Source: Lachnospiraceae bacterium (lineage in GTDB: Bacteria > Bacillota > Clostridia > Lachnospirales > Lachnospiraceae). Taken from it: a stretch of 64,000 nucleotides of DNA. The stretch covers positions 1-64,000 of the forward strand of contig JAFLSX010000002.1 of assembly GCA_022510705.1 (NCBI GenBank), in the 5' to 3' direction. Shown here piece by piece: positions 1-64,000 of this stretch (positions within the stretch are counted from its first letter, which is position 1; each line of letters starts with the position of its first letter). The notes beneath the pieces are model-generated. The model was not told the DNA's origin. It made no database searches and worked only from the letters and a program-made list of their open reading frames with translations. Position numbers and translations under genes: made by a program.

Positions 1-648
1 TTCAAGGGAAATGTTGAAATTATAATAGTATGTAATCGCTGTACAGATAAAACAGAAGAAATTGCAAGAAGTAACGGAGCTGTCGTTGTTACGAATCAAG
101 ATCGCTGCATTGCAAAAGTGCGTAATACAGGAATTAATTCTGCAAGGGGTAAAATAATTGTTACTATTGACTGTGATAATCGTATGACAAAGGGAACAAT
201 ATCAGAAATATATCACTTGCTAAAAAGTGGTGAGTATATAGGCGGTGGGGCACCGATCAGGTTTGAAAGATATTCATTTCCTCTTTGGTGTAACGATATT
301 ATGTGCAGAATATCATTCGCAATTACAGGTTTATATAGCGGTATTTTCTGGGCCACAAAAGAAACTTTTGATTCTATAGGCGGTTTTGTAGAAAAGAAAG
401 CAATGGAAGACGTTGCGACGGCAAAGATGCTTAAGAAATATGGTAAATCGAAGGGAAAGAAATATACCACACTTAGAAAGAATTATCTTATTAATTCTAC
501 AAGAAAATACGATGATTTAGGGGATTGGTTATATTTTAAATTGATGGTTAAAAATGCGGGAATCCTTATAAAAGCTGCGTTGGGAAATACGGAAGGGTAC
601 GACAGATTGCTCGATGAAATATTTTATGATTATAATGATAATCATTGA
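1..648 (+). CDS. Family 2 glycosyltransferase, 5'-truncated by window edge
   Basis: Frame open from base 1 (FKGNVEIIIVCNRCTDKTEEIARSNGAVVV...GKIIVTIDCDNRM), GT-A-like 'VIVVCN..CTDKT' and 'DCDNRM' motifs; stop at 648. Confidence 0.8.
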   Translation, partial: FKGNVEIIIVCNRCTDKTEEIARSNGAVVVTNQDRCIAKVRNTGINSARGKIIVTIDCDNRMTKGTISEIYHLLKSGEYIGGGAPIRFERYSFPLWCNDIMCRISFAITGLYSGIFWATKETFDSIGGFVEKKAMEDVATAKMLKKYGKSKGKKYTTLRKNYLINSTRKYDDLGDWLYFKLMVKNAGILIKAALGNTEGYDRLLDEIFYDYNDNH

Positions 649-869
649 TATTTGACACCCATTTATTCGGTGGATGGTAGTTGACAGACCGAATATAGTG
701 CAATAAAAAAATTATCAGGAAAATGTGACATTAAAAAATGTTGTGAATTTCCTCAACGTGCCATACTGTTAGGCGCCAAAGCCGAAGGGGACGTGGAAAA
801 AGGCGGAAAGCTGTGTAGTCAGAGTATGCAGCAATCACTATAATAATTCTACTAGTTATATAGAGAAAG

Positions 870-1217
870 TTTAGGTTTTTCTTGGAAAAATCTGCAAGTC
901 TAAAAAAGGTTCGGCATTATGTGATACAGATTCAAATCCGGACAGAGGTGCTAAAAAATCTTACGGAAGATTTGCCAAAGACCCCGGTTTGACGTGAATT
1001 GGATATCAGTGCCTTAAACCGTATTTTTTCAAATATCATAAGCAACGTATTGAAATATGCGGATGGAGATTTCTCGGTATACATGAATAAAGATGGGACT
1101 ATTGCAAAACTATTGACAGAGCGCATGGGAGGTCTGATCAGAGCTGATTACAGTGATAAAAAGCTATCCATCACGGTACAATTTTCGAATGCCTTGGAAT
1201 CTGTATCCGAAAAATAA
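870..1217 (+). pseudogene. Decayed sensor histidine kinase C-terminal fragment
   Basis: IQIRTEVLKNLTEDLPKTPV*RELDISALNRIFSNIISNVLKYADGDFSVYMNKDGTIAKLLTERMGG...: N-box-like region, in-frame TGA, then a jump to the post-G-box 'IAKLLTERMGG' segment. Confidence 0.65.
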
Positions 1218-1242
1218 TTAATTAATTTAAGGAGGACTTAAA

Positions 1243-2253
1243 ATGAAAGCATTGATAATCGGCGGAACAGGAACTATCAGCAGCGCGGTGGTGCGAAGGC
1301 TTATAGAAAAGAAGTGGGAAGTCTATGTCATCAACAGAGGCACTAAGCAGCCGCCGGAGGGCGTAATATCCATTGTTGCCGATATGAACGATGAGCAGCT
1401 TGTTGCCGAAAAGATTAAGGACATGACTTTTGATGTTGTATGTGAGTTCATTGGTTATGTTCCGGCACAGGTGGAGAGGGATTACAGATTGTTTGCCGGC
1501 AAAACAAACCAGTATATCTTCATCAGTTCCGCTTCGGCATACCATAAGCCTGCCCGCAATTATATTATCACTGAGGGAACGAGTCTGGCCAATCCCTACT
1601 GGCAGTATTCAAGAGATAAGATTGCCTGCGAGGAATTCCTCATGAAAATGTATCGTGAGAACGGATTCCCCGTCACTATCGTTCGCCCCAGCCATACATA
1701 TGACGAGAAGAATGTTCCCCTGGGTGTACATGGCAAAAACGGGTTTTGGCAGGTGATCAAGCGTATACAGGAGGAAAAACCGGTCATCATTCAAGGGGAC
1801 GGTACCTCACTGTGGACACTGACCTTCAATACGGATTTTGCAGTTGGTTTTGTAGGACTTATGGCGAATCCTCATGCAATCGGTGAGGCATTTCATATCA
1901 CCTCGGATGAATCCTTAAGCTGGAACCAGATTTATGAAACGATTGCACAGGCGCTGGGGGTTAAGCTGCATCCGTATCATGTTGCTTCGGAATTTTTAAA
2001 CAGTGTTGGTCCCGACTATGATTATGAGGGCAGTCTGACAGGCGATAAGGCGGTATCGGTCGTATTTGATAACAGCAAGTTAAAAAGAGCAGTGCCTGAG
2101 TTTAAACCGGTTGTCAGCTTTGCGGAGGGTGTGAGAATTGCGCTGAATCATGTACTTGCGCATCCTGAGTGTCAGAAAGATGATCCTGAATTTGACCAAT
2201 GGTGTGATAAAGTGATTGATACGCTGGAAAGGACAAAGGCAGAATTTAAGTAA
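1243..2253 (+). CDS. NAD-dependent epimerase/dehydratase (SDR) family protein
   Basis: N-terminal Rossmann motif ALIIGGTGTISSAVVRRL; RBS aaggagga upstream. Confidence 0.85.
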   Translation: MKALIIGGTGTISSAVVRRLIEKKWEVYVINRGTKQPPEGVISIVADMNDEQLVAEKIKDMTFDVVCEFIGYVPAQVERDYRLFAGKTNQYIFISSASAYHKPARNYIITEGTSLANPYWQYSRDKIACEEFLMKMYRENGFPVTIVRPSHTYDEKNVPLGVHGKNGFWQVIKRIQEEKPVIIQGDGTSLWTLTFNTDFAVGFVGLMANPHAIGEAFHITSDESLSWNQIYETIAQALGVKLHPYHVASEFLNSVGPDYDYEGSLTGDKAVSVVFDNSKLKRAVPEFKPVVSFAEGVRIALNHVLAHPECQKDDPEFDQWCDKVIDTLERTKAEFK

Positions 2254-2327
2254 ATAAAAATAGAAACGGCAGTAAAAAGGGATATAAGAGGGGAAATCTA
2301 TTTATACCAAATATAATCATGAATTTG

Positions 2328-2367
2328 GAAACATTCCTAGACTTAATAGTTAGGGATGTTTCTTTTT
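2328..2367 (+). terminator. Rho-independent terminator
   Basis: GAAACATTCCTA...TAGGGATGTTTC stem followed by TTTTT. Confidence 0.75.
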
Positions 2368-2632
2368 GATGTTCTTTATGCAATAACGGATATTGCAGTT
2401 AGGATTGCCAAAACAATGATTATGATTTATGCTATAAAAGCAAAAGACAGCTTTTGATAAGGAGATACTCAAGCATGAAAAAGCAGGTAAAGTGATTGGG
2501 ATCATAATCTTATGCATAGTGATTGCACTGATAGAAATTGTTATTTTACCCTTTATAATAGCCCCTGTTATTGATAATATTATCCTCATGCGATTTTGAC
2601 TTAAGTGGGCATTAATTTTTCTTGACGAATTC

Positions 2633-2660
2633 ATTTAGATAAGCTAGAATAACAAGTGTT
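2633..2660 (+). promoter_or_regulatory. Promoter of the TetR-MurR pair
   Basis: TTGACG-17 nt-TAGAAT upstream of the TetR gene; GGTTAACC palindrome immediately downstream at about 2663-2670. Confidence 0.55.
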
Positions 2661-2710
2661 ACGGTTAACCATGGACAAACAGTTAGGATAAAAGTGCGAG
2701 GAGGCACGAT

Positions 2711-3253
2711 ATGGCTAGAAAAGAGTCTATTACGATTGAGAATATTTTAGATACTGCCTTTGCAATGGCGAGAGAGGAAGGCTTTTCCAATGTAACGGCC
2801 AGAAAGGTGGCTGCCAAAGCGGGCTGTTCCACCCAGCCGATTTTCAGGGTGTATAAAAACATGGAAGAGTTATGGCAGGCGGTCTATGAGAAAGCAGTAG
2901 TCTTTTTTCGCGACTATTATGATCTGTTTCCCAGAACGGGTACAAAGCCTTTTTCCAATCTGGGTATGGCGTATATAGCCTTTGCCAGAGAGGAAAAGCA
3001 TTTATTCCAGCTGTTATTTTTATCGGATCTGCCCGGTAAAAAGAGCCTTTATGAGGTTTTAAACGGTGACAAGGGAAATGTGCTGGCGGAGATTAACGGA
3101 GCGGCTTCCATGGGCTGTAAGGATCCGCAGGGAATGTTCATGCGTATGTGGCTGTTCATTCACGGAGCGGCATGTATGAGTCTGACAGGAGATTATGATC
3201 TGTCGGATACAGAAACCAAACATTTGTTAGAGCAGGAGTACTTAAATGGATAA
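2711..3253 (+). CDS. TetR/AcrR family transcriptional regulator
   Basis: N-terminal HTH ILDTAFAMAREEGFSNVTARKVAAKAGCSTQPIFRVYKNMEELW. Confidence 0.85.
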   Translation: MARKESITIENILDTAFAMAREEGFSNVTARKVAAKAGCSTQPIFRVYKNMEELWQAVYEKAVVFFRDYYDLFPRTGTKPFSNLGMAYIAFAREEKHLFQLLFLSDLPGKKSLYEVLNGDKGNVLAEINGAASMGCKDPQGMFMRMWLFIHGAACMSLTGDYDLSDTETKHLLEQEYLNG

Positions 3254-4166
3254 GGCGCAGGATCTGATCACCAGAATCAATGACAAATTCCATACCATGA
3301 GCAAAAGCCATAAGGCAATAGCGGGATACATAAAAGAGCATTACGACCAGGCGGTCTTTATGACAGCCGCAAAGCTGGGAGAGGCTCTGGGTATCAGTGA
3401 ATCCACTGTGGTACGCTTTGCCTCCGGTTTAGGATACGAGGGTTATCCGGAGTTTCAAAAAGAACTGGAGGAATGGGTAAAAAATAAACTTTCCGATGTG
3501 CAGCGTATCAATGTAAAATACGGACACAGCAGCCAGTCGGAAATTCTTTCCTCCGTACTGGGGGCCGATATTGAAAAGATACAGGACACCATTGTCAATC
3601 TGGATCCCCATGCTTTTGAAATGGCGGTCTCCGCTATATTGGAGGCCAGAACGGTCTATATTATCGGCTTAAGAAGCTGTGCGCCTTTGGCAGATTTTCT
3701 GCAGTTTTATCTCAATATGATCAGACCGGGCGTGGTGCTTTTAAATACCACCAGCGTCAGTGAAACCTTTGAGCAGATGATACGGATAGATGAAAAGGAC
3801 GCCATTATTGGTATCAGTTTTCCCCGTTACTCCATGCGTACCTTAAAAGCCATGGAATTTGCCAATGACAGGAATGCTAAGGTCATCAGTGTAACAGATT
3901 CCATTCATTCCCCCATGTGCCTGTATTCTTCCCTGAATCTGCTGGCAAGAAGTGATATGGTATCCATTGTAGATTCGCTGGTAGCGCCCCTTAGTGTCAT
4001 CAATGCACTGGTAGTGGCTATGTGCCTAAAGCGTCCCCAGGAGGTCAAGAAGAATTTAGAAGCCTTAGAGGATGCATGGAACAACTATCAGGTATATCTC
4101 AATGACGAAATTAACTTTATTGATGAAGAACCGATTTTGGACAATCCACTTTTTAAAATGCAATAG
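3246..4166 (+). CDS. MurR/RpiR family transcriptional regulator (HTH + SIS domain)
   Basis: HTH_6-like N-terminus (MTAAKLGEALGISESTVVRFASGLGYEGYPEFQKEL) plus SIS-like domain; overlaps TetR stop by 8 nt. Confidence 0.88.
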   Translation: MDKAQDLITRINDKFHTMSKSHKAIAGYIKEHYDQAVFMTAAKLGEALGISESTVVRFASGLGYEGYPEFQKELEEWVKNKLSDVQRINVKYGHSSQSEILSSVLGADIEKIQDTIVNLDPHAFEMAVSAILEARTVYIIGLRSCAPLADFLQFYLNMIRPGVVLLNTTSVSETFEQMIRIDEKDAIIGISFPRYSMRTLKAMEFANDRNAKVISVTDSIHSPMCLYSSLNLLARSDMVSIVDSLVAPLSVINALVVAMCLKRPQEVKKNLEALEDAWNNYQVYLNDEINFIDEEPILDNPLFKMQ

Positions 4167-4187
4167 AAATAGTGAAAAGGCAAAATT

Positions 4188-5438
4188 ATGAGTAAGGTCA
4201 TTATAATTGGCGGCGGAGCGGCAGGGATGATGGCCGCCGTGGCGGCCGCGGAGAACGGACACAGCACCCTGCTTTTGGAAAAGAATGAGAAACTGGGTAA
4301 AAAGCTCTTTATCACAGGAAAGGGGCGCTGTAATGTGACCAATGCCTGTGATACGGAAAGTCTGTTTCAGAATGTTCTTACCAATCCTAAATTTTTATAC
4401 AGCGCTTTTTATAGTTATGATAATCACCGTCTCATGGATTTCTTTGAGAAGGCTGGCTGCCCTTTAAAGACGGAGCGGGGCGAGCGGGTATTTCCGGTTT
4501 CGGATCATTCTTCAGACATCATTAAGGCGCTGGAGAGACAATTACGGGTGTTATCTGTAGAGGTGGCGCTGCATACCTGCGTAAAAGCGCTGCTTTGGGA
4601 GAATACAGGAGAGAAAAAGCGTATCAGAGGTGTCAGACTGCAAAATGGCAGAGAGGAATACGCAGATGCGATAATTGTGGCAACGGGAGGGCTTTCCTAT
4701 GCCGGCACCGGCTCTGACGGAGACGGCTACCGCTTTGCGGAAGAAACTTCGCATAAGCTGACGGAACCCAGACCCGGACTGGTGCCTTTAGAGGCCGAGG
4801 AAGATTTTTGTGCAGAACTGATGGGGTTGTCCCTAAAAAATGTGACAGTATCACTGGTACACGGAAATAAGGAAATCTACAGTGGATTCGGTGAAATGCT
4901 GTTTACGCATTTTGGGGTGAGCGGTCCATTGATCTTAAGCGCGGCAAGCCATTATGTCAAAAAAGCGTGGGGAGAGCGTGCCGCCCTCTATATTGATTTA
5001 AAGCCCGCGCTTTCCATGGAACAGTTGGACAAGCGTCTTTTGCGGGATTTTGAAGAGAATAAGAATAAGGCCTTTAAGAACGCTTTGGGCGGTCTGTTTC
5101 CTGCAAGACTGATTCCTGTCATGCTGGCATGTTCCGGTATAGAGGACGATAAAAAAATAAATGAGATCACCAAAGAAGAAAGAAAGGCATTTGCGGAATT
5201 GATAAAGCGTTTTCCGCTTACGATCACGGGAACCAGAGGGTTTGCGGAAGCCATTATTACGCAAGGAGGCGTTTCTGTAAAGGACATCAATCCTTCTACC
5301 ATGGAATCCAAATTGGTGGACGGATTGTATTTTGCGGGAGAGGTCTTGGATGTGGATGCGCTGACCGGTGGTTTCAATTTACAGATTGCATGGTCCACGG
5401 GGTATCTGGCCGGAAGCAGTATAGCCGCAGACCTGTAG
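4188..5438 (+). CDS. NAD(P)/FAD-dependent oxidoreductase (HI0933/YhiN family)
   Basis: VIIIGGGAAGMMAAVAAAENG, KLGKKLFITGKGRCNVTN, C-terminal GEVLDVDALTGGFNLQIAWSTGYLAG. Confidence 0.9.
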   Translation: MSKVIIIGGGAAGMMAAVAAAENGHSTLLLEKNEKLGKKLFITGKGRCNVTNACDTESLFQNVLTNPKFLYSAFYSYDNHRLMDFFEKAGCPLKTERGERVFPVSDHSSDIIKALERQLRVLSVEVALHTCVKALLWENTGEKKRIRGVRLQNGREEYADAIIVATGGLSYAGTGSDGDGYRFAEETSHKLTEPRPGLVPLEAEEDFCAELMGLSLKNVTVSLVHGNKEIYSGFGEMLFTHFGVSGPLILSAASHYVKKAWGERAALYIDLKPALSMEQLDKRLLRDFEENKNKAFKNALGGLFPARLIPVMLACSGIEDDKKINEITKEERKAFAELIKRFPLTITGTRGFAEAIITQGGVSVKDINPSTMESKLVDGLYFAGEVLDVDALTGGFNLQIAWSTGYLAGSSIAADL

Positions 5439-5463
5439 AGCAGTATAAAAGGAGAACATTCAT

Positions 5464-6138
5464 ATGAGTTATTGTGTTGCCATAGATGGTCCCGCAGGAG
5501 CGGGAAAGAGTACTATTGCAAGACTGGTTGCAAAGAAGATGAATCTGGTATATGTGGATACCGGGGCTATGTACAGAGCCATGGCATTGTTTATGCTTCG
5601 GGAAAAAGTCTCCCGGGACGATCCGGAAGGCATCAGCAGAAAATGTGAAGAAGCGGACATTACCATAGGCTATGAGAATGGGGAACAGGTAGTCTATTTA
5701 AATGGCGAGAATGTAAATGCTTTTTTGCGCACCGAGGAAGTGAGCGGTATGGCTTCCGTCAGTTCCGCTCAGAAAGCTGTGCGTGTTAAACTGGTAAGTC
5801 TGCAGAAGCAGTTAGCAAAAACTACGGATGTGATCATGGACGGCAGGGACATTGGAACCTGTGTATTACCGGATGCGGATGTTAAGATTTATCTGACTGC
5901 CAGCAGCAGCGTAAGGGCCAAAAGGCGTTACGACGAGCTGCAGGCAAAAGGGGAGAAATGCTCTCTTGCAGAGATAGAACAGGATATTATTGACAGGGAT
6001 TATCGGGATATGCATAGGGAGGAATCCCCTCTGCGCCGGGCCGAGGATGCCATCTTGGTGGATACTTCCGATATGACCATAGAAGAGGTGGCGGAGAAGA
6101 TTTCGGGCATCTGTGAAGCAAAGAAAAGGAGTTTTTGA
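5464..6138 (+). CDS. cmk: (d)CMP kinase
   Basis: VAIDGPAGAGKSTIARLVAKKMNLVYVDTGAMYRA; DGRDIGTCVLPDADVKIYLTAS. Confidence 0.95.
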   Translation: MSYCVAIDGPAGAGKSTIARLVAKKMNLVYVDTGAMYRAMALFMLREKVSRDDPEGISRKCEEADITIGYENGEQVVYLNGENVNAFLRTEEVSGMASVSSAQKAVRVKLVSLQKQLAKTTDVIMDGRDIGTCVLPDADVKIYLTASSSVRAKRRYDELQAKGEKCSLAEIEQDIIDRDYRDMHREESPLRRAEDAILVDTSDMTIEEVAEKISGICEAKKRSF

Positions 6139-6989
6139 TTTTGGAAGTTGTACTGGCAAAGAGTATGGGATTCTGCTTTGGAGTCAAACGGGCGGTGGAA
6201 ACCGTCTATGAACAGGCAGGAACAGAGGAAGACATCTATACCTACGGCGAGATTGTCAACAATGAAGAAGTGGTGGAGGATCTTCGGAGGAAGGGTGTTA
6301 AGGTAATAGGGAACAGGGAAGAATTAGGAAAAATAGAAAGCGGAACCGTGATCATCCGTGCCCATGGTGTGGCCAGGGATGTATATGAGCAGATTGCCGC
6401 ACAGGGACTTACTTTAATAGACGCTACCTGCCCCTTTGTGAAGCGGATTCACCGAATTGTGGAGAGCGAGAGTGAAGCCGGCAGGCAGATAGTGGTTGTT
6501 GGCAGCCCGCAGCATCCGGAAGTAGAGGGAATCGTAGGATGGTGTAAAACGCCGGCAGTCATTATTGAAACGGTGGAAGAAGCGGAGGCTTACAGACCGA
6601 CAGAGGACAAGGCTCTCTGCATTGTATCTCAAACGACATTTAACTACAAGAAATTTCAAGATATAGTTGAAATTTTTGAGAGAAAAGACTATAATGTTAA
6701 TATTGCAAAGACTATCTGCAATGCAACAGAAGAACGGCAGAAAGAGGCAAAGGATATAGCAGCCTCCGTAGATGCGATGATAGTCATAGGAGGCAAGCAC
6801 AGCTCCAATACTAGGAAGTTATATGAGATTTGCAGCAGGGAATGTGCTAGGACCTATTTTATACAGACACTGGATGACTTGCATTTAGAACTACCTAAAT
6901 CTGTCCGACTGGTGGGTATTACGGCTGGGGCGTCAACCCCAAACAATATAATTGAGGAGGTTCAAAATTATGTCAGAATTAACTTTTGA
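6135..6989 (+). CDS. ispH: 4-hydroxy-3-methylbut-2-enyl diphosphate reductase
   Basis: KSMGFCFGVKRAVE, VIIRAHGV, DATCPFVKRIH, GGKHSSNTRKL, TAGASTPNNIIEEV; TTG start (6135 or 6141). Confidence 0.95.
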   Translation: MILEVVLAKSMGFCFGVKRAVETVYEQAGTEEDIYTYGEIVNNEEVVEDLRRKGVKVIGNREELGKIESGTVIIRAHGVARDVYEQIAAQGLTLIDATCPFVKRIHRIVESESEAGRQIVVVGSPQHPEVEGIVGWCKTPAVIIETVEEAEAYRPTEDKALCIVSQTTFNYKKFQDIVEIFERKDYNVNIAKTICNATEERQKEAKDIAASVDAMIVIGGKHSSNTRKLYEICSRECARTYFIQTLDDLHLELPKSVRLVGITAGASTPNNIIEEVQNYVRINF

Positions 6990-8127
6990 ACAAATGTTGA
7001 ATGAAGAATCATTAAAGACAATACACACGGGAGAGATAGTTGACGGTACTGTTATTGATGTTAAGCCCGAGCAAATCGTACTTAATATCAACTACAAGTC
7101 AGACGGTATTCTTAGCAAGAGTGAGTACACAAATGATCCGGGTGTAGATTTGACGACCGTGGTAAATGTAGGTGATACCATGACGGTTAAGGTGATCAAA
7201 GTCAATGACGGAGAGGGACAGGTTCTCTTAAGTTACAAGCGTCTTGCAGCAGAAAGAGGCAACAAGAGAATCGAAGAGGCTTACAACAATAAAGAAGTAT
7301 TAAAGGCTACTGTAGCACAGGTACTGGACGGTGGTCTGAGCGTCATTGTGGACGAGGTCAGAATTTTTATTCCCGCCAGCCTGGTTTCCGATACTTATGA
7401 AAAAGATTTGAGTAAGTATGCAGGAGAAGAGATTGAATTCGTAATCAGTGAATATAATCCTAAGAGAAGAAGATATATCGGTGACAGAAGACAGTTGGTT
7501 GCCGCTAAGAAGGCAGAGTTACAGAAGGAACTCTTTGAGCGTATCAAAGAGGGAGATGTTGTGGAAGGTACCGTAAAGAACGTTACCGACTTTGGTGCAT
7601 TTATTGACTTGGGTGGTGCAGACGGTCTGCTTCATATTTCCGAAATGTCCTGGGGACGTATTGAGCATCCTAAGAAGGTCTTCAAGGTAGGCGATACCTT
7701 AAAGGTTTTGATCAAGGAGATCAACGGCAGTAAGATTGCGTTGAGTTTGAAGTTTGATGAACTGAATCCTTGGAAGGATGCTGCCGGCAAATATGCGGTT
7801 GGTACGGAAGTAAGCGGCGTTGTTGCCAGAATGACTGACTTTGGTGCATTTGTGGAGCTGGAGCCGGGTGTGGATGCATTGCTGCATGTTTCCCAAATTT
7901 CCAGAGAACATATTGAAAAGCCCGCTGATGTACTGAAGGTAGGAGATACCATTACTGCAAAGATTGTGGATTTCAATGAAGAGGATAAGAAAATCAGCTT
8001 AAGTATCAAAGCCCTGCTGGCTCCCGAGCCTGAAGTGGAAAAGGAAGAGGCTGTAGAGGACGATGGAGAAGTTGTATCCGTGGATATTGATGCAGTCATT
8101 GCGGCAGAGGAAAGCGAAGCTGAATAA
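6970..8127 (+). CDS. rpsA: 30S ribosomal protein S1-like, four S1 domains
   Basis: Repeated S1 motifs (GTVKNVTDFGAFIDLGGADGLLHISEMSW...); RBS gaggagg before ATG 6970; overlaps ispH by 20 nt in another frame. Confidence 0.92.
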   Translation: MSELTFEQMLNEESLKTIHTGEIVDGTVIDVKPEQIVLNINYKSDGILSKSEYTNDPGVDLTTVVNVGDTMTVKVIKVNDGEGQVLLSYKRLAAERGNKRIEEAYNNKEVLKATVAQVLDGGLSVIVDEVRIFIPASLVSDTYEKDLSKYAGEEIEFVISEYNPKRRRYIGDRRQLVAAKKAELQKELFERIKEGDVVEGTVKNVTDFGAFIDLGGADGLLHISEMSWGRIEHPKKVFKVGDTLKVLIKEINGSKIALSLKFDELNPWKDAAGKYAVGTEVSGVVARMTDFGAFVELEPGVDALLHVSQISREHIEKPADVLKVGDTITAKIVDFNEEDKKISLSIKALLAPEPEVEKEEAVEDDGEVVSVDIDAVIAAEESEAE

Positions 8128-8156
8128 TATTTTAAATGAGAATATGAGGTATTAGT

Positions 8157-8933
8157 ATGTCGAATGATTATGAGTATTTGAAGAAAGCTATTTTTGATCT
8201 GACTTCTATTGACTTAAACGCCTACAAAGAGCAGCAGATGAAGCGTCGTATAGACACGCTGATCACTAAGAATGGTATCAAGGAATATGAAAAGTATGTC
8301 AATCTGTTAAAGACAGATCAGAGTAAATTTGAGGAATTTGTCAATTACCTAACGATAAACGTTTCCGAATTTTACCGTAATCCCGATCAGTGGGAGGTGT
8401 TGGATAAGGAAGTTTTTCCGGAACTGATCGGTAAGTTTGGAAAGAATTTGAAAATTTGGAGTGCGGCCTGCTCCACGGGAGATGAACCCTATTCTCTGGT
8501 AATGGCATTGTCCAGACATCTGCCTTTAAATCAGATCAAGATTATGGCAACAGATATTGATAAACAGGTTATTGCAAAAGCTAAGGTGGGACTCTACGGA
8601 GAGAAAAGTCTGGCGGGAGTGCCGGCTGATCTAAAGCAGAAGTATTTTACCAAGATTGGACCGTCTTATCAGATTTCCCAGGAAATCAAGGACAGAGTAG
8701 AGTTTAAGCAGCATAATCTCTTAAAGGATGCATATCCTACAGACTGTCATTTGATTGTGTGCAGGAATGTTTTGATTTACTTCAAAGAAGATGCAAAAGA
8801 AGCAATTTATAAAAAATTTGAGAGTGCATTAAAGCCGGGCGGAATTTTATTTATCGGCAGTACGGAACAAATCATTACATACAGGGAAATCGGCTATGAA
8901 AGGAAGAATTCCTTTTTCTATCTGAAACCTTAA
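8157..8933 (+). CDS. CheR-type protein-glutamate O-methyltransferase
   Basis: ISEFYRNPDQWEVL, IWSAACSTGDEPYSLVMAL, HLIVCRNVLIYF. Confidence 0.9.
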   Translation: MSNDYEYLKKAIFDLTSIDLNAYKEQQMKRRIDTLITKNGIKEYEKYVNLLKTDQSKFEEFVNYLTINVSEFYRNPDQWEVLDKEVFPELIGKFGKNLKIWSAACSTGDEPYSLVMALSRHLPLNQIKIMATDIDKQVIAKAKVGLYGEKSLAGVPADLKQKYFTKIGPSYQISQEIKDRVEFKQHNLLKDAYPTDCHLIVCRNVLIYFKEDAKEAIYKKFESALKPGGILFIGSTEQIITYREIGYERKNSFFYLKP

Positions 8934-8934
8934 A

Positions 8935-8980
8935 TCAAAAAAGAATTAGGGTATGTACCGAAAGGTACATACCCTATTGT
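8935..8980. terminator. Bidirectional terminator between convergent genes
   Basis: Perfect 13-bp stem TAGGGTATGTACC-GAAA-GGTACATACCCTA at 8947-8976 with flanking A/T tracts. Confidence 0.8.
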
Positions 8981-8985
8981 TATGT

Positions 8986-10086
8986 TTAAAATGAACACAT
9001 CATTTCAATGATATGCTTTGCGTAAACCGCAAAGGCTGCTCTGTCCCGTTTTAGTTCGTCAGTCAGTTCAAAAAACAGTTCCTTGCTCTTATAGTCCCTT
9101 TTGAAGAAAGGTTTCATCAGGGGTTCCCATTGCGGAAGATACAGGGAGTGTTTTCTGGTGTAGCAAGTTGCAGCGGTAGCTTGCAGACGATGCTCTTTAT
9201 CCACAAAAGTTGCTACAGATTTGTGCAGGGCTACATCCTCCATAGGAAGATAGTAATAGTCTTTATAATTGGCATAGAAATATTTTAGTTCTTCTTCGTA
9301 GATAGGAACCTTGATATGAGCCAGATTGCCCTCTCCTTTAAAATAGCAGTCTGCTGACGTAACGGAAAGGGGAACGGGCAGGGGAGTGGGCAGGATCAAG
9401 GTCATGATAAGTTCTTGTCTGCGGTTACCGATGTGGTCCGTATAATAGTTGGCCTGTACCTTTTTTGCCCGAAAATCTCCGTTGAAAAGATCATAGTAAG
9501 CCAAAATGGGCAGGATATTCAGCATACCCAGAACATCTTCATAGTTATGGAGTAGCAAAGCGGTAAATGCCAGTTCATCCGGCTGCTGTACATAATCATG
9601 ATAAATACCAATCAATTCACCGCCGGAAAAAATCTCTTCCCTGCCGATACCCAAGTACTGTTCGATGGTTTTTTGTTTGCAGTTGGGTAGTCTCAAAAAA
9701 TGTTTGTAGGGAGATATGCGCTTATATAAATCAATACCCTTAAAAGCATTAAAATTGTAAGGCAGCCCGTATTGTTCGCATTTTTGCAGCAGATAGGGCA
9801 GGTCAAAATTATTGCCGTTAAAATGGATCAGGTATCGAAAACGTGAGGCAAAGTTAAAGAAGGCATATAACACATCCTTTTCCTGCTCATAGTTTTCTGC
9901 CATCCACTGACAAATGTACATATCGCCATTTTCAAAATAAGCGCAGCCGATCATATACAGTACGGAGCTTTTGGCAGTAAAGCCGGTTGTTTCAATATCT
10001 AAAAAGAGAACCTGCTCCGGAGGAGCCAGTTTTTCCAAAGGATATGCAATTGTATAGTTTTCTAATCTGGTGGTTTCGGTGATCAT
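8986..10086 (-). CDS. Ribonuclease H-like (YprB-like) exonuclease-domain protein
   Basis: VLFLDIETTGFTAKSSVLYMIGCAYFENG, LIHFNGNNFDLPYLLQKCE: DEDD-type RNase H-like fold. Confidence 0.85.
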   Translation of the reverse strand: MITETTRLENYTIAYPLEKLAPPEQVLFLDIETTGFTAKSSVLYMIGCAYFENGDMYICQWMAENYEQEKDVLYAFFNFASRFRYLIHFNGNNFDLPYLLQKCEQYGLPYNFNAFKGIDLYKRISPYKHFLRLPNCKQKTIEQYLGIGREEIFSGGELIGIYHDYVQQPDELAFTALLLHNYEDVLGMLNILPILAYYDLFNGDFRAKKVQANYYTDHIGNRRQELIMTLILPTPLPVPLSVTSADCYFKGEGNLAHIKVPIYEEELKYFYANYKDYYYLPMEDVALHKSVATFVDKEHRLQATAATCYTRKHSLYLPQWEPLMKPFFKRDYKSKELFFELTDELKRDRAAFAVYAKHIIEMMCSF

Positions 10087-10222
10087 AAAGGACTCCTTTT
10101 ATTGCATCCAAATAATTTCCTATTTTATGATAGCATATTTTTTAATATTTCAGTAGTATTTTGTTGAAAAAAATAGTATATTTAGAGTAGAGTATCTACG
10201 TCAGAAAAAGCAGGAGGTTTTT

Positions 10223-11539
10223 ATGGCGACATTTACATTTACGGGCGGTATCCATCCCTACGACGGTAAGGATCTGACTAAGGATAAGCCTATAAAAGCA
10301 GTACTCCCGAAAGGAGAACTGGTATATCCCTTATCCCAGCATATCGGAGCACCGGCAACACCCATTGTGAAGAAAGGGGACAAAGTTTTAACCGGACAGA
10401 AAATTGCGGAGGCTTCTGCTTTTGTCAGCGTGCCTATTTATGCTACCGTATCAGGGGTTGTCAAAGCGATAGAACCCCACAGAGTAGTGACCGGAGAGAA
10501 TGTAATGAGTATTGTGATAGAAAATGACGGTCTCTACGAAGAAGCTGAACCTATGCCGCCCCTGTATCCCGGTACAAATACCGGGGAGGAGATTATAGAG
10601 AGGATCAAGGAAGCAGGCATTGTTGGCATGGGCGGTGCCGGATTTCCTACTTTTATTAAGCTTTCACCCAAAAAGCCGAATAAAATAGAATATGTGATTG
10701 CCAACTGCGCAGAGTGTGAACCCTATCTTACCTCAGATTATCGCAGGATGTTAGAAGAGCCGGACAAGCTGATAGACGGTTTGAAGATATCATTAAGTCT
10801 GTTTCCGAAAGCTCACGGAATTTTGGCAGTGGAAGACAATAAAAAGGATTGCATCGAATTACTGAAAAAGCTGATTAAGGATGAGAAGCGCATCAGCGTC
10901 AAGGCCTTGAAGACAAAATATCCGCAAGGCGCAGAACGCCAGCTGATCTATGCGACCACGGGACGTAAAGTAAATTCTTCCATGCTGCCGGCAGACGCAG
11001 GCTGCATAGTAAATAACGTGGATACGCTGGTGGCTATCCATACTGCAGTAACAGAAGGCAGACCCTTGATGGAACGTATTGTGACTGTAACGGGAGATGC
11101 TATCAGGCGTCCCTGTAATTTTAAAGTGAGAATAGGAACCAATTATTCTGAACTGATTGAGGAGGCAGGAGGTTTTCGTGTAAATCCTGCAAAATTGATC
11201 TCGGGTGGACCCATGATGGGATTTGCTCTTTTTGATCTGGATGTACCCACGACCAAAACCGCTTCTGCTCTGTTGGCACTCTCAAGAGATGATGTTTCCG
11301 AGTTAAAGCCCACCGCCTGTATCAAATGTGGCAGATGTGTGGAAGTGTGTCCCGGAAGAGTGCTGCCGAATAAATTGATGGAGGCGGCCATTCACGAGGA
11401 GGAAGAAACCTTTTTAAAACTAAACGGTATGGAGTGTTGTGAATGTGGCTGTTGCAGTTATATCTGTCCGGCCAGAAGACCGTTGACACAGAGTATTAAA
11501 TCCATGCGCAAGCTGCAGCTTGCTAAGAAGAAAAAGTAG
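10223..11539 (+). CDS. rnfC: Electron transport complex subunit RnfC
   Basis: Barrel-sandwich N-terminus, GIVGMGGAGFPTFIK, C-terminal two [4Fe-4S] motifs CIKCGRCVEVCP and CCECGCCSYICP. Confidence 0.95.
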   Translation: MATFTFTGGIHPYDGKDLTKDKPIKAVLPKGELVYPLSQHIGAPATPIVKKGDKVLTGQKIAEASAFVSVPIYATVSGVVKAIEPHRVVTGENVMSIVIENDGLYEEAEPMPPLYPGTNTGEEIIERIKEAGIVGMGGAGFPTFIKLSPKKPNKIEYVIANCAECEPYLTSDYRRMLEEPDKLIDGLKISLSLFPKAHGILAVEDNKKDCIELLKKLIKDEKRISVKALKTKYPQGAERQLIYATTGRKVNSSMLPADAGCIVNNVDTLVAIHTAVTEGRPLMERIVTVTGDAIRRPCNFKVRIGTNYSELIEEAGGFRVNPAKLISGGPMMGFALFDLDVPTTKTASALLALSRDDVSELKPTACIKCGRCVEVCPGRVLPNKLMEAAIHEEEETFLKLNGMECCECGCCSYICPARRPLTQSIKSMRKLQLAKKKK

Positions 11540-11551
11540 GAGGAAAGTATA

Positions 11552-12487
11552 ATGGCTGATTTACGCAGGGTATCGTCCAATCCCCATGTAAGAAGCAGGC
11601 TCAATACAGCTACCATCATGTTTATGGTAGTGCTGGCTCTGCTTCCGGCAGTGGGATTCGGTATCTATAATTTCGGACTGAGAGCATTGCTTATTATACT
11701 GGTAACAGTGGCTGCTACTGTCATAACCGAATTTCTCTTTGGACTTTATAAAAAGCAGCAGACCATTGGGGATTTATCCGCTGTGGTGACAGGGCTTTTA
11801 CTTGCAATGAATCTTCCCGTAACAATTCCCTGGTGGGCGGCAGTTTTAGGCGGTGTATTTGCCATTCTGGTTGTAAAATGCCTATTCGGAGGATTGGGGC
11901 AGAACTTTATGAATCCGGCGTTAGCGGCACGCTGTTTTCTGTTGATTTCTTTTCCCGCACTGATGACAAACTTTAAAACGGATATCTATACAGGAGCTAC
12001 ACCTTTGGCAGCTTTAAAGGCCGGCGAAGAGATAAATATTCTGGATATGGTGGTGGGAAGAACAGCGGGTACCATCGGAGAAACCAGTGCCATTGCCATT
12101 CTGGTGGGAGCGTGTCTATTGCTTTTTCTGGGAATCATTGATTTGCGGATTCCCGGGACCTACATAGTGGTGTTTTCCTTGTTTGTCGGATTTTTCGGAG
12201 GCAGAGGTTTTGATATTGCTTATCTGGCGGCCCATTTGGCAGGCGGCGGCCTGATGTTAGGCGCCTTCTTTATGGCGACAGACTATGTGACCCGTCCCAT
12301 CACAAAAGGCGGGCAATACCTGTACGGTGCGGTATTGGGAATTTTGACCGGTATTTTCCGGGTATTCGGTGCCAGCGCAGAAGGAGTATCCTATGCCATT
12401 ATTCTTGGAAATCTTCTGGTTCCGTTACTTGAAAAGATAACAGTACCGAGAGCCTTTGGAAAAGGAGGCGGCAGGAATGAAAAATAG
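11552..12487 (+). CDS. rnfD: Electron transport complex subunit RnfD
   Basis: Polytopic; TDIYTGATPLAALKAG flavinylation-type motif; operon context. Confidence 0.94.
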   Translation: MADLRRVSSNPHVRSRLNTATIMFMVVLALLPAVGFGIYNFGLRALLIILVTVAATVITEFLFGLYKKQQTIGDLSAVVTGLLLAMNLPVTIPWWAAVLGGVFAILVVKCLFGGLGQNFMNPALAARCFLLISFPALMTNFKTDIYTGATPLAALKAGEEINILDMVVGRTAGTIGETSAIAILVGACLLLFLGIIDLRIPGTYIVVFSLFVGFFGGRGFDIAYLAAHLAGGGLMLGAFFMATDYVTRPITKGGQYLYGAVLGILTGIFRVFGASAEGVSYAIILGNLLVPLLEKITVPRAFGKGGGRNEK

Positions 12488-13142
12488 TGAAGATATAAAG
12501 CAGCTTTTGAAAAATGCGGGGATTCTGTTCGGTATTACCTTAATTGCCGGTATTTTACTGGGCTTTGTGTATGAACTGACGAAGGAGCCCATTGCCTATC
12601 AGCAGGAATTAAAGGTACAGAGAGCTTGCAGTGCGGTTTTTGCGGATGCCGCGTCCTTTGAGGCTGTTCTCCTGCCCGGAGAAGATGCTGCTTCACAGGA
12701 GGCCGGTCTTATCGGTTCGCCGCAGCAGAATGGCGCCGCCATGGAAGTACTGCATCCGGAAGGTGTGGAAATCGGAACGGTTTATCGGGCGCTGTCTGCC
12801 AGCGGAGAACTGTTAGGATATGTGATCAATACCACCGGCAAAGAAGGATACGGCGGCAATATTGAACTGATGATCGGTGTCAGAATGGATGGCACGTTAA
12901 ATGGTGTTTCCATACTCAGCATATCGGAAACGCCGGGGCTGGGCATGCGTGCCGAAGAGGTGCTGGTACCGCAGTTTGCAGGCAGGCAGGTTTCTTCTTT
13001 TACCTATGTGAAGACGGGAGCGGTCACTGAGGACCAAATAGACGCCATCAGTGGCGCTACTATTACCACAAGCGCGTTCACGCAGGCAGTGAATGCAGGA
13101 CTTTCTTATTTTAACGTCATGTTAAAGGAGGGAGAGGACTGA
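12477..13142 (+). CDS. rnfG: Electron transport complex subunit RnfG (FMN-binding)
   Basis: ISGATITTSA flavinylation motif; ATG 12477 with aaaggagg RBS, overlapping rnfD. Confidence 0.93.
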   Translation: MKNSEDIKQLLKNAGILFGITLIAGILLGFVYELTKEPIAYQQELKVQRACSAVFADAASFEAVLLPGEDAASQEAGLIGSPQQNGAAMEVLHPEGVEIGTVYRALSASGELLGYVINTTGKEGYGGNIELMIGVRMDGTLNGVSILSISETPGLGMRAEEVLVPQFAGRQVSSFTYVKTGAVTEDQIDAISGATITTSAFTQAVNAGLSYFNVMLKEGED

Positions 13143-13143
13143 T

Positions 13144-14004
13144 ATGAAGGAAAACAGCGCTTTAGAGAGATTATATAACGGTATCATAAAAGAAAATCCC
13201 ACTTTTGTACTGTTATTGGGTATGTGTCCCACCCTTGCGGTGACGACCTCTGCTGTAAACGGTCTGGGCATGGGATTGACAACGGCAGCGGTACTGGCTT
13301 TAAGCAATCTGTTAATTTCCCTGCTGCGGAAACTGATTCCGGACAAGGTCAGGATTCCGGCATTTATCGTGATCATAGCTTCTTTTGTTACGATGGCACA
13401 ACTGTTATTGGAGGCCTATCTGCCCGCGTTAAACGAGGCTTTAGGTGTGTACATTCCTCTGATAGTGGTAAACTGTATTATTTTGGGCAGAGCTGAGTCC
13501 TATGCCTATTCCCATGGACCGATTGCCTCCTTATTTGACGGTATTGGCATGGGATTAGGATTTTCCCTTGCGCTCACCTGCATCGGTGCGGTAAGGGAAC
13601 TTTTAGGTGCAGGAAAACTCTTTGGCGTGAGCATCATGCCGAAATTCTATACACCCATAGGTATTTTTGTACTGGCTCCCGGTGCTTTCTTTGTGCTGGC
13701 GGCACTCTCAGCCCTGCAGAATTTTGTGAAGATCAAGGGGACTGCAAAGGGCAGGGATATGAGTAAAATAGGCTCCGGCTGCGGTCACGACTGCCTGCAC
13801 TGTGGGGAGAGCGATTGTACAAGCCGAGAGAGTGATCAAGAAAACCAAAAGAGCAATCTAGTAAGCCGGGAGAGCAAGCCTGTAAGGGAAAAGAGCAGTT
13901 TTTCAAGCCGGAAGAAGAATGAGGAAATAAAAGATACAGATCACATAGAACCCATGGAAGATATAGAATTAGAATTCATCGATTTGGACGAGGAGGGAAA
14001 ATAA
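13144..14004 (+). CDS. rnfE: Electron transport complex subunit RnfE with charged, Cys-containing C-terminal extension
   Basis: ENPTFVLLLGMCPTLAVTTSA...; C-terminus SGCGHDCLHCGESDCTSRESDQ... Confidence 0.93.
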   Translation: MKENSALERLYNGIIKENPTFVLLLGMCPTLAVTTSAVNGLGMGLTTAAVLALSNLLISLLRKLIPDKVRIPAFIVIIASFVTMAQLLLEAYLPALNEALGVYIPLIVVNCIILGRAESYAYSHGPIASLFDGIGMGLGFSLALTCIGAVRELLGAGKLFGVSIMPKFYTPIGIFVLAPGAFFVLAALSALQNFVKIKGTAKGRDMSKIGSGCGHDCLHCGESDCTSRESDQENQKSNLVSRESKPVREKSSFSSRKKNEEIKDTDHIEPMEDIELEFIDLDEEGK

Positions 14005-14589
14005 ATGGAAACGGTAAAAGATTTACTCATCATTTTGATCAGCTCTTCTCTAGTAAGTAATGTGGTATTGAGTCAGTTTTTAGGCCTGTGTCCCTTTTTG
14101 GGCGTATCCAGAAAAATGAATACGGCGGCCGGCATGGGAAGTGCGATTATCTTTGTCATCACCATATCCAGTACCATTGCGGGTGTGATCTATCAGTACA
14201 TACTGGTGCGCTTTCATTTGGAATATCTGCAGACCATCGTATTTATTCTGGTCATTGCGGCGCTGGTGCAGTTCGTGGAAATGTTCTTAAAGAAATTCGT
14301 CAAAGGACTGTATCAGGCTCTGGGTGTATATCTGCCTCTGATCACGACCAACTGTGCGGTACTGGGCGTGGCATTGACCAATGTGCAGAAAGAATACGGT
14401 ATTCTGGCAGGTGTTGTGAACGGATTTGCCACCGCCCTCGGCTTTTTGATCGCCATTGTAATTCTGGCCGGTCTGCGGGAAAAAATGGCTTATAACGATA
14501 TTCCGGAGTCTTTTAAGGGTATGCCCCATGTGCTGTTGACAGCAGGGTTGATGGCCATTGCTTTCTGCGGATTTTCCGGATTGCTATAA
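14005..14589 (+). CDS. rnfA: Electron transport complex subunit RnfA
   Basis: SNVVLSQFLGLCPFLGVSRKMNTAAGMG; operon context. Confidence 0.95.
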   Translation: METVKDLLIILISSSLVSNVVLSQFLGLCPFLGVSRKMNTAAGMGSAIIFVITISSTIAGVIYQYILVRFHLEYLQTIVFILVIAALVQFVEMFLKKFVKGLYQALGVYLPLITTNCAVLGVALTNVQKEYGILAGVVNGFATALGFLIAIVILAGLREKMAYNDIPESFKGMPHVLLTAGLMAIAFCGFSGLL

Positions 14590-14598
14590 GGAGGATGG

Positions 14599-15402
14599 AT
14601 GATGGATATGATGGGGATTGTAAGCGCCGCGGCCTTGATTGGCGGAGTTGGTGTTTTCGTCGGTTTATTTTTAGGAGTGGCGGCAATTCTATTTAAAGTA
14701 AAAGTGAATGAAAAGGAAGAAGCCGTATTGGCTGTTTTACCCGGCAATAACTGCGGTGGTTGTGGTTATCCGGGATGTGCAGGATTAGCAGCGGCTATAT
14801 CCAAGGGCGATGCGGCGGTGAATGCCTGCCCTGTGGGAGGAGAAGCAGTCGGAAAACAGATATCGCAGATCATGGGAGTGGAAAGTGCCGGCAGCGTGAG
14901 AAAAGCGGCATTTGTGCACTGTATGGGAGACTGTGAAAAGACCCATCACGACTATGAATATACCGGTATTGAGGACTGTAAGATGCTTGCCTTTGTACCC
15001 AATGGCGGACCTAAATCCTGTAACTTTGGATGTCTGGGTTTTGGAAGCTGTAAAAAGGCCTGTCCCTTTGATGCCATCCGTATGGTAAACGGCATTGCTG
15101 TTGTGGACAGGGAAGCATGTAAAGCTTGCGGTAAATGTATTGCAGCCTGCCCGAAGAATTTGATTTCCTTAGAACCCTATGAAGCGAAGCATGTAGTTGC
15201 CTGCAGTTCCGCAGACAAAGGACCGGTTACCATGAAAGCCTGCACCGCGGGCTGTATCGGCTGTGGTATCTGTGTAAAGAACTGTCCTGCGGGTGCGGTG
15301 ACGGTAACGGATTTCCATGCCACCATAGATCAGGAAAAATGTACGGGCTGCGGCGTCTGCGCCGAGAAATGTCCTAAGCATATCATTTATTCGAAGGCAT
15401 AA
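14599..15402 (+). CDS. rnfB: Electron transport complex subunit RnfB (ferredoxin domains)
   Basis: PGNNCGGCGYPGCAGLA; several CxxCxxCxxxCP clusters. Confidence 0.95.
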   Translation: MMDMMGIVSAAALIGGVGVFVGLFLGVAAILFKVKVNEKEEAVLAVLPGNNCGGCGYPGCAGLAAAISKGDAAVNACPVGGEAVGKQISQIMGVESAGSVRKAAFVHCMGDCEKTHHDYEYTGIEDCKMLAFVPNGGPKSCNFGCLGFGSCKKACPFDAIRMVNGIAVVDREACKACGKCIAACPKNLISLEPYEAKHVVACSSADKGPVTMKACTAGCIGCGICVKNCPAGAVTVTDFHATIDQEKCTGCGVCAEKCPKHIIYSKA

Positions 15403-15452
15403 AGCAAGCGGGAATGCCGTGGTTTTGAACTGAGAAAGGCAAGGGTGTTGAC

Positions 15453-16544
15453 ATGAAATTACCGGAAGAATTTGACGAACAGCCCAGAATGAGTCTGACT
15501 GTGGTGAGGACCATTATCGGTGTCACATCTTTTATGGTTGTGATTTTGGTGCTGGTACTGATCTTAAACAGGGATAAAAGCCAAAACAGCACTTCGCAGG
15601 CCGGAAATGAGCTGGGACAGACGCTGGCCCAGATTCCGGAGGAATCCGGTTCCTATCCGGGAATTGAAAAAGAAGACGGCCTGACACCGGAGGATTTTGA
15701 TTTCTGGGACCTGTATCCGGAAGAATCTCCATCTCCCCTGCCGGAAGGGAAGACGGAGGAGGTAGTGGAGGAAGATCCGTCTACGGATGGCAGACATACG
15801 CTGGTGGTATCGGCTAACGGAGATGAAGAATGGGTGCTAATCAGTCCCTATTTACCCAAGCACGAGTATGACTATACTAAGCTGGTCATGCAGTCCAATA
15901 TCATGCAATATTATGTGGACGGCAAACTGGTGTCCTATGTGGGTGCTGATGTTTCTAAATATCAGGACTATATTGACTTTGTAAAATTGAAAAAGGCCGG
16001 GGTGGATTTTGTGATGATCCGGGTGGGAGCCAGAGGCTATGGCAGCGGACAGTTGACAGTGGATGATTATTTTTCAGAGAATATTAAGCGGGCTACGGAC
16101 GCAGGACTTCAGATAGGGCTCTATTTCTTCTCACAGGCCATTACGACGGATGAAGCAGTGGAAGAGGCCAATCTGGTGCTTGAGAGTATCGGAGACTATG
16201 ACGTACGTTATCCCATTGCTTTCGATATGGAATCCATTCCCAATGATTCAGCGAGAATTGACAATCTGACCAGAGAAGAAAAGACCAAGATCGCGCAGGC
16301 CTTTCTGGATACCATACAGGAGGCGGGGTATAATCCCATGCTCTATGGCAATAAAGAATGGCTGATCAAAAAAGTGGATCTCTCGAAGCTGATGGACTAT
16401 GATATATGGTTGTCCCAGCCGGGAGATCTGCCGGATTATCCCTATCGGTTTTCCATGTGGCAGTATAGCAATACAGCCTCTATTGACGGAATAGCCGGTT
16501 ATGCTAACCTAAACATCAGTTTCATAGATTATTCGGAAAAATAG
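15453..16544 (+). CDS. Membrane-anchored GH25 family lysozyme-like protein
   Basis: N-terminal TM; VGADVSKYQDYIDFVKLKKAGVDFVMIRVGARGYGSG..., YPIAFDMES, MWQYSNTASIDGI. Confidence 0.88.
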   Translation: MKLPEEFDEQPRMSLTVVRTIIGVTSFMVVILVLVLILNRDKSQNSTSQAGNELGQTLAQIPEESGSYPGIEKEDGLTPEDFDFWDLYPEESPSPLPEGKTEEVVEEDPSTDGRHTLVVSANGDEEWVLISPYLPKHEYDYTKLVMQSNIMQYYVDGKLVSYVGADVSKYQDYIDFVKLKKAGVDFVMIRVGARGYGSGQLTVDDYFSENIKRATDAGLQIGLYFFSQAITTDEAVEEANLVLESIGDYDVRYPIAFDMESIPNDSARIDNLTREEKTKIAQAFLDTIQEAGYNPMLYGNKEWLIKKVDLSKLMDYDIWLSQPGDLPDYPYRFSMWQYSNTASIDGIAGYANLNISFIDYSEK

Positions 16545-17332
16545 ATTTTATATAATTTGTCGGAAACCGGCAGGCGGGTATAGATTTCAGCATACTCACC
16601 TGCCGTAATATTTTCCAGATAGTTGGGTACATAGCTTTTGCGGCAGCCGTTTTGTTTCAGAATATCAATGGCTTTATTGTAAGCAATGGCAGCTTCTTCG
16701 ATTGTGGAGTAGGTGCCGATTAAAAAATTGCCTTTTACATGAATACGGGACTTATAGACAGGACCGTCCTTGCCTTCCTTGATCAGGACACCATGGTACT
16801 GATTGAGGATCACCAGATTTTCTCTGCGGAAATCTGTTGTGTCCCCGTTTTTAAATATATAGTCCCTGCCGACCACAGCATAATTCTTGATACCGTAGCG
16901 GTTGAGAATATTGACTTGCATACCGAAATCTGCTGCAAAATAGTGGCCTCCGCGCTTCATGATCTTACGGGAGGAATAATAAAATAAATCATCGGTATCA
17001 AATTTCAGAACATGCTCTTGGGAATAATAGTAATAAAAGAAACGGGAACGGATATAGATGGGGGTGGAAAAATACATACCGTTCTCCCTGAAATTAAGAA
17101 GTATCACCCATTTTTCAAAAGGAAGGGTGCAGGAAGCACAATAGTCATCCAATGAAGGGGGCGCATCATGGCGCAGCAGCCGGTTGGCCTCCAGATAGGC
17201 AGCATGAGCCTGCTCGGGCGTCGGATAAGAGCCCAAGCTGATATGCTTGCGTTTGTAGGTAACGGAGGAACGGTATACGGTCCTCCCATTTTTTTGTGTG
17301 GTAGGAAAAACGCCATCTAAATTGTTTGACAT
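16529..17332 (-). CDS. AP2-like domain protein with central HNH-like segment
   Basis: N-terminal YRSSVTYKRKHISLGSYPTPEQAHAAYLEANRLL and C-terminal YKSRIHVKGNFLIGTYSTIEEAAIAYNKA AP2-type modules; central GRDYIFKNGDTTDFRRENLVIL resembles HNH '..N.R.ENL'. Confidence 0.55.
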   Translation of the reverse strand: MSNNLDGVFPTTQKNGRTVYRSSVTYKRKHISLGSYPTPEQAHAAYLEANRLLRHDAPPSLDDYCASCTLPFEKWVILLNFRENGMYFSTPIYIRSRFFYYYYSQEHVLKFDTDDLFYYSSRKIMKRGGHYFAADFGMQVNILNRYGIKNYAVVGRDYIFKNGDTTDFRRENLVILNQYHGVLIKEGKDGPVYKSRIHVKGNFLIGTYSTIEEAAIAYNKAIDILKQNGCRKSYVPNYLENITAGEYAEIYTRLPVSDKLYKIYFSE

Positions 17333-17470
17333 TTTACACTCCTGTGAAGAATCTCTTTTCTAAAGTATACCAAATTTAAGAAATAAGTACAAATAAGAAA
17401 TATTTTAGGATATAGCTGTATAAAATATAGAAAGTGGACTAGGATTGCTCTGCTTAGAAAAGAGGACAAG

Positions 17471-18091
17471 ATGTATAAAAAATATGTACTGGCACTGGTA
17501 CTTTTCAATCTGGTAATTATATTGGCGGCAGTGAATGTTGCGGAATTAAAGATTAATCATATTATGACAACACCTGCCTTTAAAATGAATATGGAGATAG
17601 CGCTGGCTCCCGAAGTGCGGACAAGCTATAAGAGGATAAGTGAAACGGTATCCTCCGGACAGCGGGTCATAAACTATTGCCTATTGCAGGAACCGGAGGT
17701 GATCATACTTTCACAAGAGGATTATGAGGTGCTGCTGCGCATTGTGGAAGCAGAGGCCGGAGGAGAGGATACGGAGGGAAAAATGATGGTAGCAGGCGTG
17801 GTTTTAAACCGTGTTGCCAACGAGAATTTCCCGGATACGGTGAAGGACGTGGTATTCCAGAGGGAGAACGGTACCGCACAGTTTTCTCCTGTCTACAGCG
17901 GCAGATATGACAGGGTGGTTGTCAGTGAAGATACGATAGAAGCGGTAAACAGAGTCCTGGCCGGAGAAGATCTGTCGGAGGGCGCCCTGTTTTTTGTTTC
18001 CCGCAGATATGCCGCTTCCAATAAAGTGCGCTGGTTTGACGAGCATCTGACCTTTTTGTTTTCTCACGGTGGACATGAGTTCTTTCATTGA
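17471..18091 (+). CDS. Cell wall hydrolase, SleB/Hydrolase_2 family
   Basis: LLRIVEAEAGGEDTEGKMMVAGVVLNRVANENFPDTVKDVVFQ...AQFSPV; N-terminal TM. Confidence 0.85.
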   Translation: MYKKYVLALVLFNLVIILAAVNVAELKINHIMTTPAFKMNMEIALAPEVRTSYKRISETVSSGQRVINYCLLQEPEVIILSQEDYEVLLRIVEAEAGGEDTEGKMMVAGVVLNRVANENFPDTVKDVVFQRENGTAQFSPVYSGRYDRVVVSEDTIEAVNRVLAGEDLSEGALFFVSRRYAASNKVRWFDEHLTFLFSHGGHEFFH

Positions 18092-18116
18092 TTTTTAACT
18101 GCCGGTATGCTATACT
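18088..18116 (+). promoter_or_regulatory. Promoter of thrC
   Basis: TTGATT-17 nt-TATACT, overlapping upstream stop codon. Confidence 0.6.
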
Positions 18117-18187
18117 ACTTACAATCGTCCGGCAGGTCCGGACCTGTTAAAGAAGTATATGCGCATTCCGCGCGGATAGGAGTTACC

Positions 18188-19681
18188 ATGGAAGAATTAT
18201 TATATAAAAGTACAAGAAGTTTTCAGGCACCTGTGAAAGCCTCTGAAGCAATTTTAAAGGGACTCTCGGAAGATGGTGGCCTGTTTGTACCGGAAAAGAT
18301 TCCGACTTTGGATGTAAGCCTGGAGAAGCTTTCACGCATGAGCTATAAGGAAGTTGCCTATGAGGTGATGAAGCTGTTTCTGACGGATTTTACGGAAGAG
18401 GAATTAAAAGGCTGTATTGAAAGGGCCTATGACGAGAAATTTGATACCGAACTGATTGCCCCCCTGACAGAAGCAGAGGGTGCTTATTATCTGGAACTGT
18501 TCCATGGTGCCACCATTGCATTTAAAGATATGGCGCTTTCCATTCTTCCCCATTTGATGATCACTTCTGCAAGGAAGAATAACGTAAAGAACGATATCGT
18601 GATTCTGACCGCAACCAGCGGAGACACCGGAAAGGCGGCATTAGCAGGATTTGCGGGAGTGGAAGGCACGAAGATCATTGTATTTTATCCTAAGCACGGT
18701 GTCAGCCCCATTCAGGAAAAGCAGATGGTGACCCAGAAGGGGGAAAACACCTATGTGGTGGGCATTACCGGTAATTTTGATGATGCCCAGACGGGAGTAA
18801 AGCAGCTTTTTAGTGACAAAGAGTTGGAGAAGGAGATGGCTGCTGCAGGCTTCCAGTTCTCTTCAGCAAATTCCATCAATATCGGACGTCTGGTACCTCA
18901 GATCGTATACTATGTGTATGCATATACCAGACTTTTGGCAGGCGGTAAACTCGGAGAAGGCGAGCAGATGAATGTGGTAGTTCCCACGGGCAATTTCGGT
19001 AATATTCTGGCCGCTTTCTATGCTAAGAATATGGGACTTCCCATTGCAAAGCTGATCTGTGCTTCCAATGACAATAAAGTGTTGTATGATTTCTTTGCTA
19101 CCGGTACCTATGATAAAAACAGGGAGTTTGTGCTGACATCTTCCCCGTCCATGGATATTTTGATCTCCAGCAATTTAGAGCGTCTGATCTATCGGATTGC
19201 GGGCAATGACGCGGATAAGAATGCCGCACTGATGGCGGCGTTAAGCGGAGAGGGCAGATATGAGATCACTTCTGAAATGAAGGCGCAGTTATCTGATTTC
19301 TTCGGCGGCTATGCGAGTGAAGAGGAAACCGCGGCCACCATTAAACGTATTTATGAGGCCTGCGGTTATGTGATCGATACCCACACCGCAGTAGCGGCCA
19401 CGGTTTATGAAAAATATAAGGCTAAGACGCAGGATGGCTTAAAGACTGTTATCGCATCCACTGCAAGTCCCTTCAAATTTACCAGAAGCGTTATGAACGC
19501 CATTGATGTAAAATATGATGCCTGGGATGATTTCGCTTTGGTGGATGAACTCTCAAAGCTGGCCAATGTAGATGTACCCGGAGCCATTGAAGAAATCCGT
19601 ACCGCTCCCATCGTGCATGACAAGGTATGTGATAAAGAAGAGATGAAAGCGGTAGTGAAGGAGTTCTTAAAGCTGGCATAG
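18188..19681 (+). CDS. thrC: Threonine synthase
   Basis: LYKSTRSFQAPVKASEAILKGLSEDGGLFVPEKIP; FHGATIAFKDMALS; TATSGDTGKAAL; VVPTGNFGNILA. Confidence 0.94.
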   Translation: MEELLYKSTRSFQAPVKASEAILKGLSEDGGLFVPEKIPTLDVSLEKLSRMSYKEVAYEVMKLFLTDFTEEELKGCIERAYDEKFDTELIAPLTEAEGAYYLELFHGATIAFKDMALSILPHLMITSARKNNVKNDIVILTATSGDTGKAALAGFAGVEGTKIIVFYPKHGVSPIQEKQMVTQKGENTYVVGITGNFDDAQTGVKQLFSDKELEKEMAAAGFQFSSANSINIGRLVPQIVYYVYAYTRLLAGGKLGEGEQMNVVVPTGNFGNILAAFYAKNMGLPIAKLICASNDNKVLYDFFATGTYDKNREFVLTSSPSMDILISSNLERLIYRIAGNDADKNAALMAALSGEGRYEITSEMKAQLSDFFGGYASEEETAATIKRIYEACGYVIDTHTAVAATVYEKYKAKTQDGLKTVIASTASPFKFTRSVMNAIDVKYDAWDDFALVDELSKLANVDVPGAIEEIRTAPIVHDKVCDKEEMKAVVKEFLKLA

Positions 19682-19698
19682 TCTGCATAGCCTATGGT

Positions 19699-20562
19699 TT
19701 ATCGGATGGGACTGCAGGCAACTTTCCTTTTCTTATCCAGGATGTAGGCCTGATATCCCAACAGGAGTGGAATCACCAATCTTCCCAAAGCATGTACGCT
19801 ACCGACAGCTTTCCCCATGTCTGTGCGGGTGGGCAGGGTTCGACAATAGATGTAGGCTGTATTTCCCAGAGAAAGAATGCAGATAAGAAGAACCAAAAAA
19901 CAGGGGAAGCGGCGCTCCTTTACCTGAAAGTAGAGCAGGATATAGACAGCGGCTATAAAAGGCGGCAAAATATCGGGAAACCAGCTCAAAATGTCGATAT
20001 GTCCGCCTAGTTTGAGGGTCGTATTCACATACGGTATAAGAATCGATAAGGGCAGTACAAAATAAGGGGCGGCCATCAGGCGGCCCGTTATTTTTGGAGT
20101 CAGCCTGTTTCCCCCGGACAGTATCAGTCCGATGGTAAATATGATGAGGCATATCAGATAGCTTCCGGTAATACTTAGACTGGTTGCGGTAATTTTGGTC
20201 GTTATATCATGCGCGTAATTCCCGTTTGGAATGTGAGAAAACACACTGAAAATACACATGAGCAGGTAGGCGGACGCACCCACGGTATAGAGGATGGTCT
20301 GCAGGATATTTTCCGCGGGGCGTGCCAGTACCGGCTCCTTTTCCATCTTTTCTTTCAGTTCTTCGCCGGATACCAGTTCGTCAATGGATACTTCCAGTAT
20401 CTGCGCAATCTTTTTGGCGGTGAGCAGGTCGGGAAATCTGGCTCCGCATTCCCAACGGGAGACAGCCTGTCTGGTGACATAGATCTGTTCCGCCAGAGTC
20501 TGCTGGGTCATTCCTTTTGCTTCACGAAGTGATTTTACTTTTTCTCCAAATTCCATGATCAT
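19699..20562 (-). CDS. XRE-family transcriptional regulator with membrane domain
   Basis: HTH FGEKVKSLREAKGMTQQTLAEQIYVTRQAVSRWECG; several hydrophobic segments. Confidence 0.85.
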   Translation of the reverse strand: MIMEFGEKVKSLREAKGMTQQTLAEQIYVTRQAVSRWECGARFPDLLTAKKIAQILEVSIDELVSGEELKEKMEKEPVLARPAENILQTILYTVGASAYLLMCIFSVFSHIPNGNYAHDITTKITATSLSITGSYLICLIIFTIGLILSGGNRLTPKITGRLMAAPYFVLPLSILIPYVNTTLKLGGHIDILSWFPDILPPFIAAVYILLYFQVKERRFPCFLVLLICILSLGNTAYIYCRTLPTRTDMGKAVGSVHALGRLVIPLLLGYQAYILDKKRKVACSPIR

Positions 20563-20710
20563 GATACTCCTTTCTGCTTTACGTGTTTCGTTTTCTTCGG
20601 TATCTCCATTTTATCGGGTTGAATGGGAGAGGGAAAGAAACAGCAGAAAATCTTTTGTAAACACTTTGGTACCAAAGAAACAATACTGTAATAAATGTGA
20701 TATTCTATGT

Positions 20711-20745
20711 AAAAAAACCACTGCATTACACTGCAATGGCTTTTT
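20711..20745 (-). terminator. Terminator of citrate synthase gene
   Basis: Minus-strand CCATTGCA-GTGTAA-TGCAGTGG stem (one G.U) followed by T tract. Confidence 0.65.
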
Positions 20746-20765
20746 GTCACCTAATGATACTTCGT

Positions 20766-22130
20766 TTATCGGTACTTAATAGAAATATAGGATTTGTCTT
20801 CCCCGATAGGCTTGTAAGCCGGACGAATGATCTTGCCGTTGTTGGCAAGCTCTTCCAGACGGTGTGCACTCCAACCCACAATTCGCGCAATGGCAAAGAT
20901 AGGGGGATACAATTCCATGGGAAGTCCCAACATATGATAAACGAAGCCGGAGTAGAAGTCCACATTGATGCTGACGCCTTTATACATCTGGCGCTCACTG
21001 GCAATGATCTGGGGTGCCAGTCTTTCGACCATGGAGTAGAGTGCAAATTCTTTCTGCAGTCCTTTTTCCACAGAGAGTTTTTCCACAAAAGTTTTAAAGG
21101 ACACAGCACGCGGGTCTGATTTAGAGTAGATGGCGTGTCCTACGCCGTATATCAGCCCTGCATGGTCAAAGGCTTCCTTGTGAAGGAGCTTCTGCAGATA
21201 TGCAGAAACCTCTTCTTCATCCTCCCAGTCCTTTACTTCCTGCTTCATATCTTCAAACATCTGTACCACCTTGATATTGGCACCGCCGTGTCGGGGACCT
21301 TTTAGGGAACCGATGGCTGCGGCAATGGTAGAGTAGGTGTCAGTCAGAGAGGAAGTCACTACGTGGGTAGTGAAGGAAGAATTGTTACCGCCGCCGTGTT
21401 CCATATGGAGCACTAAGGCAATATCCAGTATCCGTGCCTCTAGGGGTGTATAAGCGCTGTCGGGACGCAATATATGTAAAATATTCTCTGCCGTGGATAA
21501 CTCCGCAATCGGCTTATGAATGAACAGACTGTTGCCGTCATGGTAGTGGCTGTAGGCCTGATAGCCGTAAATGGAGAGCATGGGAAACAGAGAGATCAAC
21601 TGCAGACACTGACGCAGTACATTGGGAATGGAGGTGTCATCAGCCCTGTCATCATAGGAATAAAGAGTAAGAACGCTCCTTGCCAGAGTATTCATCATAT
21701 CCCTGCTGGGTGCCTTCATGATAATGTCACGTACAAAGCTGGTGGGCAGACTGCGATATCCGCCAAGCAATGCCTGAAACTCTGCCAGTTCCTGTTTATT
21801 GGGCAGTTTACTGAATAAGAGCAGATAGGCAATCTCCTCAAAACCGAAACGGTTCTCATTAGTGAAGCCATCTACCAGATCCTGTACGTCATAGCCGCGA
21901 TAAAACAGGCGTCCGTGTGCGGGCACTTCTTCGCCATTCACAATTTCTTTTGCACGGACATCGGAAATATGAGTTAAGCCTGCTAAAACGCCTTTTCCGT
22001 TTAAATCTCTTAAGCCTCTTTTTACTTCATATTTTGTAAATAGCTCAGAATCTATGATACCGGCTTCTTCAGACAGCTTTGCAAGCCGTAAAATCTCGGG
22101 TGTAATATCAGAATATGTATTGTGCTCCAT
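20766..22130 (-). CDS. gltA: Citrate synthase (Si-type fold, citrate/2-methylcitrate synthase family)
   Basis: GLRDLNGKGVLAGLTHISDV..., LFYRGYDVQDLV, LHMEHGGGNNSSFTTHVVTSSLTDTYSTIAAAIGSLKGPRHGGAN. Confidence 0.92.
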   Translation of the reverse strand: MEHNTYSDITPEILRLAKLSEEAGIIDSELFTKYEVKRGLRDLNGKGVLAGLTHISDVRAKEIVNGEEVPAHGRLFYRGYDVQDLVDGFTNENRFGFEEIAYLLLFSKLPNKQELAEFQALLGGYRSLPTSFVRDIIMKAPSRDMMNTLARSVLTLYSYDDRADDTSIPNVLRQCLQLISLFPMLSIYGYQAYSHYHDGNSLFIHKPIAELSTAENILHILRPDSAYTPLEARILDIALVLHMEHGGGNNSSFTTHVVTSSLTDTYSTIAAAIGSLKGPRHGGANIKVVQMFEDMKQEVKDWEDEEEVSAYLQKLLHKEAFDHAGLIYGVGHAIYSKSDPRAVSFKTFVEKLSVEKGLQKEFALYSMVERLAPQIIASERQMYKGVSINVDFYSGFVYHMLGLPMELYPPIFAIARIVGWSAHRLEELANNGKIIRPAYKPIGEDKSYISIKYR

Positions 22131-22329
22131 TAGACATCCCCTTTCTCTCTAAAATAGCGTTATATTTCTATCTTAACATGAGGAGTAAATTTGTGGCAAG
22201 CTAAAACGCCGATTTCATAAACTTTTCATAAATAATGGATTTTTTTATGAAAGAGTATTACAATAAAACGTAAGTTAAAAATCCAACCTGCGACTTCTTG
22301 TCGCAGGGAACAGAAAGGCGTGAAATCAA

Positions 22330-23007
22330 ATGAAAATATCTGAAATGTTAAGCCATGTGGATCATACACAACTGCAGGCCTATGCGACCTGGCAGGATAT
22401 ACAAAAACTTTGTGAAGAGGCTATATGCTATCACACGGCCTCCGTATGTATTCCGCCGGCCTATATCAGACGCGTACATGAGACCTATGGGGATCAATTA
22501 AATATCTGTACTGTGGTAGGTTTTCCTTTGGGCTACAGCGTGACGGCCGCCAAAGCTGCAGAGATTGAGCAGGCGATTAAAGACGGCTGTAATGAAATCG
22601 ATATGGTAGTAAATATCAGTGATGTTAAAAACGGTGATTACGATAAGGTAAAAGAGGAGATTGTCACACTGAAAAAATGCTGTGGAGAGCATATTCTGAA
22701 GGTGATCGTAGAGACCTGCTATCTGACAGAAGAAGAGAAGATAGCTATGTGCAAAGCGGTGACAGAGGCAGGCGCAGACTATATCAAGACCTCCACAGGT
22801 TTTGGTACGGGCGGTGCTACAAAAGAAGATGTAAAGTTGTTTCAAAAACATATCGGTCCCCGCGTAAAAATAAAAGCAGCGGGAGGTGTCAGCTCCCTTG
22901 CGGATTTAGCCATGTTCTTAGAATTGGGCTGCGATAGGATAGGAACCTCAAGGGCTGTGGGGTTCTGTGAGAATATAGACCCGGAGGTAGAGTATGGAAA
23001 ATATTGA
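22330..23007 (+). CDS. deoC: Deoxyribose-phosphate aldolase
   Basis: CTVVGFPLGYS, NEIDMVVNIS, LKVIVETCYLT, DYIKTSTGFGTGGAT, KAAGGVSSL. Confidence 0.95.
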   Translation: MKISEMLSHVDHTQLQAYATWQDIQKLCEEAICYHTASVCIPPAYIRRVHETYGDQLNICTVVGFPLGYSVTAAKAAEIEQAIKDGCNEIDMVVNISDVKNGDYDKVKEEIVTLKKCCGEHILKVIVETCYLTEEEKIAMCKAVTEAGADYIKTSTGFGTGGATKEDVKLFQKHIGPRVKIKAAGGVSSLADLAMFLELGCDRIGTSRAVGFCENIDPEVEYGKY

Positions 23008-24796
23008 GATCAAGCGCAGATTACAGGCACTGCGGGAAGAAATGAAAAAAGAGGGAATGGACTATTACCTGATTCCTACCGCAGATTTTCATAATTCCGA
23101 ATATGTGGGAGACTATTTTAAAGTACGAGAATATTTCTCCGGGTTTACCGGTTCTAATGGTACCCTGCTCATCTGGCAGGAAGGCGCCGGACTGTGGACG
23201 GATGGACGTTACTTTATACAGGCGGAAAGAGAATTGGAGGGAACGGGCATTGATCTTTTTAGAATGGCCGAGGAAGGGGTTCCCGATATCCCTACATTTT
23301 TGGAAAGCAGTATGCAAAAAGGGCAGACTCTGGGATTTGACGGCCGGATTGTAACGGCAAAAGAAGGAGAGAGGCTTGCCAGGGGACTGTCTTCAAAAAA
23401 TATCACGTTTGCCTGTGAAAAGGATTTAGCGGGGATTGTCTGGAAGGAGCGCCCGGCACTTTCCTGTAAACCGCTGCGTTTGCTGCCCATTTCTTTGGCA
23501 GGAATGGAGGTAAGGGAAAAACTACATATGGTACGGGAGGCAGTGGGGAAGGAAAAAGCATCCGGCTTATTATTTACAAAACTGGACGAACTAATGTGGC
23601 TGCTCAATGTGCGGGGGAGTGATATTGCATGTAACCCGGTGGCCCTATCCTACGGTTATCTGAATGAAAGCAGGATGTTTTTCTTTGTGCAGGAGGATGC
23701 TTTGGATGAGGCGGCACGGGAGTATTTTAAAAGTCAGGAAATTACGGTGTTGCCCTATGATGAAATAAGCCGCTTTCTTGCAAAGGAAACAAAGGAAGAT
23801 ATTGTTTTACTGGATAGCTGTCAGTGCAGCTACAGTCTCTATAAAAAAATACAGTCTGCAGCTAAAGGCATCGTGGAAGGAATCAGTCCGGCGGAGGCAC
23901 TGAAAGCGGTTAAAAATCCTGTAGAGTTAGATAATATTGAAAAAATCTATTTGCAGGACAGCGCAGCCGTCACAAAATTTATTTACTGGCTGAAGAAAAA
24001 TATCGGAAAAGAGAAGTTGACGGAAATTTCAGCCGCTGCTTACCTGGATGATCTGCGAAGTAAAATCCCGGGGTATCTGGAGCTTTCTTTCCCCACCATT
24101 TCGGCATATAGAGAAAATGCTGCCATGATGCACTATGAGGCTACGCCCGAAAATTACAAAGAATTAAATGCGGAAGGCATGCTTTTAGTGGATTCCGGAG
24201 GGCAGTATTTAGGAGGTACCACGGATGTGACAAGAACCATTGTATTGGGTGCCGTTTCTAAGGAGATCAAGTGCCAGTATACCGCTGCTACAGCAGGTAT
24301 GTTAAGGCTGAGTCGTGCCCGTTTTCTTTACGGCTGTTCGGGAAGGAATCTGGATATTCTTGCAAGAGAGCCGCTGTGGAAGATGGGGATCGATTATAAA
24401 TGCGGTACCGGCCATGGCATAGGATACATTCTAAACGTGCATGAGGGTCCTCAGAGTATTCGCTGGCGGTTTGCACAGGGTGCAAAAGAAGCCGTTTTGG
24501 AGGAAGGTATGCTGGTTTCGGATGAGCCGGGAGTTTACATAGAGGGAAGTCACGGTATCCGGATTGAGAATATCCTGGTTGTGAAAAAGGATGTGAAGAA
24601 TGAATCCGGTCAGTTTATGCGCTTTGAGAATCTGACTTATGTTCCCATAGATTTAGAGGCCATTGACGTAACCGCTATGACGGAAGAAGACCGCATTGCA
24701 TTAAATGAATATCATAGTCAGGTATATGAAAAAATCTCTCCCTATCTGAACGCAGAAGAGAAAGAATGGTTGAAGGAAGTTACAAGAAGGATATAA
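22994..24796 (+). CDS. pepP: M24B family Xaa-Pro aminopeptidase
   Basis: Creatinase N-domain plus VDSGGQYLGGTTDVTRT, GTGHGIGYILNVHEGP, SDEPGVYIEGSHGIRIEN. Confidence 0.92.
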   Translation: MENIEIKRRLQALREEMKKEGMDYYLIPTADFHNSEYVGDYFKVREYFSGFTGSNGTLLIWQEGAGLWTDGRYFIQAERELEGTGIDLFRMAEEGVPDIPTFLESSMQKGQTLGFDGRIVTAKEGERLARGLSSKNITFACEKDLAGIVWKERPALSCKPLRLLPISLAGMEVREKLHMVREAVGKEKASGLLFTKLDELMWLLNVRGSDIACNPVALSYGYLNESRMFFFVQEDALDEAAREYFKSQEITVLPYDEISRFLAKETKEDIVLLDSCQCSYSLYKKIQSAAKGIVEGISPAEALKAVKNPVELDNIEKIYLQDSAAVTKFIYWLKKNIGKEKLTEISAAAYLDDLRSKIPGYLELSFPTISAYRENAAMMHYEATPENYKELNAEGMLLVDSGGQYLGGTTDVTRTIVLGAVSKEIKCQYTAATAGMLRLSRARFLYGCSGRNLDILAREPLWKMGIDYKCGTGHGIGYILNVHEGPQSIRWRFAQGAKEAVLEEGMLVSDEPGVYIEGSHGIRIENILVVKKDVKNESGQFMRFENLTYVPIDLEAIDVTAMTEEDRIALNEYHSQVYEKISPYLNAEEKEWLKEVTRRI

Positions 24797-24848
24797 CGGG
24801 AAAATTGTCCTTTTTTGAAAATTTCTATAATTTTCCTACGTTTTTATC

Positions 24849-24877
24849 TTGTAATATGTGCCAAAATTGAATATAAT
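24849..24877 (+). promoter_or_regulatory. Promoter of candidate 6S-like RNA
   Basis: TTGTAA-17 nt-TATAAT in an intergenic region. Confidence 0.65.
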
Positions 24878-24883
24878 AGAGAT

Positions 24884-25110
24884 AACCTGGAATGCACGAT
24901 AACTCTTGTTCATTTTGAACCTACATTTACTTTAAACGGGATTCCTATATTGTCATGTGGCTGTCAAGCCTCCACTCGAAAGAGGATTGCAGGGGAAGGC
25001 AAAAGCATGATTGCGGTCACCCACCTAGCATTGCTAGGAGTCAAAAGACAAGAGCCGGCATTTTGGGGTACATAAGATAAAAAAGAGCAGCTGAGCGGCT
25101 GCTCTTTTTG
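24884..25110 (+). ncRNA. ssrS: Candidate 6S RNA
   Basis: No CDS; terminal helices AATGC/GCATT and CTCTTGT/ACAAGAG; apical CAA-CCTC...GAGG-TTG arm; CCTAGC-ATT-GCTAGG hairpin in the 3' half; promoter upstream and AAAAGAGCAGC/GCTGCTCTTTT terminator downstream; about 190-220 nt. Confidence 0.68.
25079..25109 (+). terminator. Terminator of candidate 6S-like RNA
   Basis: AAAAGAGCAGC-TGAGCG-GCTGCTCTTTT perfect 11-bp stem with T tract. Confidence 0.85.
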
Positions 25111-25133
25111 CAAAATAATGGCTGGGAGGGAAA

Positions 25134-27023
25134 ATGCAAAGAAAAGCCATCTTATGTATTATTGGAATCCTATTATTGTTTTTGATCGGTTTAGCGGGGG
25201 TATCCGAAAAAAAGAAAATAGAGGAGTGGGAGCCGGCGGAGGAGAAAGAAGAACCCCACCAGCCGGTGGTGGAGATATTTACCAATGTCTATTTGACGGA
25301 CCTGACTAATACATATCTTTCCTTTTTCGACGGTGAAGAAAAAACCTATCCCTTGGCGGAGAACAAAGTGTTAAAGGATACGGCATTGGGACTGGAAGGA
25401 AGTCTTGTGGATATTACCGTTACAGACGGGGCTATCACGGGGGCAGATATAAGAGGATCGGAAAAAGTGAGCGGGAAAGTGCTGGGAGTGGAATCCGGAA
25501 AGGGCGTAGAACTGGAAGGTTTCGGCTTTTTGCCTTTTTCTGAAGATGTACGTTTTTTTATGCTTTATGGAGGCTTACGTTTAGGAACTGAGCAGGATAT
25601 ACGAATCGGATATCAATTTGCGGATTTTGTACTGGAGGATGGAAGAATCTGCGGCGTCTTACTGACTGCGGATGAAACCATGGAATATATACGAGTACTG
25701 ATTAAAACGAGTGATTATGCCGGAAACTATCATGAGGCGGCAGCATTGTCCTGTGACGTGGATTATGTGCTGCTCTATGAGAGGGACGGAGTTGTGAGTG
25801 AGGAAGCTTACAGGGCGGGTGAGAGTATTACAGTGACACCTGAGAGCATATATTTTGCAGAGGGATCTACCGGACGAATACAGATTATTCCATCGGCCCT
25901 CACCGGTAAGATCAGTCTGTTATCCGTAACCAGGAGTCAGGGAACACCGGCTTATAGGGGGACTCTGGAAATCTCTTGTGTGGATGGGAGATTAATTATC
26001 ATCAATGAATTGCTTCTGGAAGAATATCTGTATGCGGTAGTGCCCAGCGAAATGCCATCGAGTTATCCGATAGAGGCGCTAAAAGCACAGGCTATCTGTG
26101 CCAGAACATATGCCTATGCCCGTATGCTGCGTCCGGGCTTGCCGGGACTTGGTGCCCATGTGGATGACAGCACCGGTTATCAGGTATATAATAATATTTT
26201 AGAACAGAACAGCACTACCACTGCGGTACGGGAAACCACGGGGCAACTTTTGTACGCTTCTGACGGCAGTCTGGTAGATGCCTATTATTATTCCACTTCC
26301 TGCGGTTTTGGTTCCGACGAACATGTTTGGAAGTCGGAATCGGCACCGGAACTTCCCTATCTATCCGCTTGCTCTATCAGTGAAGCAGGGATGACAGGAG
26401 CAGCCCTACTCTATACGGCGGAAAGTATGACGGAGGAATCTGTCTTTGCCAGTTTTCTAAAAGAACCGCCGGAATCGGATTTTGAGAGAGAAGAGCCCTG
26501 GTATCGTTGGAGTTATGAGGTGAAAAATCTGAATACTGACAGAATGTTAGAGATGCTGCAGAGCAGATATACAGTGAATAACAGACTGGTACTTACCCTG
26601 CAGGATGGGGAATATGTCAGTGTACCCATTGAGAAGCTTGGCAGTATAAAGGCCATTACTGTCTTAATGAGAAATGCGGGCGGCGTAGCGGATGAACTGT
26701 TGATTGAGAGCAGCACAGGTACATACAAGGTGATTTCGGAATTAAATATCCGGTATGTGCTGTGTGACGGTAAAACAAAGGTATGCAGACAGGATGGCAG
26801 CGAAGTGGCAATGGCAAGTTTACTTCCCAGTGCATTTTTTATTATTACGCCTGTCTATGAGGGGGAAAATATGAAGGGCTATCAGCTTTTGGGCGGCGGA
26901 TTCGGCCATGGAGCGGGGATGTCCCAGAATGGTGCCAGGGCCATGGCTTCATCCGGCTACAGTGCAGAAGAAATATTGGGATTTTTTTATAGAGACAGTA
27001 CGGTACGGAGAATAGGACAGTAA
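25134..27023 (+). CDS. SpoIID/LytB domain-containing membrane protein
   Basis: YAVVPSEMPSSYPIEALKAQAICARTYAYAR; YYYSTSCGFGSDEHVW; GGGFGHGAGMSQNGARAMA. Confidence 0.9.
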   Translation: MQRKAILCIIGILLLFLIGLAGVSEKKKIEEWEPAEEKEEPHQPVVEIFTNVYLTDLTNTYLSFFDGEEKTYPLAENKVLKDTALGLEGSLVDITVTDGAITGADIRGSEKVSGKVLGVESGKGVELEGFGFLPFSEDVRFFMLYGGLRLGTEQDIRIGYQFADFVLEDGRICGVLLTADETMEYIRVLIKTSDYAGNYHEAAALSCDVDYVLLYERDGVVSEEAYRAGESITVTPESIYFAEGSTGRIQIIPSALTGKISLLSVTRSQGTPAYRGTLEISCVDGRLIIINELLLEEYLYAVVPSEMPSSYPIEALKAQAICARTYAYARMLRPGLPGLGAHVDDSTGYQVYNNILEQNSTTTAVRETTGQLLYASDGSLVDAYYYSTSCGFGSDEHVWKSESAPELPYLSACSISEAGMTGAALLYTAESMTEESVFASFLKEPPESDFEREEPWYRWSYEVKNLNTDRMLEMLQSRYTVNNRLVLTLQDGEYVSVPIEKLGSIKAITVLMRNAGGVADELLIESSTGTYKVISELNIRYVLCDGKTKVCRQDGSEVAMASLLPSAFFIITPVYEGENMKGYQLLGGGFGHGAGMSQNGARAMASSGYSAEEILGFFYRDSTVRRIGQ

Positions 27024-27850
27024 TGCGAAAACTGTATTTGATGATTCAGGATTTTCAGAAGGAAATGAATAAAAAGAATATTAGTTCTTTTGCGGCCAGC
27101 ATGGCCTTTTTCCTGTTTCTTTCTCTGGTTCCCATGATGATTTTAGTCTGTGCGATCCTGCCATATACTTCGTTAACGGAGCAGAATCTGGTGAATTTGA
27201 TCACGGAGTTTACTGTAGATGCTTTAGATCCTCTGATCAGCAATGTGATCGCGGATGTATATGATAAATCCGTAGGTATTCTTTCCATAGCTGCCATTAC
27301 TACACTCTGGTCGGCTTCCAAAGGGATCCTGGCGCTTATTAGGGGGCTGAATGAAGTCAATGAGGTGGAGGAACAGCGGAATTATTTGATCCTTCGTACA
27401 TTGGCCTCTTTCTATACAGTTATTATGATCGTGATACTGATATTGTCCTTAGCGATCAATGTCTTTGGCAATGTACTGTTAGACATTATTCTGGCAAAAG
27501 TGCCGGAAACCCGAATTGTGGTAGATCTTTTTATGAACTTTCGCTTTTTGGCGGTATGGCTGGTGCTTACGGTGCTCTTTACCACTATTTATACCTATGT
27601 GCCTAACAAGAAGCTGCGCTTTAAAATGCAGCTTCCGGGTGCAGTGTTTTCGGCAGTGGTCTGGAGTCTTTTCTCCTATTTCTTTTCCCTCTATGTGGAG
27701 AGGACTGACAGCTTCAACACCTATGGCAGTCTGTCCATTATTGTGATCATAATGCTATGGCTGTATTTTGGTATGTATATACTTTTGATCGGTGCTCAGC
27801 TCAACTGGTTTTTTGAACCGGAGTATACAAAATGGTATGGGGAAAAGTAA
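27023..27850 (+). CDS. YihY/BrkB family inner membrane protein
   Basis: SSFAASMAFFLFLSLVPMMIL, LWSASKGILALIRGLNEV, LPGAVFSAVVWSLFSYFFSLYV; TAATG coupling with upstream CDS. Confidence 0.9.
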   Translation: MRKLYLMIQDFQKEMNKKNISSFAASMAFFLFLSLVPMMILVCAILPYTSLTEQNLVNLITEFTVDALDPLISNVIADVYDKSVGILSIAAITTLWSASKGILALIRGLNEVNEVEEQRNYLILRTLASFYTVIMIVILILSLAINVFGNVLLDIILAKVPETRIVVDLFMNFRFLAVWLVLTVLFTTIYTYVPNKKLRFKMQLPGAVFSAVVWSLFSYFFSLYVERTDSFNTYGSLSIIVIIMLWLYFGMYILLIGAQLNWFFEPEYTKWYGEK

Positions 27851-27858
27851 GATTTTTC

Positions 27859-27887
27859 TTGACTTTTTTATAGGGGCTGATTACAAT
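27859..27887 (+). promoter_or_regulatory. Promoter of pheST T-box leader
   Basis: TTGACT-17 nt-TACAAT. Confidence 0.65.
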
Positions 27888-27894
27888 ATTTTTA

Positions 27895-28176
27895 GTGTAA
27901 AGGCAAAGAAGGTGTTAGTAGCCATTCATTTTCTTTCAGAGAGAGGAAGTCACCGGCTGTAAGCTTCCTTAAGTACGGTGAATGTGTGAATTTCCCACCG
28001 GAGCCGCCCTTTGAAATTTTACGGTGGATTACAGAGCCGTGGAAGAGTAGGTTGGGACGTGAGCGTGCGTTAAACGTAAGAGCGTCTGCTTATAGCAGGA
28101 AATTGGGTGGTACCGCGGAGAATTTCGTCCCTTGTGTATGTGTGCATGATCGCACCGCATATGCAAGGGATTTTTT
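27895..28176 (+). promoter_or_regulatory. T-box riboswitch leader (phenylalanyl-tRNA synthetase)
   Basis: T-box core GGGTGGTACCGCGG (28105-28118), stem I region with candidate UUC specifier (gtgaattTCccacc), terminator CCCTTGTGTATG/CATATGCAAGGG-TTTTTT at 28129-28176. Confidence 0.9.
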
Positions 28177-28310
28177 GCGCGTAGGCATAAGGCAAGCGAA
28201 AATGCTTGCATATCCATTTGCCGCTGCCCGCGAACCAGCGAAACTCGCAAAGCGTGTTTCGGCTGGTTGCAGAAGGAAATTTTGCCACCATAAAAAGAAA
28301 GGAACCAGAT

Positions 28311-29345
28311 ATGAAAGAGAAATTAAATCAAATCAAGGAACAGGCCATTGCCCAGATTGAAGCCGTGAGTGTGCAGAGTGCACAGGCCCTGGACAAGTTA
28401 AATGACATTCGTGTCAACTATCTTGGCAAGAAGGGAGAACTGACAGCTCTTTTAAAAGGTATGAAGGATGTGGCTCCCGAGGAGAGACCCAAAGTGGGAC
28501 AGATGGTAAACGATGTGCGTGCCCAGATTGAGCAGGTTTTGGAAAAGGCCACGGAAAAGATGAAAAAGGCTGCACTGGAGGGCCTGCTGGCGGCTGAGAA
28601 AATTGATGTTACGCTCCCGGCTGATAAGAGTGTGATCGGTCACAGGCATCCAAATACCATTGCATTGGAAGAGGTAGAGCGTATCTTCGTGGGAATGGGC
28701 TATGAGGTTGTGGAAGGTCCGGAGATAGAAAAGGATTATTATAATTTTGAAGCTCTGAATATTCCTGATGATCATCCGGCTAAGGATGAACAGGATACTT
28801 TTTATATTAACGGTGATATTCTGCTGCGTACCCAGACTTCCGGAACACAGGTACATGAGCTGGAGAAGGGCAGACTGCCCATCCGTATGCTGGCACCCGG
28901 CAGAGTATTTCGTTCGGACGAAGTGGATGCTACCCATTCTCCCTGTTTTCATCAGATAGAGGGTCTGGTAGTGGATAAAGGCATTACCTTCGCCGATCTA
29001 AAGGGAACGCTGGCGGAGTTTGCCAAAGAGCTTTTTGGGGAGGAAACCAAAGTGAAATTCCGTCCTCATCATTTTCCTTTCACAGAGCCTTCTGCAGAGA
29101 TGGATGTTACTTGTTTTAAATGCGGGGGCAGTGGCTGCCGTTTTTGTAAGGGCAGTGGCTGGATAGAGATATTAGGCTGCGGTATGGTACATCCCCATGT
29201 ACTTCAGATGAGCGGTGTGGATCCTGAGGAATACACGGGCTTTGCTTTTGGTGTGGGACTGGAGCGTATTGCCCTCTTAAAATATGAAATTGACGACATG
29301 CGTCTTATGTATGAAAACGATATTCGTTTTCTGAAGCAGTTTTAA
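28311..29345 (+). CDS. pheS: Phenylalanyl-tRNA synthetase subunit alpha
   Basis: MKEKLNQIKEQAIAQIEAV...LNDIRVNYLGKKGELTALLKGM; FNFEALN, LLRTQTSGTQVH, RIALLKYEIDDMRL; RBS gaaaggaacc. Confidence 0.95.
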   Translation: MKEKLNQIKEQAIAQIEAVSVQSAQALDKLNDIRVNYLGKKGELTALLKGMKDVAPEERPKVGQMVNDVRAQIEQVLEKATEKMKKAALEGLLAAEKIDVTLPADKSVIGHRHPNTIALEEVERIFVGMGYEVVEGPEIEKDYYNFEALNIPDDHPAKDEQDTFYINGDILLRTQTSGTQVHELEKGRLPIRMLAPGRVFRSDEVDATHSPCFHQIEGLVVDKGITFADLKGTLAEFAKELFGEETKVKFRPHHFPFTEPSAEMDVTCFKCGGSGCRFCKGSGWIEILGCGMVHPHVLQMSGVDPEEYTGFAFGVGLERIALLKYEIDDMRLMYENDIRFLKQF

Positions 29346-29363
29346 GGCGGAAAGGAGTAGGAG

Positions 29364-31796
29364 ATGAATACAGCATTATCATGGATTAAAGCATATGTAC
29401 CCGAGTTAGAATGTACGGATCAGGAATACTGCGACAGGATGACGCTAAGCGGTACCAAAGTAGAAGGTTATGCCAGACTGGATAAAAATCTGGAAAAAAT
29501 AGTGGTGGGTGAGATCAAGAAAATTGATAAGCATCCCGATGCAGACAAATTAATTGTTTGTCAAGTAAATATCGGCAGTGAAGAGATACAGATCGTAACC
29601 GGTGCACCCAATGTAAAAGAGGGGGATAAGGTTCCTGTTGTTTTGGACGGCGGCAGAGTGGCCGGAGGTCACGATGGCGGTCCGCTTCCGGAAGAAGGTA
29701 TTAAGATCAAAGCCGGCAAGTTAAGAGGAGTGGAGTCAAACGGTATGATGTGCTCCATTGAGGAATTGGGGTCTTCTAAGGATATGTATCCGGAAGCGCC
29801 GGAAAACGGTATCTATATTCTGCCTACGGATGCTATACCGGGTGAGGATGCGGTGGCACTTTTAGGTATGCGTGATACGGTTTTCGAGTATGAAGTTACC
29901 AGTAACCGTGTAGACTGCTACAGTGTTTTGGGAATTGCCAGGGAAGCGGCTGTTACCTTTGGTAAACCTTTCCTGCCGCCGATAGTTGAGGTAAAGGAAA
30001 ACAGTGAGGATGTTAATGATTATGTGAGCGTAGAGGTGGAGGATAGTGAGCTTTGCAGCAGATACTGTGCAAGGGTATGTACCAATATTAAAATTGCACC
30101 GTCTCCCGAATGGATGCAGAGAAGATTGGCGGCAAGCGGCATTCGTCCCATCAATAACTTAGTAGATATTACCAATTACGTGATGGAAGAATACGGACAG
30201 CCCATGCACGCATTCGATCTGGATACTGTGGCAGGACATAAGATCATCGTACGCAGAGCAAAAGACGGAGAGGAATTCCAGACGCTGGACGGCCAGATAC
30301 GGAAGCTGGATAAGGATATCTTAATGATATGCGATGCGGAAAAGGAAATCGGTATTGCGGGTATCATGGGCGGTGAAAATTCCAAAATTACAGACAGTGT
30401 CAAAACGGTATTGTTTGAGGCTGCTACTTTTAACGGACCCAATATCAGAAAGTCAGCTAAGAGGCTGGGACTGCGTACCGACGCTTCCGGCAAGTTTGAG
30501 AAGGGCCTGGATCCTGTCAATGCGCGTGAGGCCATTGACAGAGCCTGTCAGCTGATTCAGGAATTAGGCTGTGGCGAGGTAGTAGGAGGTACGGTGGATG
30601 TATGCGCATCCCTTTCTCCTTTGCGTGTGCTGCCTTTTGAGCCTAAGAAATACAATGAACTGCTGGGTACCGAAGTGTCTGATGAGCAGATGCTTTCCAT
30701 TTTTGAAAAGCTCGGTATCCGCATTATGAAAGGTGCGGATGGACAAATTGATCTGGAGATTCCTTCTTTTAGACAGGATTTGCTTAGCAGAGCCGATTTA
30801 GCGGAAGAAGTAGCAAGATTCTACGGCTATGACAAGATTCCGGTGACTCTGCCTAAGAGCAGTTCGACTACTGGAAAGCTCTCTTTCAAGCTCCGTATAG
30901 AGCAGAAGGCCAGGGACATTGCAGAATACTGCGGATTCTCCCAAGGTATGAGCTATTCCTTTGAAAGTCCCAAGGTATTCGATAAATTAATGTTGGATGC
31001 AGAAGATAAGACCAGAGAAGCTATTACCATATCAAATCCCTTAGGAGAGGATTTCTCCATCATGAGAACCATCTCCTTAAATGGTATGCTCCTTAGTCTG
31101 TCTACCAACTACAACAGAAGAAATAAGGACGTGCGCCTCTATGAATTAGGCAATATTTATATACCGAAGGCACTGCCGCTTACGGAACTGCCGGATGAGA
31201 GAATGCAGTTTACGCTGGGCTTTTACGGAAACGGCAATTTCTATACTTTAAAGGGCGTAGTTGAGGAATTTTTGGAGAGTATAGGAATAACAGAAAAACT
31301 CACCTGTGATCCTGCAGCAGGGAAAAATTTCCTGCATCCCGGCCGGCAGGCCAATATCTTGTATAAAGGCCAGCTGTTGGGTTATCTCGGTGAGGTACAT
31401 CCTTTGGTTTGTGAGAATTACTCCATTGGAACAAAGGCCTATGTGGCGGTAATTGATATGCCCTCGGTATTGCCTTTTGCAACCTTTGACCGCAAGTATG
31501 AGGGCATTGCAAAATATCCTGCAATTACCAGAGATATTTCCATGGTGGTGGAAAAGACGGTGCTGGCGGGAGAGATTGAGGATGTGATTGCACAGCGGGG
31601 CGGTAAGCTTTTAGAGTCCTACAGTCTGTTCGATGTTTATGAAGGGAACCAGATTAAAGAGGGTTACAGATCCATGGCATATACCATTTCTTTTAGGGCT
31701 AAGGACAGAACCTTAGAGGAAGCGGATGTATCGGGAGCCATGAAGAAGATCCTAAACGGATTAGAGCAGCTGGGAGCACAGCTGCGTGATAAATAG
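29364..31796 (+). CDS. pheT: Phenylalanyl-tRNA synthetase subunit beta
   Basis: tRNA-binding N-domain (VGEIKKIDKHPDADKLIVCQVNIG), B3/B4, B5, FDX-ACB C-terminus. Confidence 0.95.
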   Translation: MNTALSWIKAYVPELECTDQEYCDRMTLSGTKVEGYARLDKNLEKIVVGEIKKIDKHPDADKLIVCQVNIGSEEIQIVTGAPNVKEGDKVPVVLDGGRVAGGHDGGPLPEEGIKIKAGKLRGVESNGMMCSIEELGSSKDMYPEAPENGIYILPTDAIPGEDAVALLGMRDTVFEYEVTSNRVDCYSVLGIAREAAVTFGKPFLPPIVEVKENSEDVNDYVSVEVEDSELCSRYCARVCTNIKIAPSPEWMQRRLAASGIRPINNLVDITNYVMEEYGQPMHAFDLDTVAGHKIIVRRAKDGEEFQTLDGQIRKLDKDILMICDAEKEIGIAGIMGGENSKITDSVKTVLFEAATFNGPNIRKSAKRLGLRTDASGKFEKGLDPVNAREAIDRACQLIQELGCGEVVGGTVDVCASLSPLRVLPFEPKKYNELLGTEVSDEQMLSIFEKLGIRIMKGADGQIDLEIPSFRQDLLSRADLAEEVARFYGYDKIPVTLPKSSSTTGKLSFKLRIEQKARDIAEYCGFSQGMSYSFESPKVFDKLMLDAEDKTREAITISNPLGEDFSIMRTISLNGMLLSLSTNYNRRNKDVRLYELGNIYIPKALPLTELPDERMQFTLGFYGNGNFYTLKGVVEEFLESIGITEKLTCDPAAGKNFLHPGRQANILYKGQLLGYLGEVHPLVCENYSIGTKAYVAVIDMPSVLPFATFDRKYEGIAKYPAITRDISMVVEKTVLAGEIEDVIAQRGGKLLESYSLFDVYEGNQIKEGYRSMAYTISFRAKDRTLEEADVSGAMKKILNGLEQLGAQLRDK

Positions 31797-31816
31797 AGAA
31801 AGGAAGAGGTTTGGAT

Positions 31817-33238
31817 ATGGAAAGAAAGAATTTATGGGAAACCTATGATGCTAAGCAGTTAAAAGAATTAGAAAAACTTTGTGCAGAATACAGAGATTTT
31901 CTGGATAAGGGAAAGACGGAAAGAGAATGTATTGACACGATTGTCAATATGTTGGATCAAGCCGGATATGTAGAACTGCAAAAAGCCGTGGCTGCAGGAA
32001 AGAAGTTAAAGCAGGGTGACAAGGTATATGCAGTATGGATGAACAAGTCCATTGCGATTTATCAGCTTGGCAGCAAGCCGATAGAGGACGGATTGAATAT
32101 CTTGGGAGCCCATATTGATTCCCCCAGAATGGATGTAAAGCAGAATCCTCTCTATGAGGATGGAGGATTTGCCTATCTGGATACCCACTATTACGGCGGT
32201 GTTAAGAAATATCAGTGGGTAACCATTCCGCTTGCGCTGCACGGTGTCATTGTGAAGAAGGATGGAACTACAGTGGAACTCAATATCGGGGAAGAGGAAG
32301 ATGATCCCGTATTCTTTGTCTCCGATCTGCTGATACATCTGGCAGGAGAGCAGTTAGAGAAAAAGGCTTCCAAGGTAATAGAGGGAGAAGCGCTGGATCT
32401 GATCGTGGGAAACAAGCCCTTAGTACTTGAACCCGGAAAAGAGAAGGATGCAGATAAAAAAGAGGCAAAGGAAGCTGTTAAAGCGGGCGTTCTGGATATA
32501 TTAAAGAATACCTACGGTGTGGAGGAAGAGGATTTTATCTCGGCGGAATTGGAAATCGTACCCGCCGGAAAGGCAAGAGAGGCAGGCCTGGATCGAAGCA
32601 TGGTTTTAGCATACGGACAGGACGACAGAGTCTGTGCCTATACTTCCTTAAAGGCTATGCTGGATACGAAGAAGACGGAGCGGACCATGTGCTGTATTTT
32701 GGTAGATAAAGAAGAGATCGGTTCCGTGGGCGCTACCGGTATGCAGTCTAAATTCTTTGAAAATTCTCTGGCGGAGCTGATGGCCCTGGCGGGAGAATAC
32801 AGTGAGCTGGCTTTAAGAAGAGCACTGGCACGCTCCTGTATGCTTTCTTCCGATGTCAGTGCCGGATTTGACCCGAATTTTGCCTCCAGCTTTGAAAAGA
32901 AAAATGCCGCATTCTTAGGAAACGGTATGGTATTTAATAAGTTTACGGGGTCAAGAGGCAAATCCGGATCCAACGACGCCAATGCGGAATTCATGGCCCA
33001 TATCAGAGGTATTTTTGATAAAAAGAACATTCACTTCCAGACTGCCGAGTTAGGCAAGGTAGATGTGGGCGGCGGCGGAACCATCGCTTACATTCTGGCC
33101 CTCTATGGCATGAACGTGATCGACAGCGGTGTGGCAGTGTTAAATATGCATGCACCCTGGGAGGCTACCAGCAAGGCGGATATCTACGAAACCTACCGTG
33201 GCTATAAAGCCTTTGTCGAAGGGGCCAGTCTGACATGA
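31817..33238 (+). CDS. M18 family aminopeptidase
   Basis: [84 protein letters not shown]. Confidence 0.92.
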
Positions 33239-34269
33239 CAGAACTTAAAAAATCCGATTTTTATTTTGCGCTGCCCCAAGAGTTGATCGCACAGGATCCT
33301 CTTGGGGACAGATCATCATCCCGGCTGCTTTTCCTTGATAAAAAAACGGGAGAGACAGAGCATCATGTCTTTCGTGAGATAAAGGAGTATTTAAGGCCGG
33401 GAGACTGTCTGGTTTTAAACAATACCAAGGTCATACCTGCCAGACTTCTTGGAAGTAAGGAGGATACCGGCGGGACGGTGGAGGTACTGTTGTTAAATCG
33501 GCGGGAAAAAGATATCTGGGAAACATTAGTAAAGCCCGGGAAGAAGTGTAAACCCGGCACCCGTCTGGTATTTGGAGAAGGTCTGCTTAAAGGAGAGGTT
33601 TTGGATGTAGTGGAGGAGGGCAATCGACTGATTCGGTTTTCCTATGAAGGTATTTTTGAAGAAATACTGGATAGGCTGGGTGAAATGCCCTTACCTCCCT
33701 ATATAACCCACAAACTGCAGGATAAAAACCGCTATCAGACAGTGTATGCCAAATATGAGGGAAGTGCAGCAGCGCCTACGGCGGGGTTGCATTTTACCGA
33801 AGAATTGTTGGCAGAGCTTGAAAAAAAGGGAATTGCGTTGGTCTATGTAACCCTGCATGTGGGATTAGGAACATTTCGACCGGTGAAGGCTGAGAACGTG
33901 TTAGATCATCATATGCATTCCGAATATTACGAGGTGACTAAGGAAGCGGCGGATACCATTAACCGTATCAAAGCGGAAGGCGGTCGTATTATCTGTGTGG
34001 GAACTACGAGCTGTCGGACAATAGAGAGTGCGTCGGATGAAAATGGAAATGTTCGGGCTGGCTGCGGGAATACAGCAATTTTTATTTATCCCGGTTATCG
34101 GTTTAAAGTGTTGGATGCGTTGATAACCAATTTTCATCTGCCGGAGTCCACATTAGTCATGCTGGTTTCGGCGCTGGCGGGAAGAGAGCATATTCTGGCT
34201 GCTTATGAAGAGGCCGTGCGGGAGAAATACCGTTTTTTCTCCTTTGGGGATGCAATGTTTATCTATTAA
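33235..34269 (+). CDS. queA: S-adenosylmethionine:tRNA ribosyltransferase-isomerase
   Basis: [75 protein letters not shown]. Confidence 0.96.
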
Positions 34270-34351
34270 GACCAAGGTTTACTTTTATAAAGTGTTTTGC
34301 TATAATGAACATATTAATGCGGAGAAATCCGGGGAAGGTTACGGTATAAAG

Positions 34352-34687
34352 ATGGAAGAAAGAAGAAAAACGATACGAACCCAGTTACAGTCAAGTATTG
34401 TGGTGAAACGACTGGATAGCGAGAAGGAAGAAAAAGTGGGAATTGAGATTGTGGATGTTTCCAAGACCGGTGTGGGATTTCTTTGCACTGAAGCACTTAC
34501 CATTGGTGCGGTTTATGAGGCCAATCTGACAATCTGGACCAAGGACGTCCTCCATGCTATATTGGAAATTGTGAGAATAGAGAAGAAAGAAGCGGCCTTT
34601 TCCTATGGCGCAATTTTTGTAGGAATGCCGGAAATGGATGCTTCCCGTATATCAGTTTACCAAACGGTGGAAGCAAGCAAAGAATAA
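34352..34687 (+). CDS. PilZ domain protein
   Basis: MEERRKTIRTQLQSSIVVKRLDS...IEIVDVSKTGVGFLCTEAL: RxxxR and D/NxSxxG PilZ signatures. Confidence 0.75.
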   Translation: MEERRKTIRTQLQSSIVVKRLDSEKEEKVGIEIVDVSKTGVGFLCTEALTIGAVYEANLTIWTKDVLHAILEIVRIEKKEAAFSYGAIFVGMPEMDASRISVYQTVEASKE

Positions 34688-34750
34688 ATACACACAACAA
34701 GAAAACAGTGAAGCGAAGTAATGCTGCAGACACTGATAAGGAGGATAAAT

Positions 34751-36688
34751 ATGTTTTGTGAGAAATGCGGAACGCAATTACAGGATGATGAGAGATTTTG
34801 TCCTAAATGTGGTACGCCCGTACCCATTTTAGGGGATACTACTCCCCAGGCGGTAGAGACGCCTGTTCAAGCAGCAGTGGCGCAGGCCCCTATCCCGAAT
34901 GTAGAGGCGCAGGCCCCTATCCCGAATGTGCAGGCGCAGGCACCTATCCCGAATGTGCAGGTTCAGACGCCCATTCCGGCTGCCGTGGCGCAGCCGAATG
35001 AAAAAAAGAAAGGGAAGTCTAAAATATTACTTCCTATTCTGATCGCGGCAGCGGCAGTAGCCGTAGTAGCCTTAGTTGTGGTTGTTAATGCTGCAAGGAT
35101 TGGTAACTTTTTCCATAAAACATTCTCCTCACCTGAAAAATATTATCAGTATGTGGAGTCAAAAAACGCAGAGGAAATGGCGGAGATCATGGCGTCATAT
35201 TATGGGAACTATGTGGATAGTGCAAAGAACGCCTTTAACACCACTTACAATACATCCGTATCGGTAGAAATCGGCGAAGCGGGTAAGGACCTTCTGGAAT
35301 TATCAGGTCTGCTCGGTGTGGACTTAAGTTGGTTAGAGAGTGCTTCCCTAAGCGGTGGAGTAACGCTGAATGATGACAAAATGAGTATAAACCTGGCTGT
35401 CGGTGTGAATAAGGATAATCTGATGTCCTTGATCACGTTATTTAATGTGGATGAAGGAGAGGCATATCTCCAGATTCCGGAGCTGACGAGCACTTACATA
35501 GGAATAGAAATTGATGATTATTCTTACGATGATTTCCTGGATGAATGGGAAGAGATGAAGGAAGTATACGTTGAGACCTTTGATTCCCTGCCAAGTGAAG
35601 CCGGACTGGAAAAGCTGTTAGCCAAATATATGAAAATTGCATTAGGCGCCATAGAGGATGTGGAGAAAAAAGATAAGACATTGAAAGTGGAAGGCGTTGA
35701 ACAAAAATGCACCGCACTGATCATTACGATAGATGCCGATACTATGGCGGATATTCTGGAGGCCATTCTGGATGAGGCAGAGGATGACAAGGAATTGGAG
35801 AAGTTTATTGTTGTTCTTGCCGAGGCCATGGATGAAGACGGTGACGATTTATATGATGAGCTGATAGACGGTCTTGAGTATATGCAGAAATCCTTAAGCA
35901 GAGTACGAAGCAGTGAAGAAATTGTTATGACCGTATATGTGGACGGAAAAGGTAGTGTTGTAGGAAGAGAGATTGAGATAGACGACGTTACGATCAGTCT
36001 GCTGATGCCGGAGAAAGGAAAGAATTTCGGTTATGAGTTCTCCGTAGAAGAAAGGGGCGTTAGCTTTTCTGTTACCGGAAGCGGCAAGAAATCGGGAAAT
36101 AAGATCGACGGTGATTTCCGTGTGCGCTATAACGGCATGACAATGTTGAATATCACGACAGACGATCTGAATCTGAAAACGTTAAAGAGAGGTATGTTAA
36201 ACGGTAAATTGGAAGTGAGTCTGGGTTCCGGTATCGGAACGTTGTTAGCCAGTTCTGCACCGGGAATGTCACTTCTTCAGGATATAAGCTTTAGCCTGGA
36301 TGCCAAGACAACTGAGAATTCTTATGAGTATAAGCTTGGAATAGTCTATGATGATGGGGATATAGGAACCATAACCGTATCCGGTGAGCAAAAGAAGGCA
36401 TCCAATATAAAACTTCCCAATAGTAAAGATGTAATATATGTGGAAGATGAGCGGGATTTAGAAGAATGGGCTGAAGAAATCGATTGGGATAAGGTAATCT
36501 CTAAACTGGAGAAAACAGACTTACCCAGAAGTGTGACTAAATTCTTGAAAAAGCTTGGGGATGCTGTCGAAGATGGTGAAATAGAAGAGTTCCTTGAAGA
36601 CCTGCTGTGGAGTTATTACGGTTACATATCCCCTTATGATACTCCTAGTAATGGTTTTTATATAGATTTTGATGCTGATGGTTATTAA
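34751..36688 (+). CDS. Zinc-ribbon membrane protein with large extracytoplasmic domain
   Basis: MFCEKCGTQLQDDERFCPKCGTPVP, API-repeat linker, TM ILLPILIAAAAVAVVALVVVV, about 530-aa outside domain. Confidence 0.85.
   Translation: MFCEKCGTQLQDDERFCPKCGTPVPILGDTTPQAVETPVQAAVAQAPIPNVEAQAPIPNVQAQAPIPNVQVQTPIPAAVAQPNEKKKGKSKILLPILIAAAAVAVVALVVVVNAARIGNFFHKTFSSPEKYYQYVESKNAEEMAEIMASYYGNYVDSAKNAFNTTYNTSVSVEIGEAGKDLLELSGLLGVDLSWLESASLSGGVTLNDDKMSINLAVGVNKDNLMSLITLFNVDEGEAYLQIPELTSTYIGIEIDDYSYDDFLDEWEEMKEVYVETFDSLPSEAGLEKLLAKYMKIALGAIEDVEKKDKTLKVEGVEQKCTALIITIDADTMADILEAILDEAEDDKELEKFIVVLAEAMDEDGDDLYDELIDGLEYMQKSLSRVRSSEEIVMTVYVDGKGSVVGREIEIDDVTISLLMPEKGKNFGYEFSVEERGVSFSVTGSGKKSGNKIDGDFRVRYNGMTMLNITTDDLNLKTLKRGMLNGKLEVSLGSGIGTLLASSAPGMSLLQDISFSLDAKTTENSYEYKLGIVYDDGDIGTITVSGEQKKASNIKLPNSKDVIYVEDERDLEEWAEEIDWDKVISKLEKTDLPRSVTKFLKKLGDAVEDGEIEEFLEDLLWSYYGYISPYDTPSNGFYIDFDADGY
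34880..34985 (+). repeat. 27-bp coding tandem repeat (A-Q-A-P-I-P-N-V-x)
   Basis: gcgcaggcccctatcccgaatgtgcag units at 34880, 34907, 34934 plus a degenerate unit. Confidence 0.9.
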
Positions 36689-36719
36689 CATGAAACGGTA
36701 CGGGGAGAGTATTTAGATT

Positions 36720-37391
36720 ATGATAATAGAACTGTCGGGAATACAGAAAGCATATAAGCATAATGTAGTATTAAAAAATGTTTCCCTGACGGCGAAGGAA
36801 GGCAGCTGTGTGGGTATTCTGGGCGGTAATGGCTGCGGAAAATCCACACTGCTCACCATTTTGGCGGGTGTGCAGAAAGCGGACGGCGGTACTTTTTCCT
36901 GTGACGGCGCGGATTTATTGACAAATACTGCGCTGAGAAATACTTTACTCGGCTATGTGCCGCAGGACAATCCTCTGATCGAGGAGTTAAACGCCTGGGA
37001 TAATCTGCGTATGTGGTATGACAGTAAGACTTTGAAGCGGGAATTAGATCAGGGCGTATTGGCCATGCTGGATATCGGCAGCTTTTTAAAAGTACCCGTG
37101 CATAAAATGTCCGGCGGTATGAAAAAAAGGCTTTCCATTGGCTGTGCAGTAGCTGCGAAACCGAAGATACTGCTTCTGGATGAACCATCGTCGGCATTGG
37201 ACTTAGTTTGCAAGGAGAAGATATACAATTATTTTGAGACATACAAGGGGGAGGGCGGTATTCTGTTAATGGCAACTCATGATCTGCAGGAGATTTCACT
37301 CTGTGATCAATGTTATCTGTTAAAAGACGGAATGCTGACCCCTTATGTGTATGACGGAGATATCCACCGTCTGGCGGGGAGTTTGTCATGA
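36720..37391 (+). CDS. ABC transporter ATP-binding protein
   Basis: Walker A GGNGCGKSTLL, signature MSGGMKKRLSIGCAV, Walker B KILLLDEPSSALD. Confidence 0.95.
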   Translation: MIIELSGIQKAYKHNVVLKNVSLTAKEGSCVGILGGNGCGKSTLLTILAGVQKADGGTFSCDGADLLTNTALRNTLLGYVPQDNPLIEELNAWDNLRMWYDSKTLKRELDQGVLAMLDIGSFLKVPVHKMSGGMKKRLSIGCAVAAKPKILLLDEPSSALDLVCKEKIYNYFETYKGEGGILLMATHDLQEISLCDQCYLLKDGMLTPYVYDGDIHRLAGSLS

Positions 37392-38626
37392 ACGGTTTTT
37401 TAACTTACCTTTATATACAGCTGCGCCGTGCAGTTAAGCTTTTGCCGGTGATGATGACAGTGACACTGTTAGTATGTGGTTGTGTGGGGGCTTTTGCAGT
37501 GCTGTACCTGGGTACTGAAATGGCCGGGCAAAATAAAAAATACCGTATAGCCGTTGTAGGGGATACCACGGATTCTTATCTGGGATTTGGTATATCCGCC
37601 CTTTCTGTGTTGGATGACTCTCGGTTCATGGTAGATTTTCCTTCTATGACGGAAGAGGAGGCCAGAAGGGAATTGGCTGCAGGAAAAATCACTGCTTATG
37701 CCAAGGTACCCGATGGGCTGGTGGAATCCATTGTGGAGGGCAGCAATGACAAACCGATTGTCTTTGTGACCGCCACAGGATCAAAAGTCATTACAGGCTT
37801 TCTGGTAGAAGAACTGACAGAAGAAGCTTCCTCCTTGGTTGTTCGTTCTCAGAGCGCTATTTACGGCATGCAGAGGATTCTATGGGACAATGGGATGGGA
37901 GATCTGTGGTGGGAAGCTACAGAGAGTTTGAATCTGCGATTGCTTGATATGGTATTGAATCGTACCAAATTGTGCGGGTTGGAGTTTCAGGGGATGGCAA
38001 ACGGTCTTTCAACGGAGGGATACTATTTTTGTAGTATGCTGATTTTTTTTCTGCTTCTTGCAGGAATTAACAGCAGTCCACTGTTTGCGAAAAAGAGCCG
38101 TGAACTGATGAAATTGTTGGCTGCCAGAGGCGTGAGTATTTACGAACAGATAGCAGGTGAATATCTTGCGTATCTGTTTCTGAATCTCTGCTGTCTTCTG
38201 GGAGTATTTCTGGTGTTGGTGCCGGTATTTAAAAGCGGCGTGATACAGCTTGCCGAGTGGGAAAAAATGGGAGTTGAAATACTGGCTGGTTTTTATGTGA
38301 GGATGATTCCGGTGGTGGCAGTGCTGACTGCCATGCAATTTCTATTATACGAATTAGTGACCGGTGTGGTCAATGGCATCCTGTTACAGTTTATTTGCTG
38401 TATCAGTATGGCCTATCTGTCCGGATGTTTTTATCCTGCCGGTATGTTCCCGGATATCTTGAAACGTATTGGTGAAGGATTGCCTACGGGCGTGGTTCTC
38501 CGTTATGCGGATGAGGGTCTGATGGGAGAGCGTACCCTGGGAATAGGTTTCGGATTACTGATATACTTGGCTGTATTTCTAGGGGTGTCAATGTTTGCCA
38601 GAAGTTTACGGATCCAGAGAGGATAG
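37388..38626 (+). CDS. ABC-2 type permease
   Basis: One N-terminal TM, large outside loop, C-terminal TM cluster; overlaps ATPase stop. Confidence 0.8.
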   Translation: MNGFLTYLYIQLRRAVKLLPVMMTVTLLVCGCVGAFAVLYLGTEMAGQNKKYRIAVVGDTTDSYLGFGISALSVLDDSRFMVDFPSMTEEEARRELAAGKITAYAKVPDGLVESIVEGSNDKPIVFVTATGSKVITGFLVEELTEEASSLVVRSQSAIYGMQRILWDNGMGDLWWEATESLNLRLLDMVLNRTKLCGLEFQGMANGLSTEGYYFCSMLIFFLLLAGINSSPLFAKKSRELMKLLAARGVSIYEQIAGEYLAYLFLNLCCLLGVFLVLVPVFKSGVIQLAEWEKMGVEILAGFYVRMIPVVAVLTAMQFLLYELVTGVVNGILLQFICCISMAYLSGCFYPAGMFPDILKRIGEGLPTGVVLRYADEGLMGERTLGIGFGLLIYLAVFLGVSMFARSLRIQRG

Positions 38627-38633
38627 GCAAAAG

Positions 38634-39833
38634 ATGCGTCGGATAGCGGTATGGTATATTTTATTAAATAAACGTTTGTTTAAAAAGTGGAGTTTTCTTT
38701 TGATTCTTTGTATGGTTCCACTGTTGGTGGCAGGGCTGAGGTTGGCGGCCGGTCAGGAAAGCGGAATCGTAACGATCGCACTTTGTATGAAGAATCCGGC
38801 GGATGAATTGTCTGTACAGGTTGCAGAGCAGTTAAAAGGCGATGACGGTGTTCTTCGCTATATAACATGTGAAACAGAGGAGGAAGCCAGAGAGCTGGTG
38901 AAGAGCTTCCAAGCGGATGCTGCTTGGATTTTCCCTGAGGATTTGGAGGAAAGTCTGCAGATGGCCGCTGCTTATAAGATGGCAACGCCGGTAGTGACCG
39001 TTGTAGAACGGGAAGATAATATTTTGCTGATTTTTTCCAGAGAAATTTTAAGCAGTACGCTGTATACTTATTTCTCATATGAAGTCTATACAGATTTTGT
39101 CAGGGATGATTTAGGAATTACAGTGGATGAAAAGGATCTGCAGGCAGCCTATGAGCTGGTGTTAGTGGAGGACAGTCTTTTTCGAATAGAGTACTTTGAT
39201 GGACAGGCATCTGAAAACAGCAGTTATCTGCTGGCACCTGTTCGGGGAATACTGGCATTGTGGCTGGTACTTTGCGGATTTGCAGCCTCCATGTATTTTA
39301 TTCAGGATGAAAAACAGGGTACTTTTTCATGGATGCCGATAAAGCACAGGCTTTGGATGGCTTTTGGGTTTCATGCGGTACTTTTATCGGATGCGGTAGT
39401 GATACTGTTGATTGCCTGTAAATTAGCGGGAGTGTTTACTGTCTGGTATAAGGAATTGGCCAATGCAGTTATGTTTATGGGATGTGCACTGGTATTTTGT
39501 AATCTGGTACGTCTTTTGTGCGGTACACTGGAGCGTTTGGGCAGTTGTATTCCCATCCTGTTAATGGGAATGGCAGTTCTCTGTCCGGTGTTTCTCAATG
39601 TAAATCGGTTTCGGCCGCTGCAGTATCTTTTACCACCCTTTTATTATCTGCAGGCGACGCATAGTACTTATCATTTATATTTGATGGCAGCATATATTCT
39701 TATATTGACGGCATTATGTGTGTTCATATTTCTATGCCGAAACAGAAAAAATAAATACAAGCGAAGAAGCGAGGTTAAGTTAAAAAGGAGGATAAATAAA
39801 AAATGTTTTGTACACAATGTGGAAGAGAAGTGA
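38634..39833 (+). CDS. ABC-2 type permease, second subunit
   Basis: Same topology as the preceding ORF; adjacent. Confidence 0.75.
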   Translation: MRRIAVWYILLNKRLFKKWSFLLILCMVPLLVAGLRLAAGQESGIVTIALCMKNPADELSVQVAEQLKGDDGVLRYITCETEEEARELVKSFQADAAWIFPEDLEESLQMAAAYKMATPVVTVVEREDNILLIFSREILSSTLYTYFSYEVYTDFVRDDLGITVDEKDLQAAYELVLVEDSLFRIEYFDGQASENSSYLLAPVRGILALWLVLCGFAASMYFIQDEKQGTFSWMPIKHRLWMAFGFHAVLLSDAVVILLIACKLAGVFTVWYKELANAVMFMGCALVFCNLVRLLCGTLERLGSCIPILLMGMAVLCPVFLNVNRFRPLQYLLPPFYYLQATHSTYHLYLMAAYILILTALCVFIFLCRNRKNKYKRRSEVKLKRRINKKCFVHNVEEK

Positions 39834-41866
39834 AAGAAGGCGCGGCCTTTTGCGGTGGCTGCGGTATGCCGATAAAACGGGATCCCCAAGCTGTGGAAGC
39901 GGCAGCACCGATACAGCCGGCAGCTCCTATGGAAGCGGAAGCTCCCATCGAGGCGACAGCACAGCCCCAAGCAGTTGCGCAGCCTATTTCTGGCCCGATG
40001 GTGCCGCCTACGGTCTTTTCTGCGGTTCCTGCTGAGAATACGGGTAAAAAGGCGAAGAAAGAAAAAGTGAAAAAGGACAAGCAAAAAAAGGGTAAGGGCG
40101 GTCTGATAGCCATTATCCTGATTTTGGTATTCGTACTTGCCGCAGGCGGTGTGGGTTCTGCCCTGTATTTTACCAGTGACTCCTACAAGAGCAAAAAGAA
40201 TCTGAAACTGGCAAATGCATGTTATGAAGACGGTGAGTACAAGGATGCCCTGAAGTATTATGAGGAAGCTTTGAATTATGACGATACCCTTGTTGAGGCA
40301 TACGTGAACTCTGCATCCATCTATATGGAGCAGGAGAAATACAAGGATGCCATCTCTCTTTTAAAGAAAAGTATCAAAAAAATCGAAGATGACGAAGATA
40401 AAGTGGCTGTCACCGAAAAGCTGGTAGAAGTCTATCTGGCTGCAGTGGATCATGAAATCAGTGCAGATGCCTACCAGGAGGCCTATGAACTGGCAAGAGA
40501 GGGCATAGATGTCACAAAAGCGTCAGAGCTTTCCGATAAATTGGTGGAGATCTATAAAAGCGAAGCAGATTATTATGCGGAGTCCGGAGATTTCTATTCT
40601 GCACTGGTGATTTTGGAGAATGGTTATACGGAGACAGGGGATGGAGCTCTTATGGAGAAAAAGGCGGATATCTATCTGTCGCACTCCCGGCTCTGCTTAG
40701 AGACAGAGGACTATGCACAGGCGGTAGCAGTTTTGGAAGATGGTCTTAAAGATACCGGTTCTGATAAGATCTCTGAACGGATGGCATATCTGATAGAGCA
40801 TATGGAGATTGTCAGCCAGACTTACTATAGTAATGACAGAATGTATTATAAACAGGAATATGATGAGAACGGCAATGTGATCCGCGCTACATATTATGAC
40901 TCATATGGAAATGTTGATTACGTTACCGAAAGTGAGTATGATGCTGCAGGAAACATAATCAGCAGCATAAATCGGGATGCCTATGGAAATATGACCTCCC
41001 ACTGGACAATGAAGTATGACGAATCCGGCAATGAACTGGAATATAATAACTATGACAATACGAATACCCTTTCTTATTGGGAGAGATACGAATATGATGC
41101 GTCCGGAAAGCCGCTCAGCTATCAGGAGGGATACAGTGACGGGCCGAGCTACTGGTGGACGGTAGGCTATGATGCCAACGGAAACAAGACCGTTCAGAAT
41201 TATGGCTACGGTGAAGATTACGAGCCTTACAGCTGGGAGGAATTCCGCTATGATGCGGCCGGCCATGAAATTGGGGGTGCCAATTATTATTATTATGGGG
41301 ACTATAATACATGGGAATGCGAGTATGATCAGGCCGGAAATTGCATATACCGTATCAGCATTTATTATGATAGCAGCGGTGTAGAGTATTATAGGAGTGA
41401 GAATACATATACATATGATGAAGACGGTAATACGATAGAAGAATATTATTACAGCACCGGCGATACATATGAATACAGCTATTATTACTTTACTGAATAT
41501 GACGAAAGAGGCAATGTGGTCGCATACGGATATAATTATTCCGAATATGATTATTATTACGGTGAGTTTTACGGATACAGTGATCGATACGAAAATGAAT
41601 ATGACGAGAACGACAATATAATCCGCAGCCGGTATTACAGTGGAGATGGAGAATTGGAATCTGTCACAGAGTATACCTATGATGATGCGGGACACGAGCT
41701 CAGTAATATCACGTACGACACCTACGGAAACAAAATTTATGGTTATGAAACGATTTACGATGTATTTGGCAATATTGTGAGTGAACAAAGTAATTATTAT
41801 TCCGGTTCCGGTAATTACTACATTTCGACTTATACCTACGAGTACCGTTATACCGGGGATTTATAA
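39803..41866 (+). CDS. Zinc-ribbon/TM/TPR/YD(RHS-like)-repeat protein
   Basis: MFCTQCGREVKEGAAFCGGCGMPIK; TM GGLIAIILILVFVLAAGGVG; TPR-like ACYEDGEYKDALKYYEEALNYD; many YDENGNVIRxxYYDSYGN units. Confidence 0.85.
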   Translation: MFCTQCGREVKEGAAFCGGCGMPIKRDPQAVEAAAPIQPAAPMEAEAPIEATAQPQAVAQPISGPMVPPTVFSAVPAENTGKKAKKEKVKKDKQKKGKGGLIAIILILVFVLAAGGVGSALYFTSDSYKSKKNLKLANACYEDGEYKDALKYYEEALNYDDTLVEAYVNSASIYMEQEKYKDAISLLKKSIKKIEDDEDKVAVTEKLVEVYLAAVDHEISADAYQEAYELAREGIDVTKASELSDKLVEIYKSEADYYAESGDFYSALVILENGYTETGDGALMEKKADIYLSHSRLCLETEDYAQAVAVLEDGLKDTGSDKISERMAYLIEHMEIVSQTYYSNDRMYYKQEYDENGNVIRATYYDSYGNVDYVTESEYDAAGNIISSINRDAYGNMTSHWTMKYDESGNELEYNNYDNTNTLSYWERYEYDASGKPLSYQEGYSDGPSYWWTVGYDANGNKTVQNYGYGEDYEPYSWEEFRYDAAGHEIGGANYYYYGDYNTWECEYDQAGNCIYRISIYYDSSGVEYYRSENTYTYDEDGNTIEEYYYSTGDTYEYSYYYFTEYDERGNVVAYGYNYSEYDYYYGEFYGYSDRYENEYDENDNIIRSRYYSGDGELESVTEYTYDDAGHELSNITYDTYGNKIYGYETIYDVFGNIVSEQSNYYSGSGNYYISTYTYEYRYTGDL

Positions 41867-41908
41867 GAAACGTTTGGGGGCTGTTACCCCCGGAATAGAA
41901 ATGAAAAG

Positions 41909-41950
41909 AACTGCCGTCTGTCCATAAGGAACAGACGGCAGTTTTGGTTC
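41909..41950. terminator. Bidirectional terminator between convergent genes
   Basis: Perfect 13-bp AACTGCCGTCTGT...ACAGACGGCAGTT stem. Confidence 0.8.
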
Positions 41951-41952
41951 TT

Positions 41953-43059
41953 TTACTTTATATCATAATGCTTTTCTTGTAAAAGCTTCTTGGTCATTTG
42001 CATGGCGTCTTCTTCATAGAACTCCAGATGCATGGAGCCTTCGGCTGCCTCCCTGTTGTGGGTGATGCCGATATTTTTAATGCTGATGCCATGCTCTGCC
42101 AGGAGACTGACAATGGTAGCCATGGATCCGGGTTTATCCGCAATATCCACAGTAAGGTCATAAGCCCTTTTAATAGGACCGCTGGAAGAATTGATAAAGG
42201 AATCCCGATATATCCTGGCGGTATCAAACAGCTCATAGAGAGCAGCCTCGTCTTTGTTTTCAATGGCCGTTCTGGCCCGGGTCAGCGCATCGATATAGCG
42301 CTGTAACAAACCGGCAATATTCTCCCCGTTGCTTAAGCAGATCTGCTGCCACATGGTGGGAGAGGAAGATGCAATACGGGTAATATCCTTAAAACCGCCG
42401 GCTGCAATTTGTTTCATGGTACCCTCGGGAGAATCCGAGATTCTTACCAGATTCACCAGTGTGGAGGCAATGACATGGGGAAGATGGCTGACAGCCGCGG
42501 TGATGAAATCATGTTCTTCATAGGAGAGTACCAATGGAATGGCTCCCATTTCACTCACCAGATTTTCATAGGATGCAAGCTTATGAGGATTTGTCTCCGG
42601 GGAAGGAGTCAGGATATAGTAGGCATTTTGCAGCAGCATTGCTTTGGAGTTCGCGTAGCCAAAACGCTCACTGCCGGCCATGGGATGTCCGCCGATGAAT
42701 TGCGCTGACAAGCCTGCTTCTTTTATATGTTGATGAATATTTGTTTTTACACTGCCTACATCGGTCAGAATACAATCGGGGGAGAGCACCTCTTTGATCG
42801 CCAACAAGTTATCGTCATTGCAGGAAACCGGTGCGCACAAAAAGAGGTAATCACAGGAAGAGAAGCTATTGTCTATAGCGGAGGTAATGCTGTCGGCAAC
42901 CCCTTCCTTTAGAGCCAGTGCCAGAGCCTCTTCATTGATATCATAGGCAATAATGCGTATATGAGGTCGGGCTTCTTTTAATGCGCGGGCAATGGAGCCG
43001 CCAATGAGTCCCAGACCTATAAAACCGCAGGTTAGTTCAGACATAGATGCATACCTCAT
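41953..43059 (-). CDS. tyrA: Prephenate dehydrogenase with C-terminal ACT domain
   Basis: GFIGLGLIGGSIARALKEA; GGHPMAGSERFGYANS; HLPHVIAS; C-terminal KPGSMATIVSLLAEHGISIKNIGI. Confidence 0.92.
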   Translation of the reverse strand: MRYASMSELTCGFIGLGLIGGSIARALKEARPHIRIIAYDINEEALALALKEGVADSITSAIDNSFSSCDYLFLCAPVSCNDDNLLAIKEVLSPDCILTDVGSVKTNIHQHIKEAGLSAQFIGGHPMAGSERFGYANSKAMLLQNAYYILTPSPETNPHKLASYENLVSEMGAIPLVLSYEEHDFITAAVSHLPHVIASTLVNLVRISDSPEGTMKQIAAGGFKDITRIASSSPTMWQQICLSNGENIAGLLQRYIDALTRARTAIENKDEAALYELFDTARIYRDSFINSSSGPIKRAYDLTVDIADKPGSMATIVSLLAEHGISIKNIGITHNREAAEGSMHLEFYEEDAMQMTKKLLQEKHYDIK

Positions 43060-43270
43060 ACATAGGATAACGGCTTTTGGCCGCTTTGTTGTCAGCTTTT
43101 GAATATGCTATATTTTAGCATGGCCTTTCAGGTTCGTCAATCTTGCATAAAATAAGCAAATAATCTTGTAATTAGATAAAAAATTTAGTAATATATACCT
43201 ATAGTGTTTTGGAAATCAGCTTAAAAGTTGTAAATTAGCACAAAAATAAACAAGAAAGGACGTAATCAGC

Positions 43271-45361
43271 ATGAAAGTTTACACGACCGACAAGATCCGC
43301 AACGTTGTTTTACTGGGGCATGGTGGCTCCGGTAAGACCAGTCTGGCTGAGGCTATGGCTTATTTATCCGGCATTACTTCCCGTATGGGGAAAGTGGAGG
43401 ACGGCAATACAGTTAGCGATTACAGTAAGGAAGAACAGAAGAGGCAGTTTTCTATTTCTACTTCCGTCATTCCGGTAGAGTGGGAGGGTTACAAGATCAA
43501 CATTTTGGATGCTCCCGGCTATTTTGATTTTGTTGGAGAGGTGGAGGAAGCCGTCAGTGCGGCAGGCGCTGCCATTATCGTAGTAAACGGTAAATCCGGT
43601 ATAGAAGTGGGAACGGAGAAAGCATGGGAACTCTGTGAAAAATACAAGCTGCCGCGTTTTGTTTATGTAACCAACATGGATGTGGACAATGCTTCTTTCA
43701 GACAGGTAGTAGAGGATATGACAGAGAAATACGGCAAGAAGATCGCACCTTTCCATTTACCCATCCGCGAAAACGAAAAGTTTGTAGGTTATGTCAATGT
43801 AATTTCCGAAACCGGTCACAGATGGCAGGGCAAGGAAGTTGCCCCCTGTGATGTGCCGGAGTATAATAAGCCCAATCTGCAGATCTGCAGAGACGCTCTC
43901 TTAGAGGCGGTAGCGGAGACCAGTGAGGAAATGATGGAGCGTTATTTCGGAGGAGAGGTATTCTCAGAGGCGGAAATCCGTGCGGCTCTGCGTACCAATG
44001 TCTGTGACGGCAGTATTGTTCCCGTGAGTATGGGATCCAATACGCTCTGCCAGGGTATTTATACGCTTTTGGACGATATTATCAAGTATCTGCCCAGTCC
44101 CGAGAATCGCCAGGTGGCAGGTATCAATATGAAAACCAATGATATCTACCATGCGGACTATGATTTTTCTAAGGCAAAATCCGCTTACATATGGAAGACT
44201 ATTGTGGATCCGTTCATCGGCAAATATTCCTTGATAAAAGTTAATTCGGGCGTTTTAAAAACAGATGATCTGATCTACAATGTGGACAGGGATATTGAAG
44301 AAAAAATAGGAAAGCTCTATGTGATGCAGGGTAATAAGCCCATAGAGGTTCCGGAGCTGCATGCAGGTGATATCGGCGCACTGGCCAAACTGACCGCAGC
44401 CAGAACAGGAAACAGTCTTTCCACCAAGGCCGTTACCATTAAATACGGTAAATGGGAGATTTCCAAGCCCTACACTTATATGCGTTATAAGCCCAAGAAT
44501 AAGGGGGATGTGGATAAGATTTCCCAGGCACTGCAGAAGATGTCTCATGAGGACCAGACCCTGCAGATCGTCAACGATGCAGAGAACAGGCAGACACTTT
44601 TATACGGTATTGGTGAGCAGCATCTGGACATCGTAGCCAGCAGACTTCTGAATGAATACAAAGTGGAAATTGAATTGGCAAAGCCCAAGATTGCTTATAA
44701 GGAAACCGTTAAAAAGACTTCGGATGTGGAATATAAGTACAAGAAACAGTCCGGCGGACACGGACAGTACGGCCATGTCAAGATGAGATTCTCTTCTTCG
44801 GGAGATTTGGAGACGCCATTTGTTTTTGAGCAGGAAGTAGTGGGAGGTGCGGTTCCCAAGAATTTCTTCCCCGCTGTGGAGAAGGGACTGCAGGATTCCG
44901 TTGAAAGAGGCCCCATGGCTGCCTATCCGGTAGTGGGCGTAAAGGCCGTGCTCTATGACGGTTCCTATCATCCCGTGGATTCTTCGGAAATGGCTTTTAA
45001 GATGGCGACGATCCAGGCTTTCAAGAAGGGATTTATGGAGGCAGGACCGGTGCTCTTAGAGCCCATTGCTTCCTTGAAAGTGACGGTGCCGGATTCTTAT
45101 ACCGGAGATATCATGGGTGATCTGAATAAGCGCCGCGGCAGGGTATTAGGTATGAATCCTTTACCCGGAGGTAAACAGGTGATCGAGGCGGATATTCCCA
45201 TGAGCAGTCTGTACGGCTATTGTACGGATCTGCGTTCCATGACCGGCGGACGGGGTGAATACACTTACGAATTTGCACGCTATGAACAGGCCCCCTCCGA
45301 TGTACAGGAGAAGGAAGTAGCGGAAAGAGCTGCTAAGGTAGCGGAAGGAAATGTGGAGTAA
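43271..45361 (+). CDS. Elongation factor G-like translational GTPase (FusA2 type)
   Basis: GHGGSGKTSLAEAM, LDAPGYFDFVGEV, TNMDV; domains III-V (KQSGGHGQYGHV, LYGYCTDLRSMTGGRGEYT). Confidence 0.9.
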   Translation: MKVYTTDKIRNVVLLGHGGSGKTSLAEAMAYLSGITSRMGKVEDGNTVSDYSKEEQKRQFSISTSVIPVEWEGYKINILDAPGYFDFVGEVEEAVSAAGAAIIVVNGKSGIEVGTEKAWELCEKYKLPRFVYVTNMDVDNASFRQVVEDMTEKYGKKIAPFHLPIRENEKFVGYVNVISETGHRWQGKEVAPCDVPEYNKPNLQICRDALLEAVAETSEEMMERYFGGEVFSEAEIRAALRTNVCDGSIVPVSMGSNTLCQGIYTLLDDIIKYLPSPENRQVAGINMKTNDIYHADYDFSKAKSAYIWKTIVDPFIGKYSLIKVNSGVLKTDDLIYNVDRDIEEKIGKLYVMQGNKPIEVPELHAGDIGALAKLTAARTGNSLSTKAVTIKYGKWEISKPYTYMRYKPKNKGDVDKISQALQKMSHEDQTLQIVNDAENRQTLLYGIGEQHLDIVASRLLNEYKVEIELAKPKIAYKETVKKTSDVEYKYKKQSGGHGQYGHVKMRFSSSGDLETPFVFEQEVVGGAVPKNFFPAVEKGLQDSVERGPMAAYPVVGVKAVLYDGSYHPVDSSEMAFKMATIQAFKKGFMEAGPVLLEPIASLKVTVPDSYTGDIMGDLNKRRGRVLGMNPLPGGKQVIEADIPMSSLYGYCTDLRSMTGGRGEYTYEFARYEQAPSDVQEKEVAERAAKVAEGNVE

Positions 45362-45704
45362 AAAATTTTTGATCATTGCTATAGTGGTTACGATAGCTGC
45401 ATGCCTTATCAATCTTGCCGAGGCCTATTTCTGGGAAGTGCTGCCGATTGCTACCGATGTGGATAAAGATAAGTGGTTTTCCGGCGAAACAAAAAGGGGC
45501 TATGGTGTTGAACTGCGTACAAGATATGATTATTCGGTACACGACTGGGGAGACCCCATAGTGGAAATGAGGTTTAGCCTTTTTTCTCTGATTTCCGATT
45601 TTGTGTTTACCTATTTTTATGTTGTTATGGGCTGGGCGCTTCTCGGTATTGGGAAGGAAGCAGTGAAGGATGTCACAAATTTTGGCAAGGAGGATGAATC
45701 CTGA
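45351..45704 (+). CDS. Small two-TM membrane protein of unknown function
   Basis: Start overlaps fusA2-like stop; two hydrophobic segments. Confidence 0.6.
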   Translation: MWSKKFLIIAIVVTIAACLINLAEAYFWEVLPIATDVDKDKWFSGETKRGYGVELRTRYDYSVHDWGDPIVEMRFSLFSLISDFVFTYFYVVMGWALLGIGKEAVKDVTNFGKEDES

Positions 45705-45713
45705 TATTCCTGC

Positions 45714-45742
45714 TTGACAGAAAACTCCAAAACGGATAAAAT
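45714..45742 (+). promoter_or_regulatory. Promoter of leuS T-box leader
   Basis: TTGACA-17 nt-TAAAAT. Confidence 0.7.
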
Positions 45743-45749
45743 GTAGGCA

Positions 45750-46035
45750 GTTTAAAGTATAAGGAAATGCAGAGAAGGAGAAGAGTAACAGCGCCAGGCT
45801 GTCAGAGAGCTGCCGGTTGGTGAGAGGCAGCAGCGCAAGGCTGTGAACTGGCTCCGGAGTTCCTGTGGGGAAATGCAGATTGTGCAGAGTAGTTGCAGGC
45901 GGCCCACTACCGTTATCAGTTATAAGTGCGTGGATATTTCTTTGTAATTCGGAGAATGTTCACGAAGCAGAGTGGTACCACGGAATGGAAAGCCCTTTCG
46001 TCTCTAGAAAACGAAAGGGCTTTATTATTTTTTAG
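45750..46035 (+). promoter_or_regulatory. T-box riboswitch leader (leucyl-tRNA synthetase)
   Basis: T-box core AGAGTGGTACCACGG (TGGTACC at about 45973), candidate Leu specifier in gaaCTGgCTCcgg, terminator AAAGCCCTTTCG/CGAAAGGGCTTT with T tract. Confidence 0.88.
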
Positions 46036-46047
46036 GAGGAGAACAAA

Positions 46048-48462
46048 ATGGCAGAACCGTACAATCACAGTGAGGTGGAAGCAAAATGGCAGAAAATATG
46101 GGATGATGAAAGGGCTTTTGCTACTTCAGAAGACTATAGTAAACCCAAATACTATGCGCTGGTAGAATTTCCCTACCCTTCGGGCCAGGGACTTCATGTA
46201 GGACATCCCCGTCCTTATACGGCTCTTGATATTGTGGCAAGAAAGCGGAGAATGCAGGGTTATAACGTGCTCTATCCCATGGGCTGGGACGCATTTGGTC
46301 TGCCCACGGAGAATTATGCGATTCAGAATCATATTCATCCCAGAATTGTAACAAAAAATAATGTGGAGCGTTTCAAAGGACAGCTTCATGCGCTGGGTTA
46401 TTCCTTTGACTGGGATAGAGAGATCAACACTACGGATGAACACTATTATAAATGGACCCAGTGGATTTTTTTAAAGCTTTTTAATGCAGGACTGGCTTAT
46501 AAGAGTGAAATGCCCATCAACTGGTGTACTTCCTGTAAGGTGGGACTGGCCAATGAAGAGGTGGTAAACGGCGTCTGTGAGCGCTGTGGCTCCGAGGTTG
46601 TCCGTAAGGTCAAGAGCCAGTGGATGTTAAAGATTACGGAATATGCGGATAAATTGCTTCAGGGACTTGACAGCGTGGACTATGTGGAGCGCGTCAAGGT
46701 ATCCCAGAAGAACTGGATTGGTAAATCCACCGGTGCGGAAGTGGACTTTATCTTAAAAGATAAGGAAGATAAGCTGACAGTCTATACCACCAGACCGGAT
46801 ACTCTTTTCGGTGTTACCTATATGGTTATGAGCCCGGAGCATCCTTTCATTGACAAGTATAAAGCGGACATTAAAAACTGGGATGCAGTGGTGGCTTACA
46901 GAGAGCAAGCTGCCAGAAAGTCCGATTTTGAGCGTACCGAGATAGCCAAAGACAAGACCGGTGTTATGTTAAACGGCCTGACAGCCGTAAATCCGGTAAA
47001 CGGCAAGGAGATTCCGGTATGGATTTCCGACTATGTCCTCATGACCTACGGTACCGGTGCCATTATGGCGGTGCCTGCTCATGATGAGAGAGACTGGGAA
47101 TTTGCAAAGAAGTTTGATATGCCCATCATTGAAGTGGTGGCGGGTAGTCCAGTGGACGTGAATGAAGCGGTTTATACGGATGTTGCAAGCGGTATCTTGG
47201 TGAATTCTGAGTTTTTAAACGGTCTTTCCGTTGCGGATGCCAAGAAGAAGATTATTGAGTATTTAACCGAAAAAGGGATCGGACATCAAAAGACCAATTT
47301 TAAATTGAGGGACTGGGTATTTTCTAGACAGCGTTACTGGGGAGAGCCGATTCCTATTGTACACTGTGAAAAATGCGGTTATGTGGCTCTGCCGGAAAGT
47401 GAACTGCCTTTGGAATTACCTGAGGTGGAGAGCTATATGCCCACGGACAACGGAGAATCCCCTCTGGCCCATATGACAGACTGGGTAAATACTACCTGTC
47501 CGCACTGCGGCGGTCCGGCTAAGCGGGAGACGGATACCATGCCCCAGTGGGCGGGTTCTTCCTGGTATTTCCTTAGATATACCGACCCGAAGAACGAGAA
47601 GGAACTGGCAAGTAAAGAAGCGCTGAACTACTGGATGCCCGTAGACTGGTATAACGGCGGTATGGAGCATACCACGCTGCACCTTTTATATTCCCGTTTT
47701 TGGCATAGATTTCTCTATGATCAGAAGGTGGTACCTTGTCCGGAACCCTATCAGAAGAGAACCTCCCACGGTATGATCTTGGGATCCAACGGCGAGAAGA
47801 TGAGTAAGTCCAGGGGAAATGTGGTCAATCCTGACGATATTGTCAGGGAATACGGCGCAGATACTCTGCGTACTTATGAAATGTTTATCGGTGCATTCGA
47901 TCTGAGCGCTGCATGGTCTGAGGATGGTGTTAAGGGATGTCGCAGATTTTTGGAGAGAGTATGGAAACTGCAGGATATTCTGACGGATGAGGAAGGCTAT
48001 TCCGCTGATATGGAAACCAAACTGCATCAGACCATTAAGAAGGTCAGCTCGGATTTTGAAAATTTGAAATACAACACGGCTATTGCCGCTATGATGGCCC
48101 TGTTAAATGATTTCTACAAGAAGAATGCGGTTACGAAGGGAGAGTTTAAAATTCTGCTCACTCTTTTAAATCCTGTAGCACCCCATATTACGGAGCAGCT
48201 TTGGGAAACTGTGGGATATGAGGGAAGGATCTACCAGACCTCCTGGCCCGAGTATGACGAGGCTAAGACAGTGGAAGCCAATGTGGAAGTTGCCGTGCAG
48301 ATAAACGGCAAGACCAAGGCTACCATCCTGATTCCTAAGGAGGAAGGGAAGGAGAAGGTACTTACAATGGCAAAAGAGGTATTGGGAAGCAAGCTTTCCG
48401 GCACCATTGTAAAAGAAATCTATGTACCAGGCAGAATTGTCAATCTTGTTGTAAAGCCTTAA
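46048..48462 (+). CDS. leuS: Leucyl-tRNA synthetase
   Basis: [23 protein letters not shown] (HIGH), [16 protein letters not shown] (KMSKS), editing domain. Confidence 0.97.
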
Positions 48463-48466
48463 TAGT

Positions 48467-48496
48467 AAAAGCGCCGGTCAGTGGATCGGCGCTTTT
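48467..48496. terminator. Terminator between convergent leuS and hypothetical pair
   Basis: AAAAGCGCCG...CGGCGCTTTT stem. Confidence 0.75.
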
Positions 48497-48795
48497 CTCA
48501 TGATATTATCTATCTGTTTCAGTTCCTCCGGTGTGCTGTATTTTTTGATGGCGCTTATAACGGCGCCAACCTCGGCGGAGGAAAAAGAAATGGATTCGTT
48601 TTTTGCCTGTTTCATTTTGGTCATCATAAAGGGCATGAGTTCTTTTTGACTCTTTCCCTGACAGCCTGTTACCAGTTCTCCTAAAAAACGCAGCTTATTT
48701 TCTTCTATGTTGTTTAAGATGGGATCTGACATCCACTCAGGTCTGTTTTCCATATTTCTCTCCAATGTGTGGGTGCACACGAATCTTTCTTTCAT
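48478..48795 (-). CDS. Conserved-looking hypothetical protein
   Basis: Translationally coupled (TAATG) to upstream ORF; plausible helical protein. Confidence 0.6.
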   Translation of the reverse strand: MKERFVCTHTLERNMENRPEWMSDPILNNIEENKLRFLGELVTGCQGKSQKELMPFMMTKMKQAKNESISFSSAEVGAVISAIKKYSTPEELKQIDNIMRKAPIH

Positions 48796-49232
48796 TATTT
48801 TGAGAGCATCTGAAACATCTGCATAAAATCCTCTGCGCCGCCATCCCCGTCACCGAAGTGAAAGCCTTCGGGAAAAATCTCTTTCATCATATTGACGGTT
48901 TCCATCATTTCCTCAGCATTTTTTAGGGTGGAGAAGATATCTATCAGCCGCTCCACCTTTTTTCTTTCCGCATAGGAGCAGTAGGGGAGAATTTCATGAT
49001 AGAGTTGTGTGGTATCCGACAAGATCTCCCTCGGCATACAGCCGAAGGGATGATGTTTAAAATAGGCGGCAGTATATTGAAATTCCAGATACTTGATATA
49101 GACGGCAAGCTGCTGTTGCAGGGACGGATCCAGATAGGGGAGAAGCAGCTTGTATATCTGTATATGATTGGTTGTAAAGAGTGCGTCAAAGGCCCGAATT
49201 CTGTCCTTTTTTTCGGCTTCATCCCTGCTCAT
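48795..49232 (-). CDS. Hypothetical protein
   Basis: RBS (gaggaaaaagg) before ATG 49232; coupled to next ORF. Confidence 0.65.
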   Translation of the reverse strand: MSRDEAEKKDRIRAFDALFTTNHIQIYKLLLPYLDPSLQQQLAVYIKYLEFQYTAAYFKHHPFGCMPREILSDTTQLYHEILPYCSYAERKKVERLIDIFSTLKNAEEMMETVNMMKEIFPEGFHFGDGDGGAEDFMQMFQMLSK

Positions 49233-49296
49233 ACCTTTTTCCTCGTGCTTTCTTCGTATTAATCTTATGAAAGGTGACGAGTATGTATGCGTGAAA

Positions 49297-49322
49297 CAGG
49301 CTCTTTAAAAGAGCCTGCACGC
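49297..49322 (-). terminator. Terminator of small Asn/Gly/Cys-rich protein gene
   Basis: CAGGCTCTT-TAA-AAGAGCCTG hairpin just past the minus-strand stop. Confidence 0.6.
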
Positions 49323-49332
49323 ATCAGAGTTG

Positions 49333-49551
49333 TTAGTTGTTGCAGCCACCGCAGAAGCAGGAGATCAACAGAATCCAGATTAACAGATCGCAGCTGTTGT
49401 TGTTGCCCCAGCCGTCATTGTTGTTTAAGAGTCCGATACCGTTGTTGCCATTGCAGAAAGCAAGCAGCAGGATGATCCAGATCAGATTGTTGTTGCCGCT
49501 GCGGCCTTCATTACCGGAGCATCCGCAGTTGCTGGCAGTTAAATCGCTCAT
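49333..49551 (-). CDS. Small Asn/Gly/Cys-rich protein with two near-identical hydrophobic helices
   Basis: MSDLTASNCGCSGNEGRSGNNNLIWIILLLAFCNGNNGIGLLNNNDGWGNNNSCDLLIWILLISCFCGGCNN; RBS agaggtg before ATG. Confidence 0.75.
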   Translation of the reverse strand: MSDLTASNCGCSGNEGRSGNNNLIWIILLLAFCNGNNGIGLLNNNDGWGNNNSCDLLIWILLISCFCGGCNN

Positions 49552-49677
49552 ATTAAGCACCTCTAGGTTTTTTTATGGTTTATATTATGAGGGTGAGCAT
49601 GTCAATGTTTCCTGATTTTGTTAAAAAAATTAAAACTTTAAGGTCTTGCATTAATTTTAATATGTAGTAAAATAATC

Positions 49678-50898
49678 ATGTATAATAAAATTAGGGATAG
49701 TATGTATTCGAGGCTGATGGATATGAATACACAAATGGTTTCGGGAAGGCAGTTTCGAAATGCCGCTGACTATGAGGCGGCTCTCAAGGATGCCGCTTAC
49801 ATAGATGCACTCAAGAAAAGGTATGATCTGAATACCAAAGAGGGTGTTACTTCCTTTCTGCAGGACATACGGAGTGGAAAGTACCGCTTCCGTACTATCT
49901 TAGGTCAGGATCTGAAGGAAGAACTGGAAGAACTGTTGGAACAGAAGAAAAAAGAAGCGGCTGCAGATACCGGTAAGAGTAAGAAAGGAAAAAGAAGCGG
50001 TTCCGGTATTTCAAGCCCAAAGAAGTCCTCTGCAAAAAAACAAAACACAAAGAAATTGGAAGATTATGATGCGGATATGCAGAAGTCCATTCTGCAGGAA
50101 TTAAAAAAACGGGAGCGCATCAGAAAGCTTGTTATGGTTGTCTGCCTATGTATGGCAGGGGGATGTTTTGTTTATCTGGGGATTTATTCCTATCAGACCA
50201 GTAGACTGGACGCCTATGCGGCTTCCCAAAGGAGACTGATCGGAACCACGGGTATTGTGGCGGATCAGACACCGGAAACGGTGGTGATCCATTATGACAA
50301 TCAGGAACTTGTGGTGCCGGATGTCTTAGATGATTATAAAACTTTATATACTTTGAACAAAAATCTAATCGGATGGGTTAAAATTGACGATACATATATA
50401 GATTACCCTGTATTGCAGACAACGAACAATGAATACTATCTGGATCATAATTTTGATCAGGAACAGGATAAGAACGGCAGCATTTTTTTGGATAAGGATT
50501 GCAGCATCTTTCCAAGAAGTGACAATCTGATCATTTATGGGCATCATATGCGCAGCGGCCGAATGTTCGGACAGTTAAACAAGTACAGTTCGGAGTCCTT
50601 TTATGAGGATCATAAATACATTCAGTTCGATACCATCTATGAAATGGGCACCTATGAAGTCATGTATGTGTTCCGTTCTAAAATTTATGAAGAAAGTGAA
50701 ATAGTCTTTAAATATTATCAGTTCACTAATGCGACATCGGAAATAGAGTTCAACTCCTATATGCGGGAGATGGCGGAGATGTCCTTATATGATACCGGTG
50801 TAACGGCGCAGTACGGAGATGAGCTTCTGACGCTGTCCACCTGTGATTATTACACGGATTACGGCCGTTTTGTGGTAGTGGCAAAACGAATCTATTAA
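49678..50898 (+). CDS. Class B sortase with long cytoplasmic N-terminal extension
   Basis: IDDTYIDYPVLQTTNNEYYLDHNF, LIIYGHHMRSGRMF, LLTLSTCDYY..GRFVVVAKRI (TLSTC); start could be 49678 or 49702. Confidence 0.9.
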   Translation: MYNKIRDSMYSRLMDMNTQMVSGRQFRNAADYEAALKDAAYIDALKKRYDLNTKEGVTSFLQDIRSGKYRFRTILGQDLKEELEELLEQKKKEAAADTGKSKKGKRSGSGISSPKKSSAKKQNTKKLEDYDADMQKSILQELKKRERIRKLVMVVCLCMAGGCFVYLGIYSYQTSRLDAYAASQRRLIGTTGIVADQTPETVVIHYDNQELVVPDVLDDYKTLYTLNKNLIGWVKIDDTYIDYPVLQTTNNEYYLDHNFDQEQDKNGSIFLDKDCSIFPRSDNLIIYGHHMRSGRMFGQLNKYSSESFYEDHKYIQFDTIYEMGTYEVMYVFRSKIYEESEIVFKYYQFTNATSEIEFNSYMREMAEMSLYDTGVTAQYGDELLTLSTCDYYTDYGRFVVVAKRIY

Positions 50899-50927
50899 AC
50901 CGGATTTCCGGATGAAGGAGATGCGAA

Positions 50928-53900
50928 ATGGCAAAGAACAGTGAAAAGAAAAAGAATATCGGGCTGCGCAGGAGAGTGCGTAAAACCATGGGTGCAGCCT
51001 GTCTGATCACGGCAATTTTGGTAGCGGCGATCCCGGTACCGGAAGCGAGCGCGGCGGAAGAGGGCCCGAAAAAACTGACTTGGGTGGATCAGATTGAAAA
51101 GAATTCTAAAATTCCGCTGGTTCCCGGGGACTGCGAAACTATCTATACTACGGACGACGGCAGGTATCAGTTTGCATGGGTGACTGCGTCTGCACAGGAT
51201 ACAAAGAGGATAGCGGTAATCTTAGGTTATAACGGCGGTACTCTTACCGGCGGCAATCTGGTGATCCCGGACGAAGTTGACGCTTACACCAAGTTCAGTG
51301 AGAACGAGGGTACGGGCACGGGATACGTGGCCGTAAGCCAGAGCCAGAAGCCCCTGTACTATATGTCCGAGGTTGTCTATAACAAGGATGTTTCGGGAAA
51401 TGATATCATTGGTGACATTGATTATGAAAATTCCAAGTATCTTCCCTGCTATGCCAATACCCGTGACCAATGGATGTATGTAGGAGAAGGGACCGGCAGG
51501 AAAGAAAGACCTCTGGATGAGTTTTACTATCTGGAAAGAGGAGAATATAAGCGTACTGAGAATAGCAATGAGCAGTGGATCCGTAAGATTACGGTGGCCT
51601 ATATCGGCAACCAGTATCTGGAGCCTAATAAGAGCGGTCCGAATGCGGACGGAATACAAGTGGAATGGAAAATAGCCGACGCTGTTAAAACCACTTACAA
51701 TACGAATCCGGATAAGGGCATCTTTGCAAACCAGGGAAATATTACCAACCTGACGGTGGGTGAGAACTTAGTAGGTATCGGTAACTATGCCTTTTATAAT
51801 TGCAGCACGTTAGATACCATCACCTTAGGAAACGGTATTGAAGAAATCGGGCACCATGCTTTTGCCGAATGCATCAACATGCGGTCCATCGGATTGGATT
51901 TTGGCAGCAATTTAAACTATATTTCCGACTATACCTTCTATAATTGCCGCGCCCTGACCAGCTTCCAGCTGCCGGCCGGCGTGAATAAGATTTACGACCA
52001 TGCCTTTGATGGATGCGAGGCCTTGACAACCGTAGATTTAAACGGAGCGAAAGACGGTAGAAATACTGCGCTGCAGGATTTGGGCTACTATGTATTTAAC
52101 GGTTGTATAGCCTTAGAAGATTTAGTATTGCCAAGTTCCTTGACGGGAAATACGGTAAATGGTACAGCCAATGCGATTCATTTGAACAATTTTGCAGGCT
52201 GCAGCAAACTAAAAAGGATTCAGGTGCTGGCTTCTTCACTGCACTTGGTAACGGATGGCCTGTTTACCGTAGAGAATTTTAAGAATTCCGTGGATCCTAC
52301 TTTCTATTTTGAAGCGGATGGCACTGCCAATACGCATACGTTTACACAGGATAATGCTATTGCGTTCAAATATGCGGGTGAGGATCGATATGAGATCATC
52401 ATTATAGAAAAAGCAACAAAGCAGGCAGGCGGCGGAGATTCCAAATTGACATATCAGGTCAACTCCCGCAATGAGTTGCTGAATTTTGATATGGAACTGC
52501 CGGTGGAAGTGGTGACGATTCCCAGCACCATCGGTCCTTACGGCGTGTCCGCCATTAATTCGGGAAGCTTTGGCGGCGGTGCCGGCAGCTGTTACTTAAA
52601 GAAGATCACCATTCCGGGAACCGTAACCGTCATTGGTGAGAACGCTTTTAGAGGCTGTCACAATCTGGAGCATGTTATTTTTCTGGATGCAAGCAGAATC
52701 ACCACTATCGGGAAAAATGCATTTGCGACACAGCTGGTTGTGGGCAGCCATCAGGGTCAATGCGAAAATCCGAAGTTCCTGGAGCCTGTCGGTGGTATTG
52801 TGGCTGCTCCCAAACTGACCTTTACAGGTGCGGTATATGATGAGGCGACCGGGAAGATCTGTGAACCCTTTGCCTATGCAATGAACCCAAGCAGTAATAT
52901 CAATCAGGGTTCGCAGCCCAGTACCTATATTACCTATTACACCGGATGGCCCACCAATCTGGAGATACAGTATGTTTATGATCAGGGGACCAAAACCGGA
53001 GCGGCTACGCTGATAGACTATCCGACAGCTACGGAGTTAAAGACAGGTTCTAAGTATACAACCGCTGCATATCCTTATATGACCCAGGAATATGTGGAGG
53101 CGGCAAAGAATGCCTTTAGCAAGGATCCGGGTAGTAGATCCGACTATGAGAAACAGATCGTGGACGCGGCCTTGAATGTATCCGTGCCCATGGGTGTAAA
53201 GCGCATTGCAACCGGACTGTTTTCCAATGCGACATCATCGGTAACGCAAAATGAGAAAGGTGAATATATCTATACTGGTGAGGTGGAGAAAGTTGATGAA
53301 TCTAAAACGGCGGATACCGATATCCAGAGCGTGACTTTCGCCGATATTGCGGAGTTTGAGCCCTACAGCTTTACCGGCTGCACCAGCTTAACGACCATCA
53401 ATATTACCGGCGGAGAGGCTGTAATAGATGATTATGCCTTTGCTTATGAATATACTGATCCGGAGAATGAAGAGGGCAGTCAGTCTGCACTGACTACTGT
53501 GAATATGACGCGCGGCGGCAGCACGATTGGTGATTATGCATTTTGTAATAACAAAAAACTGACCAATGTGAAGCTTTCCTCCACCGTATCGGAATTGGGA
53601 CTTCGACCTTTTAAAGATTGCTCGGCGCTTACTAATGTGGACTTCTCCGGAGGACCGTATTTTAAAACCGAAACATGCATTATCTACGGACTGGATGCTG
53701 CCGGTAATAAGAAGGTTTTGGTAGAATGTCTGGAGAGCCGCGGTAAGGGAGGCGAACGCGGAAGTTCTACGGTCAGTGCAACGGAGACCGCGGGCATTAA
53801 GGAGATCCGCCCGGAAGCCTTTATGAATTGTGATAGCGTGGGAGAGGTGGATTTTAGCAGTTCCAATATTGAGACTGTGCCGGTGCGTGCCTTTGCCGAT

Positions 53901-55616
53901 ACCGATAATCTGTACTCCGTGTATCTGCCCACTACCTGCTATAGTATTGGTGATCAAGCCTTCCATGACAGTAGTCTGCAGCGTATAGGGATTCCCCGCA
54001 GTGTCAGCCTTATCAGCCTGACTGCGTTTAATCATAAGGATAATCCCCGGACGGACGGCGAGACGAGAACGATAAACTTTTACACTGAGTTGGAATTGCC
54101 GAAATGCGCGGCTGTGGTTTATGCAGAAAATTACGAGAACATTGATCCTACGGAAGCGCCGGATTCCAGAGAGTTTACGGTATACTTCTGGTATTATGAC
54201 TACAGTGCGGAGGTAGAGGAAGGCGAGGCACCCCCTCTGGTACTGAAGGAACAGTGGACGGTAAGCATTGGAACGACTATCGATGAAAGGCTTTTGCCTA
54301 CCGCACCTGATTTTACGAAGTATGGCTATGAGTTTGTACGCTGGACCGGCAATCTGGTCGATATTTCCATGGATACGAATATTACTGCGTATTATAAGAG
54401 TATCGATTCCTCGGAATCCATGTTAAAAGTAAGTTACTATCTTGATACGGGTGATGCGGAGCCTTGGCAGATTATGGAAGTGCGGTACGGTGCGACTGCT
54501 CCCTTTTTGATGCCGCCGGCTGATAAGATACCGGAAGGGTATACCTTTGTTGGCTGGAGCGGCGAGCAGGGCTTAGAGAATATTACGCATGATACAAGAT
54601 TTTATGCTAAGTATGAACTCGGTGACAGCACAGGAGGCAACGGTTCCGGCAATGGTACTGATGGAGACGGTAATGGTAACGGCAATGGCAATGGTAATGG
54701 TAATGGTCAGAATGGTACGTTCTATACGCTGACCGTCAAAAACGGCAGCGGTTCCGGCAGTTATGTGGCCGGCGCTACGGTCATCATTGTAGCTAACGAG
54801 CCTGCCAGCACGCAGCAGTTTGACAAATGGACGCAGGAAGGCAGTACCGATCTGAAGATGGCAAGCACCACCATTTCGGCTACCACATTGGTAATGCCTG
54901 CGGCAAATACTACGGTAACGGCAAATTATACCACGAAACCCGGAAGCGGAAGTGGCGGAAGCGGAAGCGGCAGTGGTGGAAGCGGAAGCGGAAGCGGTGG
55001 CGGAACCACAAACAAGCCCACCGTATCCGGCAACGGAGGTACGACCACAGTTGTGATCGATAAGAACGGACTTTCCAATACCGGCGTGGTATCGGTAACG
55101 GTAAAAGGATCTTCGGACAATTTTATCTTAAAGATTTCGGAGGACACCAATGCAACGGAGGCTGCTATCAGAGCACTGATAGCAGAGTATGGAAGTCTGG
55201 ATAATATTAAGTACTTCCCCATGGATATTTCACTCTATGATTCAACGGGAACTACCAAAATTACGGATACTTCGGGGCTTTCCATTACGATTACACTGCC
55301 CCTGCCGGATTCCATGATTACCTATGCGGGTAACAACAGAATTGCGGGTGTGGTAAATGATAAGTTGGATAAACTTTCACCTAAGTTTACTACGATTGAC
55401 GGCGTATCCTGTATCACCTTTACGGCGGAGCATTTCTCACCCTATGTTATTTATGTGGATACTTCGAATTTGGAGTCTGCGGGTGTGACCGACAGATCAC
55501 CGAAGACGGGAGATATTCATCCTAAGTGGTTTATAGTGATGGGACTGGCATGTATGTCCGTTATCCTGTTTGTAAAGAAGGATAAGAGCGGCAAAAAGGT
55601 ACTGGTCCGGGCTTAA
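50928..55616 (+). CDS. BspA-like leucine-rich repeat surface protein, sortase substrate
   Basis: Signal peptide; LRR_5-type IGNYAFYNCSTLDTITLGNGIEEIGHHAFAEC repeats; InlB-B-like repeats; C-terminal SPKTGD + TM + basic tail. Confidence 0.9.
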   Translation: MAKNSEKKKNIGLRRRVRKTMGAACLITAILVAAIPVPEASAAEEGPKKLTWVDQIEKNSKIPLVPGDCETIYTTDDGRYQFAWVTASAQDTKRIAVILGYNGGTLTGGNLVIPDEVDAYTKFSENEGTGTGYVAVSQSQKPLYYMSEVVYNKDVSGNDIIGDIDYENSKYLPCYANTRDQWMYVGEGTGRKERPLDEFYYLERGEYKRTENSNEQWIRKITVAYIGNQYLEPNKSGPNADGIQVEWKIADAVKTTYNTNPDKGIFANQGNITNLTVGENLVGIGNYAFYNCSTLDTITLGNGIEEIGHHAFAECINMRSIGLDFGSNLNYISDYTFYNCRALTSFQLPAGVNKIYDHAFDGCEALTTVDLNGAKDGRNTALQDLGYYVFNGCIALEDLVLPSSLTGNTVNGTANAIHLNNFAGCSKLKRIQVLASSLHLVTDGLFTVENFKNSVDPTFYFEADGTANTHTFTQDNAIAFKYAGEDRYEIIIIEKATKQAGGGDSKLTYQVNSRNELLNFDMELPVEVVTIPSTIGPYGVSAINSGSFGGGAGSCYLKKITIPGTVTVIGENAFRGCHNLEHVIFLDASRITTIGKNAFATQLVVGSHQGQCENPKFLEPVGGIVAAPKLTFTGAVYDEATGKICEPFAYAMNPSSNINQGSQPSTYITYYTGWPTNLEIQYVYDQGTKTGAATLIDYPTATELKTGSKYTTAAYPYMTQEYVEAAKNAFSKDPGSRSDYEKQIVDAALNVSVPMGVKRIATGLFSNATSSVTQNEKGEYIYTGEVEKVDESKTADTDIQSVTFADIAEFEPYSFTGCTSLTTINITGGEAVIDDYAFAYEYTDPENEEGSQSALTTVNMTRGGSTIGDYAFCNNKKLTNVKLSSTVSELGLRPFKDCSALTNVDFSGGPYFKTETCIIYGLDAAGNKKVLVECLESRGKGGERGSSTVSATETAGIKEIRPEAFMNCDSVGEVDFSSSNIETVPVRAFADTDNLYSVYLPTTCYSIGDQAFHDSSLQRIGIPRSVSLISLTAFNHKDNPRTDGETRTINFYTELELPKCAAVVYAENYENIDPTEAPDSREFTVYFWYYDYSAEVEEGEAPPLVLKEQWTVSIGTTIDERLLPTAPDFTKYGYEFVRWTGNLVDISMDTNITAYYKSIDSSESMLKVSYYLDTGDAEPWQIMEVRYGATAPFLMPPADKIPEGYTFVGWSGEQGLENITHDTRFYAKYELGDSTGGNGSGNGTDGDGNGNGNGNGNGNGQNGTFYTLTVKNGSGSGSYVAGATVIIVANEPASTQQFDKWTQEGSTDLKMASTTISATTLVMPAANTTVTANYTTKPGSGSGGSGSGSGGSGSGSGGGTTNKPTVSGNGGTTTVVIDKNGLSNTGVVSVTVKGSSDNFILKISEDTNATEAAIRALIAEYGSLDNIKYFPMDISLYDSTGTTKITDTSGLSITITLPLPDSMITYAGNNRIAGVVNDKLDKLSPKFTTIDGVSCITFTAEHFSPYVIYVDTSNLESAGVTDRSPKTGDIHPKWFIVMGLACMSVILFVKKDKSGKKVLVRA
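54650..55005 (+). repeat. Gly-Asn and Gly-Ser low-complexity coding repeats
   Basis: (GGTAATGGYAAY)n at about 54667-54707 and (GGAAGCGGAAGTGGC)n at about 54943-55005. Confidence 0.85.
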
Positions 55617-55640
55617 GACCGGAAAGGTATGGGGATTTAT

Positions 55641-58502
55641 ATGAAGAAAACGCTGCGACTTTCTTTAAGCGCACTGCTTCTGGCCATTGCCATTGGGGTG
55701 ACGCAGATACCGGCGCTGCCATTGATAGCAGAGGAATCGGTATCCAAAGATTCGGATTTTGAATTAAAAGGGACCATATTGGTCAGTTATACAGGCACGG
55801 CTAAAACCGTGTCTGTTCCTGCTTCTGTTACGGAGATAGGTGCAGAGGCTTTTGCGGGCAATACTACTATGGAGAAGCTGGAGTTTAAGGGGAGCGCAGT
55901 AGAAAAGGTTGACTACAGGGCTTTTGCAGGCTGCAGTGGTCTGAAAGAAGTAAAACTACCCAATTCCGTACTGCGTCTGGGAAACGGTGCTTTTGCAGAT
56001 TGTACCGCACTTGAAAAATTTACGATCGGTTCAGGATTATCTGATCCGGGTATCGGTACCTTTGCGGGTTGTATAGCATTAAAAACCATTACCGTAGACA
56101 AGAACAATACAGCTTTTTCCGTGGATGACGGATGTTTATATAATGCTGATAAGAGCAAACTTTATTTACTGTTGCCGGTGAGGAAATCAGACAGCTATAC
56201 CATGCCTTCTTCTGTAACGGATATTGCGGAATATGCTTTTTGGGGTAATGAGGCCGTTACTACCGTAAGACTAAGCAGTAATTTAAAGAAGATACCTGAC
56301 TATGCCTTTGCAAACTGTAAAAGTTTGACGGGTATTTCAATCCCTTATTCGGTTACCGTCATTGGACTGAAATCCTTTGCTGACTGCGTGAATCTGGAAA
56401 ATGTCAGCATTCCTTCTTCTGTACTTATCATACATGATACAGCTTTTGACGGATGCAAAAAACTCAATATCATAGCACAGGAGAATACACCTGCCTATGA
56501 CTTTTTTGAGGAATGGAAAAAGAGAAATCCATCAAAAAATGAAGATGTGACAACGGATAATACAAATTCATTTCCTTTTGGCGATTTATTAGGCAGCGTC
56601 AGCGGAGGAGATTCCCAAGGGAATATATCTCAAGGGAATACGTCCCAAGGGAATACGTCCCAAGGGAATACTTCTCAAGGAAGCAATCATGGTACGGGGA
56701 ATACCACTGTTGAGAGCGGACCTATGGGAAATATACTGGGCAGCACCTATATTGTGGGGAATTCTGCGGTAGTTCTCGTGGACAGTGCATTGCTCAATGC
56801 ACAGGGCACTGCGGCAGTCCCGAATGCTGGGCAGAGTGATGGCAGTAGTGGTAACACAGAAGGTAATACCGGCACAATCCCTGACGGAAGCGTAGGCGGA
56901 ACGGACGGTATTGTTGAGGAGATAAAACCGGAAGGAAGTACAGAAAAGGGCTATGATATTCCCAAAATGATAGTGGCCGGAAATACCGTTTTAGCAGATC
57001 TGGCTTATTATCAGAGCAGCGGTATGGCGGATTATCAGTTCCCTAACGGCATAGAGGAAATCGGAGAGTTCGCATTTGCACGGAGCAATATCACTAAGGC
57101 GAATATACCTAACGGTGTGAAAGAAATTGCGTATGGTGCGTTTTATCACTGTGATTATCTGAGCGAGGTTCGCATTCCGTCCTCTGTTACATATATTGCG
57201 CCCAAAGCATTTGATAAGAGTATGTGGTTGGAAACCTGGCTGAATGCCTCGGGTGATGACTATTTAATCGTGGGAGACGGTATTCTGTTAGCCTATCGGG
57301 GAGATGGAGGCAATCTTACGCTTCCGGATACGGTGAAGGTCATTGCACCGGAAGCATTTGCGAATAACCACAGCATTGTTTCTGTATATTTGCCGGATTC
57401 GGTCACTGATATTGGAGAGGATGCCTTTGCAGGCTGTATCAATTTGGAAAAAGTAACCGGTGGAGCCAATGTAAAGACGATCCGTGACAGGGCTTTCGCA
57501 GGCTGTGAATTAAGTTCGGCCCATGTTTTTGCCAATGTAACGCAGTTAGGGCTGCGGAGCTTTGATTTTTCCCAGACATCCTATGGAGATTCCCAGAAAG
57601 TAGTGGTATTTGACAGTACGGATGCATTGCCGGTTGCGGGACATGAGTTGACGGCCGAAAGACTTTCTAACACACAGGCAAGGGGCAATATTTTAGGTGA
57701 TACCAAAATTGTAGTGGTGGATAAAAAGATTCGGGCAGAGCAGTTGGCCAATCTGGCACTCTTTACGGATGGCAGTGGGTTTAAGGGTCTGATCGTATAT
57801 ATCAGTTCCAGAGATCAGGCACAGGTTACCTGTCTGGCAACCACCTATACAAAAGAGGAACTGGCAAGTGTTTATCTACCGGACTATGTTTCCATTGATG
57901 GAAAAAGTTATGAAATATTGGGCAAGGAAAATCCTGTGATATTGGGAAATTCGCAGACCTATACACCGGGAAGCATAGAGGTAGTAAATACCGGAAGTGC
58001 GTTAACGGGCAATATCAGTGCGACACTGGGAGGAAATACAGGAGCCTACAGGCTGGATATAACGGATGATGAAAACGGAGCGGAGGCCATAAAAGCAGGA
58101 TATGAGGCTGTTTATCGAGAGGAACTTCCTTCCAATGCGGTATTTGCGGAAATGAACCTGATCGATTGCAATACGGGTGTGCCGATAACCAAGATGGGAA
58201 TGCAGTCCCTGCAGGTAACGGTAACCCTGCCTGCTTCGGTAAGCGGTGGCAGTCTGCGGATATTTACGGTGGACAGAAACGGACAGCTTGAAAGTCTGAG
58301 CTATACTTTATCCGGCAATAATGTGACCTTTTCCACAAATCATCTATCCCCCATTGCTTTTTGCAGGGTAAGCAATACTGTATCGGGCAGGTTGGACGCT
58401 TCTCCGGATACGGGGGATAAGCAGATCAATCCCAATTATATTTTGGCGGCAGGTCTCGTGGGTCTGGCCGTAGCAATTCTGTTTATTAAAAAGAAGAGAT
58501 AG
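55641..58502 (+). CDS. Second BspA-like leucine-rich repeat surface protein, sortase substrate
   Basis: Signal peptide MKKTLRLSLSALLLAIAIG; LRR_5 repeats; C-terminal SPDTGD + TM + KKKR. Confidence 0.9.
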   Translation: MKKTLRLSLSALLLAIAIGVTQIPALPLIAEESVSKDSDFELKGTILVSYTGTAKTVSVPASVTEIGAEAFAGNTTMEKLEFKGSAVEKVDYRAFAGCSGLKEVKLPNSVLRLGNGAFADCTALEKFTIGSGLSDPGIGTFAGCIALKTITVDKNNTAFSVDDGCLYNADKSKLYLLLPVRKSDSYTMPSSVTDIAEYAFWGNEAVTTVRLSSNLKKIPDYAFANCKSLTGISIPYSVTVIGLKSFADCVNLENVSIPSSVLIIHDTAFDGCKKLNIIAQENTPAYDFFEEWKKRNPSKNEDVTTDNTNSFPFGDLLGSVSGGDSQGNISQGNTSQGNTSQGNTSQGSNHGTGNTTVESGPMGNILGSTYIVGNSAVVLVDSALLNAQGTAAVPNAGQSDGSSGNTEGNTGTIPDGSVGGTDGIVEEIKPEGSTEKGYDIPKMIVAGNTVLADLAYYQSSGMADYQFPNGIEEIGEFAFARSNITKANIPNGVKEIAYGAFYHCDYLSEVRIPSSVTYIAPKAFDKSMWLETWLNASGDDYLIVGDGILLAYRGDGGNLTLPDTVKVIAPEAFANNHSIVSVYLPDSVTDIGEDAFAGCINLEKVTGGANVKTIRDRAFAGCELSSAHVFANVTQLGLRSFDFSQTSYGDSQKVVVFDSTDALPVAGHELTAERLSNTQARGNILGDTKIVVVDKKIRAEQLANLALFTDGSGFKGLIVYISSRDQAQVTCLATTYTKEELASVYLPDYVSIDGKSYEILGKENPVILGNSQTYTPGSIEVVNTGSALTGNISATLGGNTGAYRLDITDDENGAEAIKAGYEAVYREELPSNAVFAEMNLIDCNTGVPITKMGMQSLQVTVTLPASVSGGSLRIFTVDRNGQLESLSYTLSGNNVTFSTNHLSPIAFCRVSNTVSGRLDASPDTGDKQINPNYILAAGLVGLAVAILFIKKKR
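56613..56687 (+). repeat. 15-bp coding tandem repeat (S-Q-G-N-x)
   Basis: tcccaagggaatacg-type units at 56613, 56628, 56643, 56658, 56673. Confidence 0.9.
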
Positions 58503-58512
58503 AACACCAAAG

Positions 58513-58556
58513 AAAAACTTCGGCATATGATAAGGAAAAAGCCGGAGTTTTTCTTA
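58513..58556 (+). terminator. Terminator after second LRR gene
   Basis: AAAAACTTCGGC...GCCGGAGTTTTT stem (one G.U). Confidence 0.75.
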
Positions 58557-58557
58557 T

Positions 58558-59463
58558 ATGTACAGAGTACGTAAGCAAATTGACGCTGCGGTCACGGAAG
58601 CCGGTAACGAAAAGCTGGCCGTTGCGGTACTGGATACGGGAGTTGTGGAACATCCGGATTTGAGAGGGCGAATTAAAGGTTTTCAGGATTTTATTGAAGG
58701 CGGCCGCAAAATTTATGATGACAGCGGACACGGTACGCATGTCTGCGGAATCATAGGAGGCAACGGGGCGCTCTCCGGCGGCAAATACAGAGGCATCGCA
58801 CCTTCGGTCAACCTGGTGGTTGGAAAGGTATTGGATAAAAAAGGGGACGGAACGGTGGAGGCCATGTTGGATGGTATCGACTGGGTATTGGAAAAAAAGT
58901 CGGAATGGAATATCCGGATTTTAAATATATCGGTGGGAATTGGCCGGCTGATGAATGAAGAGAAAGAGGCCATGTTAAAAAACAAACTGGAAAATGCCTG
59001 GAAAAAGGGGCTTCTGGTGGTCTGTGCGGCCGGTAATAACGGTCCTGCCTGTGATACGCTTTCTTCCATCGGAAAAAGTAAACTGTTGATAACGGTGGGA
59101 TGCCATGACGGAGAATACTTTCAGGGCAGCGCAAAACGCTGTGCAGCTTATTCTTCCAGAGGCGACAGATTTGATACAGGCAAAAAGCCGGATATTGTTG
59201 CACCGGGAACGGAGATCATATCCTGTAACGGTGGTGTGAGCAGAGGTTTGGGAGGCTATAGCAATGCTTATATTTCAAAAAGCGGCACCTCTATGGCTAC
59301 ACCCATTATATCAGGTGCTCTGGCACTGCTTGTGCAGAAACATCCGGAATATGACAATGAAACGGCAAAACGTAAGCTCTTATACACGGCTACGGATTTA
59401 GGAGAACCCTGGTACCAACAAGGCTGGGGAATGGTGAATGTAAAGCGGCTGCTGGAAGGATAG
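58558..59463 (+). CDS. S8 family subtilisin-like serine peptidase
   Basis: VAVLDTGVVEHPDL (Asp), DDSGHGTHVCGIIGG (His), SGTSMATPIISGALAL (Ser); no signal peptide visible. Confidence 0.92.
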   Translation: MYRVRKQIDAAVTEAGNEKLAVAVLDTGVVEHPDLRGRIKGFQDFIEGGRKIYDDSGHGTHVCGIIGGNGALSGGKYRGIAPSVNLVVGKVLDKKGDGTVEAMLDGIDWVLEKKSEWNIRILNISVGIGRLMNEEKEAMLKNKLENAWKKGLLVVCAAGNNGPACDTLSSIGKSKLLITVGCHDGEYFQGSAKRCAAYSSRGDRFDTGKKPDIVAPGTEIISCNGGVSRGLGGYSNAYISKSGTSMATPIISGALALLVQKHPEYDNETAKRKLLYTATDLGEPWYQQGWGMVNVKRLLEG

Positions 59464-59474
59464 CAGCCGCTTTA
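59442..59474 (+). terminator. Terminator overlapping subtilase stop codon
   Basis: AAAGCGGCTGCT...AGCAGCCGCTTT stem. Confidence 0.75.
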
Positions 59475-59493
59475 TCTTTACGTATTTCAGGTA

Positions 59494-59531
59494 TTGACAT
59501 ACCTCGTATGATTGTATACAATTATACGAGG
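59494..59531 (+). promoter_or_regulatory. Promoter overlapped by a 30-nt palindromic operator
   Basis: TTGACA (59494-59499)-17 nt-TACAAT (59517-59522); palindrome CCTCGTATgATTGTATACAATtATACGAGG at 59502-59531. Confidence 0.8.
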
Positions 59532-59585
59532 TAAAACTGCGGTACATTGTATAATATAATTTTTTGCAGTAAACGGAAAGGCATG

Positions 59586-61010
59586 ATGGTAGATATGATG
59601 GATATGAATAATGTGGAAATGTTTCAAAACCGCCCTGTGAATATGAATCACAAAAATAATCTTTTGGAAATTGAAGAGCATATGTATATATTGGACGATG
59701 TAGAAAAGCCCAATGTATTTCGGAATATGTTTCCCTACTCGGAGATTCCGAAGATTCCTTTCAATGATCGAATTGTGCCCCACAATATGCCCAAAGAAAT
59801 CTGGATTACGGATACCACCTTTAGGGATGGACAGCAGTCCAGAGCTCCCTATACTACGGAGCAGATAGTAACGATTTATGACTATTTACATAAATTGGGC
59901 GGACCCAACGGCATGATTCGTGCTTCCGAGTTTTTCCTTTACAGTAAAAAGGATAGAGATGCCGTATACAAATGTATGGAGCGGGGGTATCAGTTTCCGG
60001 AAGTGACCAGCTGGATCAGAGCTAACAAGGAGGACTTTAAACTGGTAAAGGAAATCGGTATGAAAGAAACCGGTATTCTGGTAAGCTGTTCCGATTATCA
60101 TATTTTTTTAAAATTAAAAATGACGAGAAGACAAGCTATGGAACACTATTTAAGTGTGATTCGCGACTGTCTGGAGGAGGGTATTTCGCCCCGTTGTCAT
60201 TTAGAAGATATTACCAGAGCAGATATCTACGGCTATGTAGTGCCTTTCTGTCTGGAACTGATGAAACTGCAAAAGCAATATGGGATTCCCATTAAAGTGC
60301 GCGCCTGTGACACCATGGGATATGGCGTAAACTATCCCGGTGCGGTTATTCCCAGAAGTGTACAGGGTATTATCTACGCATTGCACACTCATGCAGGCGT
60401 ACCGCATGCGAATATTGAATGGCATGGTCATAATGACTTCTACAAGGCCGTATCCAATTCTACTACGGCATGGCTGTACGGTTGCGCAGGAATCAATACT
60501 TCTTTATTCGGTATCGGAGAGCGGACGGGCAATACGCCTTTGGAGGCTATGGTATTTGAGTATGCACAGCTGCGGGGAGATCTAAACGGTATGGATACCA
60601 CCGTCATTACCGAGCTGGCGGAGTATTATGAAAAAGAGATAGGATATCATATTCCGGAAAGAACGCCTTTTGTGGGCAAGAATTTCAATGTCACAAGAGC
60701 GGGCATTCATGCGGACGGTCTGTTAAAAAACGAGGAAATATACAATATCTTTGATACGGATAAATTTTTGAACAGACCTGTGTTGTGTGCGGTTTCCAAT
60801 ACTTCCGGCCTGGCAGGAATTGCCCACTGGATCAACACCTACTACAAGTTAAAGGGCGATAGACAGGTGGACAAGAACAGTGAACTGGTAAAAGAGATAA
60901 AGCTTTGGGTGGACGAAGAATATGCAGGCGGTCGTGTGACGGTGCTGACGGATGGGGAATTGGTTGAGGTCATTGACAAAATCAGCCGGAAACTCAATAT
61001 TTCACTTTAG
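59586..61010 (+). CDS. HMGL-type acyltransferase; likely Re-citrate synthase or isopropylmalate/homocitrate synthase family
   Basis: ITDTTFRDGQQSRAPYTTEQIV, EWHGHNDFYKAVSNSTTAWLYGC, GERTGNTPLEAMV; next to icd. Start uncertain (ATG 59583/59586/59595). Confidence 0.85.
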   Translation: MVDMMDMNNVEMFQNRPVNMNHKNNLLEIEEHMYILDDVEKPNVFRNMFPYSEIPKIPFNDRIVPHNMPKEIWITDTTFRDGQQSRAPYTTEQIVTIYDYLHKLGGPNGMIRASEFFLYSKKDRDAVYKCMERGYQFPEVTSWIRANKEDFKLVKEIGMKETGILVSCSDYHIFLKLKMTRRQAMEHYLSVIRDCLEEGISPRCHLEDITRADIYGYVVPFCLELMKLQKQYGIPIKVRACDTMGYGVNYPGAVIPRSVQGIIYALHTHAGVPHANIEWHGHNDFYKAVSNSTTAWLYGCAGINTSLFGIGERTGNTPLEAMVFEYAQLRGDLNGMDTTVITELAEYYEKEIGYHIPERTPFVGKNFNVTRAGIHADGLLKNEEIYNIFDTDKFLNRPVLCAVSNTSGLAGIAHWINTYYKLKGDRQVDKNSELVKEIKLWVDEEYAGGRVTVLTDGELVEVIDKISRKLNISL

Positions 61011-61064
61011 ACAGATGGAGCTTTAAGCGTATAGCGGCTCTAATCCGGCAGGGGAGGAAGGATT

Positions 61065-61790
61065 GTGGCAAATTATAATGTCAAAGAGGAAGTAACGGAC
61101 AAATATTCGCTGCGAGGCAGGGTTTTTCATAAACTCAGGGAGAATATTTTAAACGGTACCTATAAGGAACACGAAGAATTAAAAGAGGTTACTATTGGGG
61201 AGGAGCTGGGTGTCAGCCGAACTCCGGTGAGAGAGGCGTTTAGACAGTTAGAGTTAGAAGGTCTGATTCAGATCATACCCAACAAGGGTGCCTATGTGAC
61301 GGGGATTACAGAGAAAGATGTTAAGGATATCTATATGATCCGTTCCCTTTTAGAAGGACTTTGTGCCAGATGGGCAACTGCTCACATTAAAAAGGAGCAG
61401 TTAGAGGAAATGGAGGAAAATGTTTATCTTGCCAGATTCCATGCCGAGAAAGGACATATGGAGCAGTTGGCGCAGCTTGATAATCGTTTCCACGAAATCA
61501 TGTATGAGGCCTGCAATTCCAAGATGTTGGAACATCAGTTGAAAGACTTTCATGAATATGTTCTGCGCGTCAGAAAAAAGACTCTGGCAGATATCAACAG
61601 GGGAACCGCCTCCAATGAGGAGCATGAAAAGATCATGTTGGCGATCAAGGCAGGGGATGCGGACAGTGCGGAGCGGCTGGCCCATATGCATATGATCAAT
61701 GCCTATGAAAATATGGTAAAAAATGGTTTGCATGAGGTCTACCAAAAGGAAGGCATGGAACCCTATAAGGAAGATACACAAAATAATTGA
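61065..61790 (+). CDS. GntR family (FCD subfamily) transcriptional regulator
   Basis: LRENILNGTYKEHEELKEVTIGEELGVSRTPVREAFRQLELEGLIQIIPNKGAYV; FCD-like helical C-domain. Confidence 0.92.
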   Translation: MANYNVKEEVTDKYSLRGRVFHKLRENILNGTYKEHEELKEVTIGEELGVSRTPVREAFRQLELEGLIQIIPNKGAYVTGITEKDVKDIYMIRSLLEGLCARWATAHIKKEQLEEMEENVYLARFHAEKGHMEQLAQLDNRFHEIMYEACNSKMLEHQLKDFHEYVLRVRKKTLADINRGTASNEEHEKIMLAIKAGDADSAERLAHMHMINAYENMVKNGLHEVYQKEGMEPYKEDTQNN

Positions 61791-61818
61791 GCAGGAAGAC
61801 CTGTAGAAGGAGGACAAT

Positions 61819-63024
61819 ATGAGTAAAATTCAGATGACAACCCCTCTGGTAGAGATGGACGGAGATGAAATGACCCGGATTCTCTGGAAGATGATTAAGG
61901 AAGAGTTATTGCTTCCCTTTATTGATTTAAAAACGGAATATTACGATCTGGGACTGGAAAACCGTAATAAAACTGATGATCAGGTGACCGTTGATTCTGC
62001 CAATGCGACTTTGCAATACGGCGTTGCGGTTAAATGTGCCACCATTACACCCAATGCGGCCAGGATGACAGAATATAATCTAAAAGAGATGTGGAAGAGT
62101 CCTAACGGCACCATCCGTGCCATTTTAGACGGTACGGTATTTAGGGCGCCCATTGTGGTGAATGGTATCGAGCCCTGTGTGAAGAACTGGAAGAAGCCGA
62201 TTACACTGGCCCGCCATGCTTACGGGGATGTGTATAAGAATACGGAAATCAAAGTAGGAGGACCCGGCAAGGCAGAACTGGTATTTACCGATGCAGAGGG
62301 GAAGGAGACCAGGGAACTGATACATACTTTTAATGGTGCAGGTATTCTGCAAGGTATGCACAATACGAATCAGTCCATTGAGAGTTTTGCAAGGGCATGT
62401 TTTGGTTATGCTGTTGATACAAAGCAGGATTTGTGGTTTGCGACCAAAGATACCATTTCCAAAAAGTATGATCATACCTTTAAAGATATTTTTCAGGAGA
62501 TCTATGATGCGGAATACAAGGTAAAATTTGAGGAACTGGGCATCGAATATTTCTATACCCTGATTGACGATGCGGTAGCCCGTGTTATGAAGTCAGAAGG
62601 CGGATTTATCTGGGCTTGCAAGAATTATGACGGAGATGTCATGTCGGACATGGTCTCATCGGCATTCGGCTCTTTAGCCATGATGACCTCTGTACTGACA
62701 TCGCCGAGCGGCGTTTATGAGTATGAAGCAGCCCACGGTACCGTGCAAAGACATTATTATAAGCATTTAAAGGGAGAAGAGACCTCTACGAATTCTGTAG
62801 CAACGATCTTTGCCTGGACCGGTGCGCTTAGAAAGAGGGGCGAACTGGATGAAAACAAGGCGCTTATGGAATTTGCGGATAAACTGGAGAAGGCCACATT
62901 AAGTACCATAGAAAGCGGTAAGATGACAAAGGACTTGGCGCTGATCACGTCCCTTGAAAATGTGACGGTTTTAAACAGCGGGGACTTTATCAAAGCAATC
63001 CGGGCTACTTATGAAGCAATGTAG
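61819..63024 (+). CDS. icd: Isocitrate dehydrogenase (NADP-type family)
   Basis: [79 protein letters not shown]. Confidence 0.95.
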
Positions 63025-63056
63025 GACTTCAAATTTAAGTAATTAATATGCAAAAG

Positions 63057-63111
63057 AAAAGGTGTTTGGAGGGATGAGCCGAAACAGGCTGCATGTCCAA
63101 ACACCTTTTTT
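63057..63111. terminator. Bidirectional terminator between icd and ABC-F gene
   Basis: Perfect 14-bp AAAAGGTGTTTGGA...TCCAAACACCTTTT stem. Confidence 0.8.
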
Positions 63112-63116
63112 GCGCG

Positions 63117-64000
63117 TTACTCCGCTAATTGCTCCCATTGCTCATATAGTATATCCAATTCATCCGTAATTTCCTGCTGTTCTTTTGCAATGGCCTGCAG
63201 TTTTGCTACATCGGTTGCCACTTCGGGGACATTCATTTCTTCACTCAGCACATTTTGACGCTGTTCCAAAACGGCAATTCGTTCTTCGCATTTTTTTAAG
63301 TCATTTTCCTTCTTGCGAAGTTTAGCTTGTTCTTCTTTCTGCTGTTGCCAGTCTGCTTTGGCTGCGGTAGTCTGAGATGCTTGTATTTTTACAGGATCGG
63401 AAACAGCCGGAGAAAGAAGCGTCTTTTTTTCCAGATAATAGTCATAATTACCTATATAGTTGACAAAGGTGGAGGCTGTAAGCTCCAAGATGCGGGAGGC
63501 AGTACGATTGATAAAATACCGGTCGTGGGAGACATAGAGCACCGTGCCTTCGTAACTGTTAAGAGCATCTTCCAGAATCTCCTTGGACTGAATATCCAGA
63601 TGGTTGGTAGGCTCATCCAGAATGAGGAAATTTGCATTGCCCAGCATCAGCTTTGCTAAAGAGAGGCGGCCTTTTTCTCCGCCGCTTAAATCCTTTACCT
63701 GCTTAAAAACCTCTTCACCGGTGAAGAGAAAAGCGGCCAGAACATTGCGGATTTCAGTATTATCTAAGTAGGGATACTCGTCGGAAATTTCATCAAACAA
63801 GGTCTTTTCCTGATGGAGGACATGATGTTCCTGATCATAGTAACCAATTTCCACATTGGCACCCAGCCGAAAGAAACCGTTATCGGCAGGAATCAGGTCA
63901 TTTAATATTTTTAAAAGGGTGGTCTTTCCGGTACCGTTATCCCCGATAATGGCAACATGTTCACCGCGTTTTAGAGAAAAATGCACGTCACAAAACAGGG
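63117..64000 (-). CDS. ABC-F family ATPase, N-terminal part truncated by window edge
   Basis: Frame continues to window end (LFCDVHFSLKRGEHVAIIGDNGTGKTTLLKIL); DLSGGEKGRLSLAKLML, FLILDEPTNHLD; C-terminal coiled coil. Confidence 0.92.
   Translation of the reverse strand, partial: LFCDVHFSLKRGEHVAIIGDNGTGKTTLLKILNDLIPADNGFFRLGANVEIGYYDQEHHVLHQEKTLFDEISDEYPYLDNTEIRNVLAAFLFTGEEVFKQVKDLSGGEKGRLSLAKLMLGNANFLILDEPTNHLDIQSKEILEDALNSYEGTVLYVSHDRYFINRTASRILELTASTFVNYIGNYDYYLEKKTLLSPAVSDPVKIQASQTTAAKADWQQQKEEQAKLRKKENDLKKCEERIAVLEQRQNVLSEEMNVPEVATDVAKLQAIAKEQQEITDELDILYEQWEQLAE

Follow-up and report, generated by a model that had tools for sequence, protein, structure and literature searches.

6S RNA is a small RNA that mimics an opened promoter and keeps RNA polymerase bound when cells are at rest. 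In B. subtilis, 6S-1 RNA templates product RNAs with the sequence 5′-GUUCGGUCAAAACU, and the product RNA of the A. aeolicus 6S RNA is 5′-GUAGGCCCC... (PMC12005410). Lactic acid bacteria show, as hallmarks, GG at positions 5–6, AA at positions 9–10 and an adenine adjoining the start (PMC8414754). In free B. subtilis 6S-1 RNA, a hairpin is already formed in the 3′ central bulge, opposite the 5′ bulge (PMC8876501). Among Clostridia, the Lachnospiraceae species Clostridium phytofermentans has a 6S RNA listing taken from Rfam (PMC5171806), and the 6S RNA of C. acetobutylicum has been confirmed by Northern analysis (PMC3879012).

An ordinary 6S RNA gene (ssrS), a routine member of this known family, is found in a 64,000-nt stretch of a Lachnospiraceae draft genome (the window), in the gap that separates an M24 aminopeptidase gene from a SpoIID-domain gene (Table 1). 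The gap, put at 340 nt in an earlier note made from the sequence, is real, with the flanking ORFs 337 nt apart (24797–25133). When the whole window was scanned against Rfam 15 at gathering thresholds, three matches were obtained, among them RF00013 (6S/SsrS) on the plus strand, which scored 71.1 bits (gathering score 46.4) with an E-value of 4.9e-12. This search, proposed in the earlier note as a check, covered the model end to end (positions 1–187 of 187). The note had also allowed for another family scoring better; with the thresholds opened, the other Rfam families at this place reached 14.9–18.3 bits, far below their own cut-offs, and were rejected as chance-level matches, mostly on the terminator hairpin. 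The span that it gave, 24849–25110, holds for promoter, transcript and terminator together, while the 6S match proper is shorter. Its reading of the locus as a likely 6S RNA was borne out by the RF00013 match, the relatives, covariation, conservation of promoter and terminator, and synteny, as described below.

Table 1. Features of the 6S RNA locus (positions in the window)
Feature	Position	Strand	Details
Aminopeptidase P-like ORF (Peptidase_M24)	ends 24796		upstream side of the 6S gap
Sigma-A type promoter	24849–24877	+	TTGTAA 24849–24854, 17-nt spacer, TATAAT 24872–24877
6S RNA	24884–25073	+	5′ end placed from the −10 position; RF00013 match 24881–25073
Outer closing helix, 5′ strand	24886–24898	+	CCTGGAATGC.CG; partner 25056–25067
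Inner closing helix, 5′ strand	24903–24918	+	CTCTTGTT plus TTTTGA; partner 25041–25054
5′ central-bulge template motif	24912–24925	+	ATTTTGAACCTACA
Apical arm	24938–25022	+	GGG 24938–24940 opposite CCC 25020–25022; RF00013 alignment
3′ central-bulge hairpin	25024–25038	+	CCTAGC-ATT-GCTAGG
Outer closing helix, 3′ strand	25056–25067	+	CG.GCATTTTGG; partner 24886–24898
Intrinsic terminator hairpin, T tail	25080–25109	+	AAAAAGAGCAGC..GCTGCTCTTTTT, −18.6 kcal/mol
SpoIID-domain ORF	starts 25134		directly downstream, same orientation as the 6S RNA

The RNA has the rod architecture of 6S, with a closing stem, a large 5′ central bulge and an apical arm. All of the structural elements named beforehand were located: the outer closing helix contains AATGC/GCATT, the inner one pairs CTCTTGT (24903–24909) with ACAAGAG (25048–25054), and both the apical arm and the small 3′ hairpin are present. 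The minimum-energy fold has −55.8 kcal/mol, a modest difference from shuffled sequences (z −1.98), and the energy of a single-sequence fold would by itself say little for a structured RNA; the structure is regarded as non-chance because of the RF00013 score and the covariation in 30 homologues. Covariation was tested on the alignment of these homologues over 32 pairs, all from the closing helices or the 3′ hairpin. Paired cells amounted to 94.9%, whereas shuffles reached 90.6% and slid controls no more than 53%. The share of paired cells is favored by taking the structure from one member; stronger evidence comes from pairs with changes on both sides, of which there were 15 vs. 5.6 in shuffles. 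The covariation score was 0.197, against 0.123 (shuffles) and at most 0.083 (slid controls). In the outer closing helix, 99.7% of cells are paired and five pairs show changes on both sides, as do seven of the eight pairs in the outer part of the inner helix and three pairs of the 3′ central-bulge hairpin (97% of cells paired). The terminal loop of the apical arm is variable, and most of the length variation sits there. Since an open frame of 86 codons with a TTG start (24815–25075) exists over the same region, a small protein gene may be considered. Pfam gives no match for this ORF, though, and in almost every relative of the genus it is interrupted by stops or thrown out of frame by length changes while the RNA pairs covary, so that a coding ORF over the 6S RNA was rejected as not conserved and this explanation is given a negligible chance.

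The 6S RNA gene is widespread among the relatives. RF00013 was searched for in 61 genomes, namely this one, 36 others from its genus and 24 from its order, and matches were found in 54 of them, including 34 of the 35 high-quality genomes (at least 90% complete, contamination at most 5%). The own assembly, which is 84.7% complete, is matched once; a second copy of the kind known from B. subtilis was looked for and none was seen in this roughly 85% complete assembly, and most likely there is a single 6S gene in this genome. Two copies occur elsewhere in the order: one relative (G056) has tandem 6S matches 51 nt apart (C13:340673–340848 and 340900–341075; L003 and L040), and another (G041) has two copies on separate contigs. 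Furthermore, scanning named genomes for the core TTTTGAACCTACATNTACTTTAAACGGGATTCCTA as an exact pattern gave more than 100 matching stretches, and among the matches listed, most records are labeled Lachnospiraceae and several Acetatifactor; the host thus very probably belongs to the Lachnospiraceae, close to Acetatifactor.

The transcription signals expected from the earlier note, a TTGTAA-17-TATAAT promoter and a strong terminator, are both in place. TTGT and TATAAT are retained in nearly all same-genus relatives, and a terminator-like hairpin lies at the equivalent place in most of 18 same-genus rows; the hairpin is symmetrical and could serve the minus strand too. Downstream, the order 6S-SpoIID-BrkB in one orientation (24880–27850 in the window) is kept in all eight same-genus loci examined (L031–L038), with PheS further on in the seven whose extracted stretch showed it. 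The upstream neighbors differ: AmpP adjoins the 6S RNA in the closest relative (L036) and lies about 2 kb from it in four other same-genus loci. Because the RNA stands directly upstream of the co-oriented SpoIID-domain gene in this fixed order, it might be a different structured RNA, such as a leader regulating that gene. The RF00013 model scores over its full length, however, the RNA's own terminator separates it from the SpoIID gene, riboswitch and leader families are all far from their cut-offs, and of four order-level loci examined, three carry the 6S match with no SpoIID gene detected beside it (the fourth has SpoIID and BrkB homologs downstream), which together make a leader very improbable. 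A slim chance is given to a coupling, raised because the 6S-SpoIID-BrkB order is fixed in the genus, in which 6S transcription and partial read-through would also set expression of the sporulation-type SpoIID-domain gene in the genus and tie the sequestration of polymerase to functions in the envelope or in sporulation. Elsewhere in the window, a T-box leader (RF00230, 103.1 bits) lies at 27897–28135 (+) directly upstream of pheS-pheT-like ORFs and is presumably Phe-specific. Another (RF00230, 118.7 bits) is at 45763–46008 (+), upstream of an ORF (46048–48462) which, by reading its sequence alone, we take to be leucyl-tRNA synthetase-like.

It is highly probable (about 97%) that the locus is a 6S RNA gene (ssrS) whose RNA is a decoy for RNA polymerase with the housekeeping sigma factor, released by product-RNA synthesis; by analogy with the 6S family, we infer expression, polymerase binding and release. 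The gene's own sigma-A promoter would yield an RNA of about 190 nt, or about 225 nt with the terminator hairpin retained, and the rod with its open central bulge would mimic a melted promoter and capture sigma-A RNA polymerase, mainly at growth stop. When NTPs return, the polymerase would copy the 5′ bulge into a short product RNA, whose synthesis would unzip the inner helix and free the polymerase. The motif UUUUGAACCUACA of this bulge is near-invariant in the 30 sequences, and TTTTGAACCTACA within the template motif is invariant in the genus and almost so across the order. With the product RNAs of B. subtilis 6S-1 and of A. aeolicus as a guide, the product RNA is predicted to start opposite C24924 as 5′-GUAGGUUCAAAAUGAAC..., its first letters being GUAGGUUC. 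The predicted 5′-GUAGGUUCAAAA has GG at positions 4–5 and AA at positions 9–10, a placement in line with GUUCGGUCAAAACU of B. subtilis and GUAGGCCCC of A. aeolicus, and A24925 is an adenine next to the predicted start. In a constrained fold with the template blocked, the UUUUGA helix was opened and no alternative or refolded 3′ helix formed; the release step is therefore without computational support, and refolding is not claimed.

By this analysis, the draft genome gains a correct annotation and Lachnospiraceae 6S RNA gains a product-RNA prediction, while knowledge of 6S RNA itself is unchanged, the gene being an unremarkable one among these gut bacteria. Compared with the Rfam 6S/SsrS family (RF00013), the full-length model, closing stem, central bulge, apical arm, and independent promoter and terminator signals are shared, and the differences are ordinary sequence divergence and the variable terminal loop. 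The C. phytofermentans and C. acetobutylicum cases are alike in having a 6S RNA in class Clostridia, the comparison being one of presence. B. subtilis 6S-1 (bsrA) shares the 3′ central-bulge hairpin (PMC8876501) and, as a prediction here, a product RNA that begins with G and contains GG and an AAAA run (PMC12005410). The template is different, GUAGGUUCAAAA being predicted here instead of GUUCGGUCAAAACU, and B. subtilis has two 6S copies (PMC8414754), whereas one was found here.
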